From contig CAIOGM010000110.1 of the NCBI GenBank assembly GCA_903857795.1, positions 1 through 32,939 of the forward strand: a DNA stretch of 32,939 bases, read 5' to 3'. The translations under genes were made by a program, and so were the position numbers. The notes below the pieces were generated by a model. The model saw only the letters and a list, made by a program, of their open reading frames with translations, did not search any database and was not told the origin of the DNA. This DNA comes from an uncultured Geobacter sp. (GTDB lineage: Bacteria; Desulfobacterota; Desulfuromonadia; Geobacterales; CAIOGM01). Below, in pieces: positions 1 to 32,939 of this stretch (positions are counted from its first letter, which is position 1; the number at the start of each line of letters is the position of its first letter).

Positions 1-422
1 ACCGACTTCACTATCGACGGTTTTTTCCTGCTTTTGGGGTCGGGCTCTCCCTCGAGAAGGTTCGTGGTACGGGAGGCGCGGGCTGACTTCTCTGCGATGC
101 GGGCCCCCTTGGGGAGCTTCTCCACCGCCCGCCATGGCTCGTCGAGGGCGCCGCTTTCCAGGAAACCATCGTAGAGGTGGAGGTAATGTTTCCCCTGAGC
201 ATCCTTCAGGAGGAGGAACCGGCTGTTGGCGACCCGCCAGAGGAGGGGGGATGAGCCCTTGACGGAGACGTACTCAGGGGGACCATTGATGGTGACAAGG
301 AGGGCGGGGCGGGTGGCGATGATGATCTCGGGCGGAGTATCGGCGGCAACAGTGGAGAGTGCAACGGAGAGCGCAAGGAGTACGGCCATGAGCAGGGCAA
401 TCATGAATGGGTAGCGGTTCAT
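1..422 (-). CDS. Exported protein of unknown function, 3' end missing at window edge
   Basis: Reading leftward from an ATG at 420-422, an open frame runs off the left edge (about 140 residues visible). The first 27 residues form a classic Sec signal peptide: MNRYPF, a hydrophobic core (MIALLMAVLLALSVALSTV), then an AA|D cleavage site. The mature part begins TPPEIIIATRP and continues with short beta-like segments (ALLVTING, FLLLKDAQGKHYLHL) and a basic tail region. It recalls exported proteins in Geobacter-like genomes annotated as carbohydrate-binding, but no catalytic motif is visible and I do not assign a function. No good Shine-Dalgarno is visible before the ATG. It is divergent from the MoxR gene at 532, so the 423-531 gap probably holds promoters for both. 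Confidence 0.75.
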   Translation of the reverse strand, partial: MNRYPFMIALLMAVLLALSVALSTVAADTPPEIIIATRPALLVTINGPPEYVSVKGSSPLLWRVANSRFLLLKDAQGKHYLHLYDGFLESGALDEPWRAVEKLPKGARIAEKSARASRTTNLLEGEPDPKSRKKPSIVKS

Positions 423-531
423 AGCCGGCAGCATACCACAGGATGGCGGTCCGCTCAATAAACCTATAAATTCTGGCAATCGCGCTGCCGCTGTGCTATC
501 TGAGAGGGCGAAGATCTTCTCTGGAGGTTTC

Positions 532-1353
532 ATGGAAACCGTAACCCTTGACGGCATCACCCTCACCCTCTCTCGACCGGTCACCCTCTCTCTGAAGTGG
601 GTAGGGCAGCAGGAGCTGCTTCGGCAACTTCTTGCCGCCTGGATGGTCATTGACGACCGGGACATCCCCTTTAACCCGCGTCTCATCGGCAAGCCCGGAG
701 TGGGGAAGACCACCCTGGCCTATGCCGCGGCCCGGAGCCTGGGGCGGGAGGTCTATCTCTATCAGGCGACCATGGATACCAGGCCCGAAGACCTGATCAT
801 CACCCCGGTCATCGGCCCGGACGGGACCATCCAGTACAGCGCCTCATCCCTGGTGACCGCCATGCTCAAGGGGGGAGTGCTGATCCTGGACGAGGGGAAC
901 CGGATGAGTGAAAAGGCGTGGGCCTCCCTGGCGCCGCTCCTTGACGACCGGCGTTATGTGGAGTCGGTCGTCACCGGACTGCGCGTCCCGGCCAAGGCCG
1001 ATTTCCGGATCGTGGTCACCATGAACGAGGACTCCTCCACCTTCGAGGTCCCCGAATACATCCACTCCCGGCTCCAGCCCCAGATCTACATCGACTTTCC
1101 CGAGGCCGCGGAGGAGTTGCAGATCCTCGCGGAGAACCTCCCCTTTGCCCCCAAAAAGATCCTCGATTATGTGGTCGGATTTCTCCAGCGTTCCCACAAG
1201 GCCGACGAACTCTACTCGGTGAGGGACGGGATCAACATCGCCCGCTATGCGCTCAAGATGATGCACGCCACCGGCCAGGAGCCCAAGTCTCTCCTCCCTC
1301 TGGCAGTGGAGCGGATCCTCGGCGACGAGGCGTTGCAGTACCTGAAGGAGTGA
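532..1353 (+). CDS. MoxR-family AAA+ ATPase
   Basis: 273 residues. Walker A is GKPGVGKTT at about residues 53-61, Walker B VLILDE at 116-121, and sensor-1 lies in VVTMNED with Asn near 165. The order and spacing, and the segment around EGNRMSEKAWASLAPLLDD, fit the MoxR/RavA class, which usually acts as a chaperone that loads or remodels a partner protein. The ATG at 532 is preferred because GGAGG sits at 523-527; an in-frame GTG at 493 has no comparable site. The next gene, 55 bp downstream on the same strand, is a TraB/ChaN-like protein. Such pairing is familiar for MoxR proteins near DUF5682/VWA genes, but no VWA protein is present here. Family call firm; substrate unknown. Confidence 0.9.
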   Translation: METVTLDGITLTLSRPVTLSLKWVGQQELLRQLLAAWMVIDDRDIPFNPRLIGKPGVGKTTLAYAAARSLGREVYLYQATMDTRPEDLIITPVIGPDGTIQYSASSLVTAMLKGGVLILDEGNRMSEKAWASLAPLLDDRRYVESVVTGLRVPAKADFRIVVTMNEDSSTFEVPEYIHSRLQPQIYIDFPEAAEELQILAENLPFAPKKILDYVVGFLQRSHKADELYSVRDGINIARYALKMMHATGQEPKSLLPLAVERILGDEALQYLKE

Positions 1354-1408
1354 CCCCTCACCCTTAACCCCCAAGTCCTAACCCTTCACCCTTCACCCTT
1401 GACTATCT
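1354..1408. repeat. Low-complexity C-rich spacer with tandem CCCTTCA units
   Basis: The gap between the MoxR gene and the next gene consists almost wholly of variants of ACCCTTCACCC / ACCCTTAACCC, and the last copies are exact tandem heptamers. No Shine-Dalgarno sequence is visible ahead of the following ATG at 1409. This may be a short tandem-repeat element inserted or expanded in the operon spacer. Confidence 0.6.
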
Positions 1409-3385
1409 ATGCCCCTTCTTCATCTGGAAACCTTCGGCCCGGTTCATGCCCTCCCCATCCTCCACTACCGGATGGAGTTTGCCGCACTGGTGCGCCTGGC
1501 CTTCGAGACGGTCCGGCCGGACTGCATCGCCCTGGAGCTCCCCCCCACCCTGGAGGGGGCGGTGCTGCGCGGGATAAACCGCCTTCCGGAGGTCTCGGTG
1601 GTGATGTATGAGAGTGTCGTCGCCACTCCGTCCGGAGAAAAACGGGGGAAGATGGAGACGGTCTACCTCCTCATCGAACCGGCCGACCCTCTCTGCGAGG
1701 GGGCGCGGCTGGCCAGGGAGCACGACCTCCCTCTGGCCTTCGTGGACCTGGACCTGGACGACTACCCCTGCCATCAGGAGCCGTTTCCCGACTCCTACGC
1801 CGTGCAGCGGATCGGCCTTCAGGCCTATTATCAGGCCGTTCGGGAGAACGACACGGCCCCGCCCGATCATGACGACCTCCGCCGGGAGCAGGGGATGGCG
1901 TGGCGGCTCCAGCAGCTGGCAGCAAAACATCAGCGGATCCTCTTCCTCTGCGGCATGGCTCACCTGGCGCGGGTGGCAAAGCTCTTCGGGCAACCGTTGA
2001 CCCGCCCTCTGGAGCGGCTTCGGCGGGACGGGGTCCGGGTTATGAACCTCCACCCCGACTCCTGCCGGGAGATCCTCGGTGAACCGCCGTTTCTCTCCGC
2101 CCTCTATGAACTTCACCGGGGAGAGCTCCCCCCGGAACCGCTCCCCGTAGCGTCGCTGCGCCGGAGTTTCGGCGCCCTGGAGCTGTTGAGCGGTGGGAAG
2201 CGGGAGATCCCCGAGGCGGAGGCGCTTTTGGAAGCGCTCCACCGCTCTGTCCGGCACGTGGCAGACAGAGGGTTGATCGACCGGCAGCGGGTCCTGCTAC
2301 GACTCTTTCAGGAGGCAAGCAGGCATTACCGGCAGGAGAGCGGCGAACCGGTGCATCTCTGGCAACGGCGGGCTTTCTTCCGCTACGTCAGGAACCTGGC
2401 CCTGGTGGACGGGATGCTCCTCCCCGATCTCTTTAGCCAACTCGCCGCAGCCCGGGGGTGTGTTGACGACACCTTTGCCTATGCTTACTGGCGGCTGGCC
2501 GGCTTCACCCCCTGGCAGCGGGAGGAGTCCGACCTCCCCACTATCCATCTCAACCCCGAAGAGCTCTGGAAAGGGCGCCGGGTCATCCGGTTCCGCCCCC
2601 GTTCCCCCCGTGAGGGGCGCAAAGGGCTGGCCTCGCTCCCCTTCTTGAAACGCAAAAAAGAAAAGCGCCCCGGGGAGTGGTTGGAGGGGTTCGACAGCTC
2701 TTCCATCTGCTCATATCCACCGGAGGATCTGGTCATCGAGCAGTACGGCGCGTTTCTCATGAAGAAGGGGAGCCGCCAGCTCTCCGAGGAGCTGAGCCGG
2801 AGCGAGCCGTTCACCACGTCGCTACTTGACGGGATCGACCTGCGGGAGACCCTCCGGAACATCCATGAAGGGCGGATCTACGTGCGGGAGAATGCCTTGG
2901 TTACGGGCGGGGTCGGCGGGGTGGTGGTTATCTTTGACGAGGACCGGGAGGGGAAGAAGTTTCCTTATCTGATGACCTGGCTTGGCGAGCATGACCAGGA
3001 GTCGGACATGGCTTTCTACGGCACCCTTCCGGCGGAGAATGTGGTGGGACCGGGGATCTGCCGCTGTGAATACGGCGGCCTCCTCCTCTCGTCTCCCCCC
3101 CGGAGAGTGCGGGACGTCTGGCGCGACCCGGATTACGCTTTTGCCCGGAACAAGGGGGAGGTGCTTCTCTTGGCCGCGCTGGAGTACGCGCGGGAGAAGC
3201 ATGTGGTTTACGTGGCGGCCCGTCCCCCCCGGAGTGTCTTTCGCGTCATCGCCAGCCGGCTGGAGCGGAAGATCATCCATATCCCTCTGGGGGGGCTTTC
3301 ACCGGTGAAACTCAAGAAGATCAGGATCTTTCACATCCTGTTCGGTCACGATAAACGGGAGATAGCCAAGGAGTACGTCTGGTAG
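1409..3385 (+). CDS. TraB/ChaN/DUF5682-like N-terminal domain protein with unknown C-terminus, paired with MoxR
   Basis: 658 residues, soluble (no signal peptide or membrane segment seen). The first ~220 residues have the pattern of the TraB/PrgY/ChaN/EreA-like superfamily: GPVHALPILHY at the N-terminus, then RPDCIALELPP, an AREHDLPLAFVDLD segment, and CGMAHLARVAKLF, matching the family's late Gly...His motif. The middle (about 230-450) is alpha-helical and rich in Arg/Leu. The last ~200 residues contain NALVTGGVGGVVVIFDED and a YVAARPPRSVF segment that I cannot assign. It follows the MoxR ATPase on the same strand and ends 7 bp from the convergent phosphofructokinase gene. The superfamily includes metal-dependent hydrolases and DUF5682 proteins that co-occur with MoxR, so a MoxR client is a reasonable inference. 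No enzymatic activity is claimed. Confidence 0.7.
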   Translation: MPLLHLETFGPVHALPILHYRMEFAALVRLAFETVRPDCIALELPPTLEGAVLRGINRLPEVSVVMYESVVATPSGEKRGKMETVYLLIEPADPLCEGARLAREHDLPLAFVDLDLDDYPCHQEPFPDSYAVQRIGLQAYYQAVRENDTAPPDHDDLRREQGMAWRLQQLAAKHQRILFLCGMAHLARVAKLFGQPLTRPLERLRRDGVRVMNLHPDSCREILGEPPFLSALYELHRGELPPEPLPVASLRRSFGALELLSGGKREIPEAEALLEALHRSVRHVADRGLIDRQRVLLRLFQEASRHYRQESGEPVHLWQRRAFFRYVRNLALVDGMLLPDLFSQLAAARGCVDDTFAYAYWRLAGFTPWQREESDLPTIHLNPEELWKGRRVIRFRPRSPREGRKGLASLPFLKRKKEKRPGEWLEGFDSSSICSYPPEDLVIEQYGAFLMKKGSRQLSEELSRSEPFTTSLLDGIDLRETLRNIHEGRIYVRENALVTGGVGGVVVIFDEDREGKKFPYLMTWLGEHDQESDMAFYGTLPAENVVGPGICRCEYGGLLLSSPPRRVRDVWRDPDYAFARNKGEVLLLAALEYAREKHVVYVAARPPRSVFRVIASRLERKIIHIPLGGLSPVKLKKIRIFHILFGHDKREIAKEYVW

Positions 3386-3392
3386 TGAACGG

Positions 3393-4682
3393 TCACAGTT
3401 CCCGGGCCTGTCCCATGGTGGAGAGGACACTGGACCAGAGTCCGCTCTCCGGGTCGATCTGCTTCCGGCCCGAGACGGCCAAGGGGATCGGCACATGGGT
3501 AAAGGCGCTGTGGGAGAAACCGACCACCATGTTGGTCCGCCCTGTCATCCCGGCGTGGACGGCGTTGTGCCCCAGGAGGAGACAGAAGGCTGAATCGTGG
3601 GCGTTGGCCGGCTGGCTCCGGATGATGTAGCTCGGGTCGATGTACTTCAGGTTGAGTTCGACCTTCTTCTCGCGAAAGTGCCGGGTGATGTTGTTCTTGA
3701 GGAAGACGCCGATGTCGGCGAACTTGACGTTTCCCGAGGCGTCCCGCTCCCCGGTCTCCTGGAGCAGTTCCTGTCCCGCTCCTTCCGCTACGATAATCAC
3801 CGCATGGCCGCGCTTCTCAACCCGCTCCTGGAGGGCCGCGAGAAACCCCTCCAGGGTGAACGGAACCTCAGGAATGAAGCAGAAGTTGACGGTGCTGTCG
3901 CAGAGGACCGTGTAGGCGGAGATGAACCCCGATTCCCGTCCCATGAGCTTGAGCAGTCCGACGCCGTTGCGGGCGCCGGTAGCCTCCACGTTGGCGGCAT
4001 AGGTGGCTCGTTTCGCCTCGGCGACGGCGGTCTCGAAGCCGAAGGATTTCTCGATGTAGAGGATGTCGTTGTCGATGGTCTTGGGGATGCCGATGACCCC
4101 GATCCTGAGACCCCGCCGGGTGACCTCTTCACTGATGGCCCCGGCCCCCTTGAGGGTGCCGTCGCCGCCGATGGTGAAGAGGAGACCGATGTTCAGCTGC
4201 TCCAGGGTATCCACCATCTCCCCCACGTCCTGATTCCCCCGGGAGGAGCCGAGGATGGTCCCCCCTTTCTCGTTGATCCCCTCTACCGTATCGGGAGTCA
4301 GCTCCACCAGTTCATGGCCGAAGCGGTAGGAGAGCCCCTCGTAGCCGAACTTGAAACCGAAGACCGTCTTGACTCCGTAATGATGGTAGAGGCTCAGGAC
4401 GATGGCCCGGATGACGTCGTTGAGCCCGGGGCAGATGCCGCCGCAGGTGACGATGCCGCACTTGAGTTTGGACGGGTCGAAGTAGATCTTCTCACGCGGT
4501 CCGGCCACCTCCATGCTGGGGGGCTCTTTCCCGTCGGCCAGGCTGCTCTTCAGGGAGGCCAGGCCGGTATGGTAGAGCACCCGCTGCTCATCGGGGGTAA
4601 AGCGTCCCAGGGTGAGGGGGGAAGGGATGTGGCTCTCGCCCAGTCTGGCGATAGTGAAATCGGGATACAGCTCTTCGATCAT
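3393..4682 (-). CDS. 6-phosphofructokinase, probably ATP-dependent (plant/trypanosomatid-like group)
   Basis: 429 residues. It phosphorylates fructose 6-phosphate to the 1,6-bisphosphate in glycolysis. Motifs include CGGICPGLNDVIR near 80-92, TIGGDGTLKGA (GGDGT at 172-176), GIPKTIDND (200-206) and MGRESGFIS. The Gly in GGDGT is the ATP-type residue, while the Lys in PKTIDND is shared with PPi-dependent enzymes; this combination is typical of the long ATP-dependent group of plants and trypanosomes. The N-terminal extension of ~70 residues also fits that group. GGAGG lies six bases before the ATG. The dedA gene ends 45 bp upstream on the same strand, so co-transcription is likely. Phosphoryl donor is inferred from motifs only. 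Confidence 0.9.
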   Translation of the reverse strand: MIEELYPDFTIARLGESHIPSPLTLGRFTPDEQRVLYHTGLASLKSSLADGKEPPSMEVAGPREKIYFDPSKLKCGIVTCGGICPGLNDVIRAIVLSLYHHYGVKTVFGFKFGYEGLSYRFGHELVELTPDTVEGINEKGGTILGSSRGNQDVGEMVDTLEQLNIGLLFTIGGDGTLKGAGAISEEVTRRGLRIGVIGIPKTIDNDILYIEKSFGFETAVAEAKRATYAANVEATGARNGVGLLKLMGRESGFISAYTVLCDSTVNFCFIPEVPFTLEGFLAALQERVEKRGHAVIIVAEGAGQELLQETGERDASGNVKFADIGVFLKNNITRHFREKKVELNLKYIDPSYIIRSQPANAHDSAFCLLLGHNAVHAGMTGRTNMVVGFSHSAFTHVPIPLAVSGRKQIDPESGLWSSVLSTMGQAREL

Positions 4683-4727
4683 GGTCTGCCTCCAGTTCTC
4701 CGCTCTCTGCCTGCGGTGACGTGTTGT

Positions 4728-5360
4728 TTACTCCGGTTCACCGATTACTACGGTCGCGGTAACGCCAATCTTCTTCCGGTGCCTTCGGACGTAAACCACG
4801 ATGAGGCCGATGCTGAACAGCAGCACACCGAGCAGGGCCTGATGGGAATATTTCATGATGAGCCCCTGGTTTTCGCCGATGAAGTAGCCGATCCAGGTCA
4901 GGATGGTGACCCAGATCCCGGCTCCCAGGAGGGTGTAGAGGGAAAATTTCAGATGGTTCATCCCTGCCAGTCCGGCCGGAAGGGAGATGAGGTGCCGGAC
5001 CACCGGCAGGAGCCGCCCGATGAAGGTGGAGATCTCGCCGTGGCGGTGGAAGAAGCTCTCCACCTGGGCGAACTTCTCCTCGGTGATCCAGACGTACCTG
5101 CCGTATTTGAGGATCAGGGGGCGCCCCAGGTAGTGGGCGGCGAAGTAGTTGACATAGGCCCCCACGAGGCTCCCCGCCGTTCCGCAGAGGACGGCCACCC
5201 AGAGATTCATCCCCCCCTGCTGGGCCAGATACCCTGCCGGCGGCATCACCAACTCACTGGGGATGGGGATGATCGAGCTCTCCATGGCCATGAGGAGAAA
5301 AATGCCGGGGTACCCCATGGCGCCGATGGTAGAGAGCAGCCAGTTGATCAGTTCATGCAT
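4728..5360 (-). CDS. DedA family inner-membrane protein
   Basis: 210 residues with several hydrophobic segments. The hallmark motifs are present: GIFLLMAMESSIIPIPSELV (the acidic/Pro-rich re-entrant motif) near residue 20, and GRLLPVVRHLISLPAG around 115-130, carrying the conserved Arg residues. DedA/SNARE-associated proteins are linked to membrane lipid (undecaprenyl phosphate or phosphatidylethanolamine) flipping and proton-motive-force homeostasis; the substrate here cannot be told. AAGGAG lies seven bases before the ATG. It is divergent from the Tat gene at 5541 and probably leads a transcript that continues into the phosphofructokinase gene. Confidence 0.9.
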   Translation of the reverse strand: MHELINWLLSTIGAMGYPGIFLLMAMESSIIPIPSELVMPPAGYLAQQGGMNLWVAVLCGTAGSLVGAYVNYFAAHYLGRPLILKYGRYVWITEEKFAQVESFFHRHGEISTFIGRLLPVVRHLISLPAGLAGMNHLKFSLYTLLGAGIWVTILTWIGYFIGENQGLIMKYSHQALLGVLLFSIGLIVVYVRRHRKKIGVTATVVIGEPE

Positions 5361-5403
5361 GGAAGGGCTCCTTGGTGGTTACCGTCAGGGGGGGCATTGT
5401 AAC

Positions 5404-5423
5404 GGCAATTCCCGTAAATTGCC
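5404..5423. promoter_or_regulatory. Perfect 7-bp inverted repeat in the dedA/tat divergent region
   Basis: GGCAATT and AATTGCC flank a six-base loop. It sits about 45 bp upstream of dedA's ATG (in its leader) and just upstream of the tat promoter -35 element. It could be an operator for a dimeric regulator or a leader hairpin; no regulator is identified. Confidence 0.4.
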
Positions 5424-5445
5424 AGAGAAAGCAGTGCTGACCCCA

Positions 5446-5474
5446 TTGACACCCTTGGGAAAAACCTCTATTAT
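5446..5474 (+). promoter_or_regulatory. Sigma-70 promoter for the TatA/B gene
   Basis: A perfect -35 TTGACA (5446-5451), 17-bp spacer and -10 TATTAT (5469-5474). Transcription should start near 5481, giving a leader of about 60 nt before the ATG at 5541. Confidence 0.75.
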
Positions 5475-5540
5475 CCGCCAGAAGTTTGTCATTAAACCGG
5501 CGCGAAGGATGATCGCCGCTCTCTTTGTGAGGTATGAAAA

Positions 5541-5921
5541 ATGTTTGGAATCGGAATGCCGGAACTGATGATCATCTTCGCGATTGCGCTCATCGTCATC
5601 GGCCCGGCAAAGCTCCCGGAGTTGGCCCGCTCCTTGGGCAAGACCCTGGGCGAATTCAAGCGCGCCACCGACGACTTCAAGTGGAAGGTGGAAGAAGAGT
5701 CCCGCGCACTGGACGAGAAGGAGCGAATCGCCAAAGAGGTGGCGGCCAAGGAAGAGGCGCTCAAGGTTGAAACCGCCAAAGCCGAGGAGAGCCCCACCCA
5801 GGCGGCAGTGGAGATTCCCACCGCCTCTGTAGAGGTTCCCTCATTCTCCACCATCGGCACTTTCGCGGCCACCGAAATCACCGCAACCCCTGCACGACCG
5901 GTCGCCGAGGTGAAGGGGTAA
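5541..5921 (+). CDS. Sec-independent twin-arginine translocase TatA/TatB family subunit
   Basis: 126 residues. The N-terminus [13 protein letters not shown], a single transmembrane helix (about 6-22), the hinge [14 protein letters not shown] and an amphipathic helix ([17 protein letters not shown]) are the standard TatA/B plan. The GPxKLPE hinge resembles TatB, whereas FG before the helix and the GEFKRA segment resemble TatA, so the subtype is open. The tail from about 50 on is a charged Glu/Ala/Lys coiled-coil followed by an Ala/Pro/Thr-rich stretch. It acts in the inner membrane to export folded proteins carrying an RR signal. A GAGGT element precedes the ATG. TatC is not in the window and the gene appears monocistronic. 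Confidence 0.9.
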
Positions 5922-6290
5922 CACCGCTCTCCTCTCCATGCACCGATCTGTATCTGTGACGGAAGTGTAAATTATTTCGACAAAAGCGTCGGGATAGTTT
6001 ACAGTTTCTGCTGCCCCTTCCTTTATCCAGAGATTCTTCCCCTGCCGAAAGCCTCTGCTTCCCTGACAGATGACGTGCGACGGTGTTGTGATCGTCGGGG
6101 GAATCGAAGCTAACCATCTAACGCCGAACGATTAATCCGGCTTGTTCCATGGGGTGCTGCCATGTGTGCTCTCTGTTTATCTTTTTCGACGGGAGTGAGG
6201 TGTTTTTGGCACATTTTTTGTAACTATATTGACAAGCCGGCGCTACTTCCGCAGCGGTTTAACACAGAGTAATCCTCAGGAGCAAAGGTC
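5922..6290. other. Non-coding leader region upstream of the SARP-like regulator
   Basis: 369 bp with no convincing reading frame on either strand. It holds short inverted repeats (for example CGACG/CGTCG around 6080-6100) and, near its right end, a sigma-54-like element at 6207-6222. The ATG at 6291 has an AGGAG site 9-14 bases upstream. Confidence 0.5.
6207..6222 (+). promoter_or_regulatory. Candidate sigma-54 (-24/-12) promoter
   Basis: TGGCAC, five bases, then TTGTA. This matches the RpoN consensus TGGCAC-N5-TTGCW at all positions except C to T in the -12 GC. It lies about 70-85 bp upstream of the regulator ATG. No enhancer site has been identified, so this is a motif match only. Confidence 0.45.
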
Positions 6291-6905
6291 ATGAAACCCA
6301 CACAGAGTTCGGAAAAGATCTTCATTCGCACCTTCGGAGGTCTTACGGTCTATCGTCATCATTCCCCCGTATTCATCTCATGGGAGAGCCAGAAGGCGCG
6401 ACTCCTCTTCTGTTACCTCCTGATAACTTCAGACCAGTGGGTACATCGCAACCAGCTCATAGAGCTGCTCTGGCCGGGGTGCGAGCCTGACAGCGGTTCG
6501 AAAAACTTCAAGACCACGTTGAGCCGACTCCGCAAGTCATTCCTGGGGGCGAGGAACCTGAATCCGGTCATCTCCCAGGGGGACGCCTACCGGCTGAATT
6601 TTGAATCCATCACCTGCGACAACGGTATGTTCAGAGAGGCCGCCGTCTCCGGCATCAAGCACATGACCCGGGGGGATGTGAAGGGGGCGCGGGAGCAGCT
6701 GGAAAAGGCCCAGGAGCTCTATGCCGCCGAGTTCCTTCCCGAAGAGCCTTCAGATCAGTTTATCGGAGAGGCCCGCAGGGAGCTGGCCGGTCTCTTCACC
6801 ACCGCGCTGAACTACCTGGAGAGGATCTATGCCGCAGAAGAGCGGGCCGACCTCTTGGAGTCTCTCAAGAGCCTTTCCCATTTCCCCGCCTTCCAGCGCA
6901 ACTGA
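6291..6905 (+). CDS. SARP/BTAD-like transcriptional regulator
   Basis: 204 residues. The first ~100 form an OmpR/PhoB-like winged helix as found in SARP regulators: FIRTFGGLTVYRH, then KARLLFCYLL, RNQLIELLWPG and KNFKTTLSRLRKSF (recognition helix). The region from ~115 on (FREAAVSGIKHMTRGDVKGA and after) is alpha-helical and fits the bacterial transcriptional activation (BTAD) domain, although it is short; there is no STAND ATPase. Such proteins bind DNA repeats and activate nearby genes. An AGGAG site lies before the ATG, and a candidate sigma-54 promoter lies further upstream. The targets are unknown; the nearest leftward genes (photolyase, mutM, MATE) are convergent. Confidence 0.75.
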   Translation: MKPTQSSEKIFIRTFGGLTVYRHHSPVFISWESQKARLLFCYLLITSDQWVHRNQLIELLWPGCEPDSGSKNFKTTLSRLRKSFLGARNLNPVISQGDAYRLNFESITCDNGMFREAAVSGIKHMTRGDVKGAREQLEKAQELYAAEFLPEEPSDQFIGEARRELAGLFTTALNYLERIYAAEERADLLESLKSLSHFPAFQRN

Positions 6906-6916
6906 TTCACCACAAA

Positions 6917-6952
6917 CGACAGCGAGGGGAGATTTATCTCCCCTCGCCGTCG
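6917..6952. terminator. Long GC-rich hairpin between convergent regulator and photolyase genes
   Basis: A perfect 12-bp stem (GCGAGGGGAGAT / ATCTCCCCTCGC) with a TT centre, extended by CGAC/GTCG beyond a single mismatch. The photolyase stop codon lies at the tip of the hairpin. U-tracts are weak on both strands, so it may act as a bidirectional terminator or 3'-end stabiliser. Confidence 0.65.
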
Positions 6953-8298
6953 CACCTTTCCTCACTCCTCACCACATATCCCTTCACATCGAATTTCCTG
7001 AGACAGCCGTTGTAATTCATGTAGCGAATCATTCCGAAGATCGACCGGTCTCCCCAGGGTCGGTCATGAACTCCGCCGATACTCCAGGCGATCCCGGCAT
7101 AGCCGTTGGGGTCTCTTCCGTCCAGGGCGTAGCGGTCGTTGAGGTGGATTGCCGTGGCCAGCGCCTCCTCCGGTGAACCGCTCCACTCCAGGAGTTTCTT
7201 GGCCCAGTACATCCTGAGATAGCCGTGCATTCTGCCGGTGAGGAGGAGCCCTTTCTGGGCCGCGTTCCAGAGCGGATCGTGGCTCTCACCCCGCTCCAGA
7301 CTCTCCGATCCATACCGGTACTCCCGGGGGTCGTCCCGGTGCTTGTCAAGACTCTTCCGGGCCCAGTCGGTGAATCCCTCCACCCGGTCGTACCGGTCGT
7401 TGTACCAGCAGAAGTTGTCCGAAAGCTCCCGCCGCACGATGAGCTCCTCCAGAAATGCCTCACGGGAGTCGGACGGTCCCCCTGCTGCCACCGCCAGAGC
7501 CGCCCGCTGGGGGGCCAGGTGACCGAAGTGCAGGTAGGGGGAGAGATGGGATTGCCCGTCCCGGTTTGGATCGTTGCGGTCTACGGCATACCCCTCCAGC
7601 CGCTCGTGAAGAAATTCCTCCAGGAGCTGATGGGCCGCCGCTTCTCCTGCTGCGCAGCCGTCAACGGGGGTCACCGTGCGATCCAGGGGAAGCCGGGCCA
7701 GGAGGTCGTCCCACGGCACCGGCAATACCGGGCAACTCCACGGGAAGGGGTGGGTTTTGAGAAGGGGGAACTCTTCCAGAAACTGGGGGAGGAGCCGGTT
7801 CAGCTTGCGCCGGAGGGTGGCTGCGCTGTATTCGAGCTTGGGGGAGGCATATCTGCAGGGGATGATGTTGTGGGCATCGACCTGGTGAACGGGGATGGCG
7901 ATCTCCGCCGCCATCCCTTCGTGCCATCTCCGCTTGATCCGGAGCGGGTCGAAGTCGGTAACCAGGAGCGATACTTGTCCAGCCTGAACGAAGCGGGGGA
8001 TCTCCTCGGCCGGTTCCCCCAGCAGGAGGAAGAGGGGGATGCCGAGCCGTGCCAGCCGCCGTTCCACCTCAGCCATCCCGTCCAGCATGAAGGCGTAGTG
8101 GCGCAGGGTCGCCCCGAGAAACGCAGGGACGAGGCAGAAGATGACCGCCAAGGGGGCCTGCCGGGCCAGCGCCTCCTCCTGGGCATGAAGGAGCGCCCAG
8201 TTGTCGGCCACCCGCTGGTCGCGGCTCATCCAGTAGAGCACCGGACCCGACTGGGTTTCACCCGGGGTGAGCGATACTATCCGTTCTTTTTGCACCAT
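6934..8298 (-). CDS. phr: Class II deoxyribodipyrimidine (CPD) photolyase
   Basis: 454 residues. It repairs cyclobutane pyrimidine dimers with blue light using FAD. Class II signatures are clear: YWMSRDQRVADNWALLHAQ at the N-terminus, LSPYLHFGHLAPQRAAL near 250, VRRELSDNFCWYN, GRMHGYLRMYWAKKLLEW and the C-terminal LNDRYALDGRDPNGYAG followed by WSIGGVHDRPWGDR. AAGGAG lies six bases before the ATG. The mutM stop is only 10 bp upstream, so two DNA-repair genes are probably co-transcribed. The stop codon is inside a strong hairpin. No truncation is seen. Confidence 0.95.
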   Translation of the reverse strand: MVQKERIVSLTPGETQSGPVLYWMSRDQRVADNWALLHAQEEALARQAPLAVIFCLVPAFLGATLRHYAFMLDGMAEVERRLARLGIPLFLLLGEPAEEIPRFVQAGQVSLLVTDFDPLRIKRRWHEGMAAEIAIPVHQVDAHNIIPCRYASPKLEYSAATLRRKLNRLLPQFLEEFPLLKTHPFPWSCPVLPVPWDDLLARLPLDRTVTPVDGCAAGEAAAHQLLEEFLHERLEGYAVDRNDPNRDGQSHLSPYLHFGHLAPQRAALAVAAGGPSDSREAFLEELIVRRELSDNFCWYNDRYDRVEGFTDWARKSLDKHRDDPREYRYGSESLERGESHDPLWNAAQKGLLLTGRMHGYLRMYWAKKLLEWSGSPEEALATAIHLNDRYALDGRDPNGYAGIAWSIGGVHDRPWGDRSIFGMIRYMNYNGCLRKFDVKGYVVRSEERCDGEGR

Positions 8299-8308
8299 GG
8301 TTGACTCC

Positions 8309-9121
8309 TTACCGTTGACAGCCGGGGCAGAAGACTGTGGAGCGGTTACCGAGCCGGAGCTCTTCCAGCATCCCCCCGCAGCCGTAGCAAGGCTTCCCCC
8401 CCCGGCCGTAGACCCGGAAATTCAGGGGATGATACCTGAGCGGCTCCTCGGCCACCCGGAAATTCATGATAGTGCTCCCCTGTTCAATGGATTCGGCCAG
8501 CACCTCCCGGATCGTAGCGGCCAGGGCCTCGCACTCCACAAGGGAGAGGGCGTTGGCCGGCCGGGATGGACGTATCCCTGAGCGGAAGAGGGCCTCGTTG
8601 GCGTAGATGTTTCCCACGCCGGCCACGATGGAGGAGTTCATGATGAGCTGCTTGATGGCCACGGAGCGGGAGCGGCTCACCCCAAAGAGGTACTCCCGGT
8701 CAAATCCCTGCTCCAACGGTTCCGGGCCGATCTCCGCCAGGAGCGGGTGGCGGAGGGGGTCACCGGAGGTCCAGGCCACCATGCCGAACTTCCGGGGGTC
8801 ATTGAAGCGGAGCGCCCGCCGGCCGCTGAAGAGGAGATCCAGATGATCATGCTTTCCCGCCTCGATGCGGGTGGGGAGTACCCGCAGGTGCCCGGTCATC
8901 CCCAGATGGATGATGAGGTGACCGTGGTCACAGGCAAGGAGCAGGTATTTCCCCCTGCGTCCCACCCCCCGGAGGATCTCTCCCGTCAGCAGGCCGGGGA
9001 GTTCGGCGGGGATGGGGAGCCGCAGCTTCGGACTCCGGATGATGACCCCCTCGATCCGGTCTCCGGTCAACTCCTGGGCGAGGGCCCGGCGGGTCACTTC
9101 TACTTCGGGAAGTTCGGGCAT
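8309..9121 (-). CDS. mutM: Formamidopyrimidine-DNA glycosylase
   Basis: 270 residues, full length. It excises oxidised purines such as 8-oxoguanine and nicks the abasic site. The mature N-terminus PELPEVEV carries the catalytic Pro2 and Glu3; Lys58 lies in RRGKYLLL; the H2TH region reads IVAGVGNIYANEALF; and the C-terminal zinc finger has CYGCGG and FCPGCQR. CAGGAG lies six bases before the ATG. It is sandwiched between the MATE gene (22 bp upstream) and the photolyase gene (10 bp downstream), all leftward. There is a run of eight G (coding strand) in the codons just before the zinc finger. Confidence 0.97.
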   Translation of the reverse strand: MPELPEVEVTRRALAQELTGDRIEGVIIRSPKLRLPIPAELPGLLTGEILRGVGRRGKYLLLACDHGHLIIHLGMTGHLRVLPTRIEAGKHDHLDLLFSGRRALRFNDPRKFGMVAWTSGDPLRHPLLAEIGPEPLEQGFDREYLFGVSRSRSVAIKQLIMNSSIVAGVGNIYANEALFRSGIRPSRPANALSLVECEALAATIREVLAESIEQGSTIMNFRVAEEPLRYHPLNFRVYGRGGKPCYGCGGMLEELRLGNRSTVFCPGCQR

Positions 9122-9143
9122 GATGCACTCCTGAAATTCACGG

Positions 9144-10502
9144 TCACAACCGTTCTCTCTCGGGGAGCTGCCGGAGCACCGTCCGGACGTAGCCGAGGGA
9201 GATCAGGGCGGCGCTCCAGGTGACCAGGGCGATCCCCCACCAGATTCCCCTGATCCCCATCCCCAGGTAGTTGGTGAGCAGCAGGAAGAGAGGGATCGGG
9301 GCGATGATCTGGCGGAAGCTGCCGATCACCACCGCGAAGAGGGGGCGCTTGAGCCCCTGGAGGGCGAAGACGCTGACATAGAGGATGACGTAGGCGCCGA
9401 AGACGAAGGCGGCGATCTTGAGGTAGCCGGCGCCGATGCCGACCACTGCGGAATCTTTCGTGAAGAGCCCCATGAGCCGCTCCGCGGCGAAGAAGACCGC
9501 CACCCCTCCGGCGACCATCATCGGGACTCCCACGGAGAGGGCACTATGAACCGTCTCCCGGACCCGGGCCACGAGCCCCGCGCCGCTGTTTTGGGCCACC
9601 AGCGCCAGGGTGGCGACGTTCATCCCCATGACCGGTAAGAGGACTATCTGCTCGATGCGGGTGGCGATGCCGTAGGCAGCCACCGCCTCTCTGCCGAACC
9701 GTCCCAGAAACCAGGTGATGACGAAGATCCCCAGGGCCACGGTGAGCATATTGAGGCTAGCGGGAAACCCCTGCGCCGCCAACTCCATGAAGCTCTCCCG
9801 CCGGGGGAGAAAATCCCCTGCCCGGGCCCCGGCGAAGAGGCCGCTCCTGGCGACCTTCCTCCCCAGGTAGAGATTCCCCATCGCCTGCACTGACACCGTG
9901 GCCCAGGCGATCCCCGGCAACCCCAGCGCCGGCAGGCCGAATCCTCCGAAGAGAAACCAGGGGTCCAGCCCCAGGTTGAGGAAGAAGCCGAACACGAGGA
10001 AGTTACGGAAACAGCGGGTGTTACCTGTGGCGTTCAGCGAGGCGTTCAGCGACTGGTTGAGGATGAAGCAGCTGGCGCCGGCGAAGATGGCGTTGATGTA
10101 GGAGAGGGTCAGGAGGAGATAGCCGTCACCGGCCCCCAGGAGGCGGCAGAGGAGAGGGGCGGCAGCCAGCCCGGCAGCGGTCAGGAGGAGACCGTGGCAG
10201 AGGGCGAAGGTGATTGCCTGGGTCGCGTAGCGCCGCGCCTCCTCCCGCCGTTCTCCGCCCAGGGCCGTGCCGATGAGGGCGGTGGCGCCGGTGGAGATGC
10301 CGCTTCCCACGGCGATTATGAGGAAGAAGAGGGGGAAGGAGAGGGCGACGGCGGCCAGCGCCTGGGTGGAGACGAGACCGGCGTAGAGGGTGTCCACCAC
10401 ATTGAACATGGTGTTGAAGAAAAAACCGATCCCCACCGGCACGGCGATCCGACGCAGGAGTTGCGGTATTGGTGTGGTGGTCAGGTCGCTGGCATGGTCC
10501 AT
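9144..10502 (-). CDS. MATE family multidrug/cation antiporter
   Basis: 452 residues with about 12 hydrophobic segments in two similar halves. Typical MATE features include TPIPQLLRRIAVPVGIGFFF at the start, NTMFNVVDTLYAG, and YINAIFAGASCFILNQSLNA in the fourth helix region. MATE proteins export organic cations or drugs in exchange for Na+ or H+; the substrate is not predictable. The Shine-Dalgarno is weak (GGGG). A terminator hairpin belonging to the upstream glgE gene ends only ~11 bp before the ATG, so expression depends on read-through or on a promoter overlapping that hairpin. mutM follows 22 bp downstream. Confidence 0.92.
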   Translation of the reverse strand: MDHASDLTTTPIPQLLRRIAVPVGIGFFFNTMFNVVDTLYAGLVSTQALAAVALSFPLFFLIIAVGSGISTGATALIGTALGGERREEARRYATQAITFALCHGLLLTAAGLAAAPLLCRLLGAGDGYLLLTLSYINAIFAGASCFILNQSLNASLNATGNTRCFRNFLVFGFFLNLGLDPWFLFGGFGLPALGLPGIAWATVSVQAMGNLYLGRKVARSGLFAGARAGDFLPRRESFMELAAQGFPASLNMLTVALGIFVITWFLGRFGREAVAAYGIATRIEQIVLLPVMGMNVATLALVAQNSGAGLVARVRETVHSALSVGVPMMVAGGVAVFFAAERLMGLFTKDSAVVGIGAGYLKIAAFVFGAYVILYVSVFALQGLKRPLFAVVIGSFRQIIAPIPLFLLLTNYLGMGIRGIWWGIALVTWSAALISLGYVRTVLRQLPERERL

Positions 10503-10513
10503 GTGATCCCCGC

Positions 10514-10552
10514 AAAAAAGCCACCCGACCGGAAGGTACCGGCGCGGGCGGC
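10514..10552 (-). terminator. Rho-independent terminator after glgE
   Basis: On the minus strand a GC-rich stem (GCCGCCCGCGCCGG pairing with CCGGTCGGGTGGC, two interruptions) is followed at once by six T (10514-10519). It lies 32 bp after the glgE stop and directly before the MATE start. Confidence 0.8.
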
Positions 10553-10583
10553 GAGTGATTCAGGTCAGGCTCACGAAAAAAAA

Positions 10584-12707
10584 TCAGAGGAAATAATCGA
10601 ACTCCTGTTCCCGGTGGGACCAGCGGAGGAGGTGAAAGAGGTGTCCGGACTCGTTCCCCGGATCCAGTTTCACGAAGTTGCACTCCCCTCTCCAATAGTA
10701 GCGCCGTCCGGTGATCAGGTCGTGGAGCTGATAGGTCTCGTCCGGCTTGATCCCCAGGTCGTGGATCGGCACGTAGACCGCTGCCTCCTGAGCCTCGTAG
10801 GGGTTCAGGTTGATCACCACGAAGATATGGTCCCGCTCCTCTTCCCGATGCTTGCCGTAGAAGAGGACCTGCTCATTGTCGGCCCGGTAGAAGCGAAGGT
10901 TCCGGTTCTCCTGGAGGGCCGGGTGCTCGTGCCTGATCCGGTTGAGCCGGCCGATGTACTCCTTGATGTTGCCGGGACGGTCCCAGTCCCAGACCTTGAA
11001 ATCGTACTTTTCCGAATTGAGGTACTCCTCCTTGCCGGGGAGCGGCGTCCCTTCGCAGAGCTCGAAGCCGTTGTACATCCCCCAGGTGGGGGCCAGGGTG
11101 GTGGCGAGGAGGGCGCGGATCTTGAAAGAGGAACGGGGCGCGTTCTGGAGAAACTCCGGCAGGATGTCCGGGGTGTTCACGAAGAGGTTGCCGCGGAAGT
11201 ACTCGGCCACGTCACTCTGGGTCAGCTCGGTGAAGTAGTCGATGATCTCGTGCTTGAAGTTGCGCCAGGTGAAGTAGGTGTAGGATTGGGTGTACCCCAC
11301 CTTGGCCAGCTGTTTCATCATCTTGGAGCGGGTGAACGCCTCGGCCAGGAAGATGACATCCGGCCCGACCTTCCGGACCTCGCCGATGAGCCACTGCCAG
11401 AACTCCACCGGCTTGGTGTGGGGATTGTCCACCCGAAAGATCCTGACCCCCTGCTCCATCCAGAAGAGGAAGATGTCCAGGACACCGTTCCAGAGCCCCT
11501 CCCGGTCCGTGGTGGTGAAGTCCAGAGGGTAGATGTCCTCGTACTTCTTGGGGGGGTTCTCGGCGAACTTGATACTCCCGTCGGGCCGCTTCTTGAACCA
11601 CTCCGGGTGCTCCCGGACCCACGGGTGGTCAGGGGAGGTCTGGAGCGCCACGTCCAGGGCGATCTCCATGCCGTGGCTCCGGCAGGCCCGCTCGAAGATC
11701 CGGAACTCCTCCAGGCTCCCCAATGAAGGCTCTACCGCAGTGTGACCGCCGAACTGGTTGCCGATGGCGTAGGGGCAGCCGGGGGCGCCGGGGGGGCAGA
11801 TGAGGCTGTTATTGGGCCCTTTCCGGTTGGTGAAGCCGATGGGGTGGATGGGGGGGAGATAAAGGACATCGAACCCCAGCCCGGCGATCTCGTCCAGCCG
11901 CAACTCCATCTCGGCGAAGGTGGCGGAGCGGGCCGGGTCGGTCCCCTGGGAGCGCCCCCACATCTCGTACCAGGAGCCGAACTCAGCCCTCTTCCGGTCG
12001 ACTGTGACCTCAAGAGTCTGGTGATAGCAGCCGGAGTCGGTCCGGTCCGGATACTTGGCCATGAGGAGGCGGAGTTCGGTCCCCAGGACCACGTCGTTGA
12101 TGGGGTCTCCTCCGGAGGCCGTCGACTGGCCGGCGGCAAGCCCTCTGAGCAGTCGGGAGATGTCGGCCAGGAGTTCATTCACCGGCTCATTGCGGGCCGC
12201 GGCCTCACTGACCGCCGACAGAAGTTCCAGCGCCCGCTCCGCGGAGGAGGCGCTCTCCAGCCGCTCCTCGAAACAGAGGAGCTTCTCACCGATCCGGGCA
12301 GCATCCGCCTGCTCCGCCCGGGACAAGGCTGCCTCGACGATCTTTCGCCCTTCCAGCAGGTCGCTGGTCAGCTCCTGCCCCGCCTCATGCTTCTTCCGGG
12401 TGTCGTGGGCCCAGGAGAGAAACGGGTCGCGCCAGGCAAAGACGGTGTATTCGTAGGTGCAGTTCTCCTCCAGACGGAGCGATCCCTGCCACCGGTCGTT
12501 CTCCCGGTGGGTCATCTCCACCTCGCGCCACTCGACCTCTCCACTCTTGCGCCATCGGGCCACGGCCCGGACCACGTCGTGGCCGTGGGTGAAGATGTCG
12601 GCCTCCACCACCAGCAGGTCCCCCACCACCCGCTTGACCGGATAGCGTCCGCCGCTGATGACAGGGGTCACGGCCTCGATGTTGACGGTATGAATCTCAG
12701 GAATCAT
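10584..12707 (-). CDS. glgE: Alpha-1,4-glucan:maltose-1-phosphate maltosyltransferase
   Basis: 707 residues, GH13 subfamily 3. It transfers maltose from maltose-1-phosphate to the end of an alpha-1,4-glucan. The N-terminal ~200 residues are the beta-rich and helical-insert domains. The barrel shows DVLYLPPIHPIGFTNRKGP, then the nucleophile Asp427 in FRVDNPHTKP and the general acid Glu456 in FLAEAFTR. The 29-residue spacing matches the GlgE pair D394/E423 known from Streptomyces. The ATG at 12707 is preferred over a start 18 codons upstream because it forms an ATGA overlap with the glgM-like stop codon and has GGAGG 11 bases ahead. It is followed by a strong terminator. Confidence 0.95.
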   Translation of the reverse strand: MIPEIHTVNIEAVTPVISGGRYPVKRVVGDLLVVEADIFTHGHDVVRAVARWRKSGEVEWREVEMTHRENDRWQGSLRLEENCTYEYTVFAWRDPFLSWAHDTRKKHEAGQELTSDLLEGRKIVEAALSRAEQADAARIGEKLLCFEERLESASSAERALELLSAVSEAAARNEPVNELLADISRLLRGLAAGQSTASGGDPINDVVLGTELRLLMAKYPDRTDSGCYHQTLEVTVDRKRAEFGSWYEMWGRSQGTDPARSATFAEMELRLDEIAGLGFDVLYLPPIHPIGFTNRKGPNNSLICPPGAPGCPYAIGNQFGGHTAVEPSLGSLEEFRIFERACRSHGMEIALDVALQTSPDHPWVREHPEWFKKRPDGSIKFAENPPKKYEDIYPLDFTTTDREGLWNGVLDIFLFWMEQGVRIFRVDNPHTKPVEFWQWLIGEVRKVGPDVIFLAEAFTRSKMMKQLAKVGYTQSYTYFTWRNFKHEIIDYFTELTQSDVAEYFRGNLFVNTPDILPEFLQNAPRSSFKIRALLATTLAPTWGMYNGFELCEGTPLPGKEEYLNSEKYDFKVWDWDRPGNIKEYIGRLNRIRHEHPALQENRNLRFYRADNEQVLFYGKHREEERDHIFVVINLNPYEAQEAAVYVPIHDLGIKPDETYQLHDLITGRRYYWRGECNFVKLDPGNESGHLFHLLRWSHREQEFDYFL

Positions 12708-13912
12708 CTGCCTGTTACCTCCCGGTAGAGTTCGAACACGCGCCCGGCGATGCTCGTCCATGAATAGTGCTCCTCCGCCCGGCGGCGTCCGGCCGCCCCC
12801 ATCCGGTCCCGCAGGGGAGGGTCGCCGACGATCCGGTTGATCCCCGCTGCCAGCTCCCGGGCGAACCGTTCCGGATCTACCGCCTCAAAGGGAGCCGCGC
12901 TCTGCTGCTCGAAGGAGACCAGGAGACCGGTCTCTTCCGGGACCACCACCTCCTTGATCCCCCCGACGGCCGAGGCTACCACCGGGATGCCGCAGGCCAT
13001 GGCCTCCAGGTTGATGATCCCGAACGGCTCGTAGATGGAGGGGCAGCAGAAGAGCCGGGCATGGGAATAGAACTGGATGGCGTCATGCTTGGAGACCATC
13101 TCCGGGATCCAGTAGACATGCTCCCGGCTCTTCCGGATCTCCTCCACCCCTTGCCGCATCTCTTCGCCGATCTCGGGGGTATCTGGCTGCCCCGCCAGGA
13201 GCACCACCCCGACGCCGGGGGCCAGGTGTTTGATGGCGCGTACCAGGTGGATGATCCCTTTCTGCCGGGTGATCCGCCCCACGAAGAGGACGTAGGGAAG
13301 TCCCTCGGGGATGCCGGCTTTCGCCAGGGCGTCCCTCTCCGGAGTGAATTGATACTGCTCCACATCGATGCCGTTGGGGATGATCCGAACCTTGTCAGGG
13401 GCGACGTTGAAATGCCGCAGGATATCCTCGCGGGTCTCGGTGGAGACGGCGATGATGGCGTCTGCACTCTCCAGGGCCGTCTTCTCGACCCAGGAGGAGA
13501 AGTCGTACCCGCGTCCCAGCTGCTCCCGCTTCCAGGGACGCAGCGGTTCCAGGGAGTGGGTGGTGATGATCAGGGGGGTCCCATAGAGGAGTCGGGCCAG
13601 GAGCCCGCCGGCCTGGGCGTACCAGGTATGGCAGTGGACCACGTCGGCGTCCACAGGATCGGCCATCCAGTTCACGGACCTCTGGAGCATCTCCACCGGC
13701 GACCGGAGTTGGGGAGGGGTGGAGGCGGTCAGCTCCTTGGGGACGGGGTATCCCTTCACGCGCAGCCGCTGGGAGGTTACATCCTGATCGCCGAAGCAGC
13801 GGACCTCGACCTCCATGAGGCGCGCCAACTCCCGCGTCAGGTACTCCACATGGACACCGGCGCCGCCGTAGACATAGGGGGGATACTCATTGGTGAGGAG
13901 CAGGGCCTTCAT
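12704..13912 (-). CDS. glgM: GT4 glycosyltransferase, probable maltose-1-phosphate synthase (GlgM)
   Basis: 402 residues. The N-terminus MKALLLTNEYPPYVYGGAGV closely follows the actinobacterial glycogen-synthase/GlgM pattern. Other GT4 motifs are DVVHCHTWYAQAGG, RIIPNGIDVEQY, LFVGRITRQKGI (phosphate-binding) and the EPFGIINLEAMACGIPVVAS nucleotide-sugar site with its E-x7-E. GlgM makes alpha-maltose-1-phosphate from ADP-glucose and glucose-1-phosphate, the substrate of GlgE. The adjacent glgE start overlaps its stop by four bases (ATGA), which supports this role over plain glycogen synthase, and a separate GlgA is present nearby. AGGAGG lies four bases before the ATG. Confidence 0.82.
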   Translation of the reverse strand: MKALLLTNEYPPYVYGGAGVHVEYLTRELARLMEVEVRCFGDQDVTSQRLRVKGYPVPKELTASTPPQLRSPVEMLQRSVNWMADPVDADVVHCHTWYAQAGGLLARLLYGTPLIITTHSLEPLRPWKREQLGRGYDFSSWVEKTALESADAIIAVSTETREDILRHFNVAPDKVRIIPNGIDVEQYQFTPERDALAKAGIPEGLPYVLFVGRITRQKGIIHLVRAIKHLAPGVGVVLLAGQPDTPEIGEEMRQGVEEIRKSREHVYWIPEMVSKHDAIQFYSHARLFCCPSIYEPFGIINLEAMACGIPVVASAVGGIKEVVVPEETGLLVSFEQQSAAPFEAVDPERFARELAAGINRIVGDPPLRDRMGAAGRRRAEEHYSWTSIAGRVFELYREVTGR

Positions 13913-13956
13913 GGGACCTCCTGGGGATGGAATGCGAATTGCAAAATGAAAATTAC

Positions 13957-14005
13957 GAATTACGAATTACGAATTGAGAATTACGAGTTACGAATTACGA
14001 ATTAC
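13957..14005. repeat. Heptanucleotide tandem repeat, seven GAATTAC-type units
   Basis: Seven in-register copies of GAATTAC (two with single or double changes: GAATTGA, GAGTTAC), preceded by a degenerate copy. They lie in the ~140-bp gap between the dodecin and glgM genes. The array is AT-rich in a GC-rich neighbourhood, like short tandem repetitive elements seen in some cyanobacterial and deltaproteobacterial spacers. Confidence 0.9.
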
Positions 14006-14056
14006 GACCGACCCCCGACTTCCGCCTTAACCAGGAGGGGGCGTCGAGGCAGGTAC

Positions 14057-14275
14057 CTACTTCTTCAGCTGAAACGCTACTTTGAGAACTACTTGGTACT
14101 CGTTGACGATCCCTTCTTCGTTCACATGGCCGCGGACTTCGCCCACTTCGAACCAGGAGAGCTTCTCCAGGCTGGAGTTTGCCCGGGTCACCGCCGTCTG
14201 GATGGCGTCTTCGATGCTCTTCTTGGAGGTGCCAATGATCTCTACTTTTTTGTACACGCGATCTTCTCCGTACAT
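14057..14275 (-). CDS. Dodecin family flavin-binding protein
   Basis: 72 residues starting MYGEDRVYKKVEIIGTSKKS. The beta-alpha-beta-beta layout, KVEIIGTSKKSIEDAI, the flavin-stacking Trp in KLSWFEVGEVRG and the Gln in YQVVLKVAF are the dodecin pattern. Dodecins form hollow dodecamers that store or buffer flavins. The ATG at 14275 is preferred over one six codons upstream because AGAGGAG sits at the proper distance before it and the resulting length fits the family. It lies 104 bp downstream of a 52-residue gene on the same strand. Confidence 0.93.
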   Translation of the reverse strand: MYGEDRVYKKVEIIGTSKKSIEDAIQTAVTRANSSLEKLSWFEVGEVRGHVNEEGIVNEYQVVLKVAFQLKK

Positions 14276-14379
14276 GTTCTTCTCCTCTTGCATAGGTTGT
14301 GACGGGAATTACCTCGTCGATAATGTGTGAACTTCGCAGATGATACTATGTTGTCACGTCAAGATTCATACGGTACGTC

Positions 14380-14538
14380 TTACCCTATCGGTATCTCATC
14401 CTCGGGCTCATTCGCCTCCGGTTCGTCCTCCGGCTCGAAGTCGTCGTTCATGAGCCGCGCCAGGAACTTTTTGTTGTCGCTGATGATCCGGGCTATCCCC
14501 GCAGTCAGCTCCCGCAAATCATCCCTGGGTTCGGTCAT
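14380..14538 (-). CDS. Small acidic protein, translationally coupled to glgA
   Basis: 52 residues, beginning MTEPRDDLRELTAGIARIIS and ending in an acidic, low-complexity tail rich in Glu, Pro and Asp. Its ATG overlaps the glgA TGA in an ATGA arrangement (14535-14538), a strong sign of coupled translation. The middle (DNKKFLARLMNDDF) looks helical. I do not recognise the family. The coupling suggests either a small partner of GlgA or simply a co-expressed gene. Confidence 0.7.
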   Translation of the reverse strand: MTEPRDDLRELTAGIARIISDNKKFLARLMNDDFEPEDEPEANEPEDEIPIG

Positions 14539-16004
14539 GACAAACGGCGCCCCCGGCGCTCCTGTGCGGTCAGGTAGAGCTCCTCGTAGCGCTTCACCGG
14601 TAAATCCCACGACAGATCCGTGAGCATCCCCCGGCGGATCAGCCGTTTCCACTGCTCCGGTTTTCCGTAGAGCTCCACTCCCCGCAGGATCGTCGCCCAG
14701 AACGCTTCTGCCGTAAACTCTTCGAACAGGAACCCGGTTCCAGCCGGCTGCTCCGCATCGGTCACCGTATCGGCCAGGCCGCCGCAGCTCCTCACCACCG
14801 GCGCCGCGCCATACCGGAGGGCGATGAGCTGGCCGAGGCCGCACGGTTCATACCGGGAGGGCATCAGGAAGAGGTCGCTCCCGGCGTAGATCCGGTGGGC
14901 CAGCGGGTCGTTGAAGCTCCCGGTGCAGAACCTGACTCTGCCGCACCGCCCCGCCGCCGCTGCCAGCGCAGTCATATACTGCTGGTCACCGCTTCCCAGG
15001 ATCACCAGTTCCAGATCGGTCGCCTCGAACCGGGGGAGAAGCTCCTCAATCAGGTGGAATCCTTTCTGGGAGACGATCCGGGAGACCATACCGAGGAGCG
15101 GAGCGTCCAGCTCCTTCAGCTCCAGCTCCTTCAGCCCCAGCTCCTTCCGAAGCTCCCGCTTGACGACTTTTTTCCCCGCCAGGGCGGCGGCAGAGTAGTT
15201 TCGGTGAAGATTCCGGTCGGTCTCCGGATTCCACCGCCTGGTATCGATCCCGTTGATGACCCCGAAGAGATCCTTCTCCCGCTTCCGAAGGATTCCCTCC
15301 AGGCCGCACCCCTGTTCCGGGGTCAGGATCTCCCCCCGGTAGGTGGGTGAGACCGTGCTTATCAGGTCGGCATTGAGGATTCCCCCCTTCATGAGGTTTA
15401 CCTCTCCGTAATACTCCAGCTGATCCAGGGTGAAGTATGAGCTGTCCAGCCCCATCCTGGCCAGGGAGTCGCGGGGGAAGAGTCCCTGATAGGCGAGGTT
15501 GTGGATGGTGTAGAGTGTGGCGCAGTTGCGGTAGAAGAGCTCCCCTTTGAGCTCGTGACGGAGCAGGAGCGGGATGAGCGCCGTCTGCCAGTCGTGGCAG
15601 TGAATGATCTCCGGCCGGAAATCCAGCCGCTTGCAGAACTCCAGGGCTGCGCGGCAGAAGAAGGCGAATCGTTCCGCGTTATCGGGATACCCTGCCGGCC
15701 CGGTCCCGTAGAGGCTATCGCGGTCGAAATACTCCCTGTTCTCTATGAAGTAGAGCGGAACCCCCTCCAGCTCTCCCCCCCGGAGGAGCGCTCTCTTCAC
15801 CACGCCGTTGAGCGTGATGTCGACGCTCTTGCGTCCCTTGCGGATGCCTGCCCCCAGGAGCGCCACCGACCGATGGAACGGCATCATGATTCGGACGTCG
15901 TGACCGAGAGTGCGCAGGGTGACGGGGAGCGACCCGGCCACGTCGGCCAGGCCGCCGCTCTTGGCGAAGGGGGTTACTTCAGACGCAACAAAGAGGATTT
16001 TCAT
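14535..16004 (-). CDS. glgA: Glycogen synthase (ADP-glucose)
   Basis: 489 residues, GT5 family. It transfers glucose from ADP-glucose to alpha-1,4-glucan. The hallmark N-terminus MKILFVASEVTPFAKSGGLA contains the KxGGL ADP-glucose site; HCHDWQTALIPLLL, TIHNLAYQG, GVINGIDTRRWNPETD and YEPCGLGQLIALRYG follow in the expected order. An insertion near residues 285-300 is built from three copies of a 15-bp DNA unit, giving KEL-rich repeats (KELGLKELELKEL). A 52-residue gene overlaps its stop. Upstream, across an 80-bp gap holding a GC-rich palindrome, lies the fused nucleotidyltransferase gene. Confidence 0.96.
   Translation of the reverse strand: MKILFVASEVTPFAKSGGLADVAGSLPVTLRTLGHDVRIMMPFHRSVALLGAGIRKGRKSVDITLNGVVKRALLRGGELEGVPLYFIENREYFDRDSLYGTGPAGYPDNAERFAFFCRAALEFCKRLDFRPEIIHCHDWQTALIPLLLRHELKGELFYRNCATLYTIHNLAYQGLFPRDSLARMGLDSSYFTLDQLEYYGEVNLMKGGILNADLISTVSPTYRGEILTPEQGCGLEGILRKREKDLFGVINGIDTRRWNPETDRNLHRNYSAAALAGKKVVKRELRKELGLKELELKELDAPLLGMVSRIVSQKGFHLIEELLPRFEATDLELVILGSGDQQYMTALAAAAGRCGRVRFCTGSFNDPLAHRIYAGSDLFLMPSRYEPCGLGQLIALRYGAAPVVRSCGGLADTVTDAEQPAGTGFLFEEFTAEAFWATILRGVELYGKPEQWKRLIRRGMLTDLSWDLPVKRYEELYLTAQERRGRRLS
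15107..15151. repeat. Three 15-bp tandem copies inside glgA
   Basis: The unit CCAGCTCCTTCAGCT occurs at 15107-15121 and 15122-15136 (one change), and in a diverged form at 15137-15151. The repeat keeps the frame and adds Lys-Glu-Leu-rich residues at the surface linker before the second Rossmann domain. Confidence 0.85.
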
Positions 16005-16041
16005 AGGATTCCGGGTGATGCGGCAACGTATGGGCGATGTC

Positions 16042-16063
16042 GGGGCGACGCGTGCGTCGCCCC
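16042..16063. repeat. Perfect 10-bp GC-rich palindrome between glgA and the fused nucleotidyltransferase gene
   Basis: GGGGCGACGC and GCGTCGCCCC surround a GT centre. There is no T-run on the minus strand, so a simple rho-independent terminator is unlikely; a REP-like dispersed palindrome or an RNA-processing/stability hairpin fits better. Confidence 0.65.
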
Positions 16064-16085
16064 ATGAATACGAGAGGTGTGAAGC

Positions 16086-18590
16086 TTACACCAGCTCTTT
16101 CTTCCAGCGCTCTACATTCCCTTTGTAGTCGGCCAAGAGCTGTTGGGCGCTTTTCGGGTTTTTGGACTCGGCGACGATGTGGACGCAGGGGTGATACTGA
16201 TCGGGAAGCACCAGAACCCAATCTTCCCCCAGGTGAAGCTTTATCCCGTCGACGAAGGTCGCCTCTTTCTCCAGGCTCTCCTCACTCATCTTCCGCATGA
16301 CCCCCCCTTTCATCTCCCAGACGCAGGGGACGCTGGCCTGAAGGAAGGTCCTGGCCGGGATGTCGTCCATGATCCGGGAGAGGGGGAGGCCGCTCTGGGC
16401 CATAAGCTGGATGGTCTTGGCGATGGTGAACATACCGTCAAAGGCGGCCTGGAACCGGGGGAAGGCGAAACGGCCGTCCATGGAGCCGGCCATGACCACC
16501 TCCTGGGAGAGCGCCCCTTCGATCATGGCCCGCTCGGAGCTCTTGGTCCGGGTCACGGAGCCCCCCTTCTCTTGGACCATCTGCTCCACCACCGACGGCG
16601 CCGAGACCGGGACTACGAAGACCCCCCGCCCCCCCGCTCTGAGGGTCAGGGCGGTCATGAGGGTGAGCAGTTCGGCGTCGGCGTGGATCGCGCCGCGCTC
16701 ATCCACCAGGATGACCGCTTCATTGGTTGGATCGATCCAGAAGCCGGCCTGGGCGTCCAGGGTAGGAACGATCTTGGCGAGCTGATCCAGCCCCTGCTTC
16801 TTCTCCTCTTCCGGCTTGACGTCCCGCTCTTTTCCGATATAGGCGTTGAGGCCGATGACCTCGCACCCCAGTTCGTTGAGGATGTCCGGAAGGACCTGGC
16901 TGGCCGGGGAGTAGTTGAAGTCGACGACCACCTTGACATTCTTCTTGAGGGTCCCGTCAAGAGCGCGGAGGAATCCCTCCCGGTAATAGGTGAAGATGTT
17001 GCCGGTCACGTCGGCTATCCCCCCCGGTTCGGAATGATGGGCACGCCGGAAGTTCTCCTTATAGAAGATTCGCTCCACATTTTTCCCCATGCCGCTGGAG
17101 AAGTCCAGGCCATCGGCGTCCAGGAAGACCACCTCGGTGGAGGAGGGATCGTCGCTCCCCTGACGGAAGTGGACCCCTCCCACCTCGCCGAAGCTCTTGA
17201 GCTTGTAGCGGAGCACGGGGAGCGGCGTCATCTGGAGGTCGCGGACGTTGACCCCGGCGGAGAGGATGCCGCTCATGAAGCTTCTCTTGAGCATCCGGGA
17301 GGAGCGGAGCGGGTCTCGGCCGGTGAGGACATAGCTCCCCTTGGGGAGGGTGCTCCCGTAGGCGCACCCCAGCTTGGCCATGAACTCCGGAGTCAGCTCG
17401 ATGTTGGTGAGCCCCTTGATCATCGGCCCCTCGAAGAGAGATTTCTTCCATTTTTCTCCCCAGATCAGGTTGCCGGAGACGATGGAGCCCCCTTCGATGA
17501 CCTTTCTCGGCCAGATTTTCACATCCTGCCGGATGAAGGCATCTTCGCCGATGGAGGTGTCGTCGGCCACTATCCCCCCCGCCTCAATGACGACCCCCTG
17601 GCCCACCCGGACGTTGTTGCAGATGACACAGTCGGTGAGCCGCGCCCCCTTCTTGATGTAGACGTTGTCCCAGATGACACAGTTGACCAGCTTGACCCCG
17701 GCCTCGATAGTGCAGTTGCGGCCGATGACCGAGTCCTTGATGGCGGAGCTCCCGAGAATCTGGGAGTTGTCACCGATGATGACCGTCCCCTCCAGTATGG
17801 CGTTCTCTGCCAGCTTGGCGTCGACGCCGATCCGGAGGTCCTTGCCCACCACATCCTGTTTGGGCTCGTCGATTTTCACGTTGATCTTCCCCTTGAAGAT
17901 CTCGTGGTGGGCCTCACGGTACGAGTCGGTGTTGCCGATGTCCCGCCAGTACCCCTTCACCGGGAAGCCGTAGAGGGGGGCCTCTATGGCCAGGAGCTTC
18001 GGGAAGAGATCCTGAGAGAAGTCATAGTTCTCCCCCACGGGAATCTGGGCAAGGACTTCCGGCTCCAGGACATAGATGCCGGTGTTGATGGTATCTGAGA
18101 TCACCTCGCCCCACCCCGGCTTCTCCAGGAACTGGATGATCTTCTTATCCTTGTCCGTGATGACCACCCCGAACTGGAGCGGATCCTTCACGGGGGTCAG
18201 GGTGATGGTGGCCAGGGCGTGGCTCTCCTCGTGGAAGTCGAGCACCTTCTGGAGGTTGAAGTCGGTGAGGAGGTCGCCGCTGATGATGAGGAACCGTTCG
18301 TTCAGGTATTTCTCGGCGCATTTCACGGCTCCGGCGGTTCCCATATCCTCCAGGGGGGTGACATAGGTGATCCGGACCCCGAAGTCGCTCCCGTCCCGGA
18401 AGAACTTCTTGATCACCTCCGGCTGATGATAGAGGAGCATGACCAGTTCGGTGATGTTGTGCTTCTTGAGGAGCTCCACGATATGGAGCATGATAGGGCG
18501 GTTGACCAGCGGGATCATCGGCTTGGGCATGCTGGAGGTCAGCGGCTGGATACGGGTGCCGAATCCGCCGGCCATGATGACTGCTTTCAT
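16086..18590 (-). CDS. Sugar-1-phosphate nucleotidyltransferase fused to a degenerate phosphomannomutase domain
   Basis: 834 residues. The N-terminal ~235 residues are a nucleotidyltransferase with MKAVIMAGGFGTRIQPLT and PKPMIPLVNRP; residues ~255-370 are left-handed beta-helix hexapeptide repeats (VIGRNCTIEAGVKL, CVIWDNVYIKKG). The remainder is homologous to phosphomannomutase/phosphoglucomutase. Related fusions are annotated mannose-1-phosphate guanylyltransferase. The mutase half looks inactive: the TASHNP phosphoserine loop reads RQGSDDP (near 475) and the DGDxDR metal loop reads IDPTNEAVILVDER (near 618). Position upstream of glgA suggests a sugar nucleotide for glucan or polysaccharide synthesis; GDP-mannose versus another product is undecided. 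AAGGAG lies ten bases before the ATG. Confidence 0.85.
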   Translation of the reverse strand: MKAVIMAGGFGTRIQPLTSSMPKPMIPLVNRPIMLHIVELLKKHNITELVMLLYHQPEVIKKFFRDGSDFGVRITYVTPLEDMGTAGAVKCAEKYLNERFLIISGDLLTDFNLQKVLDFHEESHALATITLTPVKDPLQFGVVITDKDKKIIQFLEKPGWGEVISDTINTGIYVLEPEVLAQIPVGENYDFSQDLFPKLLAIEAPLYGFPVKGYWRDIGNTDSYREAHHEIFKGKINVKIDEPKQDVVGKDLRIGVDAKLAENAILEGTVIIGDNSQILGSSAIKDSVIGRNCTIEAGVKLVNCVIWDNVYIKKGARLTDCVICNNVRVGQGVVIEAGGIVADDTSIGEDAFIRQDVKIWPRKVIEGGSIVSGNLIWGEKWKKSLFEGPMIKGLTNIELTPEFMAKLGCAYGSTLPKGSYVLTGRDPLRSSRMLKRSFMSGILSAGVNVRDLQMTPLPVLRYKLKSFGEVGGVHFRQGSDDPSSTEVVFLDADGLDFSSGMGKNVERIFYKENFRRAHHSEPGGIADVTGNIFTYYREGFLRALDGTLKKNVKVVVDFNYSPASQVLPDILNELGCEVIGLNAYIGKERDVKPEEEKKQGLDQLAKIVPTLDAQAGFWIDPTNEAVILVDERGAIHADAELLTLMTALTLRAGGRGVFVVPVSAPSVVEQMVQEKGGSVTRTKSSERAMIEGALSQEVVMAGSMDGRFAFPRFQAAFDGMFTIAKTIQLMAQSGLPLSRIMDDIPARTFLQASVPCVWEMKGGVMRKMSEESLEKEATFVDGIKLHLGEDWVLVLPDQYHPCVHIVAESKNPKSAQQLLADYKGNVERWKKELV

Positions 18591-18655
18591 GGGATGAGTT
18601 CTCCTTTCAGGCGCGGTGAAGAGCGATGTTAGGGGATAACGGTGAACGGGAGAGG

Positions 18656-19024
18656 CTACCCGCGATGGGCTTTCTTGCCGAGGACCTTGCCGACTTCCAG
18701 CTTGAGCTCCTCAATGTTGCTCGACTTCACCACATAGCCGTCGGCCAGCCAGGCGGAGAAATCGTCCTTGTAGCAGGAGAAGGCCGAACAGAGGATCACC
18801 GGCAGGTTGTGCCGTTCCCTGACGATCTGCTGGAGGAGGTCCAGGCCACTCTCGCTCTTGAGCTTGATGTCCAGGATCACCAGGTCGAAGAGCTGTTCAT
18901 CCAGGCGGCTGAGCGCTTCGGAGACGGTGGCTGCGGTCACCACCTCGTACCCGTCGTCACCCAGTTCCTGGGCGTAGAGCAGACGGATATTCGCTTCGTC
19001 ATCTATAACCAGCACACGCGCCAT
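18656..19024 (-). CDS. Single-domain response regulator
   Basis: 122 residues consisting only of a receiver domain: acidic pair Asp8/Asp9 in VLVIDDE, phospho-acceptor Asp52 in LVILDIKL, Ser80 in ILCSAFS and Lys100 in YVVKSS. No output domain follows, so it must act through a partner protein or phosphorelay. Its ATG shares one base with the stop of the histidine kinase upstream (TGATG), and AAGGAG precedes it, so the two are a cognate pair. The nucleotidyltransferase gene starts 65 bp downstream on the same strand. Confidence 0.93.
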   Translation of the reverse strand: MARVLVIDDEANIRLLYAQELGDDGYEVVTAATVSEALSRLDEQLFDLVILDIKLKSESGLDLLQQIVRERHNLPVILCSAFSCYKDDFSAWLADGYVVKSSNIEELKLEVGKVLGKKAHRG

Positions 19025-20583
19025 CACTCTCTCCTTTCGATCGGGACCGTGATCTTGAAGCTGATCTCCTGGTCGCCGGTGGTTATGGTGAATGGGATTG
19101 ACTGTTTTTCCAGGAGGTTGCGGCAGACCATTAAACCGAGTCCGGTTGCGGTATGTCCCGACGGGATCGGTCCGGCCGAGGCCTCCAGGAGAAGCCCCTC
19201 GGAGCTCTGCCGAGTGAAGAGGGTCACCGTGCTTCCATCGGAGAGGGAGTCCAGGAGGTTGATGATGATAGTCCTCAGACAGAAGGTGATCTGGCGGAAG
19301 TCGATGAACGCCATGGGAAGGTTCTGGGCCAGATCGAGCCGGAGGGTGATCTCCCGCCTGCTCAGCCGCTCCGCAAGCTCTTCGCTGACCCGGTAGACCA
19401 GCAGATTCAGGTCCCACTGGTCCCGCGCAGGATAGAGGGAGTCGGAGGAGGTAAGGATCTCGGTGAGTACGTCGTCCAGTTGCTGCGCCGCGGTGACGAG
19501 GGAGGTGAGATGTTCCCTGATGGGATCGTCACCCACACTCTTGCGGAGCAGGGAGCGGGCAAAGCCGCCGATGGTCATGAGGGGGTTTCTGATGGAGTGG
19601 GCGATGGAGGAGGTGATCTCCCCCACCAGGGCTAGTTTCTCCATCCGGACGATCTGCTCCTGTTGCTCAAGGAGCTGTTCATTAACCTCCACGAGCCGTT
19701 CGACCTTCTCCTGGAGTTGATCGTAGAGGGAGGCCCGCTCGATGGCGAAGGCGACAGTGTAGCCGAAGGTCTCCAGTGACTCCAGGTCCTGGCGGGTGAT
19801 CATCTTGTGGGTCACATAGTTGTCGGCGAGGATGACCCCCACCGGACGGTTCCTGCAGACCAGCGGCATGATGAGGTAGCTCTCCACATCCAGAAGCTCG
19901 GTGAGCCCGTTGTCCCCCACGCTGCTCCGGAGCTGTTCGTCCACCAGAAGCGGTTTGTGTTCACCCAGCACCCGGTTGAGGAGGTGTCCTTCTTCGGTGA
20001 GGTGCGCCTCCAGCAGAGTGAGGATCTCATGGAACTTGGCTTTTTCCGACCGGAGTTTGGTGTTGAAAAACTGGGAGGCCATCTCGGTGAGAGAGTAGTT
20101 GTGGTGGGAGATCTCATCCCAGGTCTGCCACGCCTCCTGAAGGTTTCTCGGTCCGATCCCCAGGTTGTGCTGGCGTTTTTCGGTGAGGAGGAGGAAGGCC
20201 CGGTTCATTCCGAACCCCTTGCCGGCGGTGATGGCGGTCATGGCCACCGACAGCACCTCGTCCAGGTTCATGGTTGTCTGGAGGACCTCCGCCAGTTCGT
20301 GGAGGAAGCTGATCTCCTGGTTCCTGCTGTCCAGAGAGCCTGCCATGGCGGAAATCTGGTTCTTCTGGTCGCGCAGCGCCTCCATCAGGAACGGGACGAT
20401 CCGCGCCAGGGGGAGTTCTTCCTGTGAGAGCCGCCGGAGGTCATCACGGAACCGGTCGCAGTAAAAACATTTTTCGACGATACGCCGCGGGAGGAGGACG
20501 AGGAGCTCTTCCTCTCCCTCCCTGATGTACGGGCAGTCGCCCCGCTCAATCTGTTCCTTGGTCCAGCAGCAGTTCCAGTCCAC
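19024..20583 (-). CDS. GAF-domain sensor histidine kinase with N-terminal Cys cluster
   Basis: 519 residues, no transmembrane segment seen. The N-terminus has five Cys at 5, 6, 17, 39 and 42 (WNCCWT, GDCPY, CFYCDRF), a possible metal or Fe-S site. A GAF domain spans about 100-290, a coiled coil (VERLVEVNEQLLEQQEQIV) leads to the H-box SSIAHSIRNPLMTIGGFAR with His329, and the ATPase domain keeps an N-box (TIIINLLDSL) and GLGLMVCRNLL. The usual G1 motif DxGxG is replaced by EASAGPIPSG, which may weaken ATP binding. The GTG start at 20583 is chosen because a sigma-70 promoter overlaps the more upstream possible start. Output is probably the adjacent response regulator. Confidence 0.88.
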   Translation of the reverse strand: MDWNCCWTKEQIERGDCPYIREGEEELLVLLPRRIVEKCFYCDRFRDDLRRLSQEELPLARIVPFLMEALRDQKNQISAMAGSLDSRNQEISFLHELAEVLQTTMNLDEVLSVAMTAITAGKGFGMNRAFLLLTEKRQHNLGIGPRNLQEAWQTWDEISHHNYSLTEMASQFFNTKLRSEKAKFHEILTLLEAHLTEEGHLLNRVLGEHKPLLVDEQLRSSVGDNGLTELLDVESYLIMPLVCRNRPVGVILADNYVTHKMITRQDLESLETFGYTVAFAIERASLYDQLQEKVERLVEVNEQLLEQQEQIVRMEKLALVGEITSSIAHSIRNPLMTIGGFARSLLRKSVGDDPIREHLTSLVTAAQQLDDVLTEILTSSDSLYPARDQWDLNLLVYRVSEELAERLSRREITLRLDLAQNLPMAFIDFRQITFCLRTIIINLLDSLSDGSTVTLFTRQSSEGLLLEASAGPIPSGHTATGLGLMVCRNLLEKQSIPFTITTGDQEISFKITVPIERRE

Positions 20584-20636
20584 GGTCCCTGTCAACCTTC
20601 CTTCCCCCGGGGAGGCCCGGGGCCCAAAGCGCGGCA

Positions 20637-20664
20637 ATTATAGCAGGTGAAGCAGCATTATCAA
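20637..20664 (-). promoter_or_regulatory. Sigma-70 promoter (extended -10) for the kinase/regulator block
   Basis: Reading leftward: -35 TTGATA (20664-20659), 16-bp spacer, and TGC-TATAAT, a perfect extended -10 (20642-20637). Transcription should begin near 20630, about 46 nt before the GTG start at 20583. Confidence 0.75.
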
Positions 20665-20774
20665 GGCAAATCGGCAGAGACAATCGATATAGCTAATGAA
20701 TTTAAGTTGTCCCGGTATTGCCTCTGCAATTCTCTTATCTCGGAGCGCGGGCTCTGCCACAGCCGCGTCGCACG

Positions 20775-21599
20775 TCAGCCGTGGCGGAGCCGGCGGCGCC
20801 CCAGGAATGCGCAGAGAAAGAGGAGAAAATTGATCAGGATGATGGTCGCTCCGGCGGGGATGTTGAGGCCGAAGGAGGCGATGATCCCCGAGATTACCGA
20901 CAGCAGGGCACAGCCGGCGGCGAGGAGCAGGGCCGTCCGAAAGCCCGAAGCGATCTGGAGGGCGGTAACGGCGGGGAGAACCATGAGGGAGGAGACGAGC
21001 ATGATTCCGGCGACCTTCATGGCCAGCACCACGATGAGAGAGGTAAGCAGCACCAGGATCATGTTGATCCGTCCGGTCCGGACCCCCGAGGTCCGGGCCA
21101 GATCCTCGTCGAAGGTGACGGCCAGCAGCTCGTTGTAGTAGAGGGAGACCGCGGCGATTATGAGGACGAAGAGGAGTGCGGCAATGATGACCTCTTCCCG
21201 GCTCACCGAGAGGATGTTGCCGAAGAGGTAGCTGAAGAGGTCCACGGAAAAACCGCCGGAGAGCCCGGTCAGCAGCACCCCCACGGCGATCCCCAAGGAG
21301 GCGACGATCCCCACCGCCGCATCGCCGAAGAGTTTGGCCCGCTCCATCAGCTTGAGGATTCCCAGGGAAGAGAGCATGACCAGTGGGATGGCGGCGATGG
21401 TGACGGCAAGAGGGGTTATGTTGACGAAGAGCGCCAGGGCCACACTGCCGAAGGCCACATGGGCGAGACCGTCACCGATGAGCGACAGGCGGCGGAGCAC
21501 CAGGAAGACCCCCAGCACCGCACAGAGGACGGCGATGAGCGACCCGGCCAGAAGTGCTCGCTGAATGAAGCCATACTGGAACATCTCAACAATGGTCAT
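20775..21599 (-). CDS. znuB: Zinc ABC transporter permease
   Basis: 274 residues with about eight hydrophobic segments, ABC-3 family. Typical stretches are MTIVEMFQYGFIQRALLAGS at the start, LRRLSLIGDGLAHVAFGSVA near 36-55, DEDLARTSGVRTGRINM (coupling loop for the ATPase) and VAGIMLVSSLMVLPA. It forms the membrane channel for zinc taken from ZnuA. It lies 20 bp downstream of znuC and is the last gene of the zinc operon. AAGG lies seven bases before the ATG. Confidence 0.95.
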   Translation of the reverse strand: MTIVEMFQYGFIQRALLAGSLIAVLCAVLGVFLVLRRLSLIGDGLAHVAFGSVALALFVNITPLAVTIAAIPLVMLSSLGILKLMERAKLFGDAAVGIVASLGIAVGVLLTGLSGGFSVDLFSYLFGNILSVSREEVIIAALLFVLIIAAVSLYYNELLAVTFDEDLARTSGVRTGRINMILVLLTSLIVVLAMKVAGIMLVSSLMVLPAVTALQIASGFRTALLLAAGCALLSVISGIIASFGLNIPAGATIILINFLLFLCAFLGRRRLRHG

Positions 21600-21619
21600 G
21601 GGATTGCCTTGTCTCTCGA

Positions 21620-22375
21620 TCAGTGCCGGTGGCAGATCAGGTGCTGGCTGGCTTCGCCGAAGAAGGCGGTCATCTCCGCGGAGTGACAGAAGTCATCCAG
21701 AGTACCGTCGAAGATTATCTTCCGGTCCACATAGATGAGGCGTGAGGCCATGGAGCCGATGGAGCCGGTATCGTGGGTAACGAGGATGATGGTCGTTCCC
21801 CCCTCCCGGTGCAGCTCCTCCAGGAGGGTGTAGAACCGCTCCCGGGTTTCCGGGTCCAGGGCCGTTGTCGGCTCGTCCAGGATGAGCAGCTCCGGTCGGC
21901 CGACGATGGCCCGGGCCAGCAGGGCCCGCTGCTGTTGGCCGCCGGAGAGCTCTCCGATGAGCTTGCGGCGGATGCCGGCGATCCCCAGCGCCTCCAGCGC
22001 TCGCTCCACGGCTGGGGTGTCGCGGCGCCCTCCCACCCGGCGCGGGAAACGCTTGTGCGGCAGGAGCCCCAGCCGGACCACCTCCTCCACCGTAGCGGGA
22101 AAGGCGGGGTTCAGCTGCCGCATGCTCTGGGGGAGGTACCCCAACCGGCGCCACTGGCGAAACGATGCGGCCTCGACTCCGAAGAGGAGCACCTGACCGG
22201 CGTCGGGGGGGAGCAGCCCCAGCGCGGCCCTGATCAGTGTGCTCTTCCCCGAGCCGTTGGGACCGACGATCCCCAGGTAATCCCCCGCTGTCACGGAGAA
22301 AGTAACGTCGGAGAGCGCCTCATGCCCCTGGTAGCGGCAGACGACGTTCTTCATGGCGAGAAGCTCTAGCGACAT
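21620..22375 (-). CDS. znuC: Zinc ABC transporter ATP-binding protein
   Basis: 251 residues. Walker A GPNGSGKST near 38-46, signature LSGGQQQR, Walker B LLILDEP and the switch His in VTHD are all present. It powers zinc import with ZnuB. The C-terminus ends with a Cys/His-rich tail (QHLICHRH), which could bind zinc. The ATG at 22375 overlaps the end of znuA by ten bases; a second in-frame ATG seven codons in is possible. Confidence 0.95.
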   Translation of the reverse strand: MSLELLAMKNVVCRYQGHEALSDVTFSVTAGDYLGIVGPNGSGKSTLIRAALGLLPPDAGQVLLFGVEAASFRQWRRLGYLPQSMRQLNPAFPATVEEVVRLGLLPHKRFPRRVGGRRDTPAVERALEALGIAGIRRKLIGELSGGQQQRALLARAIVGRPELLILDEPTTALDPETRERFYTLLEELHREGGTTIILVTHDTGSIGSMASRLIYVDRKIIFDGTLDDFCHSAEMTAFFGEASQHLICHRH

Positions 22376-23295
22376 AGGAGCCCCTGTCGAAGGTTTTCCA
22401 GGTTTTGTTTCATGAGATCAGGGAGGGTTACCCCGCGATCCAGGTCAGCCCGGCTGACGTTATGGGCGGCATTAAGCATCAGCAGCCGTGCCCCGGTCTC
22501 TCGCGCCAGGGTGTCTGCCAAGCGCGGCGACACCAGTTCCTCGTAGTAGACGACACCGGCGCCGGAAGAGCGGATGAGGCCGACCATTTCCGCCATCTGC
22601 CGGGCGTTGGGCTCGCTGTCGCCGGAGGGGGGGAAGGCGGAGAGATAGCGGAGCGAGTACCGCTTTGCCAGGTAGCCGAAGGCGAAGTGCCCGCCATGGA
22701 TGATGGTCCTGGTTTTGCAATCGGCGAGTCCGGTCCGGTAGGCGTTGTCCAACTCCTCCAGTCGGGCCCGGTAGCCGGCGGCATTGTGGCGGTACAGTTC
22801 GGTATGGGCCGGGTCTCTCTCCACGAACCCCGCGAGGATCGTCACCACCATGGTCTGTGCGTTGCCGAAATCCAGCCAGATGTGGGGATCGCCCCCTCCT
22901 TCATGATGGTGTCCGGCAGTATGCCTCTCCTCTTCACCCTGCTTCAGGAGGGGAATGCCGCGACCGGCGTTGACGACCTGGAGCCGGGGGGAGTCGATTC
23001 CCTTGAGCAGCGACTCCGCCCACGGTTCCATGAATGGGCCGGTGTAGACGAAGAGGTCCGCCCTGTTCAGCCTGAGGATATCTCCCGGTCGGGGTTCAAA
23101 GCTGTGAGCCTCCGCGCCGGGAGGGAGGAGGAGGGATACCTGAGCGGAGGTGCCGCCGATGGCGCGGGCCATGTCGTAGAGGGGGAAGAGGGTGGTGACC
23201 ACCTGGAGTTTCCGGTTCTCCGTTTTCTGCTCCCGGGGGGTGCAGCCGGCCAGCGCCAGAAAGAGGAGTGCGACGAGAGCCGCTCCCCTCGTCAC
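22366..23295 (-). CDS. znuA: Zinc ABC transporter substrate-binding lipoprotein
   Basis: 309 residues, cluster A-I metal-binding family. A lipoprotein signal peptide ends in LALAGC with the lipidated Cys18. Metal ligands are expected in GAEAHSFEPRP, GGDPHIWLD and HGGHFAFGYLAKRY. A short His-rich loop (RHTAGHHHEGGGDPH) precedes the second ligand, a hallmark of zinc rather than manganese binders. Its ATG overlaps the zur stop (ATGA), giving coupled translation. Confidence 0.95.
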   Translation of the reverse strand: MTRGAALVALLFLALAGCTPREQKTENRKLQVVTTLFPLYDMARAIGGTSAQVSLLLPPGAEAHSFEPRPGDILRLNRADLFVYTGPFMEPWAESLLKGIDSPRLQVVNAGRGIPLLKQGEEERHTAGHHHEGGGDPHIWLDFGNAQTMVVTILAGFVERDPAHTELYRHNAAGYRARLEELDNAYRTGLADCKTRTIIHGGHFAFGYLAKRYSLRYLSAFPPSGDSEPNARQMAEMVGLIRSSGAGVVYYEELVSPRLADTLARETGARLLMLNAAHNVSRADLDRGVTLPDLMKQNLENLRQGLLCR

Positions 23296-23735
23296 TCAGT
23301 CACCCCGGCGAGGCAGTCGGAGCAGAGACCGTTGAGTTGGACGATATGTGAGGTGATGGCGCCGCCGTTTCGGGCGATAATCTCCCCCTCCATGGCCGAC
23401 ACCGAGCACTCCGGGATATCCTCCACCCTGCGGCAAGAGGTGCAGATGAAGTGATGATGGTGTCCGTTCACTCTGGTGCAGAAGTAGTAGTAGAGATGTC
23501 GGTTGGGATGGATGATGGTGGAGATGACACCGCCGTCGGCCAGTTCCCCCAGATTCCGGTAGACCGTAGGGAGTCCGATGGTGGCGAAGCGCGCCTTGAG
23601 GGTGCGCCAGAGCTCCTCCGGGCTGAGAAAGCCGGGTTCAGCGGCGAGAATCTCCAGTATGGCCCGTCGCTTGGGGGTCTCTTTGAGGCCGAGCTCTTTC
23701 AGGATGCTGCTGAAATCAGGGTTATGCCGGTTCAT
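23292..23735 (-). CDS. zur: Fur-family zinc uptake regulator
   Basis: 147 residues. A winged helix (ILKELGLKETPKRRAILEIL, LPTVYRNLGELADGGVI) is followed by a dimerisation/metal domain with VNGHHHHFICTSC and a second pair CSDC near the C-terminus, the structural zinc site of Fur-type proteins. Zinc specificity is inferred from its position as first gene of a znuACB operon with overlapping codons. The ATG at 23735 is chosen because the promoter -10 and -35 lie just upstream (23780-23807), ruling out a longer start. Expected role: zinc-dependent repressor of its own operon. Confidence 0.92.
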   Translation of the reverse strand: MNRHNPDFSSILKELGLKETPKRRAILEILAAEPGFLSPEELWRTLKARFATIGLPTVYRNLGELADGGVISTIIHPNRHLYYYFCTRVNGHHHHFICTSCRRVEDIPECSVSAMEGEIIARNGGAITSHIVQLNGLCSDCLAGVTE

Positions 23736-23759
23736 GGTGAGTCGTTCCGATCCTAAAGG

Positions 23760-23770
23760 GAAATCATTTC
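23760..23770. promoter_or_regulatory. Candidate Zur operator
   Basis: The perfect palindrome GAAAT-C-ATTTC lies just downstream of the zur -10 element, over the predicted start of transcription. Fur-family sites are AT-rich inverted repeats; the location fits repression, but the motif has not been compared with others. Confidence 0.45.
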
Positions 23771-23779
23771 GTTTTGCGC

Positions 23780-23807
23780 AGTGTACCGGCACCGTCGTTT
23801 TTGTCAA
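23780..23807 (-). promoter_or_regulatory. Sigma-70 promoter of zur-znuACB
   Basis: Leftward -35 TTGACA (23807-23802), 16-bp spacer, -10 TACACT (23785-23780). Predicted leader of about 37 nt before the zur ATG at 23735. Confidence 0.75.
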
Positions 23808-23838
23808 GGAAAAGGGTGAAATCGAAAAAACTGTTTAC

Positions 23839-23868
23839 TTGCAGAAAGAATTCACTTATTAGTATAGT
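23839..23868 (+). promoter_or_regulatory. Sigma-70-like promoter for the dksA-like gene
   Basis: -35 TTGCAG (23839-23844), 18-bp spacer, -10 TATAGT (23863-23868). It is divergent from the zinc operon promoter, with ~30 bp between the two -35 regions. Confidence 0.55.
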
Positions 23869-23872
23869 TTCT

Positions 23873-23898
23873 CGAATCTGCTACCCTAGCAGGATTCG
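23873..23898 (+). promoter_or_regulatory. Leader hairpin of the dksA-like gene
   Basis: CGAATC-TGCTA pairs with TAGCA-G-GATTCG (11 bp with one bulged G, CCC loop) right at the predicted transcription start. No T-run follows; a 5' stabilising or regulatory hairpin is possible. Confidence 0.5.
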
Positions 23899-23992
23899 TG
23901 ACAACCCGCCTGGCGCTGTATGAAAACGTTTCCCGTATCAGGAGAAATGGCTTGTGGCGTCGGTTCGGGGAGAGAAGCGAGGGAGATTGATC

Positions 23993-24349
23993 ATGGATTC
24001 CGAAAAACTTGCCTATTTTCGTACGGTCCTGGACGAAGAGATGAAGCAGCTCCTTCAAGAGGCGGGAAAGACCGTCTCCGAGATGACTTCCGATACGACC
24101 AACTTCCCCGACCCCACAGACCGGGCCACTCAGGAATCGGATCGGAGCTTCGAACTGCGAATCCGCGATCGGGAACGGAAGCTGATCAACAAGATTACCG
24201 AAGCCTTGGAGCGGATTGACAGCGGTATCTTCGGCGTATGTGAACTCTGCGAGGAGGAGATCGGTGAGGCCCGCCTCCGGGCCAGGCCGGTGACCACCCT
24301 CTGTATCGACTGCAAGATGGAGCAGGAACGTCAGGAAAAGCGCCCGTAA
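23993..24349 (+). CDS. dksA: DksA/TraR-family C4 zinc-finger regulator
   Basis: 118 residues starting MDSEKLAYFRTVLDEEMKQL. An N-terminal coiled coil contains DPTDRATQESD at the tip region (the acidic tip of DksA), and the zinc finger reads CELCEEEIG...CIDCK. DksA binds RNA polymerase in the secondary channel and works with ppGpp. An upstream in-frame ATG exists at 23954, but GGGAG lies just before 23993 and the family usually starts as here. The gene is followed after 19 bp by a sensor kinase on the same strand. Confidence 0.9.
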   Translation: MDSEKLAYFRTVLDEEMKQLLQEAGKTVSEMTSDTTNFPDPTDRATQESDRSFELRIRDRERKLINKITEALERIDSGIFGVCELCEEEIGEARLRARPVTTLCIDCKMEQERQEKRP

Positions 24350-24368
24350 ACTCTCCGCAAGAGGTTGC

Positions 24369-26732
24369 GTGTCCGGAGCCGTCGAGATGCCCCTGTCAGA
24401 CAACTATTCGGTGTTGAGCAGTGCGGTGCGGGTTGCAAGCTCCGGTAAACTCTCCTATGAGGCCCGGCTCCGGGCCCTCGTCGAACTTATCTTTCGCACT
24501 TTTTCCCTCTCTTCCCTGGCGGTCTATCTGGTGGACGAAGATCGTCGCCATCTCACCCGCAAGATTACCGATGGCGCCGACTCCGCTCCATCGGGCTGCT
24601 GTATCCCTTTCGGCGAAGGGGTTGCCGGACGATGTGCCCAAGAGAAGGTGCCGGTCACCCTTGAAGCTGCCTTGGCAGTTACCGAAGAGTGGCGCCGGGG
24701 GGGGGAATTGGCATTTGTCGCTCTTCCTCTCCTGGACGAGAGCCGTCTCTACGGTGTCATCTCCCTGGGCACGGGGGAGTCCGGCGTTCTCTCTCATGGA
24801 GAGATGATGCTGTTGAACGATCTCATCCCCGTGTTGACCGGAGTCGTCAACAGTTATGGCGTCATCCAGTGGGCCGATCGACGCACCATGATGATGGAAC
24901 AGATCGCCGACTTGGCCAAGGTACTCAACCGCTCGCTCCACCCCGATCTCCTCGTCCCGCAGATTCTGCAAGCCAGTCACCGCGTCACCGACTCCTGCTG
25001 TACGGTGCTGCGCCTCTTTCCCAATGACGCGGGGATTCCTCATGGTGTTTTTCACAAGGTCAAACACCGGTTTCGCGCCTGGATCGATACGTTCCTCGAC
25101 ATCGAAGCGGCCTGTTACGGGAGAGTGGCTGCCACCGGCTTCCCGCACCTGGCAATCGACCTGATAGCCGACGAAGATATCCCCCCCTCCTACATCTCTG
25201 TGCCGCTGTTGTTCGAATCTCGCCCCATGGGAACACTTACCTTCTTTGGCAAGGCCGGAGTGGGGTTCCCCCCCTGCAATTATAACGAAGAGGAGCGGGA
25301 GCTCTTCTTTAATCTGGCGACCCTCATGGCTAACGCTCTGGAGAGCGGGGCAAATTACCGGTCGATGGTGCTTCTGACCAGAAATAATCAGGAGAAGGTT
25401 GATGAGCTTCTGCTGCTCTACCGGGTGGGGAAGATCATGCTCTCTACCCTCAATCTCAACGAACTGATCAGCCTGGTCCTCTCGGCTCTTACAGCCGGTT
25501 GTTCCCCCTATTTTGACCGGGCTATGATCTTTCTCATTGATGAGAAGGGGCAAAATATACAGGGGATGTTCGGTGTAACCAAGGAGAGCGTTGGGGAAGG
25601 GATTCTTCTCCATGATGAAAATGAGCGGTGCGCCTGGAGTCACTCCACAGGGGTTCAGGAGATTATTGACCGCCAGTCAGGTTCGGCGTTCTGCGTCCAG
25701 GTCAAGGGGACGAGGCTCCCCCTGGATCCCCTCAAGAACATCTGCTCCCGGGCTGTCCAGGATAAACGGCTGTTCCATGTCTCCGATATCAGCCAAGAGG
25801 AGATTCTGGACCGGAAAATCATCGAGCAGTTTGGAGTCACTGAGTTTGTTGCGGCGCCGCTCATTGCCAAGGATCAGGTGATCGGGATACTGCTGGTGGA
25901 CAACGCGTTGAGCGGCAGGGCCATGGCCGAAGATGAGATTCGTTTCCTGCAGCTCTTCTCCAATCAGGCGGGAACCGCCATAGAGAACTCGATCCTTTAC
26001 AACCGGCTGGAAGCGGCCAACCGTGAGTTGAGCGAGACGCAGGAACGGCTCATCCAGGGTGAACGGCTGGCGGCAATCGGAGAGATGGCCGCCAGTATTG
26101 CCCATGAGGTAAAGGGGCCTCTGGTATCCATCGGCGGTTTTGCCCGACGACTGACGAGAAAAGCGGTCCAGGAGTCTGACGAATGGCGCTGCGCCGATAC
26201 AATCGCCCGCGAGGTCTCCCGGCTGGAAAACCTTCTCACCGACATCCTCTCCTACTCCAAGAAGAGCACCATCTGCTACAGCGACTGTTCGATTGTCGAT
26301 GTGGTGGAGGAGGCGCTGGAACTGGTGGGCCACTTGTTCCAGGAGGTGGGGATCGTGATCAGGAAAGAGCTTGCACGAGATCTTCCGCTCCTTTTGGGGG
26401 ACGGTCAGCAGCTCAAACAGGTCTTTATTAACCTTTTCATGAATGCCCAGGAGGCGATGAAGGGGGGGGGGGAGATGAGCGTCACGGTCCGTTTATCTGC
26501 TCCTCATGATAGGGATGCGGTAGTGGTGGCGATCAGTGACAGCGGTAAGGGAATCCCCCCTGAGATACTGCGCAACATCTTTAATCCATTCTTTACCACC
26601 AAGGCAACCGGTACCGGCCTGGGACTTCCCATCGTGCACCGGATTGTAACCAATCATCTTGGCCGAATCGAGGTAGCTAACCAACCGGGGGGTGGTGCGG
26701 TTTTTACCGTCATATTGCCGTTTCATCCCTGA
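24369..26732 (+). CDS. Triple-GAF sensor histidine kinase
   Basis: 787 residues, cytoplasmic (no membrane segment). Three GAF-like domains lie at about 25-165, 175-335 and 355-545, followed by a coiled coil and the H-box MAASIAHEVKGPLVSIGGFA with His579. The ATPase domain has the N-box QVFINLFMNAQEAMK, G1 DSGKGI, and GTGLGLP. The H-box reads EVKGPL where most kinases have EIRNPL, though it shares GGFAR with the other GAF kinase at 19024-20583. A run of 11 G (26462-26472) lies between the N-box and G1. The GTG start at 24369 has GAGG before it; an ATG at 24387 is the alternative. No response regulator is adjacent, so it is an orphan, probably co-transcribed with dksA. Confidence 0.9.
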   Translation: MSGAVEMPLSDNYSVLSSAVRVASSGKLSYEARLRALVELIFRTFSLSSLAVYLVDEDRRHLTRKITDGADSAPSGCCIPFGEGVAGRCAQEKVPVTLEAALAVTEEWRRGGELAFVALPLLDESRLYGVISLGTGESGVLSHGEMMLLNDLIPVLTGVVNSYGVIQWADRRTMMMEQIADLAKVLNRSLHPDLLVPQILQASHRVTDSCCTVLRLFPNDAGIPHGVFHKVKHRFRAWIDTFLDIEAACYGRVAATGFPHLAIDLIADEDIPPSYISVPLLFESRPMGTLTFFGKAGVGFPPCNYNEEERELFFNLATLMANALESGANYRSMVLLTRNNQEKVDELLLLYRVGKIMLSTLNLNELISLVLSALTAGCSPYFDRAMIFLIDEKGQNIQGMFGVTKESVGEGILLHDENERCAWSHSTGVQEIIDRQSGSAFCVQVKGTRLPLDPLKNICSRAVQDKRLFHVSDISQEEILDRKIIEQFGVTEFVAAPLIAKDQVIGILLVDNALSGRAMAEDEIRFLQLFSNQAGTAIENSILYNRLEAANRELSETQERLIQGERLAAIGEMAASIAHEVKGPLVSIGGFARRLTRKAVQESDEWRCADTIAREVSRLENLLTDILSYSKKSTICYSDCSIVDVVEEALELVGHLFQEVGIVIRKELARDLPLLLGDGQQLKQVFINLFMNAQEAMKGGGEMSVTVRLSAPHDRDAVVVAISDSGKGIPPEILRNIFNPFFTTKATGTGLGLPIVHRIVTNHLGRIEVANQPGGGAVFTVILPFHP
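26462..26472. repeat. Eleven-G homopolymer inside the kinase gene
   Basis: Eleven consecutive G encode KGGGE in the ATP-binding domain. Runs of this length are prone to slippage; a one-base change would remove the G1 and G2 motifs. Confidence 0.95.
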
Positions 26733-26751
26733 TCTCAAGTAACTTTCTTCT

Positions 26752-26779
26752 TTGCAACGCGGACCGATTGCGCTATGAT
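26752..26779 (+). promoter_or_regulatory. Promoter of tRNA-Ala
   Basis: -35 TTGCAA (26752-26757), 16-bp spacer, -10 TATGAT (26774-26779). Start predicted near 26786, 14 bp before the mature tRNA 5' end. Confidence 0.7.
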
Positions 26780-26799
26780 GCGCACGCAGTAAGGGTTAA

Positions 26800-26875
26800 G
26801 GGGCTGTAGCTCAGTTGGGAGAGCGATGCGTTCGCAACGCATAGGCCAGCGGTTCGATCCCGCTCAGCTCCACCA
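26800..26875 (+). tRNA. tRNA-Ala (anticodon CGC)
   Basis: 76 nt with encoded CCA. The acceptor stem GGGGCTG/CAGCTCC contains the G3:U70 pair that identifies alanine tRNA. The anticodon arm is ATGCG-TTCGCAA-CGCAT, anticodon CGC (reads GCG). D-arm (GCTCAGTTGGGAGAGC) and T-arm (GCGGTTCGATCCCGC) are normal. The sequence downstream is AT-rich and decayed, which makes the 3' end a likely integration site. Confidence 0.97.
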
Positions 26876-26889
26876 GTAAAAACAAGGAC

Positions 26890-27075
26890 TTAAGCGAATT
26901 GCTTAGGTTCTTTTTTTGTTGTCGCTAGGTTTTCGTTGCCGTTTCGTTGCCGTTTTAGTATCTCTAGTACCCCGTCCAGCTTGAATCGTCGCAAAGTAAG
27001 CCGGCATAACGGCTCGATTCTGACGCTTTCGTCATCACCAAGATGAAGAAGCGCCAGAAACTTTAAGCAGGACAA
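26890..27075 (-). pseudogene. Possible remnant of an integrase C-terminus beside the tRNA
   Basis: A leftward frame of 61 codons ends 14 bp from the tRNA 3' end. Its C-terminal end, LEILKRQRNGNENLATTKK, with Asn-Gly-Asn repeats and a Lys-rich tail, recalls the tails of phage-type tyrosine recombinases, and the position next to a tRNA is where such a gene would lie. None of the catalytic R...HxxR...Y residues is present, so if the guess is right only the tail survives. It may equally be a chance frame. An 11-bp direct repeat (TTTCGTTGCCG) underlies the NGN part. Confidence 0.25.
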
Positions 27076-27082
27076 GGTACTA

Positions 27083-27117
27083 GCATTCGTGGCGTAGTAT
27101 TACTAAACGTGGAATGC
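27083..27117. repeat. Inverted repeat with palindromic core
   Basis: GCATTC and GAATGC flank the perfect palindrome TAGTA-T-TACTA. It could form a cruciform or mark a recombination/attachment site in the tRNA-adjacent island. Confidence 0.5.
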
Positions 27118-27120
27118 GTC

Positions 27121-27157
27121 AAAAGCCCCGCAGCCATTACTGATATGGTTGCGGGGT
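27121..27157 (-). terminator. Rho-independent terminator (leftward)
   Basis: On the minus strand CCCCGCAACCAT pairs with ATGGCTGCGGGG (12 pairs, one G-U, 7-nt loop), followed by CTTTT. It would end a leftward transcript coming from about 27160-27430, although no convincing gene is seen there. Confidence 0.65.
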
Positions 27158-27432
27158 AACGATGGTCAGGCTAGGGGTGTAGAAGTGAACGACCTCAGGA
27201 GAGGCTGTCCGCTTACGGTGTCTCGTGCTCCCGCCCTGACTGTTTCCTATGTCTACTTGTGAACAGATGTGGTATGACGGAGTCTCCTTAACCCCTCCTC
27301 TCGCCTTCTGGGTGAGCTTCAATTGGGTATAGGATGCTCCCCGCAAGTGATCCTCATACCAACATAACGAACTAACACAGTCGTCGCTCTCGTCATCTCC
27401 AGCCACTTACCCTCAACCAAGGAGAAGTATCA
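27158..27432. other. Stretch without a recognisable gene
   Basis: A leftward open frame of 89 codons crosses it but has no Shine-Dalgarno, no known motif and ends in the terminator hairpin, so I do not call it. A hairpin GGTAT-AGGAT / ATCCT-C-ATACC lies at 27326-27360. An AAGGAG Shine-Dalgarno for the next gene begins at 27419. Confidence 0.5.
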
Positions 27433-27664
27433 ATGAAGAAAGTTCTGTCCTCATGCCACTCCTACCACTGCTCCTGCTGCTGTTTCGGCTGAGGTCGCTC
27501 CTGCTGCTGCCAAACCTGCCAAGGAGTGCGAGTGTAAGCCTGTGAAGAAGTGCAAGTGCAAACCCGCTAAGAAGTGTGAATGCAAGCCCGCTAAAAAGAC
27601 AAAGAATTCAAAGAAGGGGAAGAAGGCTAAGAAGCCATCAGATCATGCGGCTCCTCTCTCATAG
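27433..27664 (+). pseudogene. Broken gene for a Cys/Lys octad-repeat protein
   Basis: AAGGAG lies nine bases before ATG 27433, which begins MKKVLSS, a typical signal-peptide start, but this frame stops at 27490-27492. From about 27458 the +1 frame encodes an Ala/Pro/Val segment (APAAVSAEVAPAAAKPAK), then three octads CECKPVKK, CKCKPAKK, CECKPAKK, and a Lys-rich tail ending at TAG 27662-27664. The +1 frame has no start codon of its own after the TGA at 27434. The hydrophobic core of a signal peptide is missing, so a deletion with frameshift near codons 6-8 is the likely cause. The CxC repeats suggest metal binding in an exported protein. A perfect terminator follows. Confidence 0.7.
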
Positions 27665-27724
27665 AGCACCAAGTAGGAGAAATCCACCGGACAAATAGTC
27701 AGGTCGAAGAGTTAAGATGAACGG

Positions 27725-27768
27725 AAAAGACCGTCAACAAGGAAAGTAACTCCTATTGACGGTCTTTT
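27725..27768 (+). terminator. Strong rho-independent terminator
   Basis: A perfect 13-bp stem AAAAGACCGTCAA / TTGACGGTCTTTT with an 18-nt loop. The symmetrical A and T ends allow function in both directions. It follows the Cys/Lys repeat gene by 60 bp. Confidence 0.85.
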
Positions 27769-27850
27769 GTTGTTTGAGTTCAACGTGCTCCGTAACTGCC
27801 ATGCCTCTATATGCAGCGCTGAAGGCATATTCTAGCGAAATATCTAATTA

Positions 27851-28279
27851 CTATGTGCCGTGATCGAATTCACGACGACCGCCAACCTTATCTCTTCCGA
27901 ACGGCTTTAGATTGGCATCTTCAATGATGACGTGGTGTAACAGCCATTTGCTTATGAAATCTATCAGTTCGTTCTGGTGTGACTCATCGCCATCACTAAA
28001 TTCAGACCTCATCCTCGCTACCTGTTTCGTAAACTCATCATGCTCGGCAATATGCCTCATCATACCCATGTAACCATTGTCCAGCATCAGTATTCGTTCT
28101 AATCTGAAGTGGGTGTTGGAGAAATGTTCAAGTTGTGTGATGTAGTAAGAGTTGTATTCACTATCATTGACTCCACTGCATCGAGAACGAATAAGACTCA
28201 GAAGGTAAAACAGACCTTTATGGTGCATGTCAAGTTCTTCGTCATCTACTGAGTATCTTTCGTCCCATTCAATATCCAT
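27851..28279 (-). CDS. Bacteriohemerythrin
   Basis: 142 residues. All ligand motifs of the di-iron O2-binding site are seen: LDMHHKGL, FSNTHFRLERILM (His plus Glu), MRHIAEHDEF and WLLHHVIIED. The protein is a stand-alone hemerythrin domain, likely an O2 carrier, store or sensor in a microaerobic or anaerobic cell. The ATG at 28279 is chosen over a GTG three codons upstream because that GTG falls inside the Shine-Dalgarno AGGTGAT. It is isolated, with no gene close by on its strand, and lies in the AT-rich island. It appears intact, unlike most of its neighbours. Confidence 0.93.
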   Translation of the reverse strand: MDIEWDERYSVDDEELDMHHKGLFYLLSLIRSRCSGVNDSEYNSYYITQLEHFSNTHFRLERILMLDNGYMGMMRHIAEHDEFTKQVARMRSEFSDGDESHQNELIDFISKWLLHHVIIEDANLKPFGRDKVGGRREFDHGT

Positions 28280-28289
28280 GGTGATCACC

Positions 28290-29050
28290 TTTCGACAATG
28301 TATAAAGAATGATGGGCTTGATCATTGAGGCTATAGGCGGTCAGCATAAAATAATACTACAGATATACCATGTTGTTGAAGAAGTTATACTTATGAACTA
28401 TGAGTTTACTTCAGTATGCCAACAACTTAACTGTTGTTATAATTTGCCTACATAGTTGTACTGAAATTCACTGCGCGAACAAATCGTATACGGGAACTTA
28501 TATCTAATGTTAACCTGTTATAATAAAACTCGTTCGCATGCTGGCGATCAATCATCTATAATCGAAGGTCCTACCACGTCTCAATTCTTGATTATGGATA
28601 TTTACCAGAGAAAGGCCCGTCGCTATTTCGAGTGGGTAGTTCAAAGACGGACTGTAGCGAAATGAAGCGTATCAGATGGACTCGGTATTCGGCGAAGTGT
28701 GTCTGCAGCTTCTTCAGTTGATAAGCTATACGGTGAATTGCAGCCAGTAACTAGCTGTTATCAAACCATTTAGATCCAAAATCAGAGCAGAGCGGTCGTA
28801 GGCAGGTTTTACACAGGGCGTTCGTCTCGCCGAGCGCTCCAGTCTGGCGCGCTCGACTCACGCCCTATGCAAAACCTACGACCATAAGGATTACCCACTC
28901 AAAACAGCGACGGGGCCAGAGAAATCGCTCGAAGTCCACAATCAATCGTTATGATCTGACGCACATATAGACGTATGCCGTATACGCATAGTTATAACTT
29001 TGTGCAATGAATACTCAGTTAGTGATCACCGATGGACATAGCAGATGTAA
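28290..29050. other. Gene-free AT-rich stretch with hairpins and nested inverted repeats
   Basis: No reading frame with supporting features is visible on either strand. It contains a 6-bp hairpin AACAAC/GTTGTT near 28420, two TATAAT-like boxes without good -35 partners, and the nested inverted repeat described separately. It may be a decayed mobile element. Confidence 0.55.
28607..28925. repeat. Nested imperfect inverted repeat around a 25-bp palindrome
   Basis: Outer arms: 28607-28640 (AGAGAAAGGCCCGTCGCT..., ending AGTGGGTA) and 28892-28925 in inverse orientation (TACCCACTC...AGCGACGG). Inner arms: GGTCGTAGG 28794-28802 with CCTACGACC 28875-28883, and AGGGCGT 28815-28821 with ACGCCCT 28860-28866. 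The centre is the near-palindrome CGAGCGCTCC...GGCGCGCTCG at 28831-28855. About 150 bp separates outer and inner arms on the left but only 8 bp on the right, so the left side carries an insertion or the right a deletion. Confidence 0.8.
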
Positions 29051-29102
29051 ATGACAATACGGCCACAGGATGAACTCTTTCATCCCCGAGGAAAGGTTCA
29101 AC

Positions 29103-29566
29103 ATGACCAAGAAGAACTTCGCATTTCTAATGGAGTGGCTCCGGCCAACGGGAATAGGCCTCGCCATTTTCTCCGCCTACTAATTCAGCGGAACCCTGTA
29201 GAGCAATTCCATCTGATGGGACCATTCGTCGTAATCATCATGTCCGGCACTGTGGCATTTGAATCCTTGTTCTTGGGTGAGGCAGCGTCTGAGAAGATCG
29301 GTTACATGCCCAATCGTGCCTACCAGATCCAGTCCGGTCTCGCCAATGCCGCCATGACCGTCACAGCGATTCTTGTATATGTGCTGGACTGGGGGAGATT
29401 CATTGGCGTGGTCATGCTGCTGTTCTTCGTCTTTTCCGCAGGGAACCATATAGCGACAGGTATCAGGGCAGGAAATACAAAGACGATCAACCTGATGCGC
29501 CCCGTCATGGTCTTGTTCTTGGTTGGTCTTCTATTTCCACATCTGATCAATGCGGTGAAGCGGTAG
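29103..29566 (+). pseudogene. Frameshifted small membrane protein (DUF6790-like)
   Basis: An AGGAAAGG site precedes ATG 29103, which reads MTKKNFAFLMEWLRPTGIGL and then stops at TAA 29181. The rest continues in another frame: HLMGPFVVIIMSGTVAFESL, LGEAASEKIGYMPNRAYQ, then three hydrophobic segments ending LLFPHLINAVKR at 29566. The G-E-x-A-A...IG...Q pattern recalls DUF6790 inner-membrane proteins. Two different frames plus a stop indicate a dead gene unless there is a sequencing error. Confidence 0.6.
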
Positions 29567-29810
29567 GCCTAGCCCGGTCCGGTTTGATCGGTTACTGGAT
29601 CATGCCGAATCCACGGTTATCAAGGAGGAGTTCTACGGGAAGGATCAAATCGAAGAGTGGAGAAGCACGACAAAGACCGCCGATACATGGGAAACCCACC
29701 TGCCGACGGCCTTCTTGTGGAACATCTTCAGGCGGCGAGTTTACCGGATTTCCACGGAACCGCGCACCTATATGCGCGAAACCCGATACTTGATCAGACT
29801 CGTGGAGTGA
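29559..29810 (+). other. Unassigned open-frame fragment
   Basis: An 83-codon open frame lacking a start codon and Shine-Dalgarno. Its composition looks protein-like (KEEFYGKDQIEEWRSTTK, then a basic RRRVYRISTEPRTYMRETRY segment). It may be the 3' remnant of a lost gene. Not recognised. Confidence 0.3.
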
Positions 29811-29946
29811 TTGAGGGTGGGGTAGCTGACAGGGAACCCGAGGTAACAGGGGAAGCCTGGTGCCTTTATTTTGTTGCAGAATCAGCCGATAAGATTGATA
29901 AGTTATTCGGTCAGGTTGAATGTTTTTGTGGAGGATGACAGGTGTC

Positions 29947-32814
29947 ATGAAGTTTCTCTTCAGTATCAGAAATAAAATGGTGCTCTCAAGCAGCCTGTTC
30001 ATCATACTGCTTCTCGGTGTAATCGCCGCAGGAACTTACGCCTATTTCCGTGACACGACACGACAACTTATTTTTGATCAGCAGTTTTCAATGATTACAG
30101 CTAAAGCGCACGACCTTGACAATGAGCTTCTAAGAGCCCAGAAATCGCTGGTAAACGTGGCAAAAGTGGCTCCTGCCGCCATTACGGGCAATCATCATGA
30201 TGCGCAAAAATGGCTGGATGACCGCGTGGGGCTCCGTACGTATTTTTCCAACGGTCTGATTATCCTCGATACAACAGGGACAGTTATTGCCGCGATTCCG
30301 GCCATGACAGACAGATACGGCTTCTCTTCGGCGCAGCAGAGCTATGTTGTCGATAGCTTGACCACCGGCAAACCATATATCTCCGCACCGCGTGTGACGA
30401 GGACGACTGATCACCCGGTTATTACTATGACTGCTCCCCTCAGGGGGAAGGATGGTTCGGTCATCGGACTGCTCTGCGGATCCATCGACCTTCTGGAAAA
30501 AGAGGGGATCATCGGAGCACTGAGGGATATCCGTATCGGCTCGTCCGGCTATCTGTATCTGTTCACCACCGATCGTACCATGATCATGCACCCCGATGCG
30601 TCACGAATCATGAAGCAAGATGTCAATCCAGGTGCAAACAGGCTGTTTGACAAGGCTCTGGCAGGTTTCGAGGGCTCAGGCGAGACGATCAATTCCAAGG
30701 GGCGGCATTTTCTTACTTCATTCAAGCGGCTTCAGAGTACCGGCTGGATTTTGACCGCCAACTATCCTGTCGAAGAGGCGTATCAGCCGATCATCCTCTT
30801 CAGGAATTATTATCTGCTGGGGATGTTCTTGGTGCTGCTTACGGCTATGGCGCTGGCTTGGAAATTTGGCATCGGGGTTTCCGGTCCGTTGAATGACTTT
30901 ACCCGGAGTATTATCGATCTTGCGCAACCGGGGTCAGACAAAAGGCAACGGCTTGAAGAAGATTTCAGCGATGAAATTGGGTTGTTGGCGAAATCATTCA
31001 ACGCCCTGCTGGATGAAGTCCAGCGGCGCGAACTTGAACTGCAGGAAAGCGAAGAGAGGATCCATCGCATCACCTTAACCGCCTATGATGGAATTATTAT
31101 GATGGATGGATCCGGAAATATCGAGTTCTGGAATGAAGCTGCGGGAAAAATGTTCGGCTACGCCCGGAACGAGGTCTTGGGCTGCAATCTGCACTCTCTG
31201 TTGCCCCCCATCTCCTTCAGGGAGGCATACCGTCGCGCCTTTCAACAGTTCCAGCAAACCGGTCAGGGTGCTGCCATCGGACGGACCGTCGAACTCGCCG
31301 GGCTTCGCCGGGATGGGAGTGACTTCCCCCTGGAGTTGTCACTTTCTGCGGTGCAGGTCAAAGGCGTCTGGCACTCCATCGGCATTGTCCGCGACATAAG
31401 CGACCGCAAGGAGGCTGAGAACGCTCTGCGGAAAAGTGAAGAGACATTCCGGACAGTGGCGGACCATATCTACGAGTGGGAATATTGGAGAGCTGTCGAC
31501 AGGAGTCTGATCTATTGTTCTCCATCCTGCGAGCGGATCTCCGGTTATACGGCAGAGGAGTACCTGCAGGATCCGGGACTGTTGACTAGAATCATCCATC
31601 AGGATGACCAGGATAGCTTCGCGCACCACCATGACGTTAATGCTTACGGCATGGCATCGGCTGATTGCCTCCCAACCGACTTTCGCATCCGGACCCGAAG
31701 CGGAGAAGAGCGCTGGATTGCCCACGTTTGCCAGGAAGTCTTCGATGCAGAAGGCAAAACAGTGGGGCGCCGTGCTTGTAATCGAGACATCACTGCACAC
31801 AAAAAAGCAGAGGAAGAGCGGACACTGTTCCAGAAAAAACTACTCAAACTTTCCAAGGCGGTGGAAAACAGTCCCGTAACCGTCATTATCACCGACCATC
31901 TCGGTCGGATAGAGTACGTTAATCCTAAGTTTACCGAGATCACCGGCTACCTGCCGGAGGAAGTCGTCGGCCAGAATCCGCGCATACTCAATGCCGGAGT
32001 ACAGCCCAAGGAGCTGTATCGGGAGCTGTGGGATACAATCCTCGCTGGCCAGGAGTGGCGCGGCGATTTCTGCAACCGGAAAAAGAGCGGTGATATTCAC
32101 TGGGATCATGTCTCTATCTCGCCTATCAGGGATGAACAGGGTACTATCACCCATTTTGTCGCCATCAAGGAAGATGTGACTGAGCAAAAACGGATAGTCG
32201 AGGAACTTCTTGTGGCTCAAAACGCTGCTCATTCAGCCAACCTCTCCAAGAGTGAGTTTCTGGCCAACATGAGCCATGAAATCCGGACTCCACTCAATGC
32301 TATCATCGGTTTTTCCTCGGTGGCAATGAAGAGCTCCCTGCCGCCTCGTCAGTATGAGTATGTCCGGAAGATCAACATGGCGGGAGAGTTGCTCCTTGCT
32401 ATTGTTAACGACATCCTGGATTTCTCCAAGATAGAAGCCGGCCGAATGATAATGGAGCAGATTCCGTTCCGACTGGAGAGTGTGCTGGCCAATGTCTTCA
32501 GCCTGATACAGCAAAAAGCAATGGATAAGGGGATAGAGCTGAGTATAGAGAACTCACCTGAAGTCCCATCGAGCCTGGTCGGTGACGAGCACCGTCTTGG
32601 CCAGATTATCGCCAACCTGTTGAGTAACGCCGTTAAATTCACGAAGCGCGGAGAGATCACGCTGGAGACTGTTCTGCAGAATAAGGAAGAAGAGCGGTTG
32701 CAGCTTAAATTTACGGTTACCGATTCCGGTATCGGTATTTCAGCCGAACAGATCAACACGCTCTTTCAACCTTTTACTCAGGCAGACGGAAGTACTACCT
32801 GTCGCAGTCTATAA
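29947..32814 (+). CDS. Multi-PAS membrane sensor histidine kinase, truncated in the ATPase domain
   Basis: 955 residues as it stands. TM1 lies at about 10-33 (SSSLFIILLLGVIAAGTYAY), a periplasmic dCache-like sensor at ~35-285, TM2 at ~287-310, a HAMP linker at ~311-365, then PAS domains near 370-490, 500-620 and 634-755. The H-box LANMSHEIRTPLNAIIGFSS has His777; the N-box QIIANLLSNAVKF and G1 VTDSGIGIS are present. The frame breaks off after FQPFTQADGSTT, where the family continues with the GTGLGL lid, and ends four codons later in foreign sequence. No receiver domain follows, although such hybrids often have one. The ATG at 29947 is chosen for its GGAGG at 29930 and signal-like start. Probably inactive. 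Confidence 0.88.
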   Translation: MKFLFSIRNKMVLSSSLFIILLLGVIAAGTYAYFRDTTRQLIFDQQFSMITAKAHDLDNELLRAQKSLVNVAKVAPAAITGNHHDAQKWLDDRVGLRTYFSNGLIILDTTGTVIAAIPAMTDRYGFSSAQQSYVVDSLTTGKPYISAPRVTRTTDHPVITMTAPLRGKDGSVIGLLCGSIDLLEKEGIIGALRDIRIGSSGYLYLFTTDRTMIMHPDASRIMKQDVNPGANRLFDKALAGFEGSGETINSKGRHFLTSFKRLQSTGWILTANYPVEEAYQPIILFRNYYLLGMFLVLLTAMALAWKFGIGVSGPLNDFTRSIIDLAQPGSDKRQRLEEDFSDEIGLLAKSFNALLDEVQRRELELQESEERIHRITLTAYDGIIMMDGSGNIEFWNEAAGKMFGYARNEVLGCNLHSLLPPISFREAYRRAFQQFQQTGQGAAIGRTVELAGLRRDGSDFPLELSLSAVQVKGVWHSIGIVRDISDRKEAENALRKSEETFRTVADHIYEWEYWRAVDRSLIYCSPSCERISGYTAEEYLQDPGLLTRIIHQDDQDSFAHHHDVNAYGMASADCLPTDFRIRTRSGEERWIAHVCQEVFDAEGKTVGRRACNRDITAHKKAEEERTLFQKKLLKLSKAVENSPVTVIITDHLGRIEYVNPKFTEITGYLPEEVVGQNPRILNAGVQPKELYRELWDTILAGQEWRGDFCNRKKSGDIHWDHVSISPIRDEQGTITHFVAIKEDVTEQKRIVEELLVAQNAAHSANLSKSEFLANMSHEIRTPLNAIIGFSSVAMKSSLPPRQYEYVRKINMAGELLLAIVNDILDFSKIEAGRMIMEQIPFRLESVLANVFSLIQQKAMDKGIELSIENSPEVPSSLVGDEHRLGQIIANLLSNAVKFTKRGEITLETVLQNKEEERLQLKFTVTDSGIGISAEQINTLFQPFTQADGSTTCRSL

Positions 32815-32939
32815 TTCAGCAACAGGAATCGCTGGGAAATTCCTGACATGAAGGTCACCGAAGCACCCGGTTCCTCTCATCAACCGCACCGCGAAGAGGG
32901 GGGTACTGACGATGAGCGAAGTAATCGGTGGAACCGCAG
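32800..32939 (+). mobile_element. Left end of an insertion sequence (possibly IS66-like), cut by window edge
   Basis: The kinase homology stops at about 32799 and unrelated sequence begins (TGTCGCAGTC...). About 110 bp later a short frame preceded by a purine-rich site starts MSEVIGGTA, resembling the start of IS66-type TnpA accessory proteins. The element's other end and target duplication lie outside the window. Confidence 0.5.
32912..32939 (+). CDS. Start of a putative IS66-type TnpA accessory protein (partial)
   Basis: Nine codons (MSEVIGGTA) before the window ends, with GAAGAGGGGGG 10-20 bases upstream of the ATG. The N-terminal pattern is suggestive only; too little is visible for certainty. 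Confidence 0.3.

Follow-up and report, generated by a model that had tools for sequence, protein, structure and literature searches.

The small gene with three cysteine- and lysine-rich octads at positions 27433–27664 of an uncultured Geobacter sp. contig is best read as a recently inactivated extra copy of a gene for a small exported protein. The sequence comparisons put the probability of such a fresh pseudogene at roughly 80%. The window, a stretch of 32,939 nt, comes from contig C110 of a draft genome (4.05 Mb in 179 contigs), and an intact paralogue is found on contig C84 of the same genome. The window copy is unlikely to yield a functional protein.

The transcription unit and its surroundings

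The gene occupies a short transcription unit that opens with a leader, has its ATG at 27433 and runs through the repeats to a strong terminator hairpin. Upstream lies a tRNA-Ala (CGC) gene (26800–26875), the only RNA match in an Rfam search, and downstream a convergent bacteriohemerythrin gene (27851–28288, minus strand) with Pfam and NCBIfam matches above the cut-offs. The 5' leader (27401–27432, plus strand) is homologous to the leaders of paralogues and places the Shine-Dalgarno sequence AAGGAGAAG before the ATG. At the other end, an intrinsic-terminator hairpin with a T-rich end (about 27719–27774, plus strand) folds at −25.4 kcal/mol (z −5.3); the C84 copy has its counterpart in the same place, with a shared stem sequence. 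The strong ribosome-binding site and terminator described in the first-pass annotation are both present. No sigma-70-like promoter was found upstream of the repeat gene (0 vs. 0.7 expected).

Several features of the neighbourhood may be recorded separately. Directly 3' of the tRNA gene, positions 26876–26960 contain a terminator-like hairpin and a TCGTTGCCGTT repeat, perhaps a scar left by an element that once integrated at the tRNA; a second copy of the tRNA-Ala 3' end was not found within the window. Inside the frame of a sensor histidine kinase-like gene (24369–26732, named by eye), an 11-G run at 26462–26472 may be prone to slippage or phase variation, or may be a weak point in the sequencing. 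Bacteriohemerythrin-type genes occur near both CxC copies, one adjoining the window copy and several, named by eye alone, near the C84 copy (L005 5406–7959, minus strand).

Two frames share the window copy. The remnant of the original start (27433–27492, plus strand) reads MKKVLSSCHSYHCSCCCFG, with MKKVLSS as in paralogue starts, then out-of-frame residues and a TGA stop at 27490–27492. Initiation at this ATG now yields a nonsense peptide of 19 residues. The +1 frame is open from 27437 to a TAG at 27662–27664 and reads RKFCPHATPTTAPAAVSAEVAPAAAKPAKECECKPVKKCKCKPAKKCECKPAKKTKNSKKGKKAKKPSDHAAPLS. It holds the repeat-frame remnant (27452–27661, plus strand), consisting of an Ala/Pro linker, three CxC octads and a Lys-rich tail, and has no ATG, GTG or TTG upstream of a GTG at 27542. 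The two frames overlap over 27437–27489, as had been noted earlier.

The intact paralogue and the lesion

A search within the same genome recovered a further copy of the gene on C84, 67% identical to the window copy. This is the intact homologue with a full signal peptide that the first reading of the locus had proposed to look for. It encodes 91 residues, MKKILSSIVAALVALSFAGIVCAADPTPAVVPAATPTAAPAAVPAEVAPAVAKPAKKCECKPAKKKHTKKKHMKKARKSAGHAAPLSENTK, laid out as MKKILSSIVAALVALSFAGIVCAADP...KPAKKCECKPAKK...HAAPLSENTK, with the signal peptide and tail in one frame. The layout suggests Sec export with cleavage after VCA. Composition and sub-threshold profile matches suggest that the mature protein is disordered, strongly basic and periplasmic.

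At the DNA level the two copies align from ~30 nt before the start codon through the terminator, and the leader and start (27401–27452) are 82.7% identical. The alignment has a single large gap, which coincides exactly with the signal peptide. Between the ATG and the shared GCCAC(T/C)CC lie 22 nt in the window copy vs. 99 nt in C84, placing a deletion junction at approximately 27454/27455 (plus strand). The ~77 missing nt encoded the hydrophobic core and cleavage site of the signal peptide along with some of the Ala/Pro linker. As ~77 is not a multiple of three, the remainder of the gene is out of frame. The frameshift reported near codon 7 was thus correctly recognised as a disrupted frame, while its cause is this deletion and not a small frameshift. 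Gaps in the opposite direction correspond to the extra octads and longer Lys tail of the window copy.

A second lesion-like stop lies near the 3' end. Where the window copy has the TAG at 27662–27664 (plus strand), C84 has GAG (Glu), four codons before its own stop, and the sequence behind the window TAG, AGC ACC AAG TAG (27665–27676), matches the C84 end (xxx ACC AAG TAG). Alternatively, this C-terminal stop may reflect a harmless shortening of long standing, or an extension of C84.

Despite the lesion, the repeat frame retains the imprint of selection. Over 46 alignable codons the window copy and C84 differ with pS = 0.50 and pN = 0.09, the differences falling 5/4/18 across the three codon positions, and octads compared with one another show 4 to 6 synonymous changes and only 1 to 2 non-synonymous. 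Mostly synonymous divergence, both from C84 and between octads, indicates from the aligned codons that the repeat frame encoded a protein until recently. An intact homologue and conservation of this frame had been named beforehand as the points on which the idea of a protein would stand or fall; C84 is such a homologue, and against it the frame is conserved. The signal implies that either the lesion is young or the assembly is in error.

An assembly or sequencing error, in which the three-octad gene would be intact in the real genome and the draft in 179 contigs would have introduced the 77-nt gap, is unlikely, yet it deserves the most weight among the alternatives. It would account for a repeat frame in which selection looks undisturbed and for the retention of ribosome-binding site, start and terminator, and the several near-identical signal-peptide copies in the genome could confuse assembly. 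However, homopolymer errors do not typically take the form of a 77-nt gap in a 32.9-kb contig that is otherwise continuous, no long collapsible repeat is seen at the junction, and a separate stop lies near the 3' end. The size of the gap, the second stop and the lack of any evident repeat that could have collapsed favour a real deletion over an assembly error.

Tandem CxC octads

The first-pass annotation singled out three octads with CxC motifs, an Ala/Pro linker and a Lys tail, and these are borne out in the +1 frame. The octads CECKPVKK, CKCKPAKK and CECKPAKK, evident from translation and pattern search, run consecutively over 27527–27598 (plus strand). Their pairwise identities sum to 20/24, compared with a maximum of 15 and a mean of 6.3 in 20,000 residue shuffles, so a tandem repeat this regular is far from what chance would give at this composition.

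The unit is narrowly distributed. Two octad patterns searched across the order matched in this genome only, in C84, which has one CxC octad, and in the window copy, which has three. A search of GTDB 220 contigs with a 49-aa octad/tail peptide gave no confirmed relative. The octad DNA pattern matched 12 stretches in GTDB 220 (84,980 species) vs. ~7 by chance by the author's estimate; none of these held a tandem array, each being one isolated unit, usually within a very short open frame. Confinement to this genome points to an origin of the CxC unit in this lineage. The octad counts suggest that it then multiplied in the window copy, or that C84 lost units.

Metal binding by the octad peptide CECKPVKKCKCKPAKKCECKPAKK is plausible from its CxC motifs, and the unit could serve in soft-metal binding or disulfide formation. 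The octads resemble bacterial metallothioneins in having CxC motifs with Lys-containing spacers. They differ in that the known bacterial metallothioneins are cytoplasmic, whereas the Lys/Ala-rich family has a signal peptide, and in that the window repeats hold only six Cys. No metallothionein profile in Pfam or NCBIfam was matched. It is doubtful that the three-octad protein survives intact in the living population, with the deletion an error or specific to a strain. Octad expansion would in that case have produced an exported metal-binding polythiol within a disordered periplasmic family that otherwise has few or no mature Cys.

Far less probable is that the deletion created a new cytoplasmic Cys/Lys peptide of 40 aa starting at GTG 27542. 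The frame is open there and a purine-rich stretch, AAGGAG (27521–27526), lies ~15 nt upstream, but this spacing is long, the start falls inside the first octad and no homologue was seen with a start at this point.

A multi-copy family of small basic exported proteins

The C84 protein and the pseudogene belong to a family of small Lys/Ala/Pro-rich exported proteins (MKKVLSSIVAALVALSFAGIVCAAEP...). With one sibling of C84 as the query, this multi-copy family is present in 125/141 genomes of the order and in 98/103 of the good genomes. C84 itself as the query gives 5 to 6 matches per genome in the window's genome, where the broken copy is counted twice, as two pieces, and in three genus-mates. 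All 16 intact copies listed from this genome and its genus-mates are in a single frame with a full signal peptide, which is nearly alike in most, followed by a mature part rich in Ala, Pro, Lys and Glu. Nearly all intact paralogues begin MKKVLSS, MKKILSS or a close form, and many other family copies match 27401–27452 over 22–54 nt. The window copy shares the conserved leader, the MKKVLSS start, the Ala/Pro linker and the Lys-rich tail with the family, but lacks a complete in-frame signal peptide and has three CxC octads. The description of a small exported protein of unusual type therefore holds for size and signal peptide, as seen in C84, while the type itself is a variant, carrying Cys, of a family that is very common. 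In two siblings (L017 and L025, both with matches at 1501) the sequence finishes with ...KKKKKEVAGC, giving a C-terminal Cys not seen in the other listed members.

Programmed +1 frameshifting, earlier suggested from the overlap over 27437–27489 as a way of joining MKKVLSS to the repeat frame in a functional protein, is the least credible alternative, as the fused product (MKKVLSS, then linker) would have no hydrophobic core or signal-peptidase site and would not be exported, 16/16 listed intact copies use one frame, and the stop context GGC TGA GGT is unlike the CTT TGA of the known RF2-type site.

Against Pfam and NCBIfam, neither CxC member (C84 or the window remnant) reaches a cut-off. The nearest likenesses lie below. 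C84 scores 19.4 bits against the NCBIfam model for Asr, the acid resistance repetitive basic protein (NF033636, cut-off 50), which the window remnant does not match, and 18.2 bits against Bd0108, the Bdellovibrio hit-locus protein (NF053838, cut-off 40). Asr is likewise small, with a signal peptide and an Ala/Lys-rich, repetitive, basic mature part; it is not known to have Cys repeats. Bd0108 is a small disordered protein of similar layout. Asr is cited in PMC10746267 as a periplasmic intrinsically disordered chaperone, and PMC4267844 describes Bd0108 as intrinsically disordered. By analogy, these matches support a similar way of working rather than membership of either family, and a chaperone-like, Asr-like role is suggested for C84. 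The tail of a ribosomal protein came up in the PDB (E 0.008) and was dismissed as low-complexity Lys/Ala similarity, and a literature search for Geobacter lysine-rich small secreted proteins returned nothing relevant.

Under the pseudogene reading, the ancestral product would have begun with a Sec signal peptide, continued through an Ala/Pro linker and ended in a Lys-rich tail, where the CECKPAKK unit had grown to three. The deletion would then have taken out the greater part of the signal peptide and thrown the downstream codons out of register, leaving the short nonsense peptide as the product of the ATG. The function is probably still served by the intact C84 copy, whose product would reach the periplasm, be cleaved after VCA and behave much like E. 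coli Asr, being polycationic and disordered; its CxC site may bind a soft metal.

The main lesson for reading such loci is that a striking repeat in a shifted frame can be the remnant of a decaying duplicate. The wider use lies in the family itself, small Lys/Ala-rich proteins with a signal peptide, often several per genome and in nearly every genome of the order. Within it, the CxC variant would be an example of a protein of this kind gaining possible metal sites through short tandem repeats.
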